Shown in pieces: positions 1 to 40,563 of a stretch of 40,563 bases of DNA. Each line of letters begins with the position of its first letter. Position 1 is the first letter of the stretch. Both the position numbers and the translations under genes were made by a program. The stretch is from positions 1 to 40,563 of the IMG/VR virus record IMGVR_UViG_3300032296_003692; one strand, 5' to 3'. The DNA is from a virus. Below the pieces are notes generated by a model. It made no database searches. It was not told where the DNA came from and was given only the letters and a program-made list of their open reading frames with translations.

Positions 1-499
1 CTTTCTCGTCTATGTATTCTTTTGGGGACATGCCAAAGTATTTCTCAAACTGACCGTCGAAGTCACAGAGTACTCCGTCCATATCGCAATACAGCTGATA
101 CTTCTTCAGGTCTTCCATCAACATACCCAAGCTTACGTTTTCGTATATGACTGGGTGTTGTCTTCCGTACGATCTTAGCAACACTCCTGCTTTAGAGTTC
201 GCTTCGTTCTCCTCAGGTGAACCGTCTTTGCCTGAATCTGGTTTTAAAGCGCCGCGTTCGTTTTGACTGTGGTGTATGAGCTCGTGCGCTAAAGTTCTTA
301 GGCAATCGGCGAGGTTTCTGTTGTTATCGTACACAACTATGGCTTTCTCTTGTGGATAGTAACCACCGAAGCTAAAATTGAATTTAACAAAGTTCTTATC
401 CCTAGTTATTTTGATGCGAGGAGATTGTTTTATACTTAACTCTCCGTAACAGTACTTGAGAAAGTCCTTATATATCGATATTCTTTCTTGCTCTTGCAT
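1..499 (-). CDS. HExxH metallopeptidase-like domain fused to HAD-like hydrolase (C-terminus cut off)
   Basis: The reading frame starts at the ATG at 499 (MQEQERISIYKDF...) and runs off the left edge of the window, so about 166 residues are visible. Residues around 70-76 read LAHELIHHSQ, a zinc-metallopeptidase HExxH motif. The downstream stretch DMDGVLCDFDGQFEKYFG (about residue 139 on) is the DxDGVLxDF motif I of HAD phosphatases, typical of 5'(3')-deoxyribonucleotidases. The first domain may therefore bind zinc and the second may dephosphorylate nucleotides. This is inferred from motifs only, and the rest of the HAD domain lies outside the window. It starts 6 nt after the stop of the upstream ligase gene, so the two are probably co-transcribed. 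A peptidase-like and a HAD domain in one chain is unusual. Confidence 0.75.
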   Translation of the reverse strand, partial: MQEQERISIYKDFLKYCYGELSIKQSPRIKITRDKNFVKFNFSFGGYYPQEKAIVVYDNNRNLADCLRTLAHELIHHSQNERGALKPDSGKDGSPEENEANSKAGVLLRSYGRQHPVIYENVSLGMLMEDLKKYQLYCDMDGVLCDFDGQFEKYFGMSPKEYIDEK

Positions 500-505
500 G
501 CTTTA

Positions 506-2167
506 TTAGAATGATGTTGCTAGTCCTCTAAGAATGAACGATCCAGTTATCTTAAACGGCTTATCGTATATGCTTTTGTCTCTTATCACTACACCCTCTT
601 GATCTTCTACAGCTCCCAATGGGCTTTCCATAGCTTTCAACACTGAGTCTCCAAGTTGCATGGTGGCCAAATAAGTAACGAACCCGTCTATAGCGCTCTT
701 GTACTCGTTCTTATCTGCTACTAGTTGGTCCAAAGGTGTTCCGTTCTTTATCGCTACGAACACTTGCTTGCTTAGAGCATCAACTTTCTTACCATCTTTT
801 AACGTTATCTTTACGTCTTTAGGTATCTTTGTAGTTTTTAACCAATCTTTTAAGCTCTTTGTCTCTTTCTTGTTCTTTGTGTAGAACACTGTGTAAGACT
901 TTGAAAGCTCGCTTGAGAAGTTGGGCTCTTTATCTATGGTAGCAGGTATAGAACCGTATATTTCAAAGTCGTATTCCTTAGCTACTGGCGCCATCTTCTT
1001 TATCATTGACTCCAAAGCTTTTTTATCGTACGATATCTCTTTAGCTGCTCTACGTTTTTCTGTTACTTGCTGTATTTCTAACAGACCGTGAATGGCCAAG
1101 AAGTTTTTGCCGTAGTCCTGAACGTTTGTTTTGCCTGATACGTACTCTATGTTTAACAATATGTTCGGGTTATCAAGCAATCCAAGCTTTGATAGCTCTG
1201 ACTGTATACTAGGTAATGATTCGTTGAATATGTCTAGCACTTCTCCGCCTATTTTAACCATACCGTGACCAGGAGCAAATCTATCTTCTAAGTCTGCTTT
1301 GGTTATTCCTTTTACATCAAGAGGCTTGTTAGAACCTCTGTCCATAACGAACTGTTTTTTACCATCCAAGTCAACCAACCTAACAGAAGCGTTAACTCCA
1401 TCTATCTTTACTGACGCTGGATTCTTCTGTAACGACTTTACTGCGTATATGAATGTCTTAACAAGATCGTTACCGGTATTGACTGTTGGTAAATCGAATG
1501 GGTGAGCCATGTGGCCACCGGTTCCGCCTTCTACAAGTAAATTTACCAAAGAAATAGAGCTCTCTTTCATTGATGTATCAGTTTTTTTTTCGAACTTGGA
1601 TTTTATCATCTTCTCTATCTTCGGATCGTACCAACCAAATATGCTTTTGAACTGATCTGGCGTAGATTTTGGGTTAGATAGCACCGAACGTATGCTTGTA
1701 CCGCTCATCTCCTGTCCGTCGGGAGTCTTGAGAGATACGTGTGGAGCTACTATAAGGTAGCCGTGCTTTGTAAAAGGTTGTAGCGGTTTGCCTTCTTCGT
1801 ATTTTTTGAAGTACCCAGGAGTTCCGTCTTTCTTTACACCTATTTTGAACCTTGGATCCTCTTCCATGTCCTTCTTACCTACCATAAACACGATAGCTGT
1901 TGTCTCTGGATCGTATTCTTTGGTAACCTCTTCGGCTTTGTAAGGATTTTTTACCTGAGCTATGTTATCTCCAAAGCCGTATTTTGTAGCTATAGCTTTC
2001 TTTTCTTGAAAATTTAACGGACTTTTAGGCATTTCTACCTTGTCGGAAGTAACAATGTACGTGTTTTCCTTACCAAATTTGTCTTGAAGCCACTTAAATG
2101 TAGCTGCGTGGTGTCTTCCCATAGGTTGGAAACGTCCGCTATATATCGCAATAATCTTATTTACCAT
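506..2167 (-). CDS. Bifunctional nucleotidyltransferase (HIGH-type) - RNA ligase-like protein
   Basis: 553 residues, two domains. The N-terminal domain (about 1-190) has the cytidylyltransferase/NMN-adenylyltransferase nucleotide-binding signature GRFQPMGRHH (11-20) and a second signature MSGTSIRS (154-161), equivalent to the ISSTxxR motif. The C-terminal domain (about 205-553) has covalent nucleotidyltransferase (ligase) motifs: motif I KIDGVNASVR with Lys254 as probable adenylated residue, motif III/IIIa-like GGEVLDIF and NIEYVSGK, motif IV EGVVIRD (524-530) and motif V KPFKITG (536-542). It could make NAD or a CDP/ADP adduct and also join RNA or DNA ends; the substrates cannot be read from sequence. 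The layout suggests nucleic-acid repair or NAD salvage. Its start overlaps the end of the homing endonuclease gene by 11 nt, and it is followed by the HExxH-HAD gene. Confidence 0.82.
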   Translation of the reverse strand: MVNKIIAIYSGRFQPMGRHHAATFKWLQDKFGKENTYIVTSDKVEMPKSPLNFQEKKAIATKYGFGDNIAQVKNPYKAEEVTKEYDPETTAIVFMVGKKDMEEDPRFKIGVKKDGTPGYFKKYEEGKPLQPFTKHGYLIVAPHVSLKTPDGQEMSGTSIRSVLSNPKSTPDQFKSIFGWYDPKIEKMIKSKFEKKTDTSMKESSISLVNLLVEGGTGGHMAHPFDLPTVNTGNDLVKTFIYAVKSLQKNPASVKIDGVNASVRLVDLDGKKQFVMDRGSNKPLDVKGITKADLEDRFAPGHGMVKIGGEVLDIFNESLPSIQSELSKLGLLDNPNILLNIEYVSGKTNVQDYGKNFLAIHGLLEIQQVTEKRRAAKEISYDKKALESMIKKMAPVAKEYDFEIYGSIPATIDKEPNFSSELSKSYTVFYTKNKKETKSLKDWLKTTKIPKDVKITLKDGKKVDALSKQVFVAIKNGTPLDQLVADKNEYKSAIDGFVTYLATMQLGDSVLKAMESPLGAVEDQEGVVIRDKSIYDKPFKITGSFILRGLATSF

Positions 2168-2867
2168 AATTTATTTTACATTTATCAAAATGATACCTAG
2201 TCATATTACTGCTAATTCCAACTTTTAAACAATGAGGACACTGTAATTTTTTTCTACTATCAATATGAGTACTTCCTTTTAAAGAATTACTTATTTTTTG
2301 TTTAATATTTAACTTATCCTGTTCGGATCTATTTTTCCATATATCTGACGCTGACTTTGACTTTTTAATAGCGTACTCTTGTTTTAGTTCGTCTGATCTT
2401 TTATTCCATCCATCTGATACTCTTTTATTGTTCCATTCTTTTTGCTCTTTTGTGAGTTGAGAGTGGTAGAGTTTAACTTTTGATCCAGACACATTGTTTT
2501 TGTATATCCTCTGTTCTTCTGTTAACGAATTCCAATGATTAGTTACAGACTTAGCTATTTTTTCTTTTAGTTCAATCGATGGATTTATTAAGCCCTCTCC
2601 ACCAGCTGTCATATTAACAAGCGTGCCTTCATTTAAGTCTTTTCTACCATATAGTTTGATAAATTCAACCTCTTTTTCACAGGCTTGTTCCCAAGATATA
2701 TCATCTAACATAATTTCAACTTCGTATTGTGATTTATTCACTACGTTATACCAGTGTTGATTTCTTGAGTCTTTAGAATATGCTCTATCATAGCTATCAT
2801 CTGAGCCTATTCCAACATAAAAAACGTGATTTTTATCTAGTCTTATATGTCTGTATACATACGCCAT
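2157..2867 (-). CDS. GIY-YIG homing endonuclease
   Basis: 236 residues. The N-terminus YVYRHIRLDKNHVFYVGIG is the two-part GIY-YIG core, followed by the catalytic-arginine region (DRAYSKDSRNQHW) and a Glu-rich helix (CEKEVEFIKLYGR). The middle holds repeated W/K-rich helices typical of DNA-binding linkers. The C-terminus has a C2HC-like zinc-finger pattern CPHC-x(15)-H-x(3)-C. It is a free-standing mobile endonuclease lodged between the recombination fusion gene and the ligase gene. It overlaps the start of the ligase gene by 11 nt, so the ligase may depend on it for translation. It has its own late-promoter-like element 3 nt upstream of the ATG and is more AT-rich than its neighbours, both expected of a mobile gene. 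Confidence 0.88.
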   Translation of the reverse strand: MAYVYRHIRLDKNHVFYVGIGSDDSYDRAYSKDSRNQHWYNVVNKSQYEVEIMLDDISWEQACEKEVEFIKLYGRKDLNEGTLVNMTAGGEGLINPSIELKEKIAKSVTNHWNSLTEEQRIYKNNVSGSKVKLYHSQLTKEQKEWNNKRVSDGWNKRSDELKQEYAIKKSKSASDIWKNRSEQDKLNIKQKISNSLKGSTHIDSRKKLQCPHCLKVGISSNMTRYHFDKCKINYGK

Positions 2868-2870
2868 ACC

Positions 2871-2878
2871 AATAAATA
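2871..2878 (-). promoter_or_regulatory. TATTTATT late-promoter-like element
   Basis: On the minus strand this reads TATTTATT, within gcaTATTTATTgg, 3 nt upstream of the homing endonuclease ATG at 2867. It is one of nine gene-sense copies of aTATTTATW in this window. The very short distance would give a leaderless or internal start if it acts as a -10 box. Confidence 0.45.
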
Positions 2879-2882
2879 TGCG

Positions 2883-5800
2883 TTAAGAATGCTTTACATT
2901 TGACCTTCCACTTACTTTGTTGACCTCTATGTGCGAGTCTACTATGTCCCTCATCGAATCTATGTGCGATATAATCATGATGAACTTAAACTGTGTCTTC
3001 AAATAATCGAACAACATTGCCATTGAGCTTAGGTTTGACTTGTCCAGAGCACCAAAGCCTTCGTCTATAGCCATAAAATTTGGTCTAGGTAGCGTAGATA
3101 TGCCTATCAAAGACGTTCTTATGGCCAAAGAAGACACAAACTTCTCCATACCCGATGTTAGTTCTATCGGCCAGTACTTGTCTTCGCTGTATGCTATGTA
3201 AGCGTTAACGTTTTTATCATCGGTTTGTAGCACTATTCTGAAGTCTACCAACTGGGATAAAATGTTGTTCACCTCCTCCTCTATCTGCGGTATGGTTATG
3301 GCTATCAAATCGTGAGGAATGCCATCCCTGTGAGTTGCTTCTAGGTAATATTGATAGTGTAGATACTGGCTTTCGTACTCCGTCTGCTCTTCTACGTTCT
3401 TTTTAGTATCTTCTATTGATGCAGTGAGCACAGACACCTTGCTATTATAATCGGATATAGATTTGTCTATCTTTGATAGCTCGTCGTCTATTGACTTAAG
3501 CTCCGACTTAGTCTTGTCTAGCTGTTCGTTTATTTTCTTGTTGTTTTCTATGACTTTCAAAGACTTTTGCCTATCTTCCAGCTTTTGCTTTATCTTTTGT
3601 ATGCCAGTCTTAAGCTTTTCTATGTTTTCGTTGACAGTTACCAGCTGTTTTTGGTTGTCTAAGTCAGCTTTTGTGTGATCGTTCAATAGCTTCTTTAGGC
3701 TACCCAACTGTTTCTTTTTATTGTCTAAGTCTTTGTACGCTTTAAGCTTATCTTCTATATCGCCTATTTTGCCTTTCAACGAATCGATAGCTTGTAGATC
3801 ATGCTCTAACTCCTTCTTTGTATTGATAGCATCCTTTACGAACACATTATTCATGCAATAGGAACAGTTTGGATCGTATTCAAGCTCCTTTAGATTGTCC
3901 ATCTTCTTGTTCTTGTGGAAAACATCGCTTTCTAGCTTTTTTAAATCAAGCCTTAGTTCGTTATATTCTTTCTCTACGCTCTGTTTTTGCTTGTCTAATC
4001 GATCCAAAAGATCTTCGTCTATTGCTTCTATCTGCTGTTTTACGCTTTCTATGTCGTTCTTTATGTTATCGGCCTTATTTTCCAGTCCTTGCTTTGAGAT
4101 CTGTGTATCTGATAATACAGACTCTGCCTCTGAGAGCTTATCGTTCAATAGCTTTTCATCTACTATAGACTCATCAACGTCCTGAAGCTTTGTGGCTAGG
4201 TCTATGCACTTGTCTGATAGTTCGTTTCTTCTTTTTACTACCCTATTTTTTTCTTCTGTTGCGTCTTCCAGGTGTGATTTGGTAGTATCTAACTCAGTCT
4301 GTTTTTCATATAGATCTTCTTCATAGTTATTCTTTTGGTGGTGCCTAACTATGGCCATTGTCTCCTTAGTACTTTCGCTAGCTACGTTGTGCATCTCTTC
4401 GAATACGCCTATGTCTAAGAATTGAGACAGCAAGTCTTTTCTGTCCTTCTGATTCATGTCTATAAAGCCAGTATTGTTGCTTTGCGTGGACAACGTTGTC
4501 AATACAAAGTCTTCGTAGCTTCCCAAAAGGTTCTTTATGTTATTGTTTGTGTCGCTTCTCTCTTTACCGTTCAAAGAAACTTTGTTGCCTTCTGAATCAA
4601 GGTGATAAAAGTCTACCTCAACCCTTACGTTTCCGTTTTTCTGTCTCCTCGCGTTCCTCTCTATGAAATAGTCTATACCGTTAAGTTCATACTCAAGCTT
4701 ACAGTAAAACGTATTAGCGCTGCTGTTCATAACCTGATGACCCCTATTGCTCTTAGTACACTTGTCAAATATGCAATACGTTATGGCATCCAATAGAGTA
4801 GACTTACCGCTCGCGTTGGGTGCAAATATACCGTAGGTACCTTCCATCTTAACGAAGTCTATGTGATTGTCCTTACCATAGCTGAACATGTTCTCAAACT
4901 CGAAGCGTTTTGGTAACCACATGCTGTTCCTAGGCACCTCGTTTTTGATCAATTCAGCGTTTACCCTATCGTTTATCTCGTATACCTTAGCCATTGACCT
5001 ATCGTCCAACTTGTACTTATTATGTAAGTAGTTATAGAGTAGCGACCTCTGCTTTGATATAGACCTAAAGTCAGTATTTTTGACGTTATTTACGCTGTTT
5101 TCTCGGTTAAAAGAGTCGTGTAAGCGTTGGAAAGACAACTCTATTACGTTGTAGTCACGCTTTATTTCGCTAACTATGCTCTTTATGGTAGATTGATCAG
5201 TGTTTTTGTACTTTACCCTTAGATACAGGTTCTTTTGAAGATCGCTGGGCAGCCTTTCGTAGAGTCCGTTATTGACTTCTATCGTAAAGAAAGCCGTGTC
5301 GTTCTCTATTTTTAGGTACTCAGCTGACCTACTGTCTACATCCCATACAAGTATACCGTGATCTCGCTCTTCACCGTGGTTTTGTTGTATTAAAGATCCT
5401 GGGTATGCTATGGTCTTGTTTTCGTTTAAGTACTGAAGCTTGTGTATGTCTCCAAGCAACACCATATCGAATCCATCGAACATCTCGGCTTTCATAGAAT
5501 CGCTGTGCAATACATATCCTGCTTCTGTTGTAGAGTTGTTTACCAAACCATGGAACAGTGCTATGTTTACGTACCCTTCGTCATCCTTAACGCTTGGGTA
5601 CTTAGCCTTATCGTCGAATACAGACCAATGGTAGAACTTACAGTTTGCTATTTGCAGCACCCCTGAGCTCTTAAAGTACTCCAGGTTATCGCTATTTATC
5701 GCGTTAACTATAGGAGTCAAAGAATCCATTCGATTTACGTTGTTCAGATTCGTATCGTGATTGCCAGGGATCATCAACACCTTAGATATAGAGCATAGGT

Positions 5801-6044
5801 TCTTCAAAAAGTCTTGTACCTCTTGAAAAAGCTCAGGGCTAACATCTGTTTTAGAATGCACTATGTCTCCAGTTAAACAAATGATGTCTTTTTCAGTAAT
5901 TCTTGACTTCAATTCAAAGTATAGGTTGTCAAAAACCCTTCTATACTCGTCTTGTCTCTTGTAATTTCTTATGTGGATGTCGCTAACATGATAGATTTTG
6001 TCTATCTTGTCTATACTCCACTTCGATTTCTTTACTTTACTCAT
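2883..6044 (-). CDS. Fused SbcD/SbcC (Mre11-Rad50; T4 gp47-gp46) recombination nuclease
   Basis: 1053 residues joining two proteins that are normally separate. Residues 1-about 340 are a calcineurin-like phosphoesterase: SDIHI (21-25), GDIVHS (59-64), GNHD (94-97), FHG (164-166) and GDIH (198-201), the Mre11/SbcD metal-binding motifs. Residues about 375-1053 are a Rad50/SbcC ATPase: Walker A APNASGKST near 410, a long coiled coil with the zinc-hook CSYC near 728, the ABC signature ELTSGMEKF near 963, Walker B FMAIDEGFG near 993 and the H-loop IISHID. It should process DNA ends for recombination-dependent replication, as gp46/47 do in T4. The start overlaps the primase stop by 4 nt (ATGA), so they are translationally coupled. 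The reading frame is uninterrupted across the junction. The single-chain arrangement is the unusual point. Confidence 0.93.
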   Translation of the reverse strand: MSKVKKSKWSIDKIDKIYHVSDIHIRNYKRQDEYRRVFDNLYFELKSRITEKDIICLTGDIVHSKTDVSPELFQEVQDFLKNLCSISKVLMIPGNHDTNLNNVNRMDSLTPIVNAINSDNLEYFKSSGVLQIANCKFYHWSVFDDKAKYPSVKDDEGYVNIALFHGLVNNSTTEAGYVLHSDSMKAEMFDGFDMVLLGDIHKLQYLNENKTIAYPGSLIQQNHGEERDHGILVWDVDSRSAEYLKIENDTAFFTIEVNNGLYERLPSDLQKNLYLRVKYKNTDQSTIKSIVSEIKRDYNVIELSFQRLHDSFNRENSVNNVKNTDFRSISKQRSLLYNYLHNKYKLDDRSMAKVYEINDRVNAELIKNEVPRNSMWLPKRFEFENMFSYGKDNHIDFVKMEGTYGIFAPNASGKSTLLDAITYCIFDKCTKSNRGHQVMNSSANTFYCKLEYELNGIDYFIERNARRQKNGNVRVEVDFYHLDSEGNKVSLNGKERSDTNNNIKNLLGSYEDFVLTTLSTQSNNTGFIDMNQKDRKDLLSQFLDIGVFEEMHNVASESTKETMAIVRHHQKNNYEEDLYEKQTELDTTKSHLEDATEEKNRVVKRRNELSDKCIDLATKLQDVDESIVDEKLLNDKLSEAESVLSDTQISKQGLENKADNIKNDIESVKQQIEAIDEDLLDRLDKQKQSVEKEYNELRLDLKKLESDVFHKNKKMDNLKELEYDPNCSYCMNNVFVKDAINTKKELEHDLQAIDSLKGKIGDIEDKLKAYKDLDNKKKQLGSLKKLLNDHTKADLDNQKQLVTVNENIEKLKTGIQKIKQKLEDRQKSLKVIENNKKINEQLDKTKSELKSIDDELSKIDKSISDYNSKVSVLTASIEDTKKNVEEQTEYESQYLHYQYYLEATHRDGIPHDLIAITIPQIEEEVNNILSQLVDFRIVLQTDDKNVNAYIAYSEDKYWPIELTSGMEKFVSSLAIRTSLIGISTLPRPNFMAIDEGFGALDKSNLSSMAMLFDYLKTQFKFIMIISHIDSMRDIVDSHIEVNKVSGRSNVKHS

Positions 6045-7024
6045 ACCTTTGCTAGTATCATTTGCATTTTTTTGTAAAATAGATCCTCTTGCTTGACAGG
6101 TTTAGCTTTCTGCAACAGCTTTACCATGTCTTGGAAGCCTATCACTGATGGATCTTTGTCTTCTAGGTCTATTTGGTATACCTCTTTTCCGTAGTTCACG
6201 AGCTGCTCTACGTAATCCATAGCCTGCTTTATAGCGTCCTTGTCCAACGCTATGTACACCGTCTTAACTTCTGATTCTACCAGCTTCTTCATTAGTCTCT
6301 TTGATATGGTTTTACCGAACAGCGGAATGGCATTCCTTTTTATTGCCATGGCATCGAAAACGCCTTCGCAAAGTACCACAGGCACGTTCCAATTAACGAA
6401 GTATTCAAACCCGATGATCTCGCTCTTGTTCACGCTTGGCGCATCGTACGCTCGTTTTTCTTTAAGCATTATTGATCTTGCAACAAAGTAATTAAGTTTT
6501 CCTTCGGCGTCGTAAGAGGGTATTATCACCCTATTTTTGTATTTGCCAGTCTCACAAAACCCGATCTTGTATTTTTTTATGTCCAAATCTGATAATCCGC
6601 GTGATTTTAGATAGTTTATGGCTTTCTTACAAGCCAGATTGGAGTTACAAGCCGATAGATCTACGTACTCTTTCGGAAGCTCTACTTGTTTAACTTCTGT
6701 TTCTTCTAGATCCTTAGCGAAAGTCTTCATGTTATAGTAAGACCTCATCTGTTTTATGGACTCTGAAGGAGCTTTTATCTTTTTTAAGAGGCTATCTGGC
6801 TTGGAACCTTTAGTTGGGGGAGTACAAGTCCAACAATTGTACTTACCAGTCTGTATGTTAACAGCTAGCTTAGGCTTTCTGTGGTTACAAACTGGACACA
6901 AGAATACGTTGTTACCCTGCTTATCAGCCTTGGATTTACCCAAATACTGTTCAAGAAGTCCAACAACAAGCGCTTGCACCTGCTTGTCATTTATTTCCGT
7001 ACTTATCTTAAAACTTTTATTCAT
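6041..7024 (-). CDS. DNA primase (DnaG/gp61-like, zinc finger plus TOPRIM)
   Basis: 327 residues. The N-terminal zinc ribbon CPVC (43-46)...CWTC (64-67) is the template-recognition finger of phage primases. A TOPRIM core follows, with the acidic motif VLCEGVFDA near 217 and the ALDKDA motif near 259 for metal binding. It would lay RNA primers for lagging-strand synthesis with a helicase encoded outside this window. It is the first gene of the leftward replication block, coupled by a 4-nt overlap to the Mre11-Rad50 fusion. Its upstream region is the divergent intergenic stretch shared with the rightward genes. It is shorter than bacterial DnaG because the helicase-interaction domain is absent or reduced. 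Confidence 0.9.
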   Translation of the reverse strand: MNKSFKISTEINDKQVQALVVGLLEQYLGKSKADKQGNNVFLCPVCNHRKPKLAVNIQTGKYNCWTCTPPTKGSKPDSLLKKIKAPSESIKQMRSYYNMKTFAKDLEETEVKQVELPKEYVDLSACNSNLACKKAINYLKSRGLSDLDIKKYKIGFCETGKYKNRVIIPSYDAEGKLNYFVARSIMLKEKRAYDAPSVNKSEIIGFEYFVNWNVPVVLCEGVFDAMAIKRNAIPLFGKTISKRLMKKLVESEVKTVYIALDKDAIKQAMDYVEQLVNYGKEVYQIDLEDKDPSVIGFQDMVKLLQKAKPVKQEDLFYKKMQMILAKV

Positions 7025-7117
7025 AATATGTATAATAAAATTAATAAACCTTAGCGACAGGTTAAAACTATCGATGCTAGTGAGAAAATAATATTTTTTT
7101 ATATCGATATTGTTTTG

Positions 7118-7125
7118 TATATTTA
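7118..7125 (+). promoter_or_regulatory. Candidate rightward promoter -7 box (TATATTTA)
   Basis: TATATTTA matches the Bacteroidota sigma-A -7 consensus TAnnTTTG at all but the last position. It lies about 12 nt upstream of the first helix of the structured RNA. No clear TTTG -33 box is seen at the right distance, only a T-run at 7094-7100, so this is a weak call. Confidence 0.25.
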
Positions 7126-7136
7126 CGCTGATTAAC

Positions 7137-7316
7137 GTCCAAATTCAAGTTCTATGCCGTAGCTTGGTGAGATTCCATGAGCGAGCCTTAGATTGAATGT
7201 AAATTGGACTACCAGGCGTAAAGACATCGCGTCGGGTATATAAATAGGTCGTAGACATAAAACTTTGTTTAGTATCGGATAGGAACCGACGGAAACAGCC
7301 GCTAAGGGGAACAAAG
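7137..7316 (+). ncRNA. Predicted structured RNA or 5' leader with a compact three-way junction
   Basis: Complementary segments seen directly are as follows. Helix 1 is GTCCAA 7137-7142 with TTGGAC 7204-7209, extended by TTCAA 7144-7148 with TTGAA 7193-7197. A weaker helix pairs CTACC near 7209-7213 with GG/GTAG at 7247-7254. Helix 3 is CTTTGTT 7263-7269 with AACAAAG 7310-7316, continued by TAG 7270-7272 with CTA 7302-7304. Helix 3 encloses two abutting hairpins, TCGG/CCGA (7275-7278/7286-7289) and CGG/CCG (7290-7292/7299-7301). Almost no unpaired bases remain in the junction, which argues for selection on RNA shape. It lies 47 nt upstream of the first rightward gene. Orientation is assumed from the downstream operon. 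It could be a leader, a riboswitch-like element, an independent ncRNA or a DNA-level origin. It matches no family I can name. Confidence 0.5.
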
Positions 7317-7363
7317 AATAAATCGAACACCGAACAAATTTCAGAACCCTTAAAAAGCGGGAT

Positions 7364-7564
7364 ATGCAACTAGATGAACTAATAAATGTTCCAGGAGAAA
7401 TTAATAAACAGTACTTGAAAGATAATATAACAGAAGATCAATTATTATTGTTATATTGGTATATATTGGAACATGAAGATGATTTTTCTAAAGATCAACT
7501 AATAGCATTGTACGAATTTTTGTACGAAATAGACGAAAAACTAAATGAAACAGACGATGAGTAA
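7364..7564 (+). CDS. Small acidic protein of unknown function
   Basis: 66 residues (MQLDELINVPGEINKQ...), strongly acidic and predicted all-helical, ending NETDDE. I recognise no family. It is the first gene of the rightward block, directly after the structured leader RNA, so it is the gene most likely to be controlled by that leader. A small hairpin (CCC...GGG around 7348-7360) sits just before the ATG. There is no Shine-Dalgarno sequence. The stop overlaps the start of the glutaredoxin-like gene. Confidence 0.65.
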   Translation: MQLDELINVPGEINKQYLKDNITEDQLLLLYWYILEHEDDFSKDQLIALYEFLYEIDEKLNETDDE

Positions 7565-7922
7565 CACAAAATTAACGTTATATACACTTAGTACTTGTAA
7601 AAAATGCCATAGCGTAAAAGATGCGTTAATACACGAGGGCATATATTTCGACGAAATATTATGCGACGAAGATAAAAACGGATTTAAATGCGATAATTTA
7701 GAAATAGAAATCGATTGTAATTTTTACCCCATTGCCGTTATTACAAAAAAGATAGAGCGCGATAGAGGCGGCTATTTTGTATACGTTGAAGAAAAGACAG
7801 TTATTCATTTTTGTACAAAATACGATGATGCGTCAATAAAAAGGAAATTGAACACAGACTATTTCGCGATCTGCGCACTAAACACTATAGATATGTTACA
7901 ATTAATATTAAAAAACAAATAA
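7557..7922 (+). CDS. Glutaredoxin-like thioredoxin-fold protein (CxxC)
   Basis: 121 residues from the ATG at 7557 (MSNTKLTLYTLSTCKKC...); an in-frame ATG at 7545 would add four residues. The N-terminal beta strand followed by CKKC is the redox-active CxxC of glutaredoxin/NrdH proteins, and FYPIAVI near residue 60 supplies the cis-proline strand of the thioredoxin fold. Several further cysteines follow. A likely role is delivering electrons to a ribonucleotide reductase or another thiol-dependent enzyme; the partner is not in this window. It overlaps the upstream gene by 8 nt and sits 1 nt from the next one. Confidence 0.7.
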   Translation: MSNTKLTLYTLSTCKKCHSVKDALIHEGIYFDEILCDEDKNGFKCDNLEIEIDCNFYPIAVITKKIERDRGGYFVYVEEKTVIHFCTKYDDASIKRKLNTDYFAICALNTIDMLQLILKNK

Positions 7923-7923
7923 A

Positions 7924-8112
7924 ATGAGATACAAACAACTGATCCAAAAAAAGATAACTGAATTAAAGAACCAAATTCATTCGCAGAACGCTAGCATTTC
8001 ACAGCTTAGATCACCTGATGAGTTAAGGGCTCAATTAGAAAAGATGCTAGATAAGATTCAAGAGATAGACGTTCTAATAAATACTGAACACGACACACCA
8101 GTTTCTTACTAA
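7924..8112 (+). CDS. Small coiled-coil protein, function unknown
   Basis: 62 residues (MRYKQLIQKKITELKNQ...), helical with heptad-like Leu/Ile spacing, so probably a short coiled coil or dimeric helix. It has no recognisable family motif. It is tightly packed behind the glutaredoxin-like gene (1-nt gap) and 15 nt before the HD-domain gene, which supports it being a real operon member. Confidence 0.6.
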   Translation: MRYKQLIQKKITELKNQIHSQNASISQLRSPDELRAQLEKMLDKIQEIDVLINTEHDTPVSY

Positions 8113-8127
8113 AAACAATAAACAGTT

Positions 8128-8778
8128 ATGCAAACACAAAAACAAAAACAGCTGAGCGAAGAGCAGATTACTAGTAATATTACTAGGTTTTATGAGCTGA
8201 TAGACAAATACGTAGAGGCCCCAAGGAAAGATGCGCTTACAAGTTTTTATATGTCCATAGAGTTAGCCTTAGCGACTAGTCCAGCTTCTTCTAAAATATC
8301 CCATCACAATTGTTTTGTAGGAGGATATTTAGATCACGTTATCAGAGTGACAGAGGCAGCTTTAATACTTAATAACGTATGGGATAAGTTTGGCCAAAAG
8401 AAAGACTACACTGTAGACGAATTGGTATTCTGTGCTATCAATCATGATCTAGGAAAGCTTGGTACTAATGATAAGCCATTCTACATACCGAACACAGAGA
8501 GCTGGCAAATAGAAAAACAGGGTGTTTATTACAAGTACAATACTGAAATCCCTCACATGAGAATAGCTGATAGAAGCTTATTTTATTTACAACAAGCTGG
8601 GATACCAATCAACGAAAAGGAGTACTTGGCAATAAAACTTCACGACGGGCTTTACGAGGAATCCAACAAAGCTTATTACATTACTTATAACTCAGATTAC
8701 GAAATAAAATCAAATTTACCATACATTCTACATCAAGCGGATTTAATGGCAAGTAGAATAGAAACACAAATCAATTAA
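8128..8778 (+). CDS. HD-domain phosphohydrolase
   Basis: 216 residues. It has the ordered metal ligands of the HD superfamily: a His in SHHNCFVGGYLDH (about 65-77), the HD doublet in INHDLGKLG (about 109-117), a further His in IKLHDGLYE (about 170), and the closing Asp in HQADLMASR (about 202-210). HD proteins hydrolyse phosphoester bonds of nucleotides, cyclic nucleotides or (p)ppGpp-like alarmones; the substrate cannot be assigned here. In a phage it could adjust the nucleotide pool or remove a host defence or alarmone signal. It is encoded between small unknown genes, upstream of the late sigma factor. Confidence 0.8.
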   Translation: MQTQKQKQLSEEQITSNITRFYELIDKYVEAPRKDALTSFYMSIELALATSPASSKISHHNCFVGGYLDHVIRVTEAALILNNVWDKFGQKKDYTVDELVFCAINHDLGKLGTNDKPFYIPNTESWQIEKQGVYYKYNTEIPHMRIADRSLFYLQQAGIPINEKEYLAIKLHDGLYEESNKAYYITYNSDYEIKSNLPYILHQADLMASRIETQIN

Positions 8779-8779
8779 C

Positions 8780-9049
8780 ATGACAACAATAATAATTTCA
8801 GCATCTATTTGGATAGCAACTATCATAATTTATGTGATATATAACCTACTAAATAAGAACAAGAAGCTAGAGAACATGGTTATAAACCAATCTGACTTCA
8901 TCAACAATATGAAAGCGAATATTAGACAGTTTGATGAGTTAGCGAACAAGATAGACGCACAGATATGGGTACAATCAGATCCTGAGTTCTTGGCGCTGTT
9001 CGAAAAAGTAAAAGAAATCCAATCAAGCTTACAAACATACTTAGATTAA
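8780..9049 (+). CDS. Membrane-anchored helical protein of unknown function
   Basis: 89 residues. Residues about 3-24 (IIISASIWIATIIIYVIYNLL) are one transmembrane segment. The remaining polar part is helical with coiled-coil character. The short N-terminus before the membrane segment suggests an inner-membrane protein with its C-terminal domain in the cytoplasm. No family is recognised. It starts 1 nt after the HD-domain gene's stop and lies 4 nt before the sigma factor gene. Confidence 0.65.
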   Translation: MTTIIISASIWIATIIIYVIYNLLNKNKKLENMVINQSDFINNMKANIRQFDELANKIDAQIWVQSDPEFLALFEKVKEIQSSLQTYLD

Positions 9050-9053
9050 TATC

Positions 9054-9809
9054 ATGGAAACACACCTAATGGACGTCGTACAAGATCAAGTACTCTTAAC
9101 AAAAAAAGGAGAAGTTAGAAAGAGAAAGCCCAAAAAGAGCAACAACTATTTTACTGAAGAGACCCAAGCTGCTATATTACAATTTATAGTTAGCGAAAAT
9201 CAAGACGATAGGGACAAGTTATACAGAGAAAAGATACACAACGCTTTTTATAAATTAGCAGAAAACATAATTCATACGTTTAAATTTTATTATTTGGATT
9301 CTGAGTCTATAGAGGACTTAAAATACGAAATAATATCGTTTTTGTTGCAAAAAATACACTTATACGATGAAAGTAGAGGTAAAGCTTACTCTTACTTTGG
9401 TACAATAGTAAAACGCTATTTGATAGTTTACAATAAAAAAAACTATGCCAATAAGATAGGTAAAGTAGAGGTAGAAGACATAGATAATGATAATAAAACC
9501 ATAGACAGCCTAGTATACAACCAATTTGATGAAGAACCTGATGTCAGTACTGTCACAGATATATTCATAAAAAAGCTTGATTTGGAAGTATTCGATATGT
9601 TTCACAATGAGAACGATCTGAGAGTCGCCATTTGTATACTTGAGATATTCAAAAAAAGAGAGGAACTCGACTTGTTTAACAAAAAGCTCATATACATTTA
9701 CGTAAAAGAAATGGTAGATGCGCCAACAAATTCAATAACTAGGGTAATAAAGCGCTTAAAGGCTATGTACAAAGATGTTCTTGAAGATCACCTTAAAAAA
9801 TCGGACTAA
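9054..9809 (+). CDS. gp55: Late transcription sigma factor (T4 gp55-like)
   Basis: 251 residues. The central part resembles sigma-70 region 2 as kept in T4 gp55: EDLKYEIISFLLQKIHLYDESRGKAYSYFG (about 90-119) has the conserved helix, then the aromatic/basic segment used for core binding and -10 melting. The N-terminus is basic and probably disordered. It should replace the host sigma on host RNA polymerase and direct transcription of late genes. The aTATTTATW element found upstream of late-type genes in this window, including the gene immediately downstream (9814-9821), is its natural target candidate. It is longer than T4 gp55 (about 185 residues). A gp33-type co-activator is not seen here. 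Confidence 0.75.
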   Translation: METHLMDVVQDQVLLTKKGEVRKRKPKKSNNYFTEETQAAILQFIVSENQDDRDKLYREKIHNAFYKLAENIIHTFKFYYLDSESIEDLKYEIISFLLQKIHLYDESRGKAYSYFGTIVKRYLIVYNKKNYANKIGKVEVEDIDNDNKTIDSLVYNQFDEEPDVSTVTDIFIKKLDLEVFDMFHNENDLRVAICILEIFKKREELDLFNKKLIYIYVKEMVDAPTNSITRVIKRLKAMYKDVLEDHLKKSD

Positions 9810-9813
9810 CATA

Positions 9814-9821
9814 TATTTATT
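9814..9821 (+). promoter_or_regulatory. TATTTATT late-promoter-like element
   Basis: It reads acataTATTTATTtaaaag, 9 nt before the ATG at 9831. It marks the start of the virion gene block immediately after the late sigma gene. Confidence 0.5.
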
Positions 9822-9830
9822 TAAAAGCTG

Positions 9831-10187
9831 ATGGAATTAGAAAAGGAAATATTCTCTGGTAAAAAAATATCTGATCTAATACAAGAGGTATACGATAAGC
9901 AAAAGAACCAAGAGGATACATTAAAAGAGCAAATAGATAGGTTATCTGGCTATATCGAGGGCCCTGGGGATGCTATTGTAATGATTCCACACATAAAAGA
10001 TTTATTAGATACTAGTGTAAAAAACAATGAGGTATTATTAAAGATATTGCAGCTATTCAAACAAAACGAAAGCAAAAAGCAACAGGACGCCAGCGACGAT
10101 ATCCTTTCAGAAAAAGACATACAACAGCTGTTTGATGAGGTACATTCTATAGGTACAAATAAAGATCAGAAAAAAATAGGAGAATAA
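9831..10187 (+). CDS. Small helical protein at the head of the baseplate operon
   Basis: 118 residues, predicted helical and charged, with coiled-coil-like stretches (residues about 10-40 and 60-80) and an acidic C-terminal helix (SEKDIQQLFDEVHS). I do not recognise the family. The position, with TAATG stop/start coupling to the hub gene, suggests a baseplate or tail assembly role. It may be a chaperone or a minor hub component. Confidence 0.6.
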   Translation: MELEKEIFSGKKISDLIQEVYDKQKNQEDTLKEQIDRLSGYIEGPGDAIVMIPHIKDLLDTSVKNNEVLLKILQLFKQNESKKQQDASDDILSEKDIQQLFDEVHSIGTNKDQKKIGE

Positions 10188-11098
10188 TGTCTTACAACTT
10201 TAGCGTAAATACATTAAAAGACGTTAAGGGCCGAGATGGCGGAGGTATTCTTGCGATAGGCCGAGTCAAGAGCATAGTGCTCGGAGAATTTCTATACGAT
10301 AACGTTAAAGATACAAACTACACCTCCCCAAGAGACATAGGTAAAATATCGTATGATCTACTTTACCAAACTAAAAACTTCCCAAACGATAAAGGATCTT
10401 CTCCCCCGGCTTACCCACTGTTCAGCAGTTTTAAACAGTTTCCTTTAATATCAGAAATAGTCTTGATAGTTCTAGGACCCGATTCTAACATGAATGATAA
10501 CATATTAGAACAGGGTCTTTACTATTTTCCACCGTACGCTCTTTGGAATTCACAAAATCACAATGCGTTTCCTAATATGAGGGACTACGAAGCGTATGTG
10601 CGATCTGTGGTTAACTCACAAAACGTGGAAAATAAAGCCTTAACAGGAGATAACCCTGGAGAGTTACCATTGGGCTATATGTTTAAAGAATTGCTGGATA
10701 TTAGATCGCTTAGACCATTTGAAGGAGACACCATAATAGAGTCGAGATTCGGTTCGTCAATACGCTTCGGTAGTACTAACACGACAAAAAAACTTAATTC
10801 ATGGTCTTCAGCTGGCGAACTTAGAAAGCCTATAACCATAATAAGAAACGGACAGGGCCTGCAACCAACTAGAGATTATTTTCAACAGACAGTGGAGGAC
10901 ATAAACAAAGACGGATCAACTATTTGGATGATGGCTGGACAAACAGTTAAAATAGATAATCTGGAATTATATCCTCTTAGATCTTACGGTTTTGGAGTAG
11001 AAGCAAGAGAACAGTTAACACAGGCTGTTGATAGGGTTGACAAAAGTACCGAGCTGAGGAGTGGCGCTGATCAAGATAGACAAAACATCAAAGCTTAA
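10187..11098 (+). CDS. Baseplate hub protein, gp5 OB-fold-like
   Basis: 303 residues. The conserved block RPFEGDTIIESRFGSSIRFG (about 177-196), followed by PITIIRNGQG and the DGSTIWMMAGQ strand, is characteristic of the gp5-type hub protein of T4-like environmental phages. In these the lysozyme domain of T4 gp5 is absent. It forms the central hub under the tail tube. The start overlaps the preceding stop (TAATG). The following gene seems to carry the beta-helical spike that T4 gp5 has at its C-terminus. Confidence 0.68.
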   Translation: MSYNFSVNTLKDVKGRDGGGILAIGRVKSIVLGEFLYDNVKDTNYTSPRDIGKISYDLLYQTKNFPNDKGSSPPAYPLFSSFKQFPLISEIVLIVLGPDSNMNDNILEQGLYYFPPYALWNSQNHNAFPNMRDYEAYVRSVVNSQNVENKALTGDNPGELPLGYMFKELLDIRSLRPFEGDTIIESRFGSSIRFGSTNTTKKLNSWSSAGELRKPITIIRNGQGLQPTRDYFQQTVEDINKDGSTIWMMAGQTVKIDNLELYPLRSYGFGVEAREQLTQAVDRVDKSTELRSGADQDRQNIKA

Positions 11099-11100
11099 CC

Positions 11101-11562
11101 ATGGCTAATAGATTCTCAACATATACACCTAAGTTTGGAGTAGAATATACAAACAATCAAGTAATAATAGCTTCTGATAGGGTTACTCTTCATTCGAAAA
11201 CAGATTCAATATTTTTGTTTGGTAAAACTTCTGTATCGCTATCTTCTATAGGCACCGTTAATATAGACTCTCCATCAGCTATTATACTTGATACAGCTAA
11301 GGTTTTGCTTGGATCACACTCAGCAAGGGAAAGTTTAATACTCGGAAATAGGTACATGAGATCGTTATCAGAGTTCTTAGATGCAATGATACTTATGTGC
11401 TCAGAGTTACAGACTGTTGCTGCTGGAAATAACGCTCCTAATTCTGAATTGGGTAAAGCAATGTTAAAATTGAGCATATTTGCGATGGGAGTGTCCAACG
11501 AATGCGCGTTGCTAAAAAATAAGTTGCCAAGAACGCTTTCAGAAACAACGTATACAGTATAA
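11101..11562 (+). CDS. Tail spike/needle protein (gp5 C-terminal-like)
   Basis: 153 residues. Residues about 20-75 are short alternating strands (DRVTLHSKTDSIFLFGK, VSLSSIGTVNIDSPSAIILD, AKVLLGSHSARESLILG) resembling the repeating triple-stranded beta-helix of VgrG/gp5 spikes. The C-terminal half is helical. It probably sits on the hub encoded just upstream and pierces the outer membrane. The split from the OB-fold protein into a separate gene is the notable difference from T4. Confidence 0.58.
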   Translation: MANRFSTYTPKFGVEYTNNQVIIASDRVTLHSKTDSIFLFGKTSVSLSSIGTVNIDSPSAIILDTAKVLLGSHSARESLILGNRYMRSLSEFLDAMILMCSELQTVAAGNNAPNSELGKAMLKLSIFAMGVSNECALLKNKLPRTLSETTYTV

Positions 11563-13340
11563 TGCCATACACCTCAGGATACATACAAAAAGCAAGAGCA
11601 AATTCAAAGACTGACGCTAAGGGTTTAGAAAAAACAATAATTAAATCCGCTCAAGCTGTACAGTCGATGTCTTATAAGGTTAGTACAATATTCTACGGTA
11701 AAGACGACTCTATTTCTGCTAAAAACAGTAATAAGAGGATGAAGAATCCATTAGACATAGGTATACTTCCTTTGCTTGACATATTAACATCGGTAGATGC
11801 CTGCGAATTGGTTGCTTACTCTTTAGACAAACTTAGATCAGCTAGCGCCGGTGCAGTTAAATTCAACCCAAAGAGCGATCCTCCTAGCGATACGTTTGGC
11901 AAAATAAAATGGTCGTTTCAAAAGGTTGCTTTCGATGCTCAAACACAGATAGACGGTTTCTATAATGATGTAGGAGACATTAACTCTTTAGACATAAGCA
12001 AAGGCGCTAAAGCTTTAAATGTAATAACTGAGGTTAAGAATACGTTTGCTGCGTTTACACAAATTTTCTCAAACGGGGTTAACCCTGATAGGTTGGCATC
12101 AGCAAATCCAGACATTGTAGCGCTTTTAGAGGCTTTCCCGCAGTTACGTAGCGTAGGCAATTACATAAACGATTCTTTATCTTTTTTCGATAAATTTTCC
12201 GATTTTAGACAGTTAAGAAACGAAGACATACAAAAAGCTGTTACAACAATAGGGAAAATAAGACAATATTGCGTACTAATACAATCTTTAAACAATCCAG
12301 TAGGTGCTATTGTAACTATAGCTCAAAATGCTATATCAAGCGAATTGGATAGATTACTTAAAGACATAGATGTTCAAAAATTAGTACCAACGCTGAAGAA
12401 CATAAGTCAAGAGTTGAAAAAACTCTTATCTATGATGAATAGTTTAAAATCTATAGTAGATCTATGTAGACTACTAATTAGAGTGTTTTTAAATCTTATG
12501 TTTGCTTTTAGGGTTATAATACAATTCTTTAGATCCAACCCTACGCCAAACAAATACACAACTGTAGGCGTCACAAATAGATTTTCAGATTCTCTTAATA
12601 ACATAAAGAATGCTGGACCCAATACATTTGAAGTTAGATTATCGCAAATAAACACGCTTTTAAACACCGTATCTTTATTTTTGAATACTACTTTACCATT
12701 AATAAACGAAGTGATTCAAAAAGTAAATACACTGATAGCCAGTATACAGCGTTGCGAAAATTCATCCAACCTTCTTCCAGAAAGCATACTTGAGGATCTA
12801 AATAATACATCACAACAATTGAATTCAACTGCATCTGAGCTACAATATTTTTTGGATCAAACAACACAAAACAACTTAACTAGATCTGGTAACACACAAC
12901 TAGGTCAATTCACTATAGAAATAATAACCGAACAGATAACGGAACCAACATTTGGATTGAGAAGAAGGTACGGTGTTGCATTCAATAATAACGGGGTATT
13001 ACAAGTCCAATCTCAACCAACTTTCGCTTCCGACGATAATGTGATAATAAATGAAGTAAAATTGCTTCTTCAACAAAATGGTTTAATACAATCGGACTCT
13101 AGTATATACACTGATTCAGAGATAAATGTAATGAACGAATCTAGAAGTTACTTAGCTGATGATAACTTAGATATTTATCCTCAAATAGATTTAGAGTCCA
13201 ATACAGGCGGTACTGATATTTTAACAACCATAAATAATTTTGTAACCAATTTACCAGGGGGAACAACATTTTTAGAAGATTCTAGAAGGGCGGTAAGAGA
13301 AAGAAGATCACGGTTAAGTGAACAACTAAGACGAAGATAA
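11562..13340 (+). CDS. Large baseplate/tail structural protein, unassigned
   Basis: 592 residues, mostly long amphipathic helices. There is a hydrophobic stretch near 310-325 (LLIRVFLNLMFAFRVIIQFF) and a beta-rich segment near 445-490 (FTIEIITEQ...RRYGVAFNNNGVLQVQ). The C-terminus is Arg-rich (SRRAVRERRSRLSEQLRRR). The helical, partly hydrophobic composition could suit a hub or tape-measure-like protein. The length and position between the spike and gp25 favour a baseplate hub component. The start overlaps the upstream stop (TAATG). Confidence 0.6.
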   Translation: MPYTSGYIQKARANSKTDAKGLEKTIIKSAQAVQSMSYKVSTIFYGKDDSISAKNSNKRMKNPLDIGILPLLDILTSVDACELVAYSLDKLRSASAGAVKFNPKSDPPSDTFGKIKWSFQKVAFDAQTQIDGFYNDVGDINSLDISKGAKALNVITEVKNTFAAFTQIFSNGVNPDRLASANPDIVALLEAFPQLRSVGNYINDSLSFFDKFSDFRQLRNEDIQKAVTTIGKIRQYCVLIQSLNNPVGAIVTIAQNAISSELDRLLKDIDVQKLVPTLKNISQELKKLLSMMNSLKSIVDLCRLLIRVFLNLMFAFRVIIQFFRSNPTPNKYTTVGVTNRFSDSLNNIKNAGPNTFEVRLSQINTLLNTVSLFLNTTLPLINEVIQKVNTLIASIQRCENSSNLLPESILEDLNNTSQQLNSTASELQYFLDQTTQNNLTRSGNTQLGQFTIEIITEQITEPTFGLRRRYGVAFNNNGVLQVQSQPTFASDDNVIINEVKLLLQQNGLIQSDSSIYTDSEINVMNESRSYLADDNLDIYPQIDLESNTGGTDILTTINNFVTNLPGGTTFLEDSRRAVRERRSRLSEQLRRR

Positions 13341-13364
13341 GATAGGTAAAAACAAACAACTAAA

Positions 13365-13372
13365 TATTTATA
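13365..13372 (+). promoter_or_regulatory. TATTTATA late-promoter-like element
   Basis: It reads taaaTATTTATAatat, 4 nt before the ATG at 13377, in a 36-nt gap between otherwise tightly packed virion genes. Confidence 0.5.
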
Positions 13373-13376
13373 ATAT

Positions 13377-13796
13377 ATGAGCTCACTAAATGCACTAAGA
13401 AAAATAATAAGAGAAGAAGTAGTAAATGCGCTTAAACAGGAATTACCTAAATTTCTTAACGAACGCTCTGTACCAATGGCTGCAGATTATAAAAAGGGTC
13501 TAGAGAAACAGGTTAAAAAAAGTCAATTTCATTCTAATCTAAACGAATCTATGCCTCCACAACCCATATTCTCAAGTAATAATCCGTTAGCGTCTCTATT
13601 GAGTGAAACTGCTATAAGCATGACTACTGACGATGTACACGCAATTAGCGGTAACGTCGAATACCAATCTCAGACCAACGTTGGATCTGTAGATGCTATG
13701 ATAAATAGCGCTGTAAAAAGCAGCAACATAGAAATGGTAAAGATAGATACAGTTCCAGATTTTAGCGATATCATGAGAAAGATGAACATAAAATAA
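13377..13796 (+). CDS. Virion-associated protein of unknown function
   Basis: 139 residues. It starts with an amphipathic, basic helix (LNALRKIIREEVVNALKQEL), continues with low-complexity Ser/Asn-rich sequence and ends in a short conserved-looking tail (VKIDTVPDFSDIMRKMNI). It is followed directly by gp25 with a TAATG overlap, so it is probably co-translated with the baseplate wedge. Function unknown. Confidence 0.6.
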   Translation: MSSLNALRKIIREEVVNALKQELPKFLNERSVPMAADYKKGLEKQVKKSQFHSNLNESMPPQPIFSSNNPLASLLSETAISMTTDDVHAISGNVEYQSQTNVGSVDAMINSAVKSSNIEMVKIDTVPDFSDIMRKMNIK

Positions 13797-14206
13797 TGGC
13801 GTACGGATTAAAAAAAATATCACCCCTAGATCTCAAGCCTTCTACAGCAATAGGAGTAAAGATACCGTTTTCAGCAAAGAATGTATTTACTAGCGTATAC
13901 ACAACAAAGGAACAAACCAAATATAACTTAATTAACTTTCTTTTGACCGATCGTAGAGAAACGCCTATGGTTCCAAACTTCGGAGCAGGTATAAGATCGC
14001 TATTATTCGAACAAATTACCAACAATTCAATAGAAAACATGGAAAGCTATATAAGATCTAGCGTAGAAGCAAACTTTCCAAATGTTATAATATCTCAATT
14101 AAACGTAGAACCTTACCCAGACGAGTCCTATGTGGTGATAAACTTTGGGTACGTTTTGAGAAATAGCAATCAAGACGACGAAATAACAATAAAAATAGAC
14201 GCGTAA
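13796..14206 (+). CDS. gp25: Baseplate wedge subunit gp25 (GPW/gp25 family)
   Basis: 136 residues. The stretch KNVFTSVYTTKEQTKYNLIN (about 28-47) followed by LLTDRRETPMVPNFGAGIRSLLFE is the gp25 core. In this family a loop (often EPR) and a PxFG motif pack against the sheath initiator; here the loop reads RRETP. It nucleates sheath polymerisation on the baseplate. The next gene is gp6 after a 1-nt gap, the expected T4-type order. Confidence 0.88.
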   Translation: MAYGLKKISPLDLKPSTAIGVKIPFSAKNVFTSVYTTKEQTKYNLINFLLTDRRETPMVPNFGAGIRSLLFEQITNNSIENMESYIRSSVEANFPNVIISQLNVEPYPDESYVVINFGYVLRNSNQDDEITIKIDA

Positions 14207-14207
14207 A

Positions 14208-16061
14208 ATGGCCACCAAACCGGATATAAAGTATTTAAACAAGGACTTTTCTACGTTCAAAACTGATCTTATAGAATACGCTAAGTCGTACTTTCCAACG
14301 TCCTATAACGATTTTAATCAAGCATCACCAGGGAGCATGTTCATAAACATGGCATCTTACGTTGGTGATGTATTGTCTTTCTATCTGGATAACCAAATAC
14401 AAGAGAGTTATTTACAATACGCGAGACAAAAAAATAATTTGTTTGCAATGGCGTATACGCTTGGTTACAGACCTAAGGTTACCTCTGCAGCGATTGTCGA
14501 ATTGGATGTTTTTCAAATAGTTCCAGCTGTTAGACAGCTTGGTTTAGTTAGTCCAGATTTTAATTATTCGCTTACGATATCCCCTGGAATGACAGTAACA
14601 TCAAACACAAACACATCTGCTGTTTTTTACGTACCACAAAAAGTTGATTTTAGAACGTCTTCCTCTTTTGATCCTATAACAATAGATGTGTATCAGACAA
14701 ACGGATCTGGGGAACCAATAAGCTACATTCTTAAGAAAAAAACAAACGCAATATCGGGTACAACCAAAACACAATCCTTTGGCTTTGGAGCAGCTCAACG
14801 ATTTGCCTCAATAACCATAAATGATCCTAACATAATATCAATAGTGAGCGCTGTGGATTCCTCAGGAAACCAATGGTACGAAGTGCCTTATTTAGCTGAA
14901 AAATACATAGACAATCCAGTCGCTAACACCGCAGCCACGTATCCAGATCTGTATCAAGACGCCTATCAGGTTCCATATGTTTTAGAAAAGGTTAAAGTAG
15001 ACAGACGATTCACATCTAGATTCACAAGCAACGAAAGCCTTGTTATTGAGTTTGGATCAGGGGTTAATACCGTAGAAGACGACGTTGTACTTCCTAACCC
15101 CGCAGTCGTTGGAATAGGTTTAACTAGCGGTTCTACTACGATAAATAAAGCTTTTGATCCAACCAACTTTGTTACAACAAAAACTTACGGTTTAGCTCCC
15201 TCAAACACGACAATAACTTTTACATACTTGGTTGGAGGAGGAGCACAATCCAACGTATTAGCAAACGAACTTACAGTTGTATCAAACGTTAATGCTGTAG
15301 GAATAAATACCACCCAAGTCAACACTGTCGCCACAAACAACCCATCGGCAGCAGAGGGCGGAGGAGACGGGGATGGGATAGAAGAATTAAGAAGAAACAT
15401 AGCTAGTGAATTCATGAGCCAAATGAGAGCTGTTACTCAAAATGATTACATGTCGAAGGCTTTGTCAATGCCTTCTAAATACGGTAAGATCTCTAAAGTT
15501 TACATGACAAAAGACGACGCTACTTTCAACAATTACTTAACAAACGATTTTGCGAATAACGATAGCTCTTTAAGCACAATGTACGTTCTATCGCTTAATA
15601 CAGACGGAACCCTTGCTGTGCCAACAGAAGCATTATTTAAAAATTTACAGACGTATCTATCAGATTACAGAATGATGACAGACGCTGTGAATATTCGTGG
15701 CGCTTACATAGTAAACATAAAATGCAATTTTGATATCACAATAAGACCAAATTATATAGGACAGGATGTGATAGCTAGATGCATAACATCGCTAAAAGAT
15801 TTCTTTAACATAAACAACTGGGAAATAAACGAACCTATAGTGTTAAACGATATTTATGTACTCTTAGATAGAGTGGATGGCGTTCAAACTGTTAGAGACA
15901 TTACAATAACAAACGTTAATGATGTATCTAACGGCTATTCAAAATACTCTTACGATATAGCGGGTGCCACAATACAAGACATAATATACCCGTCTTTGGA
16001 CCCGTCTATATTCGAAATTAAATTTCTTGACACAGACATACAAGGCAGAGTAGTATCGTAA
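14208..16061 (+). CDS. gp6: Baseplate wedge protein gp6 (Baseplate J-like)
   Basis: 617 residues. The N-terminus is typical of gp6 in T4-like phages: KYLNKDFSTFKTDLIEYAK, then the NQASPGSMFINMASYVGDVLSFYLDNQ block, followed by GYRPKVTSAAIVELDVF. A glycine-rich segment near 382-390 (EGGGDGDGIEELRRN) precedes the Baseplate J core. The protein forms the inner baseplate ring that locks wedges together and controls sheath contraction. It is directly coupled to gp25. Confidence 0.85.
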   Translation: MATKPDIKYLNKDFSTFKTDLIEYAKSYFPTSYNDFNQASPGSMFINMASYVGDVLSFYLDNQIQESYLQYARQKNNLFAMAYTLGYRPKVTSAAIVELDVFQIVPAVRQLGLVSPDFNYSLTISPGMTVTSNTNTSAVFYVPQKVDFRTSSSFDPITIDVYQTNGSGEPISYILKKKTNAISGTTKTQSFGFGAAQRFASITINDPNIISIVSAVDSSGNQWYEVPYLAEKYIDNPVANTAATYPDLYQDAYQVPYVLEKVKVDRRFTSRFTSNESLVIEFGSGVNTVEDDVVLPNPAVVGIGLTSGSTTINKAFDPTNFVTTKTYGLAPSNTTITFTYLVGGGAQSNVLANELTVVSNVNAVGINTTQVNTVATNNPSAAEGGGDGDGIEELRRNIASEFMSQMRAVTQNDYMSKALSMPSKYGKISKVYMTKDDATFNNYLTNDFANNDSSLSTMYVLSLNTDGTLAVPTEALFKNLQTYLSDYRMMTDAVNIRGAYIVNIKCNFDITIRPNYIGQDVIARCITSLKDFFNINNWEINEPIVLNDIYVLLDRVDGVQTVRDITITNVNDVSNGYSKYSYDIAGATIQDIIYPSLDPSIFEIKFLDTDIQGRVVS

Positions 16062-16073
16062 CAATCATAAAAA

Positions 16074-17174
16074 ATGGCAATATACAAAACATTCGCATCA
16101 CAAGACGCAAGCTTATATTCAAAGTTCCCAGCTATGAACACTGGATTGGATGAGATATTAGAGGTTAGCGTAAAAAATACCACTGATGAGTTCAATAGTC
16201 TATTCCCGGTGTCTGGTGCTTTGCTTACTGACGATCTAAGAAGAAGCGTTATAAAGTTTTCAGACGCTGATTTAAATAAGCTAAAATCCTACGCGACTGG
16301 CTCTTGGAAAGCCTATTTAAAACTTTATGTGGCTAACGCTGAAAACCTATCGCAAGATTACACTTTAGAATTCAGACAGGTAGCAACTACATGGGAGATG
16401 GGAACCGGTCATTTTGCTGATTCTCCCGAAGTAAGAAACGGAGCGTGTTGGTATAGTCCGAATCCATATACTAGCGCAAGTAACAGTTGGGGAGGTGGAG
16501 AATATTACACAACGCCTGGAGGCGGATCTTGGACAAATAGGCTAGCTACCCAATCATTCGACAATCAATCAAGCAAAGACGTAGAAGTGGATATCACATC
16601 TATAGTTGATTCATGGTTCAGCGGCTCGGCACAGAATAACGGCATACTAGTAAAACACTCATCTTCTATAGAGAACGATCCCAATTCTTACATAGCCTTA
16701 AATTACTTTAGCAACGATACTCACACAATATATCCACCAACACTAGAGATTCGTTGGAACGACGGTGCGTATGTTACAGGATCTTTAATAGAAGAGCAAA
16801 ACTCGTATTCAGTAGTTACCATAGCAAACAATATGGGAACATATAACGTAAATACAGAAAAATACCGTTTCAGAATCAACTGTAGAGATATGTATCCAAG
16901 AAGGGTGTTTACCACATCGTCTTTGTACACTAGCAATAAAAGGCTTCCAGAAACAACGTATTGGTCACTATTGGATGCTAAAAGCAATGACGTAGTTATT
17001 GATTTCGATACAAATTATACGAAGGTTAGCTGCGACGGAACAAGCAGTTACTTCGATTTGTATTCAAAAGGTCTGCAACCGGAAAGATATTATAAAATAT
17101 TAATAAAATCTGTTTTATATTCTGGTGAAATCGTTAGTTACGACAACGATTACATATTCAAAGTAACCCTATGA
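16074..17174 (+). CDS. Baseplate-associated protein with DNRLRE-like domain
   Basis: 366 residues. Residues about 165-235 (VEVDITSIVDSWFSGSAQNNG...NSYIALNYFSNDTHTIYPPTLEIRW) have the pattern of the DNRLRE/CBM96-like beta-sandwich found in extracellular and carbohydrate-binding proteins. The N-terminal part (KSYATGSWKAYLKLYVANA) is also compatible with this fold. In gene order it occupies the place of T4 gp7/gp8. A role in wedge structure or first contact with surface polysaccharide is plausible. The end overlaps the next start by 4 nt. Confidence 0.58.
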   Translation: MAIYKTFASQDASLYSKFPAMNTGLDEILEVSVKNTTDEFNSLFPVSGALLTDDLRRSVIKFSDADLNKLKSYATGSWKAYLKLYVANAENLSQDYTLEFRQVATTWEMGTGHFADSPEVRNGACWYSPNPYTSASNSWGGGEYYTTPGGGSWTNRLATQSFDNQSSKDVEVDITSIVDSWFSGSAQNNGILVKHSSSIENDPNSYIALNYFSNDTHTIYPPTLEIRWNDGAYVTGSLIEEQNSYSVVTIANNMGTYNVNTEKYRFRINCRDMYPRRVFTTSSLYTSNKRLPETTYWSLLDAKSNDVVIDFDTNYTKVSCDGTSSYFDLYSKGLQPERYYKILIKSVLYSGEIVSYDNDYIFKVTL

Positions 17175-17515
17175 CACAAGAGGTAAATTTAGTTAAAAGA
17201 GTAAAAGGCTCTAATACGTATACTTCAGTTGTGGATACTGAATTTCGCGAATTGGTTTCTCCTCCCATCACTGAGGTTGAACCAACGGTAACAGTAGAAG
17301 GATTCTTTGAATTGTATGAACAGCTATTCTTCGATATTCCTGTTGATGGCGAATTAAACTCCCACAGGTATCTTATCGATAGAAGCACACAGTACTTGGG
17401 AGGAAACGTATTAGACGCTGAGAAACAGGCTTTAATAGAAGAAATTAACTCTTTGAGAAGTCAACTCTTGGAAATAAACAGTAGTATCGCATCAACAAAC
17501 AACATACTCGGGTAA
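17171..17515 (+). CDS. Small baseplate-region protein with C-terminal coiled coil
   Basis: 114 residues. The N-terminal half is mixed beta; the C-terminal 35 residues (EKQALIEEINSLRSQLLEIN) form a clear heptad coiled coil. It is coupled by overlaps on both sides (ATGA upstream, TAATG downstream), so its product is probably needed in ratio with the large wedge protein. No family is recognised. Confidence 0.6.
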   Translation: MTQEVNLVKRVKGSNTYTSVVDTEFRELVSPPITEVEPTVTVEGFFELYEQLFFDIPVDGELNSHRYLIDRSTQYLGGNVLDAEKQALIEEINSLRSQLLEINSSIASTNNILG

Positions 17516-20500
17516 TGGAATTAGTAAACGTATACAGCACCGGCAGAACAGTAGATTATCAAAAGTACGGAGATAAGGACAACCAACTCATTATATCCAG
17601 TTACACAAACACTGAGATGGATCCTAACGCTGATGTCGTTGAATTAACTGTTTACGGAGAAAGCGGAGAGTTTTTAGATTACAATCCCATAATTTCTACG
17701 TTTAAAGTAGCTCAAGGCAACGTAAATCCAGTAACAGGTTTATACAGCAAAATAGAGCTTGATCCAAAAACCGATGTTAACGCTCTTGGTCTAACTAGAG
17801 GTCGCGTAAACTCCCAATACAACTTTTTAAAACCCCTTTTTAATTCTTCTAATGCTTTTAAGTATTGGATAAAAGAGATATCTCCATCAGGTACCGAAAT
17901 AAAATTAGGAAACCAGAACCTAAGCAACGAGCAAATTCGTGCAGGATTTTCTGAATTTCAAGCTTACGTATCCACAAAGAGTTATTACGTTGATTTCTAT
18001 CTTAACTTTGGGCAAAACAGGCTAATCATAGCCAATAACGCTATACTGATAGAAGAGAACGGAGAATCATACATAGCTGTTAAGTTGTACGAACCTTTGC
18101 CTGAAGACTTTGAGGTTAAAGACACTCTTTGGCTGTGCGATAGAGTTGCTGATTCAGTAATATACACGATAGATACTCAAATATTAGACGACGCACAGGC
18201 TTCACAAAACGCACTGCGAGGCCCAAACAATAGGATAAAAGTAAGAGAGCGAATAGGACAAACTACACCTTATTATTCCTATACTTCCTTGTTCTCTAGC
18301 AATGTGTCTTCTTCGATACAACAATTACTTAGTTACTATCAAGATAAAGCGATAGAGATAAACGTAGACTATTCAGACTTTTCTAACTTCATTCACTTTT
18401 CAAGCGCAACAGAAAGAATAAACAACTTCGTTTATAAACTCACGTTAATAGAGCAGTATAACGCGGAGATAGCTGATACCGCCACGTTTTCATCTATGTC
18501 GCTTAGCTCTTTAACTATAGTTTCGCAGTCTAACACTCTGGCACAACAGAACATAGATAACATAATAAATAAATTCGACACTTACGAATACTACTTATAC
18601 TACTCTTCTGAATCTTTTGCTTGGCCAAAATTCAATTCAACTAAGCCATATCAGCTATATTCTGTTACGTCTTCTGAAGCTTTATCCTGGTTAGGTGGAG
18701 AAACCGTAGTACCGACTGTCGCATCCGCATCTATTCTATACTCTGCGTCTTTGTATGATAACAGAAATCCTGATAAATTATCTAACGCAGTTCCACAGTA
18801 TCTTTTGGAAGACCAAAACAACGAATCTTACTTAACCTTCGTGGACATGATAGGCCAACACTTCGATAACGTTTGGCTGTACTATAAGGATCTAAGTAAT
18901 CGATACGCCTCTTTCAACAGTCCTGACCTAGGTCTTTCGAAAGACATTGTAGCCGACGCTTTACGCGGTTTTGGTTTCAATCTATACACGAACACTAGCG
19001 TATCGGACAATCTATACTACACTCTATTCGGTGTGAATCAAGACGGAAGCCTCTTACCTCCCACTGGATCAGAAATAATAACAAACTACGTTACATCAAG
19101 CATCGATACGCTTTCTCCAAAACAATTGGATTCGGAAATTTACAAACGGTTTTACCATAACCTAGCTTATCTGCTAAAAACAAAAGGAACGCAAAGAGGC
19201 ATCAAAGCGTTGATAGCCTGTTACGGAATACCAGAAGAGATACTAACAGTTAACGAATTTGGAGGTAACCCATACACAACTGGAAGCGGAGTATACGAAT
19301 TCAATAACCAAAAGATAAACTACTTTACGCAAAGCGCGCAACTCTCCGATTCTCTATTGTCTCCCTACGTAACGATACAACAGTACAATACAAACAATAG
19401 ATTAAACTCAAACGACGTAGAGATCGCGTTCTCTCCTGCTAATGCAATAAATAGTAACCTAGTGTCGTCATCTGGTTACGTTAACATAAACCAATTAATA
19501 GGCGATCCTTCGCACCAATACTTAGACTTCTATCCCGATTTAAAAATAGTTAGAGACAATTATTTTGCCAGCTACGATTATTCGCACAGCGTATGGGAGT
19601 ACATAAGGATAATAAAGTACTATAACAACTCACTGTTTAAGACCATAAAAGATTGGGTTCCTTCTAGGGCCAATGCTTCAACAGGCATAACTATAAAAAG
19701 TCACATCCTGGAGAGAAACAAGTACGCTAGGCACGAACCTAGCATGAGTTTCGATAACAACATTTCTGAATCAATCGACATGATCTCGATAGCCGGGAGT
19801 CATCCTGGTGCTGTTCAAGGTAGTACGGAATATACTGAAACGATTTTTACCCAATACGGGGACACAACATTAACTTACACAGAAGATTTGGCAAAATACA
19901 CCGGTAGACTGAGCGGATCTTTCGTTCAAGCCACTAACGGTGAAGCGTTCGATCAGGACGACTATCCGGATAGACTGCTACCAAAAAGATTTAGAGAGGG
20001 CGCAGCTTACGTTTGGTTCACAGACGGCGTGATGTATTCTACCTTTGATAACGCTAAAACTGCTGCATCTTCAACGGTGTCAAAAGGATACACTAGGGAA
20101 GCTTCTCTAACGATACTTAAACAGGTTTATAAGAACTCTTCTTTTACAGATCCTTATACGCAATCTGCATTTTCCGTTTATCTTGGTTTAAACGATGGAT
20201 TAGGAAACGAATACGTTGTTTATATCTTAGCCTTTTTATCTAATATAATTATATCCGTAACCCAAACAAAGGTAGCTACAATATCTTACAATAATACCAA
20301 TTACGGCGCTACCTACCAAAACTACTTAACAGCGAATAGATCTAAACGATTCTTAGAACTAGATTACGCTTACAATCAAAACGTGCCGGTAAATTTGGGA
20401 TTAGTAACTAAGTCTATAAACGATTCTATAAACAACAACTTTAATACTTACAACAACCCATACGCTCCTTACGCTGACATACAGGACTACAATTACGCTA

Positions 20501-23500
20501 CGAGAGCTTTTACCGACGCTAGATATTACGGGTCCAAGACAAAGAGTTTAGTTTACAACACGTATACTCCCCCAGTTTCAGGAAGTTACGAAGGAGATTC
20601 GTCGTACGGTCTTTCTGCAGCAATAGATAGAAATTCTTACAAAATAGGTTGGGTAAAAAACATACCGAATAAAACGCTTAACTTCCCAGATAAGACTCAG
20701 GTATTTTTAAAATATTTAGTAGATTACAACTCAAGCGTACTAGATCTATCCCTGAATAACACAAACTTATTTGAGGTACAGAACATTTTTAAGTCTGGCG
20801 ATAGGGTAAAAGTATCAATATCCGACATAAATAAACCATCGAATCAAAAAACGTTAGACGGACTTAAAACCATATATAGAGGCGGATTCTCTTTTGATCC
20901 CATATTCTACAGAGAGGGATCAGCGTTTCAAAAGTTTAGATGGACTGAACCGCTGTTTATAGAAAGCTTAGCCGCAGGTGTTAAGGGACACAGTTTGAAT
21001 TGGATATCAGGAATAGCTGGGTATGATACAGAAAAACGGTCAATACTTGGAGGGTTTCTTAAAGGACCAGCAGCTGCTTACGAATGGACCAAAAACTACG
21101 ATCCATCGGGCCAACTATTTACAAATGAAGGAATATACCAATCAAATTTTGAAGATAGATATCCGGAATTAGCGTCCCGCGATTGGACGTGTTTCGAGGT
21201 TGCTGTTAATAAGGCCAATAATAGAGCCATTATAGATGATCCTGTTAATGAAACAAACGTTGCAAACTTTACCCACACCCTATCTCATAATCCAATTAAA
21301 ATTCGTACTAAACTCGCTGAAAATCTGGGTAACAACCTAACTATAAACGATATACCCAATTATAATAGAAGGGGGTTTGGAATAAACTACGCGGGTACTG
21401 GTAAGAGGACGCAGAGTGGAACATCAGCTAATAAGGCTAATTACAAGTTTTTCATAGGAGACGATGAAACTGAGTATACTTTGGCAGCAGTAAGACTTTT
21501 TAGCGGTGAGGGGGCTTATGGTCTTCCGCGTAGAATATTTGAACAGCGTTACGTAGTCCATCTTAATAGAAAGTACGATTTTCCTATGACACCGGATTTA
21601 AGACCGTGTTATATTTTTGACGACTTATTTAACTTTAATATATACTCATCTTCTATCTTTGATAATCAACAGTCTGCAACAGGACCTGGATTTTATAGGG
21701 AGCTCTCGGACGTAACCAATAAAGGAAAATACATGTATGTTGCCCCTAGAAGTGGAGAATACAAAATAAAGGGAAGCTTTCCTGTAATTGTTAGATTTAC
21801 TTATGACCAATATCTCAATCTTGGATCATATCAAAGATTGAATTATGTATTAGGTCAAAAAAGCGGTTTTTATTACAATTTCAACGTACCCCTTGAGGCA
21901 AATAGAGAGGAGGATCCGCATCCCTTATACAGAAACCTAATAGGTGGTGATATCGACTATTTTGAAACTTTACCAGTTTATAGTGGAGCTACTCGTGAAA
22001 ATAGAAGCGTCAAAAGAGCTGTAGATGAAATGATCGCTCGTAATAGAGGTTCTGTGCAACCCAGTGTCTGGGTTTCATCAGCAGCGGATATCGCAAATAG
22101 ACGCTTTTACGAGCTGGGCATTTCAAATCATGAAAACTATACACTCACGAAAGGTACTTTCACTGGTACGTACAATTTAGTGACTCTGCCAGAGATGGAT
22201 TGGGAATTAGATCTTTCATCATATATTAGGCAGTTTCAGGGTAATTATGGGTCTGCTTATACAGGAAACCCCAGTTATGCTGTAATTGACGGTTCGTGGT
22301 CAAAAGCTATACTCGCTTTAAACGCGCACCCGTACTTTGTTTCCATGGCAGAGGGTTTTGAATCTAATAGATTTTTTGATAATAATATTAATTTACATTT
22401 AAGATACCCAGGCTTCAGTCTTAGATTCTACGGCGTGATAGAAAAATGCAGCAATATAAATAGCCCAACACCCGTTTGGGAATACGTTTGCAGCACAAAG
22501 ATGAATAATTTTAGTACATTCGGAAGGGACTCGATTGTCGCAGATGAAGAAAACAACTTTATAAACGTGGGTAACGATTGGGGCGGAGCGTACACTTATG
22601 AAAGAGATCTAGATGAACCCGTAAACTTAAGAGGAAATGTTCATCATTTTAGATTCGATTGCCTTTTTGCGGACGACACACTGGTTAACGGGAAAAGGGG
22701 AATAGAACCTAAAGTTAATCTAAACGCTGGAGACGTTTTAAGGTTCAGATTTTTTGTCTTAGATTTCGATTGTTTTACAAATAGGTACGGAAAGTCGTTT
22801 ACGATGGAAGTCGGTAAACCAGATATACTTAATATAAACAAAGGTTTAGGATATCCACAGTTTTCCAAAGATCAACCAGAAACGCTAACGGGATTGCCAT
22901 ACCAAAGTTATATATCTCCCCTAAGTACTCCCAATTTATCTATAGAAGATACTAAGCAAAAGTTCGACGTCTACGAATTCGTTACCACTGTTTCGGGAAG
23001 TACTGTTTATTCTATCGAAGGTAACTCATTGGTGTTATCTGAAGAATTTGAGAGATTAGCAACAACAGGGTCTACTTACGAACCAGAAGCTCCAGCTTCC
23101 GATAATTATTCTCCCGTAATAGACGAATTCAATGTTAAACAGGGAGATTTGGTAAGATTCGGAGCATTTAACGATAACCGTATAAAGTACTATACAGTAA
23201 AAAACGCAGAGTTGGATAATAGCGCTATACTAAAAACTAGAGCTGCATTCTTCCCAATCCAGTTTAGTGCAGGTAGATTTACAAGCATAGCAGTACAATT
23301 ATATCCTGATCAAGCAAAATGGGCAGGTCTTCCAGATGCAAAAACAACAAGAGTTTATAAATTTTTTGATAAACTTAGTAAGTATGGATCAAACGCAGAC
23401 CCCAATAAGCCCTATTTTGGTTTAAAAATAACAAACTCTAGTGTACCCTTAGCTGGTATAGGAACCCCATCGAGTCCAATAATTGCGACGGTTGGTCTTA

Positions 23501-23979
23501 TATTACCGTCCGCGATAAAAGACATAACTTACCCAACAAATAACGGCCAATCTATAAATATAAGATATTTACAAGCCTCTCTCAATCAGATATTTATCTC
23601 TAGAGCTGGAGAGATAGCACCCTACGATATAACATCACCAAATCCAGATCTTTCAAAAACTGTAGGAGTTACCTTCGAAGCGGTTCCTTTAAACCAAAAG
23701 GCTATAGATGAATTTGGTAAGATATTCCCTAGCGATTATAGAATAACGCTAGACACAGATAATCTAGACGCTGCTGATCTTACAATCAACGGACAACAAA
23801 TAGCGATATTGAGACCAAAACCCGACGAAACATCAGTTATATTAGATTTTAAAAAGAGACAAGACGGTGAGGTGGCTCAAACTGTGTTAATACCTCAGGA
23901 CGCAAACAAACAGATACAAGACAGCGTAGGTACAATTTACGAAAACTTAAACACGTCGTTAACAAACCAACTACAATAA
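17515..23979 (+). CDS. Giant baseplate wedge protein (gp7-like position), 2154 residues
   Basis: The largest gene of the window. The N-terminus (about 1-230) is a beta-rich domain of the type seen at the start of wedge proteins in environmental T4-like phages. Residues about 440-585 (DMIGQHFDNVWLYYKDLSNR..., LLKTKGTQRGIKALIACYGI) have the KGTxRGIxxLI helix-turn pattern of P2 tail protein I-type wedge proteins. The remaining 1500 residues are Tyr/Asn-rich beta sequence without recognisable repeats. It probably forms the arm of the wedge and bridges to fibres, as T4 gp7 does, at twice the length. The gene is uninterrupted. Confidence 0.65.
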   Translation: MELVNVYSTGRTVDYQKYGDKDNQLIISSYTNTEMDPNADVVELTVYGESGEFLDYNPIISTFKVAQGNVNPVTGLYSKIELDPKTDVNALGLTRGRVNSQYNFLKPLFNSSNAFKYWIKEISPSGTEIKLGNQNLSNEQIRAGFSEFQAYVSTKSYYVDFYLNFGQNRLIIANNAILIEENGESYIAVKLYEPLPEDFEVKDTLWLCDRVADSVIYTIDTQILDDAQASQNALRGPNNRIKVRERIGQTTPYYSYTSLFSSNVSSSIQQLLSYYQDKAIEINVDYSDFSNFIHFSSATERINNFVYKLTLIEQYNAEIADTATFSSMSLSSLTIVSQSNTLAQQNIDNIINKFDTYEYYLYYSSESFAWPKFNSTKPYQLYSVTSSEALSWLGGETVVPTVASASILYSASLYDNRNPDKLSNAVPQYLLEDQNNESYLTFVDMIGQHFDNVWLYYKDLSNRYASFNSPDLGLSKDIVADALRGFGFNLYTNTSVSDNLYYTLFGVNQDGSLLPPTGSEIITNYVTSSIDTLSPKQLDSEIYKRFYHNLAYLLKTKGTQRGIKALIACYGIPEEILTVNEFGGNPYTTGSGVYEFNNQKINYFTQSAQLSDSLLSPYVTIQQYNTNNRLNSNDVEIAFSPANAINSNLVSSSGYVNINQLIGDPSHQYLDFYPDLKIVRDNYFASYDYSHSVWEYIRIIKYYNNSLFKTIKDWVPSRANASTGITIKSHILERNKYARHEPSMSFDNNISESIDMISIAGSHPGAVQGSTEYTETIFTQYGDTTLTYTEDLAKYTGRLSGSFVQATNGEAFDQDDYPDRLLPKRFREGAAYVWFTDGVMYSTFDNAKTAASSTVSKGYTREASLTILKQVYKNSSFTDPYTQSAFSVYLGLNDGLGNEYVVYILAFLSNIIISVTQTKVATISYNNTNYGATYQNYLTANRSKRFLELDYAYNQNVPVNLGLVTKSINDSINNNFNTYNNPYAPYADIQDYNYATRAFTDARYYGSKTKSLVYNTYTPPVSGSYEGDSSYGLSAAIDRNSYKIGWVKNIPNKTLNFPDKTQVFLKYLVDYNSSVLDLSLNNTNLFEVQNIFKSGDRVKVSISDINKPSNQKTLDGLKTIYRGGFSFDPIFYREGSAFQKFRWTEPLFIESLAAGVKGHSLNWISGIAGYDTEKRSILGGFLKGPAAAYEWTKNYDPSGQLFTNEGIYQSNFEDRYPELASRDWTCFEVAVNKANNRAIIDDPVNETNVANFTHTLSHNPIKIRTKLAENLGNNLTINDIPNYNRRGFGINYAGTGKRTQSGTSANKANYKFFIGDDETEYTLAAVRLFSGEGAYGLPRRIFEQRYVVHLNRKYDFPMTPDLRPCYIFDDLFNFNIYSSSIFDNQQSATGPGFYRELSDVTNKGKYMYVAPRSGEYKIKGSFPVIVRFTYDQYLNLGSYQRLNYVLGQKSGFYYNFNVPLEANREEDPHPLYRNLIGGDIDYFETLPVYSGATRENRSVKRAVDEMIARNRGSVQPSVWVSSAADIANRRFYELGISNHENYTLTKGTFTGTYNLVTLPEMDWELDLSSYIRQFQGNYGSAYTGNPSYAVIDGSWSKAILALNAHPYFVSMAEGFESNRFFDNNINLHLRYPGFSLRFYGVIEKCSNINSPTPVWEYVCSTKMNNFSTFGRDSIVADEENNFINVGNDWGGAYTYERDLDEPVNLRGNVHHFRFDCLFADDTLVNGKRGIEPKVNLNAGDVLRFRFFVLDFDCFTNRYGKSFTMEVGKPDILNINKGLGYPQFSKDQPETLTGLPYQSYISPLSTPNLSIEDTKQKFDVYEFVTTVSGSTVYSIEGNSLVLSEEFERLATTGSTYEPEAPASDNYSPVIDEFNVKQGDLVRFGAFNDNRIKYYTVKNAELDNSAILKTRAAFFPIQFSAGRFTSIAVQLYPDQAKWAGLPDAKTTRVYKFFDKLSKYGSNADPNKPYFGLKITNSSVPLAGIGTPSSPIIATVGLILPSAIKDITYPTNNGQSINIRYLQASLNQIFISRAGEIAPYDITSPNPDLSKTVGVTFEAVPLNQKAIDEFGKIFPSDYRITLDTDNLDAADLTINGQQIAILRPKPDETSVILDFKKRQDGEVAQTVLIPQDANKQIQDSVGTIYENLNTSLTNQLQ

Positions 23980-23986
23980 TAAATAG

Positions 23987-26900
23987 ATGATACAAAACCT
24001 ATATTATTTATCGGGTGCTACGTCACAAAGCCTTTTTTACGAACCAGGTAACAACGAGGCGACACAAACATGGGACATAGACAATTTGGTAGTTTGTTCC
24101 AGTCTATATCAGATATTGGCGTTTAGTTCTAGTGTGCTTCTAGCTTCGTTTCCGATAGAGGGCACAAATCTATTTGATGGTTACGTATCCCCGTCGTTTA
24201 TAACAGGTAGCGATGCCCCTTTCGAAAGTACCTTTCCAACCCCTGTAATACCCACTGCCTCTCCAATCACAATAGTCGATGAGCCTGCACCGTCTGTTGT
24301 ACAAATAAATTACAACTTTACAACTAACGTAGCGTCATCTTCATTTAAAATATTTAGTGCTGCCAGCGCATCTGTAGGCCAAAATTACGCAACAGCGAGT
24401 ATAACGTTAGCTGCAGCATTCGTAGATCAAACAGAAGCAAGGATAGAGTACGACTCAACTACATACAGATTCATAGCTGAAGCGGAACCTCTGAACATGG
24501 ATCAACCACCGCTCCTATACTTCTTTAGCACTGGTTCCACGGCCAACGCAACAGCAACAAACCTATCAGCGGTCATTAACAGAGCGCTATCGGGTTCGTT
24601 AGCTAGCTCAAGCCTCGATGTGATATACGCTTCTGGTAGCGGAGCAGTATTAGTTCTATCGGGATCACAATCCGGATCCTACGCAAACGGTATAACCCTG
24701 TCTACAGGATCCTCGAACAACTTCTCGTTACAAGGTACAATGGGTGGGGGCACAAATGTAACTGTGTCTGAAACCGCTTCCTTTGTCGATTTATCAACAG
24801 GAGGATACGGGATGATAAATATCAACCTAGGGAACGAATTGCTAATAGAAGTAACGGGAAGCAACAACGGAGGACTGTTTTACTCCAGTAGCCTATCAGT
24901 ATACAACGTTAGTACGCAAACTTCAACGCTAAGTACATCATCGGTAAACTCTAACTTATCCGCTAGCTTTACTGCTTCTGGACTAACGTACTACACTGAC
25001 GTCGTAGCCAGTGTAAATGATCTTCCTTACATACAGTTAACATATAGTACCCAAAGCGGAATTCCTGTTACACCAACATCAAGTTTGGAAAATTGGAATA
25101 GCTATTTAGGCATCACCGCTTCCCTTGTTGTAAATTCGGGTAGCACTGTTTATTTAATTGGAGAACAAATATCTAACGCTCTACAGTTGTTCATATCAAG
25201 CAGCGATAGTAAGTTAATAGGCTTTGAAATATATAAAGGCACGAATTTAACAGATTTTTACCTGTCAGACTCTACTGTATTAACGTACGGCTTGTTAAAT
25301 AGTTTTCCAGATTTAAGCGGTAGCTATCAATTACAGAACATAGTCATAAACGGAACTCAATTAACATCAAGTACGGCACCATACCTTGTAAATACAAACC
25401 TACAAACGCTCAACGTAAGCAACAATAAGCTATCAGGCAGTATCCAACACATTTTAAATACAACACCAAGCCAATCAATACAAACCATAGACGTATCTCA
25501 TAATTTCTTAACCGGAAGCGTTCCTGTGCTATCCTCTTCATTAAATCTAAGCTATTTTGACTGTAGCCATAACCAATTATCCGGGGGGTTAGCTAGTTTT
25601 GAGGGTTGCTTTAGTTTGATAGATTTCGATTGTAGCAACAATGCTTTAACGGGATCCATAATAGGATTTGGGGATTTAATATCAATAAAGAACTTCAACT
25701 GCAGTAACAATAACATAACTGGAAGTATCCCAGAACTGTCGGGTAGCGTTTTGTTGGAGACGTTTACTGGTAACAATAACAATTTGATCGGCGATATTCC
25801 AAACTTAAGCTATAACAAATATCTAGAAGCGATTGTATTGGACTATAATTACTTGACAGGAAGCATACCGTATCTGGGCGATACACCATTACAGTCTTTT
25901 TCTGTAGCAAATAACCTATTAACAGATTATGTAAGCGGTAGTATTTCAAGCAGCTTAGTTTACTTCAACGCAGCAAACAATCTACTGTCACAAAGCGCTG
26001 TAGACGGCATCATAATTGACATCATCAACTCAGGAGCCACTTCAGGATTATTGAATTTAAGTGGAGTAGGTAACGCAACTGCATCGGCCGAAGTTTTAGC
26101 GTCTGCTAGCGCAATACTAACACCAAACGGGTGGGAACTACAACTAACAACAGCAGGCGTATTAAAATATGCTGCTTCAGGATCAGGATTCGATAACATT
26201 GTCTACGCAACCGCTTTACAGAGCGATGGTAAAGTAGTTGTAGGAGGATTATTTGTAAGTTACAGTGCATCTCCTGTAAACTACATAACACGGTTAAATA
26301 GCGACGGTACGATAGATAACACCTTTAACCAAGGGACAGGATTTGACGGAAACCCTAATGATATAATAATACAAGGAGACGGTAAGATTTTAGTAGGTGG
26401 TAGCTTTGGTAATTATAACGGGTCTTCTATGCCGTATTTTATTAGATTAGACGAATCGGGAAGCGTTGACAACACTTTTAATATGGGAATAGGTTTTGAT
26501 GCACCAATAGTTTCAATAACTCAGCAAGGCGACGGTAAGATTTTAGTAGGAGGGGCTTTTCTTAATTATAGTGGGTCGTCATACAATAGGATTATAAGAT
26601 TAAACAGCGACGGAACAATTGATACAGATTTTAATGTAGGAACCGGTACCGATAGCGAAGCGTATAGCTTTGTAGTACAGAACGACGGTAAAATTATAGC
26701 AGGCGGTAGCTTTACAACCTATAGTGGATCAGCATCAAACTCCATAATTAGAATAAATGAATCAGGAAGCGTTGATACAACTTTTAATGTAGGAGCAGGT
26801 TTTGATTCTCCAGTGGACGCACTATCAATACAGAACGACGGTAAAATTATAGCAGGAGGAGGGTTTTCAACATATAGTGGATCAGCAGCGCCTTTCATAG

Positions 26901-27232
26901 TGAGGTTAAATAGTGACGGTACAATTGATAACACCTTTACGGTAGGAACGGGTCCAGATAATGCAGTACAAGATATAAAAATACAGGATAATGGTAAGAT
27001 TTTAATAGGTGGAAATTTTACAACTTACGATGGATCTGCAACAGGTCGCATAGCAAGATTAAACACCGACGGTACTCTAGACACGACCTTTAATCAAGGA
27101 ATAGGCTTCAATTCAATAGTTTACACTCTAACATTAGATAACGATATTGCTCACGCAGGAGGTTCTTTTACCTCTTATAACGGAACGAGCAGTAACCGCT
27201 ACGCAGTAATCTACACAAAATATCCATATTAA
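23987..27232 (+). CDS. Adhesin / receptor-binding protein: LRR plus seven-repeat Delta-60 propeller
   Basis: 1081 residues. Residues 1-about 440 are Ser/Thr/Gly-rich beta sequence, probably the virion attachment part. Residues about 450-680 contain leucine-rich repeats with the motif LxxLxxxxNxLTGSIP. Residues about 740-1075 are seven Delta-60 repeats of 48-53 residues (each with DGKILVGGxFxxY...RLNSDGTIDxTFN), the seventh degenerate, enough to close a seven-bladed beta-propeller. Both repeat types are common in cell-surface proteins of Bacteroidota. No signal peptide. Position after the large wedge protein suggests a tail fibre or tip adhesin that recognises the host surface. Confidence 0.8.
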   Translation: MIQNLYYLSGATSQSLFYEPGNNEATQTWDIDNLVVCSSLYQILAFSSSVLLASFPIEGTNLFDGYVSPSFITGSDAPFESTFPTPVIPTASPITIVDEPAPSVVQINYNFTTNVASSSFKIFSAASASVGQNYATASITLAAAFVDQTEARIEYDSTTYRFIAEAEPLNMDQPPLLYFFSTGSTANATATNLSAVINRALSGSLASSSLDVIYASGSGAVLVLSGSQSGSYANGITLSTGSSNNFSLQGTMGGGTNVTVSETASFVDLSTGGYGMININLGNELLIEVTGSNNGGLFYSSSLSVYNVSTQTSTLSTSSVNSNLSASFTASGLTYYTDVVASVNDLPYIQLTYSTQSGIPVTPTSSLENWNSYLGITASLVVNSGSTVYLIGEQISNALQLFISSSDSKLIGFEIYKGTNLTDFYLSDSTVLTYGLLNSFPDLSGSYQLQNIVINGTQLTSSTAPYLVNTNLQTLNVSNNKLSGSIQHILNTTPSQSIQTIDVSHNFLTGSVPVLSSSLNLSYFDCSHNQLSGGLASFEGCFSLIDFDCSNNALTGSIIGFGDLISIKNFNCSNNNITGSIPELSGSVLLETFTGNNNNLIGDIPNLSYNKYLEAIVLDYNYLTGSIPYLGDTPLQSFSVANNLLTDYVSGSISSSLVYFNAANNLLSQSAVDGIIIDIINSGATSGLLNLSGVGNATASAEVLASASAILTPNGWELQLTTAGVLKYAASGSGFDNIVYATALQSDGKVVVGGLFVSYSASPVNYITRLNSDGTIDNTFNQGTGFDGNPNDIIIQGDGKILVGGSFGNYNGSSMPYFIRLDESGSVDNTFNMGIGFDAPIVSITQQGDGKILVGGAFLNYSGSSYNRIIRLNSDGTIDTDFNVGTGTDSEAYSFVVQNDGKIIAGGSFTTYSGSASNSIIRINESGSVDTTFNVGAGFDSPVDALSIQNDGKIIAGGGFSTYSGSAAPFIVRLNSDGTIDNTFTVGTGPDNAVQDIKIQDNGKILIGGNFTTYDGSATGRIARLNTDGTLDTTFNQGIGFNSIVYTLTLDNDIAHAGGSFTSYNGTSSNRYAVIYTKYPY
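25390..26035 (+). repeat. Leucine-rich repeat-encoding region
   Basis: Successive units encode LxxLNVSNNKLSGSI, IDVSHNFLTGSVP, FDCSHNQLSGGL, FDCSNNALTGSI, FNCSNNNITGSIP and so on, about 21-24 residues apart. The conserved Asn of the LRR asparagine ladder and the GSIP turn are visible. About nine units can be counted, the last ones degenerate. Confidence 0.75.
26205..27225 (+). repeat. Seven tandem Delta-60 repeats
   Basis: At the protein level the core DGK(I/V)xxGG recurs six times and a degenerate seventh copy (DNDIAHAGG) follows. Each is followed about 25 residues later by R(L/I)N.(D/S)G(T/S)(I/V)D.TF. The DNA is repetitive as well (for example acggtaagattttagtaggt recurs), so copy number could vary by recombination. 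Confidence 0.8.
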
Positions 27233-27262
27233 ACCACAAAGCCATAATTTCAACTTTCAATA

Positions 27263-27270
27263 TATTTATA
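27263..27270 (+). promoter_or_regulatory. TATTTATA late-promoter-like element
   Basis: It reads caataTATTTATAacag, 20 nt before the ATG at 27291, in a 58-nt gap after the adhesin gene. This is the best-spaced copy for a conventional -10 box with a short leader. Confidence 0.55.
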
Positions 27271-27290
27271 ACAGATAAACCTTACAAAAC

Positions 27291-27947
27291 ATGTCATATT
27301 TAAGTTCAACATCAGTTGTCGTAGACGCAATACTTACCAAGAAGGGTAGAGAGCTCTTATCAAGAAACGACGGATCTTTCAGAATAACTCAATTCTCGCT
27401 CTCTGACGACGAGATAGATTACACATTATATAATCCAACCCACCCGTCCGGATCAGCTTTCTACGGTGAAGCAATCGAAGCCATGCCCATACTACAGGCT
27501 TTTCCTGACGATAACGAAATAATGAAATACAAGCTTGTGACTCTTCCAAGGGGTACAGCAAAGCTTCCTGTCATTAGCGTAGCTACATCGCGCGTAGAAC
27601 TCAAACAGGGTGCTTCTTTATCAATAACACCTCAAACGCTTAATTACCTATCAGCAGCAAGCCAATTCGAAGCATCAGGTTACGTAGCAACAATAGGCGA
27701 CGTTAGAACTATGAGCAGTTTCTTGGGCGTAGGCATAAACACCCCTGAGGCCACACAGCTTAATACAACAACGACTATAGGTACCAATGTAAGTAAGACT
27801 GTGATAGGTACAACTATAAACCTAACAGCTACAACTGTAAATACGCTGTTCGGTAATCAAACTACGCTTTATACTACACTAACAATAACTGGCCGCGATT
27901 CAGGAGCTAGATTAGTAATACCAGTAAACATTATAAAAACATCGTAA
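27291..27947 (+). CDS. Virion structural protein of unknown function
   Basis: 218 residues. The N-terminus (MSYLSSTSVVVDAILTKKGRELLSRN) is a helix with the KKGRELL pattern seen at the start of structural proteins in T4-like environmental phages. The sequence GSFRITQFSLSDDEIDYTLYNP then leads into a beta-rich body with Thr-rich C-terminal strands. It probably belongs to the tail or a fibre accessory set with the three following genes. Its own promoter-like element precedes it. Confidence 0.62.
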   Translation: MSYLSSTSVVVDAILTKKGRELLSRNDGSFRITQFSLSDDEIDYTLYNPTHPSGSAFYGEAIEAMPILQAFPDDNEIMKYKLVTLPRGTAKLPVISVATSRVELKQGASLSITPQTLNYLSAASQFEASGYVATIGDVRTMSSFLGVGINTPEATQLNTTTTIGTNVSKTVIGTTINLTATTVNTLFGNQTTLYTTLTITGRDSGARLVIPVNIIKTS

Positions 27948-27960
27948 TAACTAACAACAC

Positions 27961-28986
27961 ATGTCATTTACAGCACTAGAGACAACAGACTTCGTAGTTT
28001 CCGCAGAGTCGGTAACAGCGCCAGCTTGGAGCAACAACATTCCAACGCTTTCAACGTTCTTCACCTCTTCGGTTTCGAGCAGTTTTTATTTGGACGTTTA
28101 CAACACTGGATCTAACCTTGTCAATTCAGCAATACAGTTCACAATAGCTTACGGAGACGCCTTCGGTTCGGGTTCAGGCCCATTTAATAGCTTTGTTCCA
28201 GCTAATACTCCAACCCGCGTGACTTACGGACAGTATAGAAACATAGTGTACGGGGATGCAGAAACTTATTTTAATTTTGGAACAGGTAATACTAGCGCTA
28301 CACGAATAATTGCAATTCCAATAGATAGGAATAGATACAAACAGAGCTTAATGCCTGGAACATTTAATTTAACACTAAGGACTGGATCTAATTCGATAAC
28401 GCTAACTGACGATTCTCTTGATAGCACTGTAATTAATTATTTAGATTGCGGAAGAGCGTTCAATATAGTTTCTGGATCGAATGGTACTGCAAGAAATTCT
28501 GCAATTCCAACACTGTCTCTCACAAAAGGATACACTGTTTCGGGATCTTACGGATTATTTTTACCAGACGTTGGATTGCTAGTATTGAATATAGATGCTT
28601 TAGCTTTACCTGTTGCAAATGGTGGATTAAACATATCAATAAATAGTGGAACAACCTCTGTAGCTAACGGTGTTAATAGCAATAAAACGCTTGAATTAAT
28701 ACGCTCAGGAAGTTCTTTCCAATTGCTTTCGGAAGAGACAGTATCGTCTAACTACGTATTTGTAAGGGTAAAGAACGGCGATTATAATTATACGACCAAC
28801 GCATCATTGATAACTGGATCTGGGGAGTTCGTATACTCAAACTTCATAAACAATCCACAAACTTTCCCAACAACTGTAGGTCTATACAACGATAATAACG
28901 ATCTGTTAGCGGTAGCGAAACTGTCCAAACCGTTGGTAAAAGACTTCACGAAAGAGGCACTAATAAGAGTAAAACTGTCTTGGTAA
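27961..28986 (+). CDS. Virion protein combining two modules found in the next genes
   Basis: 341 residues, beta-rich. The region around 120-160 (IAIPIDRNRYKQSLMPGTFN...TLRTGSNSITLTDDS) resembles a segment of the 28996-29616 product (VIAIPRTKFGEKVSPITFAL...NIYDDG). The C-terminal 85 residues (VRVKNGDYNYTTNASLI...TTVGLYNDNNDLLAVAKLSKP) closely match the whole 29633-29944 product. The gene therefore looks like a fusion, or the parent, of the two smaller neighbours. Probably a tail-fibre-proximal or decoration protein. Confidence 0.62.
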   Translation: MSFTALETTDFVVSAESVTAPAWSNNIPTLSTFFTSSVSSSFYLDVYNTGSNLVNSAIQFTIAYGDAFGSGSGPFNSFVPANTPTRVTYGQYRNIVYGDAETYFNFGTGNTSATRIIAIPIDRNRYKQSLMPGTFNLTLRTGSNSITLTDDSLDSTVINYLDCGRAFNIVSGSNGTARNSAIPTLSLTKGYTVSGSYGLFLPDVGLLVLNIDALALPVANGGLNISINSGTTSVANGVNSNKTLELIRSGSSFQLLSEETVSSNYVFVRVKNGDYNYTTNASLITGSGEFVYSNFINNPQTFPTTVGLYNDNNDLLAVAKLSKPLVKDFTKEALIRVKLSW

Positions 28987-28995
28987 TAAAAATAA

Positions 28996-29616
28996 ATGCG
29001 TGCAGCAAAAAATACCATATATGCTTTTGATGTAACTTCTTTACCCATAAAGGTAAAGTACACGTCTTCGTACTACGATAATACAATAGCTGGTAACGGA
29101 ATAACAATAAACAAAGGCATAAATAAACCCATTTATAGTTACATCAAACCAGATCAAGAAACGCTAATATACAGATTTGCAAAACACTCGTACTATTCTA
29201 ACTTTTTGACGGGATCCTTCCCAGTATCTGCCTCGTCGTATAATAATTGGATGCAATCCACTGCTGTTTCAAGTTCTAAAGAGTGTGATTATAGATACTT
29301 TCCAACTGGAGCTAACGAAGAGATCACCGTTATTGCTATACCAAGAACTAAGTTTGGGGAAAAGGTATCTCCTATCACATTCGCTTTGGTAAATTCTGGA
29401 AGCTATAACATATACGATGACGGAAACGGAAACATAAGAGACTACGGAACTGGTAGCCAGGCTGAACAGTTAAATACGCTTTATAATACGTCACTACCGG
29501 ATTTCGCAACAGCAATCGCAGAATCTACACAGTCAATTCATGTGGGTAACATAATATACGCGCACGGTATAGTAGTATTAACAAATCAAGACTACCAAGA
29601 CATTTTTGGTATTTAA
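28996..29616 (+). CDS. Virion protein, paralogue of the upstream gene's central module
   Basis: 206 residues. The central part (ITVIAIPRTKFGEKVSPITF, then YNIYDDGNGNIRDYG) parallels the preceding protein. It ends with HVGNIIYAHGIVVLTNQDYQ, a compact conserved-looking strand-helix. Function unknown; its position in the tail/fibre gene run suggests a structural component. It starts 9 nt after the upstream stop. Confidence 0.6.
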   Translation: MRAAKNTIYAFDVTSLPIKVKYTSSYYDNTIAGNGITINKGINKPIYSYIKPDQETLIYRFAKHSYYSNFLTGSFPVSASSYNNWMQSTAVSSSKECDYRYFPTGANEEITVIAIPRTKFGEKVSPITFALVNSGSYNIYDDGNGNIRDYGTGSQAEQLNTLYNTSLPDFATAIAESTQSIHVGNIIYAHGIVVLTNQDYQDIFGI

Positions 29617-29632
29617 TAAAAAATAGAGAACG

Positions 29633-29944
29633 ATGCCAATAGTACCTCCAAATCCCAACAACTACACAATGTCCTTCTCTGCTGAAAGTACCATCTACGA
29701 GAATGCTGTGCGCTGTAGGATAAATGAGAACGACTTCAATTATACTCTAAATCAAAGCGCGATAAAGTCTGGCTCATTCGGCCAGTACGAGGACTTCGCA
29801 ACTGGATCCGAATTTAGACCTTACGCTACAACCATAGGCCTTTACAACGACGCGGACGAACTTATACTAGTTGGAAAACTATCTACGCCCTATCCCATAC
29901 CAAGCAATACAGACATGACATTTATAGTGCGTTGGGACAGTTAA
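29633..29944 (+). CDS. Small virion protein, paralogue of the 27961-28986 C-terminus
   Basis: 103 residues. The core (VRCRINENDFNYTLNQSAI...TTIGLYNDADELILVGKLSTPYP...FIVRWDS) aligns along its length with the C-terminal domain of the larger protein encoded at 27961-28986. It is probably a single beta domain used as a repeating structural part. It is the last gene of the rightward virion run. Confidence 0.62.
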   Translation: MPIVPPNPNNYTMSFSAESTIYENAVRCRINENDFNYTLNQSAIKSGSFGQYEDFATGSEFRPYATTIGLYNDADELILVGKLSTPYPIPSNTDMTFIVRWDS

Positions 29945-29947
29945 ACA

Positions 29948-29955
29948 TATTTATA
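29948..29955 (+). promoter_or_regulatory. TATTTATA late-promoter-like element
   Basis: It reads aacaTATTTATAataaa, 13 nt before the ATG of the GIY-YIG gene at 29969 and 3 nt after the previous stop. Confidence 0.5.
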
Positions 29956-29968
29956 ATAAACAAAGTCT

Positions 29969-30454
29969 ATGTCAAATTGGTTTTACGAGGGTAAAGAGAT
30001 TTCTAACATCTCTGAATTCCCAGAAGGTTGCGTCGGTTTCGTATACATGATCACAAACACCACAAACGGAAGGTTCTACATAGGAAAGAAGACTCTTCAC
30101 AACACTCTCACAAAGAAACTCACAAAGAAGGAAGCGCTTAACTGGGACAAACCGGGTCGAATACCAAAGAAAAAGAAGGAAAAGAAAGAAAGCAATTGGG
30201 CTGACTATAACGGTAGCAACAAGGCATTGCAAGAGGACATAAAGCTCATAGGCATACAACACTTTCACAGGGAAATACTTGAGTTCTGCTTCAACAAGAA
30301 ACAGTGCACGTACTACGAAGAGGCATGGCAACACAAGCTTCGGGTGCTTCATGTTGACTCATACAACGATACAATAGCAGGACGTTACTACAGAAGGGAC
30401 GTTAAACCAGACCCAGAGCTGCACCCGAGCTCATCCTTGCAGCAAAATCCATGA
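29969..30454 (+). CDS. GIY-YIG domain nuclease (Seg-like)
   Basis: 161 residues. GFVYMITNTTNGRFYIGKK (about 23-41) is the GIY-YIG core. A Lys-rich insertion follows (KKKKEKKESNWADYNG), then a helix with Glu (REILEFCFNKKQCTYYEEAW). No NUMOD DNA-binding modules are seen, so it is either a minimal Seg-type homing nuclease or a resident phage nuclease. It has its own late-promoter-like element. Its last 14 codons form the left part of a 90-bp direct repeat whose second copy lies at 33243, which links the end of this gene to the insertion of the lysis module. Confidence 0.78.
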   Translation: MSNWFYEGKEISNISEFPEGCVGFVYMITNTTNGRFYIGKKTLHNTLTKKLTKKEALNWDKPGRIPKKKKEKKESNWADYNGSNKALQEDIKLIGIQHFHREILEFCFNKKQCTYYEEAWQHKLRVLHVDSYNDTIAGRYYRRDVKPDPELHPSSSLQQNP

Positions 30455-30500
30455 GATAGGTTAACTTATAGTACAAAAAAAAGAGCTCTGGTGAGCTCCT
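30412..30500. repeat. Direct repeat, left copy
   Basis: 89 bp matching 33243-33332 with about ten substitutions and one indel (offset about 2831). It contains the end of the GIY-YIG coding region, its stop, the sequence gagataggttaac and a terminator hairpin gagctcTGGTgagctc. The two copies bracket the four-gene lysis module. Confidence 0.85.
30475..30500 (-). terminator. Rho-independent terminator of the lysis module
   Basis: On the minus strand GAGCTC-ACCA-GAGCTC is followed by a run of eight T. It stands 23 nt beyond the stop of the nuclease gene at 30523, the last gene of the leftward operon. On the plus strand no T-run follows, so it is directional. Confidence 0.8.
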
Positions 30501-30522
30501 ATTTAGTTGTGGTGTTATGTCT

Positions 30523-31128
30523 TTATTTACATTTGTAGTCCAAGTAATTAGAGCTGACAGGCCTTTCGTTCAAGAAAAAGTAACACTCAGTTTTCCCTTT
30601 GTGCGAAATCTGTTTTTTGAACGATACAGGAACTGTAGCGCCAGTTGCCAATCTGTTTTTACCGAAATACAAAGTTATTAAAACGCTCACGTCCCCAGTT
30701 AGTGCCAACTGTCTTTCTCGTGTTTCCAAAAGCCTCCACGCTCCTCTGTTCAAGTATTGGTTTTGTAACGCGCAGTTGATGTAACTGAAAGTCTTTATGA
30801 GCATTTGAGTGTTACAATTGAAGTCCGCCGCGGGAGCCATGTGACCCTTATCGTAAATGTTGTTAGCGTAGTCTTCGTTGTTTGATGTGTGCACAGTATC
30901 GTTCGTATAAAAGTCCATGCCAGCTCTCAACGCCTTTCCAGTTGGACACAAAACTGTGTATCGAATCCACAGTGGCTGTTCCAGCTTCTCAGAGTACATG
31001 ATAGTGAATATGTCGGATTTTACCAACACAGAATCCCTTAGAGCCTTTTGGGAACTAGCCGAAGAAGAAACGAATAGGAGCGATAAAAACAGAACGAGCG
31101 CTTTAGAAAGCTTTTCAAACTTTTTCAT
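30523..31128 (-). CDS. Secreted DNA/RNA non-specific endonuclease
   Basis: 201 residues. The first 26 (MKKFEKLSKALVLFLSLLFV, then SSSASS) form a classical signal peptide. The catalytic His-Me-finger motif reads YDKGHMAPAADF (about 92-103), a variant of DRGHMAPAAD, with the metal-ligand Asn in SYINCALQNQYLNRGAWRLLE (about 114-134). This is the NUC1/NucA family, which cuts DNA and RNA without specificity. Export means it acts in the periplasm or outside the cell, for example on DNA released at lysis or on competing phage DNA. It is the last gene of the lysis operon (4-nt gap from the endolysin gene), with a terminator just beyond. Confidence 0.85.
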   Translation of the reverse strand: MKKFEKLSKALVLFLSLLFVSSSASSQKALRDSVLVKSDIFTIMYSEKLEQPLWIRYTVLCPTGKALRAGMDFYTNDTVHTSNNEDYANNIYDKGHMAPAADFNCNTQMLIKTFSYINCALQNQYLNRGAWRLLETRERQLALTGDVSVLITLYFGKNRLATGATVPVSFKKQISHKGKTECYFFLNERPVSSNYLDYKCK

Positions 31129-31132
31129 TCCC

Positions 31133-31732
31133 TTATTTTAAAAGATTATAGTACTCTTTGAAGTGCTTTATGCGATCAGATAAACCAATGGTTCCGCCAT
31201 TCACTCTTTTTGTTACAGACGTTACCACTGCATCGGTAGCACCACCGTCAGCGATCTTGTGCAATCCGTTTTTGTGAAAGAACCAAGCCGCAGATAGCAA
31301 CGGATACTTAGTTGCAACCAAATCGGGATTGTCTACAATAGATTCAGCTACCACAGCATCAAATGCTTTGTAGTTATCTTTACCGGTTAGTTGTATGTAT
31401 CCACGACCCCTGAATTTCCAGCCTTCACCAGACGCCTCGGGTCCGTTACCCATCCTGCCGCCGTATACTAAATTAGCGATCTTTTCTGGCTTACGTTCGT
31501 ACAAAGCGGCTTTCTCTGGTGTTGGGAAGTACTTCTTGAAGATACCTAATAAGCCCTTCGCGCCGTAGTTTAGATTCTCGTTCACAGCTTTGAAGCCTCC
31601 GCTTTCGTGTCCAGCCTGTGCTAAGAAGTGTGCTAAGCGAAGAGGCGTGTTCAATTCGAATTTTGCGATCGTGTCTGGTAACTGTGTTATTACAGCATCA
31701 GGAATATGTCCTTTTAATTTGTTAACGTCCAT
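31133..31732 (-). CDS. Endolysin, glycoside hydrolase family 19
   Basis: 199 residues. LAHFLAQAGHESGGF (about 33-47) contains the GH19 catalytic Glu (HESGG, equivalent to HETGG). GEGWKFRGRGYIQLTGKDNY (about 102-121) is the second conserved block. The C-terminus VTKRVNGGTIGLSDRIKHFK is also typical. Phage GH19 enzymes cleave the peptidoglycan glycan chain. No signal peptide or membrane segment is present, so release through a holin is expected. It is co-transcribed with the PAS-membrane gene (13-nt gap) and holin-like gene upstream and the secreted nuclease downstream. Confidence 0.9.
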   Translation of the reverse strand: MDVNKLKGHIPDAVITQLPDTIAKFELNTPLRLAHFLAQAGHESGGFKAVNENLNYGAKGLLGIFKKYFPTPEKAALYERKPEKIANLVYGGRMGNGPEASGEGWKFRGRGYIQLTGKDNYKAFDAVVAESIVDNPDLVATKYPLLSAAWFFHKNGLHKIADGGATDAVVTSVTKRVNGGTIGLSDRIKHFKEYYNLLK

Positions 31733-31745
31733 AGATTTTTAGTTT

Positions 31746-32855
31746 TTATTGTTTATTATTATCTTGAGTGGCATATTTAATACCCATAATTGTACCAACT
31801 ATTGAAAAAGCATTTGTTAGTAAAACACTAAACATATTACTCCAAGTTGAACCGATTATTTGAGTGTCCTTGCCTGTTATCATAGCTAACCAATATAACA
31901 CAGTTGTTACAGCCCCAACTCCTATTATTACCGCCAAAGCAACTTTAACTATAACTTTTATAAGTTCACTTTGGTTCTTTTTAATAGTTGCATCCAAATC
32001 ATTCAAAGCGGCGTTCTTCTCTATTTCAATCGCTTCTTTGAGTTTCTGTGATTTATCTAACTCTACTTGTAAATTTTTTGATAATAAATCAATTTCTTTT
32101 TTATTAATTACTGATTCGGTAATGTCAGTGGCAATCTTAATTACACTTGTAACATTTCCTTTACTATCAAAGATAGGATTGTAGGTGGCTTGTAAATAAA
32201 TAGTAGACCCATCTACTTTCTTTCTTTCATATATTCCACTAAAAGGTTCACCCTTATTTAACTTTTCCCAAAACTTACTATATTCTTCCGATTTTGAATA
32301 CTCATAACTTACAAAAATACTATGATGCTTACCAACTACTTTATTTTTTTCGTTGGCTTTATAACCCATCGCTTCTAAAAAGATAGTATTCGCATCCAAA
32401 ATAAAACCGTTAGTATCAAAAGTTATACTTGCGGTACTTCGGTTAATCGCTTCTATTTGTTTTTTACTATCGACAATAGCGGTAATGTCAGTAGCAACTT
32501 TCATTATTTTAGTAATCTTACCGCCCTCATCAAAAATTGGGTTGTACGTAGCTTGTAAGTTAATAAGACTACCATCTCTTTTCCTTCTTTCAAATTCTCC
32601 TTGATAATACTTACCGCTTCTTAATATATCCCAAAACTTTTCATACTCTAATGACCTTGCATAATCTTCGCATACAAATATGCTATGGTGTTTCCCAATG
32701 ACTTCTTCGTGTTCATTTTCACCATACCCCATCGCCTTCAAGAAGATGGCATTTACACCCAATATGATACCATTAAGGTCGAAATAAATAAGAGCATTAC
32801 TTCTATTTATTGCTTCCATTCTACTAAGTAACTCTTCTTTTGATAGATTCTTCAT
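31746..32855 (-). CDS. Tandem PAS sensor-like protein with two C-terminal transmembrane segments
   Basis: 369 residues. Two PAS domains of BdlA/chemoreceptor type are nearly duplicates: about 10-125 (IGKHHSIF...YEKFWDILRSGKYYQGEF...LQATYNPIFD) and about 132-248 (VGKHHSIF...YSKFWEKLNKGEPFSGIY...LQATYNPIFD). A coiled coil follows (about 250-297), then two membrane segments, about 299-322 (VIVKVALAVIIGVGAVTTVLY) and about 338-362 (NMFSVLLTNAFSIVGTIMGI). No kinase, methyl-accepting or GGDEF output domain is present, so the only visible output is the membrane part. It lies between the holin-like and endolysin genes, which suggests a lysis regulator or a sensor-gated holin; this is inference. The ligand or cofactor is unknown. 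The gene is clearly more AT-rich than the endolysin gene. Confidence 0.85.
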   Translation of the reverse strand: MKNLSKEELLSRMEAINRSNALIYFDLNGIILGVNAIFLKAMGYGENEHEEVIGKHHSIFVCEDYARSLEYEKFWDILRSGKYYQGEFERRKRDGSLINLQATYNPIFDEGGKITKIMKVATDITAIVDSKKQIEAINRSTASITFDTNGFILDANTIFLEAMGYKANEKNKVVGKHHSIFVSYEYSKSEEYSKFWEKLNKGEPFSGIYERKKVDGSTIYLQATYNPIFDSKGNVTSVIKIATDITESVINKKEIDLLSKNLQVELDKSQKLKEAIEIEKNAALNDLDATIKKNQSELIKVIVKVALAVIIGVGAVTTVLYWLAMITGKDTQIIGSTWSNMFSVLLTNAFSIVGTIMGIKYATQDNNKQ

Positions 32856-32866
32856 AGTTATTTTAC

Positions 32867-33136
32867 TTAGTTCTCACCATCTACTACTTCAGATGATTTA
32901 TTTTCATATTTGTGATTAATAAACTTATCAACAGATGCTATACCAAAAGCACCCAATGTCATTATTAAAAATGAGTTGAAAATAAATTCATTGATTAATA
33001 GCGGTTTCCCCATGTAGCCTGTGATTAAATCAACCACAGCGAAGATTACCATAATAATAAATGATGCGAAACCGATTACAGATTTTTCATTGATGTCATT
33101 CCCATCTCTGAATAGATTGCTTAAAAATTTTTTCAT
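32867..33136 (-). CDS. Holin-like two-TM membrane protein
   Basis: 89 residues from the ATG at 33136 (MKKFLSNLFRDGNDINEKSV). A longer frame extends upstream but would run through a terminator hairpin and the direct repeat, so the short start is preferred. Two transmembrane segments, about 21-43 (IGFASFIIMVIFAVVDLITG) and about 50-72 (FIFNSFLIMTLGAFGI), and a charged C-terminus (NHKYENKSSEVVDGEN) give a class II holin-like topology. It is the first gene of the leftward lysis operon, 11 nt before the PAS gene. It would let the GH19 enzyme reach the cell wall. Confidence 0.72.
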   Translation of the reverse strand: MKKFLSNLFRDGNDINEKSVIGFASFIIMVIFAVVDLITGYMGKPLLINEFIFNSFLIMTLGAFGIASVDKFINHKYENKSSEVVDGEN

Positions 33137-33153
33137 GGGTGGTAGGATTTTAC

Positions 33154-33190
33154 AAAAAAAATGGCTATAGCGTTTGTTTGCTATAACCAT
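33154..33190 (-). terminator. Terminator-like hairpin in the holin leader (possible attenuator)
   Basis: On the minus strand GGTTATAGC-(8-nt loop)-GCTATAGCC is a 9-bp stem (one G-U pair) followed by A and a run of eight T. It lies between the promoter-like element at 33197-33204 and the holin ATG at 33136. It could stop read-through from upstream or, if transcription starts at the element, attenuate the lysis operon. Confidence 0.7.
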
Positions 33191-33196
33191 TCTGAC

Positions 33197-33204
33197 AATA
33201 AATA
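33197..33204 (-). promoter_or_regulatory. TATTTATT late-promoter-like element of the lysis module
   Basis: On the minus strand it reads cgtaTATTTATTgtcag, 60 nt upstream of the holin ATG. The terminator-like hairpin begins about 9 nt downstream of it, close to where transcription would start. Confidence 0.5.
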
Positions 33205-33242
33205 TACGAAAATACGGGAAGATGAGATAAAATATGTTAGCT

Positions 33243-33332
33243 CCCAGAACTGCACCCGAGCTCATCCTTACAGCCAAATCCTTGAGATAGGTTAACGTAT
33301 AGGCCCTAAAAAAGGAGCTCTGGTGAGCTCCT
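33243..33332. repeat. Direct repeat, right copy
   Basis: 90 bp matching 30412-30500. It includes a non-coding remnant of the C-terminal codons of the GIY-YIG gene and the same terminator hairpin ggagctcTGGTgagctcc. It lies outside the lysis module on the side of the next homing endonuclease gene. Confidence 0.85.
33308..33332 (-). terminator. Terminator after the homing endonuclease gene
   Basis: Minus strand: GGAGCTC-ACCA-GAGCTCC (7 bp) followed by six T, 68 nt beyond the stop at 33400. It belongs to the right copy of the direct repeat. Confidence 0.75.
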
Positions 33333-33399
33333 GGTGCGTTGGTATAGGTTTGCAACGGCTTGGTTTTCAATAAGTTATAACCGATTGGTTATCAATACA

Positions 33400-34065
33400 T
33401 TAGGTTTCTAGTATCCATTCTTTATTAACCAGCTTTCTTTTACCATTGGCCAAATCGTACGCGTACATAGGGTGAAGATTGTACTTAGTATAAAATTCCA
33501 TCTTAGTGCCTGAGAACGATTCTTTGGTACGAATATTGAAAAAGCTATAAGATTTGTTGTCCCTGTTCTTAACGTTGGGTCGACCGGTTCTAGATTTGCT
33601 CATGTTTTTTATGTGCTCTTCACTCTTCTTTTTACCTTTTAGGGCTTTACTCACTTTTTCATTCCAATCCTTTGTGTGCTCTATTTGCTTGTGAGCTTCT
33701 GACAATCGCTGCCGCGTATCCTCAGAATGAGTCTTACCCAACATACCACTGGGTTTTCCTATGTGGTGATTACGAATTTTATCTCGTACTTCCGGTGTGA
33801 ATATTATCTCTGCGCCTCTGGCGTTATTGTACCACTCGTCGCTTGATATGTCTATAGACTTGAGGTAATTCTGTTCGTACTTCAAGCATTCGTCTCTCGT
33901 TCCTTCGAACAGTATCTGTCTTTCAAATTCGTGCTCTTCGAAGTCTTTCCAAAAGTTATCGTTAGACGTCGATGATACGTATCCGTCGTCTTGAGATCCC
34001 TTGTGGTACCCTATGTACTTTCTGTTGTTTGTCTTGTTTATCCACATATATACAAAAGCTTCCAT
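33400..34065 (-). CDS. GIY-YIG homing endonuclease with NUMOD modules
   Basis: 221 residues. FVYMWINKTNNRKYIGYHKG (about 4-23) is the GIY-YIG core. GKTHSEDTRQRLSEAHK and KGKKKSEEHIKNMSKSRTG are NUMOD3-type helix repeats that contact DNA. The C-terminal SYSFFNIRTKESFSGTKMEF is a NUMOD1/IENR-like module. It is a complete free-standing homing endonuclease, inserted between the hypermodification-like operon and the lysis module. It has its own promoter-like element and a terminator, so it looks transcriptionally independent. Confidence 0.9.
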   Translation of the reverse strand: MEAFVYMWINKTNNRKYIGYHKGSQDDGYVSSTSNDNFWKDFEEHEFERQILFEGTRDECLKYEQNYLKSIDISSDEWYNNARGAEIIFTPEVRDKIRNHHIGKPSGMLGKTHSEDTRQRLSEAHKQIEHTKDWNEKVSKALKGKKKSEEHIKNMSKSRTGRPNVKNRDNKSYSFFNIRTKESFSGTKMEFYTKYNLHPMYAYDLANGKRKLVNKEWILET

Positions 34066-34074
34066 TGTCTTTTA

Positions 34075-34082
34075 TATAAATA
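34075..34082 (-). promoter_or_regulatory. TATTTATA late-promoter-like element
   Basis: On the minus strand it reads tacaTATTTATAtaaaag, 9 nt before the homing endonuclease ATG at 34065. Confidence 0.5.
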
Positions 34083-34130
34083 TGTAGTATTTTAGCAAAA
34101 GACAGTATTAGTACATTCTATTATTCTCTA

Positions 34131-35105
34131 TTACATTTCTAACAAAGTCATCATTGTTAGCAAGGTTAAAAGTATCAGAGAATATCCAAGTGTACGGTAT
34201 CTGTTTTGTTGGTCTCTTTGCCCCGTGTGAGATCGCAATGTGCTTGAAAAAAAAAAACATGTCTTATCTTCACAGTTAAGCCATTTTTGAGATTGCATAT
34301 TGTTAAGCGGGTGATCGACTAAGATCTTCATTTGTTCTAACCACAGTTCGCCCCATCGGTTCTCAGGTATAAACTCTCCTGCGCTATTCACAGAGTACTT
34401 GACCTTACCGTTTAGGTTCTGACCATCGAATATCTGGTGAAGGCCATCGAAGTGACCGGTACCTCCAAACAGTATTGACTCTGGATCTACAAGCCACGGA
34501 TAGGACATAGCTACGTATCTTGCTGTGTTCTTACATGGATACAAGGGGCTTCTGAAGTTCTGGTGCTCTTTGAAGTAAGACTCAAGAAGCTTTGCGAATC
34601 CCATCATCGTGAACTTTGGTCTAATTCCCTTTTCAACCTCGTCCAATACGTGATAGAGGTCTTTAGCTGCTCTCCGCGGACCGTCTAGAACCCACTCTTT
34701 AACGTTCGTGCCCTTTGGGTAGTATATCTGAAATAGATCGTTTCTAGCGTGTCTGTTTTCTTTGAAGTGTTCCCTGGTAGCTTCTACGCCCTCGTTGTAA
34801 AGCTTAGTGAAAGTGCCCCAGTGCTCGTTAGTAAAAGAGAACACAAGTGTGTAGAACAGTCTTGCGCGATTGTCTATAACCTCTTGCATGTACTCACAGT
34901 AGGGGTGTTCGTGCCAGTGGAGACGGTGTGAGAAGATTTGATATTCTGATTGAAGTAGATCGTCCTGCCTGTCGTCGAACTTGTGACAGAACTCAAAGAA
35001 CTTGCCTATGCGCTCTTCTTCGGTCCAATCCTTCATCCACGATCTGGTAGGCTTCTTTCCTTTGAAGGGTACTTCGCACGTGTTGTTGTAGATTATGTTG
35101 CTCAT
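34131..35105 (-). CDS. Unknown protein of candidate DNA-modification operon; C-terminus frameshifted at T11
   Basis: 324 residues as read, starting MSNIIYNNTCEVPFKGKKPT. It shares short features with the upstream gene product (HPYxxxM; a (N/R)xSPxY...NA motif, here NFRSPLYPCKNTARYVA near 192-208), so the two may be distant paralogues. Near residue 286 the gene meets eleven T in a row. Reading straight on gives an unlikely tail rich in Leu/Thr to the stop at 34131. Moving to the -1 frame gives FFKHIAISHGAKRPTKQIPY... to a stop at 34108, which looks far more like protein. No catalytic family can be named with confidence; a thymidine-hypermodification transferase is one possibility. Its start overlaps the previous stop by 4 nt. 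Confidence 0.6.
   Translation of the reverse strand: MSNIIYNNTCEVPFKGKKPTRSWMKDWTEEERIGKFFEFCHKFDDRQDDLLQSEYQIFSHRLHWHEHPYCEYMQEVIDNRARLFYTLVFSFTNEHWGTFTKLYNEGVEATREHFKENRHARNDLFQIYYPKGTNVKEWVLDGPRRAAKDLYHVLDEVEKGIRPKFTMMGFAKLLESYFKEHQNFRSPLYPCKNTARYVAMSYPWLVDPESILFGGTGHFDGLHQIFDGQNLNGKVKYSVNSAGEFIPENRWGELWLEQMKILVDHPLNNMQSQKWLNCEDKTCFFFSSTLRSHTGQRDQQNRYRTLGYSLILLTLLTMMTLLEM
34247..34257 (-). other. T11 homopolymer, probable frameshift or slippage site
   Basis: On the coding strand the codons TGT TTT TTT TTT TCA contain U UUU UUU in the reading frame, the classical -1 slippery heptamer. The better-looking C-terminus lies in the -1 frame. Programmed frameshifting, polymerase slippage or a sequencing or assembly error could each explain it. 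Confidence 0.7.
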
Positions 35106-36283
35106 AGTCCGTAGTGTTCTTTTACTTTTTGTTTGTATTGCTCTTCTGTTAAATTCAATGATTTTAGTACCTTATCGTCTGACGGATGCTCTTTTATGCC
35201 GTTGAAGGATGGTACAAGCCCTAAGTCTAGCATCGCCCTCTGTCTTCCATACGGGTGATCCTTGATGCTTGAACTGTTCCAAACGTGATCGAAGTCAAGG
35301 TGATCGTAGTCAGCCCCTGGTTTAACATAATTCTCGATCCAACGTATGCTATCACAAGCGACGTCCTCTGCGTTGTACGGATAGCTGCCCGTGTCCTCGT
35401 ATATCTTCATCATCACAGCATCCAAGAAATCTTCCTTCTGCATCTTTATTGACTTTGTAGCTAGGTATTCGATGCACTCAATTGCGTTGGTACCGTAGTA
35501 GAAGGGACTCTCCCTGTTTACAAACTCAGGAAACCAATCAGCTATGTCTGCTATGAACGCGGCGTATTGGAATTTAAAAGCTCTTAGCCCACGGTCCTTG
35601 TTCCACTGAAACATGAAGTCACCAATCTCCCGTAAATTCTTTTTACCACCCTGTTCCAAGAAAGCTGCGACGTCCTCTGCCAACTGTGGTACGTATTCGC
35701 AAAGGAAATAGTCTCCTCCGCGCTTGTATCTGCCCTGTGGTTTTGGAAAGCTTGGGAATTGGTAGCCTATCGATGTGTAGAACGGTCTGATCGCCTGTTT
35801 GATTATTTCCGTCATCTGGGGAATGTTATCTGCCTTGTGCATGTCAAACAGAAGCGTATTGTGGTAACCTGAAGGCTTCATCGAATAGTTGATAGCTGAA
35901 CCAGTTAAACGGTGAAATAGGAACAGGTACAGCCACTCTCTAAGACCGAAGACGTTTTGTTTGCCAGTCCAGTTCTTTGATATAGTCTCCCTCTGCTTCG
36001 TCATCAATCCGTCTTTCATTTTATTCCAGTACGGGTGATCCTCTGAGAAACCGTAGAAACAGTCGTTGACAATCTGCGAGAATCCAGCGTACTTCCTTTC
36101 AACCACGTCGTACAGTTCTACGTGTTTCATTAGGTCGTCGTTAACGCTCGAATCGCAGTGCTTGATCCTTCCAAGGTTACACTCTTCCTGTTGTACTTTA
36201 GCCATCTCAAAGTACTTTAAAAACTCTTCGTAGTACTTAGTAGGCTTAATGTATTTGACTAGTTCTGTTGCTGTTCTTGTCAT
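35102..36283 (-). CDS. Unknown protein, possibly amino-acid:DNA transferase-like (candidate base modification)
   Basis: 393 residues. Notable stretches are WLYLFLFHRLTGSAINY, then SGYHNTLLFDMHKAD (about 137-170), GDYFLCEYVPQLAEDV (about 209-224) and GLRAFKFQYAAFIADIADWF followed by VNRESPFYYGTNAIECIEYL (about 250-292). The RLTGSxINY...GYHNT pattern reminds me of the alpha-glutamyl/putrescinyl-thymine pyrophosphorylase (amino-acid:DNA transferase) families of hypermodified phages, but I cannot confirm this without a profile search. The operon context with a DNA glycosylase supports a DNA-base role. It overlaps its neighbours by 4 nt on both sides, and is richer in G+C than the virion genes. 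Confidence 0.6.
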   Translation of the reverse strand: MTRTATELVKYIKPTKYYEEFLKYFEMAKVQQEECNLGRIKHCDSSVNDDLMKHVELYDVVERKYAGFSQIVNDCFYGFSEDHPYWNKMKDGLMTKQRETISKNWTGKQNVFGLREWLYLFLFHRLTGSAINYSMKPSGYHNTLLFDMHKADNIPQMTEIIKQAIRPFYTSIGYQFPSFPKPQGRYKRGGDYFLCEYVPQLAEDVAAFLEQGGKKNLREIGDFMFQWNKDRGLRAFKFQYAAFIADIADWFPEFVNRESPFYYGTNAIECIEYLATKSIKMQKEDFLDAVMMKIYEDTGSYPYNAEDVACDSIRWIENYVKPGADYDHLDFDHVWNSSSIKDHPYGRQRAMLDLGLVPSFNGIKEHPSDDKVLKSLNLTEEQYKQKVKEHYGL

Positions 36284-37335
36284 TGTATTCTGCTGTTTTG
36301 TTGATTTAATTCGTAATCCCAGTAGTGAAACTCCCTGGATATGTGTACTGACTGTGGCTTCTCCATAACTTTGAAGTCTAACTCCCCAAGCTCGTTAGTG
36401 AACACCTCTGGCACCTTATACACAGACCAACCGTTTTCCAAAGCCAACATGTTTAGCTTGATGTTGATGTATTTGGAGATCGCTGTTCGCTCTTCCCACG
36501 TACCGAAGTAAGGCATCTTCTTGTACCATCCGGTCTTTGGAATGGTCCTAGAAACGTTCTCGATAGGCAGCACCTCAGTCAACGTAACCGATTCCATGTT
36601 GAGATCCAAAAGCTGTTGTTTCAAAGACTCAATCATCTCGTCAACCGACTTCAGTGGGTTCTGTTGTCTCATTAAATGGTGTCTAACGTCTATGTTGCCC
36701 ATGTAAACTATGAGTTCTTTTACCCAAGGGAACACGTACGTACCGAGTCCCCTATTCAACGCGCCGTGCATTGTAAGCCCGTCGTTTCTAGATACCATCC
36801 AACCGGGTCTGTAAGTACTGAAGCAGTGCGAATCACCGAAGACAAGCTTATCAGTCTTTTCTACGAAATCAACGCGGGGAATAGAAGTAGAGCATATTTC
36901 GTTAGCTTCGTCGGCTCTTTCCAACAGGGTTTTGAACTGTTCTGTACCCGTGCGGTGTCTTTCTCTGATCAGCTTACCGATGGGCGGCATGTCAATGTGC
37001 AGCGAATAGATGCGTACGCCTATGGTAAAGATGCGTTTGACCTGATCGTACAGCTCGTCGTTAGCGCCACCGAATATGTTGAACGTTCCCTTGAACTCCA
37101 TGCCGTGCTCGATGACTATAACATCGAAGTCCGACCAATCTGTCTTTTGATCGTGTATGAGTGTGACGTTCTCGTAACCAGCGTGTCGCAATTGGTTAAC
37201 GATCATGGTGGGCCAACCAGCCTTGTGGGAAGATATTTGCTTGCTTATCTTGCCAACGATTGCTGACACGCCAATCTTCACGCTCTTGTCTTTTTCGTAG
37301 TCCGTGAAATAAGTGAAATTGAAATCTGTGTTCAT
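36280..37335 (-). CDS. SGNH/GDSL hydrolase-like protein with N-terminal Rossmann-like domain
   Basis: 351 residues. The N-terminal part (about 30-120) has alternating strands and helices (GWPTMIVNQLRHAGYENVTL, then SDFDVIVIEHG). The second part holds SGNH-type blocks: LVFGDSHCFSTYRPGWM near 168-184 (block I GDSH), ELIVYMGNIDVRHHLMRQ near 210-227 (block III GNxD) and VHISREFHYW near 333-342 (a His near block V). SGNH enzymes hydrolyse esters or transfer acyl or sugar groups. In this operon it might process or attach a group on a modified base; the substrate is unknown. Coupled by a 4-nt overlap to the downstream gene and 2 nt from the glycosylase gene. Confidence 0.62.
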   Translation of the reverse strand: MNTDFNFTYFTDYEKDKSVKIGVSAIVGKISKQISSHKAGWPTMIVNQLRHAGYENVTLIHDQKTDWSDFDVIVIEHGMEFKGTFNIFGGANDELYDQVKRIFTIGVRIYSLHIDMPPIGKLIRERHRTGTEQFKTLLERADEANEICSTSIPRVDFVEKTDKLVFGDSHCFSTYRPGWMVSRNDGLTMHGALNRGLGTYVFPWVKELIVYMGNIDVRHHLMRQQNPLKSVDEMIESLKQQLLDLNMESVTLTEVLPIENVSRTIPKTGWYKKMPYFGTWEERTAISKYINIKLNMLALENGWSVYKVPEVFTNELGELDFKVMEKPQSVHISREFHYWDYELNQQNSRIQ

Positions 37336-37337
37336 AT

Positions 37338-38096
37338 TTATGCTGCTTTGTTGTTTTTAATCCTTTCGAACAGTGCCGTTACCTGTCTAGCGTAGTTCTC
37401 TTCGTCGGTTGTAAGCGGTTTCTCCTCGTCGACCCATTCTTCTACGCCGTTGCTTATGCCCATGATCTTGATGTGTTGGGATCCCTGCTGGTTTAATGCA
37501 ATCTTCTCAGTCTTCTCTATCGCCTCTCCTATGGTTCTGGCCATAACGCAACAGACGTAGTCTCCACGTTTGTTCCAGTTGTTGATGAAGTACCTGTCGT
37601 CTTTGAAGTGAAGATAGTACACAACCATAGGTTTCCAGGGCGACGCTTCGCGAGCTAATCTTTCGACCTCCTGCCTCGCCCAATCCACGTACCAATTCAA
37701 CACGTGATCGTCGACTTCTGTGTCGTACTGAAATAGCTGAAACACCTTCCACGAATCGAGAGCATATCTGCCTACGCCTCTCATATCTTCTAACACCGAT
37801 AGTGGAACAGAAGTACCGTACTCTTCAACTGCCTCGATCCACTGTTTGCTGAACTCCTTCCAAGACTTTGCTCTCCTGTTGTAGAATCCTAGGGATTTGA
37901 TCATGGAGGCTATTTCTGACTCTTCTGCCGCTACCAAAGCCTCAGGGGTTGGGAACCTATCGAAGAACTCGTGGCGAACCTGGTCGACTTGCTTGTGGCT
38001 CGTTTGGTTTAACATGAAGCACACCAGTAACATTTTCCAGGGATCTTCTCTGTACTCCTCTTGCCTTGTGTTGTAGGGGGAAATCTGTAACTTCAT
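37338..38096 (-). CDS. MBD4-like HhH-GPD DNA glycosylase
   Basis: 252 residues. The N-terminal 145 residues follow the MBD4 glycosylase fold closely: REDPWKMLLVCFMLNQTSHK (about 16-35), MIKSLGFYNRRAKSWKEFS, then the helix-hairpin-helix MRGVGRYALDSWKVFQ (about 109-124) and the catalytic-Asp region EVDDHVLNWYVDWA (about 132-145). No iron-sulphur cysteine cluster is present, as in MBD4. MBD4-type enzymes remove thymine, uracil or 5-hydroxymethyluracil from DNA. About 100 C-terminal residues (YLHFKDDRYFINNWN...) form an extra, unassigned domain. It is the first gene of the four-gene leftward operon, so it may edit, exchange or police modified bases rather than perform ordinary repair. Confidence 0.85.
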   Translation of the reverse strand: MKLQISPYNTRQEEYREDPWKMLLVCFMLNQTSHKQVDQVRHEFFDRFPTPEALVAAEESEIASMIKSLGFYNRRAKSWKEFSKQWIEAVEEYGTSVPLSVLEDMRGVGRYALDSWKVFQLFQYDTEVDDHVLNWYVDWARQEVERLAREASPWKPMVVYYLHFKDDRYFINNWNKRGDYVCCVMARTIGEAIEKTEKIALNQQGSQHIKIMGISNGVEEWVDEEKPLTTDEENYARQVTALFERIKNNKAA

Positions 38097-38164
38097 AACT
38101 ATTATTATATGCTAATATACGCGATTAGTTTTGATACGTGCGATAATTCTTTCAAGTACAAACG

Positions 38165-38190
38165 AAAAAAAGACCCAAACTAGTGGGTCT
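38165..38190 (-). terminator. Rho-independent terminator
   Basis: Minus strand: AGACCC-(8-nt loop ACTAGTTT)-GGGTCT followed by a T-run (plus-strand A at 38165-38171). It stands 22 nt beyond the stop of the 38212 gene and separates it from the glycosylase operon, which must therefore have its own promoter in 38097-38164. Confidence 0.8.
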
Positions 38191-38211
38191 TAAAAATTAA
38201 GCCTATAGAGA

Positions 38212-38511
38212 TTACATAGTGTCAATTTCTACGTGCATTTCATTTATCTTATTTATCAAATAGGACTTTACGTCTTCTGGTTCAAATCCCTCTCTTACTA
38301 AATCGTCTATCATGGTTTCTACAGCTTCTACGAAAACAGCTAGATATTTTTGGCTAATTAAACCGTCTATGCTGGGACCTTCGTAATCTTCGTCTTCTCC
38401 CATAGCTGTACCGATTTCCTCTTTCACTGGTTTCATGTCAACGTATCCACCGATGCTTTCGTTTAAGAGTTGGTTGTTCTTTAGGTATCCTTGTAAATTG
38501 AACTTGTCCAT
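38212..38511 (-). CDS. Small acidic protein of unknown function
   Basis: 99 residues from the ATG at 38511 (MDKFNLQGYLKNNQLLNES). An upstream in-frame ATG at 38541 would place the TATTTATT element inside the gene, so the later start is preferred. The first half is polar and acidic. The second is a helix-rich domain (YLAVFVEAVETMIDDLVREG, then PEDVKSYLINKINE). No family is recognised. It is followed by a terminator. Confidence 0.65.
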   Translation of the reverse strand: MDKFNLQGYLKNNQLLNESIGGYVDMKPVKEEIGTAMGEDEDYEGPSIDGLISQKYLAVFVEAVETMIDDLVREGFEPEDVKSYLINKINEMHVEIDTM

Positions 38512-38526
38512 TGTTTTTGCTTTAAT

Positions 38527-38534
38527 AATAAATA
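38527..38534 (-). promoter_or_regulatory. TATTTATT late-promoter-like element
   Basis: On the minus strand it reads tgaTATTTATTattaaag, 15 nt before the ATG at 38511. It immediately abuts, without overlapping, the stop of the upstream gene at 38535. Confidence 0.5.
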
Positions 38535-38750
38535 TCACCAATTTTCTAAAATCTCACCGTCGACAACAACGTTAACCACCTTTCCCCGAACCTCGTCGTA
38601 TTCGATAGACCTAATGTATGCCTTGGGACTCTTTATCTTATCGTACCTTAATACGTCCCCGTTTTCGTATTCTACGCTTACCGTGTGTCCCCCAGGTTTC
38701 AACGACAGCGGGTTTGTTCTGTACTTGTCTTTTACATAAAACTTTGCCAT
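38535..38750 (-). CDS. Small beta-rich protein of unknown function
   Basis: 71 residues from the ATG at 38750 (MAKFYVKDKYRTNPLSLKPG). The frame continues upstream into the tmRNA 3' end and a terminator, so the longer version is not real. The sequence is basic and strand-rich (HTVSVEYENGDVLRYDKIKS). No family is recognised. It lies between the tmRNA terminator and the next small gene. Confidence 0.62.
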   Translation of the reverse strand: MAKFYVKDKYRTNPLSLKPGGHTVSVEYENGDVLRYDKIKSPKAYIRSIEYDEVRGKVVNVVVDGEILENW

Positions 38751-38775
38751 ATGTTTTATTTTATAGTTTGTAAAT

Positions 38776-38802
38776 AAAAAAGGCAGCCGTAAATGACTGC
38801 CT
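38776..38802 (-). terminator. Terminator of the tmRNA transcript
   Basis: Minus strand: AGGCAG-(10-nt loop)-CTGCCT followed by a run of six T, 6 nt beyond the tmRNA 3' end at 38809. Confidence 0.82.
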
Positions 38803-38808
38803 ATCTGC

Positions 38809-39260
38809 GGTGGAGGAGGAGGGAATCGAACCCTCGTCTTCACAAGGAACAATGACACTAACGTCTCACATGCTTAGTACTGAACTTCTACGTCTCGCGC
38901 CCAAATGGTTATGGGCCGTGGTGTATTCGTTCTGCACCGTATAGGCTAGCCGGTTATGGCTGGCTCCACCACCTAGTTTTATTCTAAACCAGGAAACTCA
39001 TGGCTCGCAATATGCGTCCAAGATGCCGTCACTGTAGCGTACGACTCGCTGCTGTTCTGTTGCTAGGCTATCAGCTGCCCCAGTGACTTAAGCTGCCATT
39101 GCAAGCTCACCTTCTAATTCAGCTAAAAGTGAATCAGCGGTATAGTCGGAAAGTTCAACGATGTTGTCGTTTATTGTTCTGCGCAGATTTAAGGACATCT
39201 AGCACTTCTGTCCGCATGTAGTGGCACCTTCTCGTGTGAATCAAATGCCTTGTCACCCCC
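38809..39260 (-). ncRNA. ssrA: Transfer-messenger RNA (tmRNA)
   Basis: The 5' end GGGGGTG (39260-39254) pairs with CTCCTCC (38818-38812) as a tRNA-like acceptor stem. Base 3 is G opposite U, the alanine-identity G3-U70 pair, and one mismatch occurs at position 6. The T arm is GAGGG-TTCGATT-CCCTC and the discriminator is A. The sequence then continues CC but not CCA, so A would be added enzymatically. A TLD-like GATTCAC follows the 5' stem. An internal frame ends ELAMAA-stop (stop at 39088-39090), the hydrophobic Ala-Ala end of proteolysis tags; the frame is open for 29 residues from ACA at 39175-39177. The resume codon is not resolved. About 450 nt is longer than typical (about 360). It would rescue stalled ribosomes and tag nascent proteins. 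It begins 6 nt beyond the stop of the upstream gene. Confidence 0.85.
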
Positions 39261-39266
39261 GTATTT

Positions 39267-39581
39267 TCAAAGATCTTGTTCTAATCTATCCAAATAGCTC
39301 TTCATTCTAGCGCACAGTTCGTACTTCTCCATCCTTATCATATCGTCTAAGCAATTCTTCAACAGCGTTCCGTACTCTGCTTTCTTTATCGATATGGTGT
39401 AAAAAGGCTTTGTAACCCTGCGCTTGTTCAGTTTCACGCTGATCAATTCTACGTATTCCAAACCGTTGTCTATGGCATCCAAAACGCCCTCGACCATGGC
39501 AGTAACCAACGATTCTTCCCTTGATGAGAGCATCGCTAGAAACTCGGTCTCGTTGTCTGTTTTTACGTTGTAGTATGCCAT
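39267..39581 (-). CDS. Small helical protein directly upstream of the tmRNA
   Basis: 104 residues from the ATG at 39581 (MAYYNVKTDNETEFLAMLSS). A longer frame runs antisense-like through the tRNA-Leu gene and is rejected. The C-terminal part MIRMEKYELCARMKSYLDRL resembles the UVR-type helical hairpin motif found in small phage proteins. It has a promoter-like element 5 nt upstream, immediately after the tRNA-Leu. Its stop lies 6 nt before the tmRNA 5' end, so the two may share a transcript that is processed. Confidence 0.68.
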   Translation of the reverse strand: MAYYNVKTDNETEFLAMLSSREESLVTAMVEGVLDAIDNGLEYVELISVKLNKRRVTKPFYTISIKKAEYGTLLKNCLDDMIRMEKYELCARMKSYLDRLEQDL

Positions 39582-39586
39582 GATAA

Positions 39587-39594
39587 TATAAATA
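39587..39594 (-). promoter_or_regulatory. TATTTATA late-promoter-like element
   Basis: On the minus strand it reads acaTATTTATAttatc, squeezed between the tRNA-Leu 3' end (39597) and the ATG at 39581. Confidence 0.5.
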
Positions 39595-39596
39595 TG

Positions 39597-39677
39597 TGCC
39601 CCATGAGAGACTCGAACTCTCACTGCCGAAGCGCTAGATCCTAAGTCTAGTGTGTCTACCAATTCCACCAACGGGGC
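39597..39677 (-). tRNA. tRNA-Leu(UAG)
   Basis: The acceptor stem is GCCCCGT/ATGGGGC with discriminator A. The anticodon arm CTAGA-CTTAGGA-TCTAG gives anticodon TAG. A long variable arm (gcTTCGgc) and the T arm GAGAG-TTCGAGT-CTCTC mark it as a class II tRNA. No CCA is encoded. It reads CUA codons. Confidence 0.93.
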
Positions 39678-39859
39678 ATGTAAAGGAGTAAAACAGAAGA
39701 TGGGTGCGTGGACATCTGTTTCTACGACCGGCGTTACTTGAATAGTTATTAGCTAATCCTCCTCGGGATTTAGGCGTTCCCTAATCCGTTCCCCGATCAA
39801 CCTCCTTTGAGACGCATCTGTGTTCAGAAGTTTAGTTACAAGCTCTTTAACTTTATTTT
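39678..39859. other. Intergenic stretch with a startless minus-strand frame
   Basis: No complete gene is seen. On the minus strand one frame over roughly 39750-39855 encodes a protein-like peptide (LLNTDASQRRLIGERIRERL, then NPEED-stop), but it has no ATG, GTG or TTG. It may be a decayed gene end. Nothing else is recognised. Confidence 0.4.
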
Positions 39860-40174
39860 TTAGTTTTTAAGTTTGTTGTGAATATAGTCGTTAAAGATTC
39901 TGTGTAGCTCTTCAATTGACCGTTCTTGTTTGTTGTTTAGCTTGTCGAGTCTAGAATCTAGTTGAGAGATAAACGCTTGTTCGTTGCTTTCAAACTGTTG
40001 CCATACCCTACTATGTTCAATATTATTCATACGACTAGTATCAACTAAATTCTGCTCCAAATCTCTAGTATAATTTTTCAATTTTGTTACCTTAACAAAA
40101 CTTACCACAGCAACTATTGCAATAGCAATAACCACCACGGAAGCTATTCCTAAAATAAAGAAAAGTGTTTCCAT
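39860..40174 (-). CDS. Membrane-anchored coiled-coil protein
   Basis: 104 residues from the ATG at 40174 (METLFFILGIASVVVIAIAI). An upstream in-frame ATG at 40192 would give MKEEQI first, but AAGGAGG lies 8 nt before the 40174 ATG and decides the start. Residues 5-28 are a single transmembrane helix. The remaining 75 residues are a polar coiled coil (LEQNLVDTSR, then LDSRLDKLNNKQERSIEELH). No family is recognised. It sits among tRNA genes. Confidence 0.7.
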   Translation of the reverse strand: METLFFILGIASVVVIAIAIVAVVSFVKVTKLKNYTRDLEQNLVDTSRMNNIEHSRVWQQFESNEQAFISQLDSRLDKLNNKQERSIEELHRIFNDYIHNKLKN

Positions 40175-40182
40175 AATTTGTT

Positions 40183-40189
40183 CCTCCTT
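40183..40189 (-). promoter_or_regulatory. Strong Shine-Dalgarno sequence AAGGAGG
   Basis: On the minus strand AAGGAGG stands 8 nt before the ATG at 40174. Nearly all other genes in the window lack any such site, so this ribosome-binding site is exceptional here. Confidence 0.75.
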
Positions 40190-40215
40190 CATATGTCAAA
40201 GAGCCTGTAACTATG

Positions 40216-40287
40216 TACCACCAACGAGAATCGAACTCGTGACTCCTCCGTGAAAGGGAGGCGTCTTAACCCCTTGACCATGGCGGC
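40216..40287 (-). tRNA. tRNA-Glu(UUC)
   Basis: The acceptor stem GCCGCCA/TGGTGGT includes two G-U pairs and discriminator A. The anticodon arm CCTCC-CTTTCAC-GGAGG gives anticodon TTC. The T arm is ACGAG-TTCGATT-CTCGT. 72 nt, no encoded CCA. Confidence 0.93.
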
Positions 40288-40507
40288 AAATTAACACCCT
40301 AATTTATCCAACTTACAGGCGTTATGGCTGTCCTCACAAAGGATTCTTAAGGTCCTTCTTTCTTTGGCGAGTTAGGAATAAAACTTTCAAGCTCGTCACC
40401 CAAGGCGCTCAACCCATAGTTATTAAGTAACTAACACTTGACCATGCGTTAACAAATACGCTTCTCATCATCTAGGACTAGACTATCCGTTTGTTAGTCG
40501 GAACGTG
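40288..40507. other. Spacer between tRNA genes
   Basis: No protein gene or complete tRNA is recognised in these 220 bases. A short inverted repeat (aaggattcttaaggtcctt around 40339-40357) is the only structure noted. Confidence 0.5.
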
Positions 40508-40563
40508 TAGTCAGGACAGGACTTGAACCTGTAAATCGTTAGTAATCATTCTGCATATCATAC
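40508..40563 (-). tRNA. Partial tRNA (3' part), isotype undetermined
   Basis: On the minus strand the T arm ACAGG-TTCAAGT-CCTGT is followed by a 7-nt acceptor strand CCTGACT and discriminator A. The 5' acceptor strand and D arm lie beyond the window. The expected anticodon stem does not pair well with a short variable loop, so it may be a class II tRNA with a long variable arm. I do not assign the amino acid. Confidence 0.65.

Follow-up and report, generated by a model that had tools for sequence, protein, structure and literature searches.

The window, a 40.5-kb fragment of viral DNA analyzed at its full length of 40,563 nucleotides, contains four leftward genes, here termed g1 to g4, the first of which resembles the mismatch glycosylase MBD4. 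The question raised by this locus is what such an operon does to DNA. The first-pass annotation had proposed that it makes, swaps, or polices a modified pyrimidine; of this, a conserved modification cassette was upheld, whereas base swapping and a thymidine target were unsupported. We suggest, with a probability of roughly 0.6, that the operon belongs to a system by which a phage hypermodifies the cytosines of its genome through an amino-acid-type modification on 5-hydroxymethylcytosine (5hmC), with g1 serving in repair.

The operon and its glycosylase gene

The four ORFs were found at the positions given in the first-pass annotation, and the described arrangement was confirmed, with a 2-nt gap between g1 and g2 and overlaps of 4 nt each at g2/g3 and g3/g4 (Table 1). 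The operon is real. As had been noticed, it is more GC-rich than the virion genes (45.2% G+C versus 38.0% in the virion block), and third-position G+C was 52 to 60%, compared with 33 to 34% in two virion genes. The reported upstream terminator was present as a terminator-like hairpin on the minus strand, but it serves the upstream gene (38212-38541), and terminator-like sites were no commoner than chance (4 found versus 4.6 expected from shuffles).

In the window, the g4 ORF is disrupted at a run of 11 A residues. The gene is intact in relatives, and the counterpart of the final ~46 residues of their proteins lies in a different frame in the window, reaching about position 34110. This frame break, missed by the first-pass annotation, may be a sequencing error, a real mutation, or slippage.

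Table 1. Coordinates of the operon genes and nearby features in the window
Feature	Coordinates	Strand	Basis or remark
g1, MBD4-type HhH-GPD DNA glycosylase, 252 aa	37338..38096	-	PF00730, PDB profile, invariant residues
g2, conserved protein with SGNH-like motifs, 351 aa	36280..37335	-	PHROGs matches, invariant motifs
g3, predicted amino-acid:DNA-transferase-fold protein, 393 aa	35102..36283	-	AF2 model versus 8z2n, BFVD neighbors
g4, second predicted amino-acid:DNA-transferase-fold protein, 324 aa, g3 paralogue	34131..35105	-	AF2 model of L104 orthologue
11-A homopolymer run, site of g4 frame break	34247..34257		Comparison with intact relatives
Terminator-like hairpin and U-run	38170..38191	-	Belongs to upstream gene, sets it apart from operon

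The assignment of g1 to the MBD4 type was firmly borne out, as Pfam returned HhH-GPD (PF00730, E value of 1.3e-12) and the g1 profile matched MBD4 (4e9e, E value of 2.5e-28) ahead of the next family, EndoIII (2.3e-13), with the thymine/uracil mismatch glycosylase Mig.Mth (1kea) also among the matches. The HhH glycines G107 and G109 and the catalytic Asp D130 were invariant in 21 family members and aligned with those of MBD4, while a 4-Cys Fe-S motif was not found in g1. The protein differs from MBD4 and Mig.Mth, with which it shares the HhH-GPD glycosylase class, in being phage-borne, in having a C-terminal extension of ~100 aa, and in adjoining putative hypermodification genes. With its catalytic Asp retained, g1 has the appearance of an ordinary MBD4-type glycosylase, and the earlier suggestion of base replacement rather than repair was not sustained. 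Repair is the simpler reading because what MBD4/TDG enzymes excise is precisely what deamination of modified cytosine yields; PMC3488261 describes TDG as removing T, U, and 5hmU when opposite G. In four Bradleyvirinae-type phages, relatives of the glycosylase likewise lie beside an Asp-type synthase, and no thymidylate synthase (TS) was found in six further g1-bearing contigs, which are fragments of 8 to 57 kb.

The second gene matched phrog_17781 (2.1e-53) and phrog_13881 (1e-51), both of unknown function. Its reported SGNH-like motifs were conserved in 16 relatives, namely GDSH, GNID (GNIDxRxH), and a late His (VH), but Pfam, NCBIfam, and PDB profile searches gave no match to an SGNH profile, so that g2 is best termed SGNH-like by motif. 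The family occurs in cultured Aeromonas T4-like phages, including 44RR, 31, and 25. In 44RR the homologue is fused to an HMUDK_hel-like region (ORF233c; PF18723 at an E value of 0.0036, below the cut-off), and in phage 25 it adjoins genes for a UDP-galactopyranose mutase and a glycosyltransferase-like protein.

Predicted fold of g3 and g4

Searches of Pfam, PHROGs, NCBIfam, and PADLOC with g2, g3, and g4 found no family of known function, and their profiles matched nothing among PDB sequences; weak matches to SutA, DUF2111, and DUF7852 were judged to be chance. PF18724 (AADT/ADDT) had no match at an E value of ≤1 in any of 38 g4 and 40 g3 members, and PF18723 (HMUDK_hel) matched neither these members nor 19 contigs. 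By tblastn, no g3 or g4 was found in cultured phages. AXL1_67 (339 aa) and Donnerlittchen_00340 (336 aa), each beside an HhH gene, were ruled out as g4 relatives by alignment. The g3 family was present in at least 525 and the g4 family in at least 370 environmental phage contigs.

AF2 models of g3 and of the L104 orthologue of g4 had pLDDT values of 89.8 and 89.6, respectively. The best solved structure for both was 8z2n, the 5-PmdU glycinyltransferase PaMx11 gp46 (PUGT), with a Z score of 10.0 for g3 (rmsd, 3.8 Å; 209 aligned; next unrelated structure, 7.5) and 9.8 for g4 (rmsd, 4.0 Å; 230 aligned; next unrelated, 7.0), a Z near 10 being moderate for helical proteins according to the tool's own note. 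Plain Foldseek of the g4 model against the PDB gave nothing at an E value of ≤0.001, 8z2n being raised only by the second-look aligner. The BFVD neighbors of the models carried the names amino-acid:DNA transferase, SP10 5-hmdU DNA kinase, PhiW-14 HMUDK helical domain, and aGPT-PPlase1, and one g3 relative (59% identity) is named "Amino acid:DNA transferase domain." The two proteins also recovered each other's relatives (E values of 1.3e-3 and 2.7e-3; probability, 1.00). Profile-profile comparison of g3 and g4 with ADDT and HMUDK_hel was not significant, but it does not decide their kinship because the accepted pair ADDT-HMUDK_hel scored no better (E value of 0.0074; probability, 5%) and a decoy reached an E value of 0.011.

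The HPYxxxM and SPxYxxxNxA features noted earlier were indeed common to g3 and g4, and a further motif, N-x-E-D-x2-C-x3-[KR], was found in 40 of 41 g3 and all 38 g4 members. It resembles the E-x3-C-x2-K of M6 ADDT and the E-x3-C-x3-K of most M6-type HMUDK_hel domains; a C-terminal E-x3-C...K motif is likewise a point of resemblance to PaMx11 gp46/ADDT (PF18724). The suspected paralogy was corroborated, and the proposed fold holds, since g3 and g4 share 8z2n as best structure. On the strength of the models, the two are diverged paralogues in the amino-acid:DNA transferase/HMUDK-helical superfamily, and they may have different activities. They differ from PaMx11 gp46 in sequence (6 to 12% identity), in having no Pfam match, and in being two paralogues rather than one.

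Gene neighborhood and the probable modified base

A search for the same gene order in other phages showed that g4 adjoins g3 in 30 of 32 contigs, with g1 also present in 24, an order conserved far beyond chance. The most constant member is g3, and many g2-g3-g4-PLP operons have no g1. Relatives encode a PLP enzyme, a T4-gp42-like hydroxymethylase, and a dCMP deaminase in the same operon as g3, g4, and g2; the order in locus L348 is PRA-PH, Nmad1, dCMP hydroxymethylase, dCMP deaminase, g3, g4, PLP, g2, and the hydroxymethylase also shares the operon in L349, L237, and L030. At many loci the PLP enzyme gene adjoins g3/g4 or g2, and its product is a relative of M6 gp52 (hhalign, 82%; E value of 1e-5), whose gene adjoins M6 ADDT. 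Such gene content supports the conserved neighborhood as a predicted base-modification cassette.

Because the window itself has no hydroxymethylase and no PLP gene, the modified base had to be judged from relatives. In each of the 11 contigs checked, the hydroxymethylase linked to g3/g4 had Asp at position TS-177, five of these enzymes being gp42-like with 50 to 64% identity to one another, and no dUMP-type (Asn-177) hydroxymethylase was linked to the cassette in these 11. The exchange of Asn177 for Asp is the dUMP/dCMP switch and marks cytosine-modified contigs (PMC8670742). Two relatives (G005 and G019) had a canonical Asn-type TS that looks like an ordinary dTMP synthase, and six (G001, G006, G008, G022, G023, and G026; 100 to 174 kb, all possibly incomplete) showed no hydroxymethylase. 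No activating kinase was found, and the 5-hmdU P-loop kinase PF18748 had no match at an E value of ≤0.1 in 17 contigs, records of which are possibly incomplete. By tblastn, T4 alpha-gt, beta-gt, gp56, denA, and denB were not found in four relatives. The base is probably other than thymine.

The loci have in common with the M6, SP10, and PhiW-14 systems the helical superfamily, a PALP enzyme, a TS-family hydroxymethylase, and nucleotide hydrolases, but those systems have no g2 counterpart. The loci also depart from them in an Asp-type hydroxymethylase where those systems use the Asn type, and in the P-loop 5-hmdU kinase, which was not found in the 17 contigs. The dCMP-type hydroxymethylase also separates the loci from the PaMx11 gp46/ADDT systems. 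With T4-type 5hmC systems and the 5hmC carbamoyltransferase of PMC8670742 they share a gp42-type dCMP hydroxymethylase and, by proposal, the decoration of 5hmC, although those systems use glucosyl- or carbamoyltransferases rather than the amino-acid:DNA-transferase fold. In the CmoX/CmoY system, too, a derivative of cytosine in the DNA of phages receives an amino acid, giving 5-carboxymethylcytosine-glycine, but this is done by unrelated enzymes, via Cx-SAM carboxymethylation and an ATP-dependent ligase (PMC12783734).

Proposed pathway and alternatives

From the relatives, we infer the following pathway. A dCMP hydroxymethylase encoded elsewhere in the genome would produce hm-dCMP, to be incorporated as 5hmC. 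After replication, g3 and g4 would act on flipped-out 5hmC, one helping to activate or bind it and the other joining its methylene carbon to an amino acid or an amine, and the PLP fold-II enzyme would then trim the appended amino acid. A possible activating or finishing step may fall to g2, whose fusion to a helical domain in 44RR parallels the kinase in 5-hmdU kinases. The glycosylase g1 would remove T or 5-hydroxymethyl-U opposite G, arising from deaminated modified cytosines. The modification would shield phage DNA from host nucleases.

Thymidine hypermodification, with g3/g4 acting on 5-hydroxymethyl-dU as in M6, ViI, SP10, and PhiW-14, was the expectation of the first-pass annotation. The nearest solved and predicted structures do act on 5-hmdU derivatives, and the dCMP deaminase and dUTPase carried by relatives feed dUMP pools. 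It is not supported, however, because of the uniformly Asp-type hydroxymethylases in the 11 linked contigs and the lack of PF18748 in 17 contigs, and the Asn-type TS of G005 and G019 looks like an ordinary dTMP synthase; we consider it unlikely. Another chemistry on 5hmC, in which g2 would transfer, for instance, an acyl, phosphoryl, or sugar group while g3/g4 only bind DNA and flip out the base, would suit the neighbors of g2 in phage 25 and its fusion in 44RR, but the PLP enzyme, being of the M6 gp52 type, points to an amino acid on the DNA as its substrate, making this reading rather improbable.

The glycosylases invite two further readings. Ogg and AGOG glycosylases followed 8z2n for both models, and g1 is itself a glycosylase, so that g3 and g4 could be Ogg2/AGOG-like glycosylases or repair enzymes in a repair island. 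We find this very unlikely, as 8z2n scored 2.5 to 2.8 Z above the glycosylases, the motif and viral neighbors belong to the modification superfamily, and g3/g4 are tightly linked to the hydroxymethylase and PLP enzyme. Least probable of all is a base exchange in which g1 would cut out a base to make room for a modified one. DpdA-type exchange exists for 7-deazaguanine and provides a precedent, and g1 keeps its catalytic Asp and stands first in the operon. Modification nevertheless seems independent of g1, given the many operons that lack it; Pfam detected no insertase or tRNA-guanine-transglycosylase-like (DpdA/TGT) domain in g1-g4; and repair beside cytosine-5 modification is a fitting role for MBD4/TDG-type enzymes, Mig.Mth being known to accompany a cytosine-5 methyltransferase.

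The cytosine pathway also allows a broader, decidedly tentative generalization, that T4-like phages include a widespread group in which a paired amino-acid:DNA-transferase-fold module makes an amino-acid-derived hypermodification of 5hmC, the SGNH-like g2 takes the place of the P-loop kinase as activating enzyme, and a dedicated MBD4-type glycosylase guards the modified cytosines. To our knowledge, amino-acid:DNA transferases have been shown to act only on 5-hydroxymethyl-dU derivatives; the cytosine branch, if true, would bring a second base within reach of this chemistry. Two profile-less families, g3 and g4, which occur in hundreds of environmental phage contigs, would then gain a function, as would the g2 family, which is testable now in the cultured Aeromonas phages 44RR, 31, and 25. 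The cytosine branch also suggests that modified-cytosine phages may carry their own MBD4-type deamination repair.

Layout of the operon

The window, 40,563 bases long, covers part of a T4-like phage genome. Its leftward genes g1 to g4 lie where the first-pass annotation placed them, separated by one 2-nt gap and two 4-nt overlaps, and are more GC-rich than the virion genes (45.2% versus 38.0% G+C in the virion block; third-position G+C of 52 to 60% versus 33 to 34% in two virion genes). The hairpin thought to close off the operon upstream of g1 is present, but it ends the gene preceding the operon, and terminator-like sites are no commoner than in shuffled sequences. It had been overlooked that the g4 frame is disrupted within a run of 11 A; translated in another frame, the window gives ...FFFKHIAISHGAKRPTKQIPYTWIFSDTFNLANNDDFVRNVIENNRMY, in agreement with intact relatives (~331 aa). 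This break could be a sequencing or assembly error, a genuine mutation or a (transcriptional) slippage site. The window also encodes a PAS S-box protein with two similar domains and hydrophobic C-terminal segments, unusual for a phage, and three open reading frames that by their sequence resemble GIY-YIG homing endonucleases, one directly downstream of g4.

Features of the window and of related or compared phages (L and G numbers denote their loci or contigs)
Feature	Location	Remark
g1	37338-38096 (-)	MBD4-type glycosylase
g2	36280-37335 (-)	
g3	35102-36283 (-)	
g4	34131-35105 (-)	
11-A run	34247-34257	within g4
Hairpin	38170-38191	upstream of g1
PAS S-box protein	31746-32855	
GIY-YIG-like ORF	33400-34065	
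GIY-YIG-like ORF	2157-2867	
GIY-YIG-like ORF	29969-30454	
tRNA-Leu (tag anticodon)	39596-39677	immediately upstream of operon region
tRNA-Glu	40215-40287	immediately upstream of operon region
ORF233c, Aeromonas phage 44RR	L184:6040-8427	795 aa
Mutase and glycosyltransferase-like genes upstream of g2 homologue, Aeromonas phage 25	L186:2764-4945	
Diverged g3 paralogue	L303:181-1227 = G004:40181-41227	between GroEL and PLP enzyme
Glycosylase/Asp-type TS pair	L116:8623-10809	Bradleyvirinae-type
Glycosylase/Asp-type TS pair	L115:6505-8623	Bradleyvirinae-type
Glycosylase/Asp-type TS pair	L346:3908-6037	Bradleyvirinae-type
Glycosylase/Asp-type TS pair	L347:3908-6103	Bradleyvirinae-type
Asp-type hydroxymethylases	L023 (G003), L109 (G004), L098 (G005), L030, L213 (G020), L216 (G021), L231 (G024), L237 (G025), L238, L348, L349	g3/g4-bearing contigs

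Fold of g3 and g4 and conservation of the cassette

Neither g3 nor g4 matched a sequence family. AlphaFold2 models were of pLDDT 89.8 (g3, window sequence) and 89.6 (g4, intact orthologue L104). Plain Foldseek of the g4 model against the PDB gave no match at E≤0.001. With a second-look aligner, the top match of both models was 8z2n, the structure of phage PaMx11 gp46, a 5-phosphomethyl-dU glycinyltransferase (g3, Z 10.0, 209 residues at 3.8 Å; g4, Z 9.8, 230 residues at 4.0 Å). Behind it came 8-oxoguanine glycosylases and DUF2419, with Z values of at best 7.5 for g3 and 7.0 for g4. Among viral models, the closest, at 59% and 52% identity, carry the name "Amino acid:DNA transferase domain-containing protein"; aGPT-PPlase clade 1, the SP10 5-hmdU DNA kinase and the HMUDK helical protein of PhiW-14 were among the weaker matches. 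Toward the C-terminus, both proteins keep the motif N-x-E-D-x2-C-x3-[KR], which is similar to E-x3-C-x2-K in the M6 ADDT and to the E-x3-C-x3-K that most M6-type HMUDK_hel proteins carry. In the suggested comparison with transferases and HMUDK_hel, sequence profiles alone were no proof of a link; by the models, g3 and g4 share the predicted amino-acid:DNA-transferase-superfamily fold. Since the two models retrieve each other's relatives (E values of 1.3e-3 and 2.7e-3, probability 1.00), their proposed paralogy stands. The 27%-identical g3 paralogue of G004 indicates that a single phage can carry a further member of this fold.

Single-sequence searches of IMG/VR found g3 in 32 contigs, g4 in 143 (the best 80 being retained) and g1 in 13; profile searches found g3 in at least 525 and g4 in at least 370. 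Among the 32 contigs from the g3 search, g4 followed g3 in 30 and g1 lay ahead in 24. The most frequent orders in the examined loci, of which those from one contig can overlap, were g1-g3-g4, g2-g3-g4-PLP, g2-g3-PLP and g3-g4-g2-PLP, where PLP is an enzyme distantly related to M6 gp52 (hhalign 82%, E value of 1e-5). On these counts and orders, g3 and g4 are the core of the cassette and g1, g2 and the PLP enzyme frequent partners. Both core genes were absent from every cultured phage in the searched collection. Four cassette-bearing MAG contigs (L348 to L351), labeled Bacteroidetes, Thermoleophilia, Microbacteriaceae and Opitutales, are probably phage contigs binned alongside hosts.

Modified base and accessory genes

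The first-pass annotation had pointed to phages with hypermodified thymidine. TS-family enzymes of g3/g4-bearing contigs were aligned with T4 gp42, SPO1 gp29 and M6 gp58. The residue equivalent to E. coli TS Asn177 is Asn in dUMP enzymes and Asp in T4 gp42; the change from Asn to Asp is a dUMP-to-dCMP switch, taken as a marker of cytosine-modified contigs (PMC8670742). All 11 hydroxymethylase-type genes had Asp, and Asn was present in the ordinary thymidylate synthases that G005 and G019 carry. The hydroxymethylases of L348, L349, L237 and L238 are 50 to 64% identical to that of L030, itself ~54 to 64% identical to T4-type phage dCMP hydroxymethylases. Asp by itself could also fit a dCMP methylase. 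With linked enzymes uniformly Asp-type and the PF18748 kinase found in 0 of 17 contigs, thymidine is probably wrong.

The L348 operon runs from PRA-PH pyrophosphohydrolase through Nmad1, dCMP hydroxymethylase, dCMP deaminase, g3, g4 and PLP enzyme to g2, most genes overlapping or lying no more than 20 bases apart; L349, L237, L238 and L030 are similar. Far from their g2-g3-g4 locus, G003 and G004 have a second cluster beside GroEL (PLP enzyme, DUF6378, dUTPase, dCMP deaminase and Asp-type enzyme), which in G004 includes the g3 paralogue. The PLP enzyme occurs in 12 of 17 contigs; in M6, gp52 neighbors the amino-acid:DNA transferase.

For g2, the GDSH, GNID and late His motifs are conserved, and they are the whole basis of its SGNH-like assignment. 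Among cultured phages, 43 records contain a g2 homologue (38 from Aeromonas, 3 from Tenacibaculum and 2 from Stenotrophomonas). In ORF233c of Aeromonas phage 44RR, a g2 domain is fused to an HMUDK_hel-like region at the C-terminus (E value of 0.0036; 17.2 bits, below the 25-bit cut-off). SP10-type 5-hmdU kinases likewise join a kinase to an HMUDK_hel domain, and from this analogy g2 may stand in for the kinase in an activating role. Phage 44RR is a cultured T4-like phage, and the fusion makes it a testable proxy. In phage 25, the genes directly upstream of the g2 homologue encode a UDP-galactopyranose mutase and a product resembling glycosyltransferases, a hint that the hmC DNA of this phage may carry a furanose sugar.

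Role of the glycosylase and nature of the system

The MBD4-type HhH-GPD domain of g1 was confirmed (Pfam HhH-GPD, 1.3e-12; family profile to MBD4, 2.5e-28, followed by endonuclease III, 2.3e-13, and 1kea, an archaeal enzyme acting on G-T mismatches, 1.4e-12). No Fe-S motif was found in g1. Given this match and the invariant helix-hairpin-helix glycines and catalytic D130, which aligns with the Asp of MBD4 PEDHKLN, g1 is plausibly an active monofunctional T/U/hmU mismatch glycosylase. The MBD4 relatives of four Bradleyvirinae-type phages (AXL_1, Donnerlittchen, YB23 and DoCa6) have as neighbors a dCMP deaminase, a gene of pyrophosphohydrolase type and an Asp-type synthase (LPYD). The synthase, annotated "thymidylate synthase" or "hypothetical," is likely a dCMP (hydroxy)methylase accompanying modified cytosine. 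The glycosylase therefore accompanies cytosine-5 modification genes in two phage groups.

Deamination of 5mC or 5hmC leaves T or 5hmU opposite G, which MBD4 excises. TDG likewise removes T or 5hmU opposite G (PMC3488261). We infer a repair role in which g1 would remove such bases arising from deaminated modified cytosine, with no need for base exchange. Many operons lack g1, so it does not seem to be required for modification, and the base replacement first proposed is probably wrong.

The first-pass annotation was nevertheless right about the kind of system: g3 and g4 have a predicted transferase-superfamily fold, and in relatives the conserved cassette shares an operon with a PLP enzyme of M6 type and an Asp-type hydroxymethylase. 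We infer that this base-modification system would carry out an amino-acid-type hypermodification of 5hmC.
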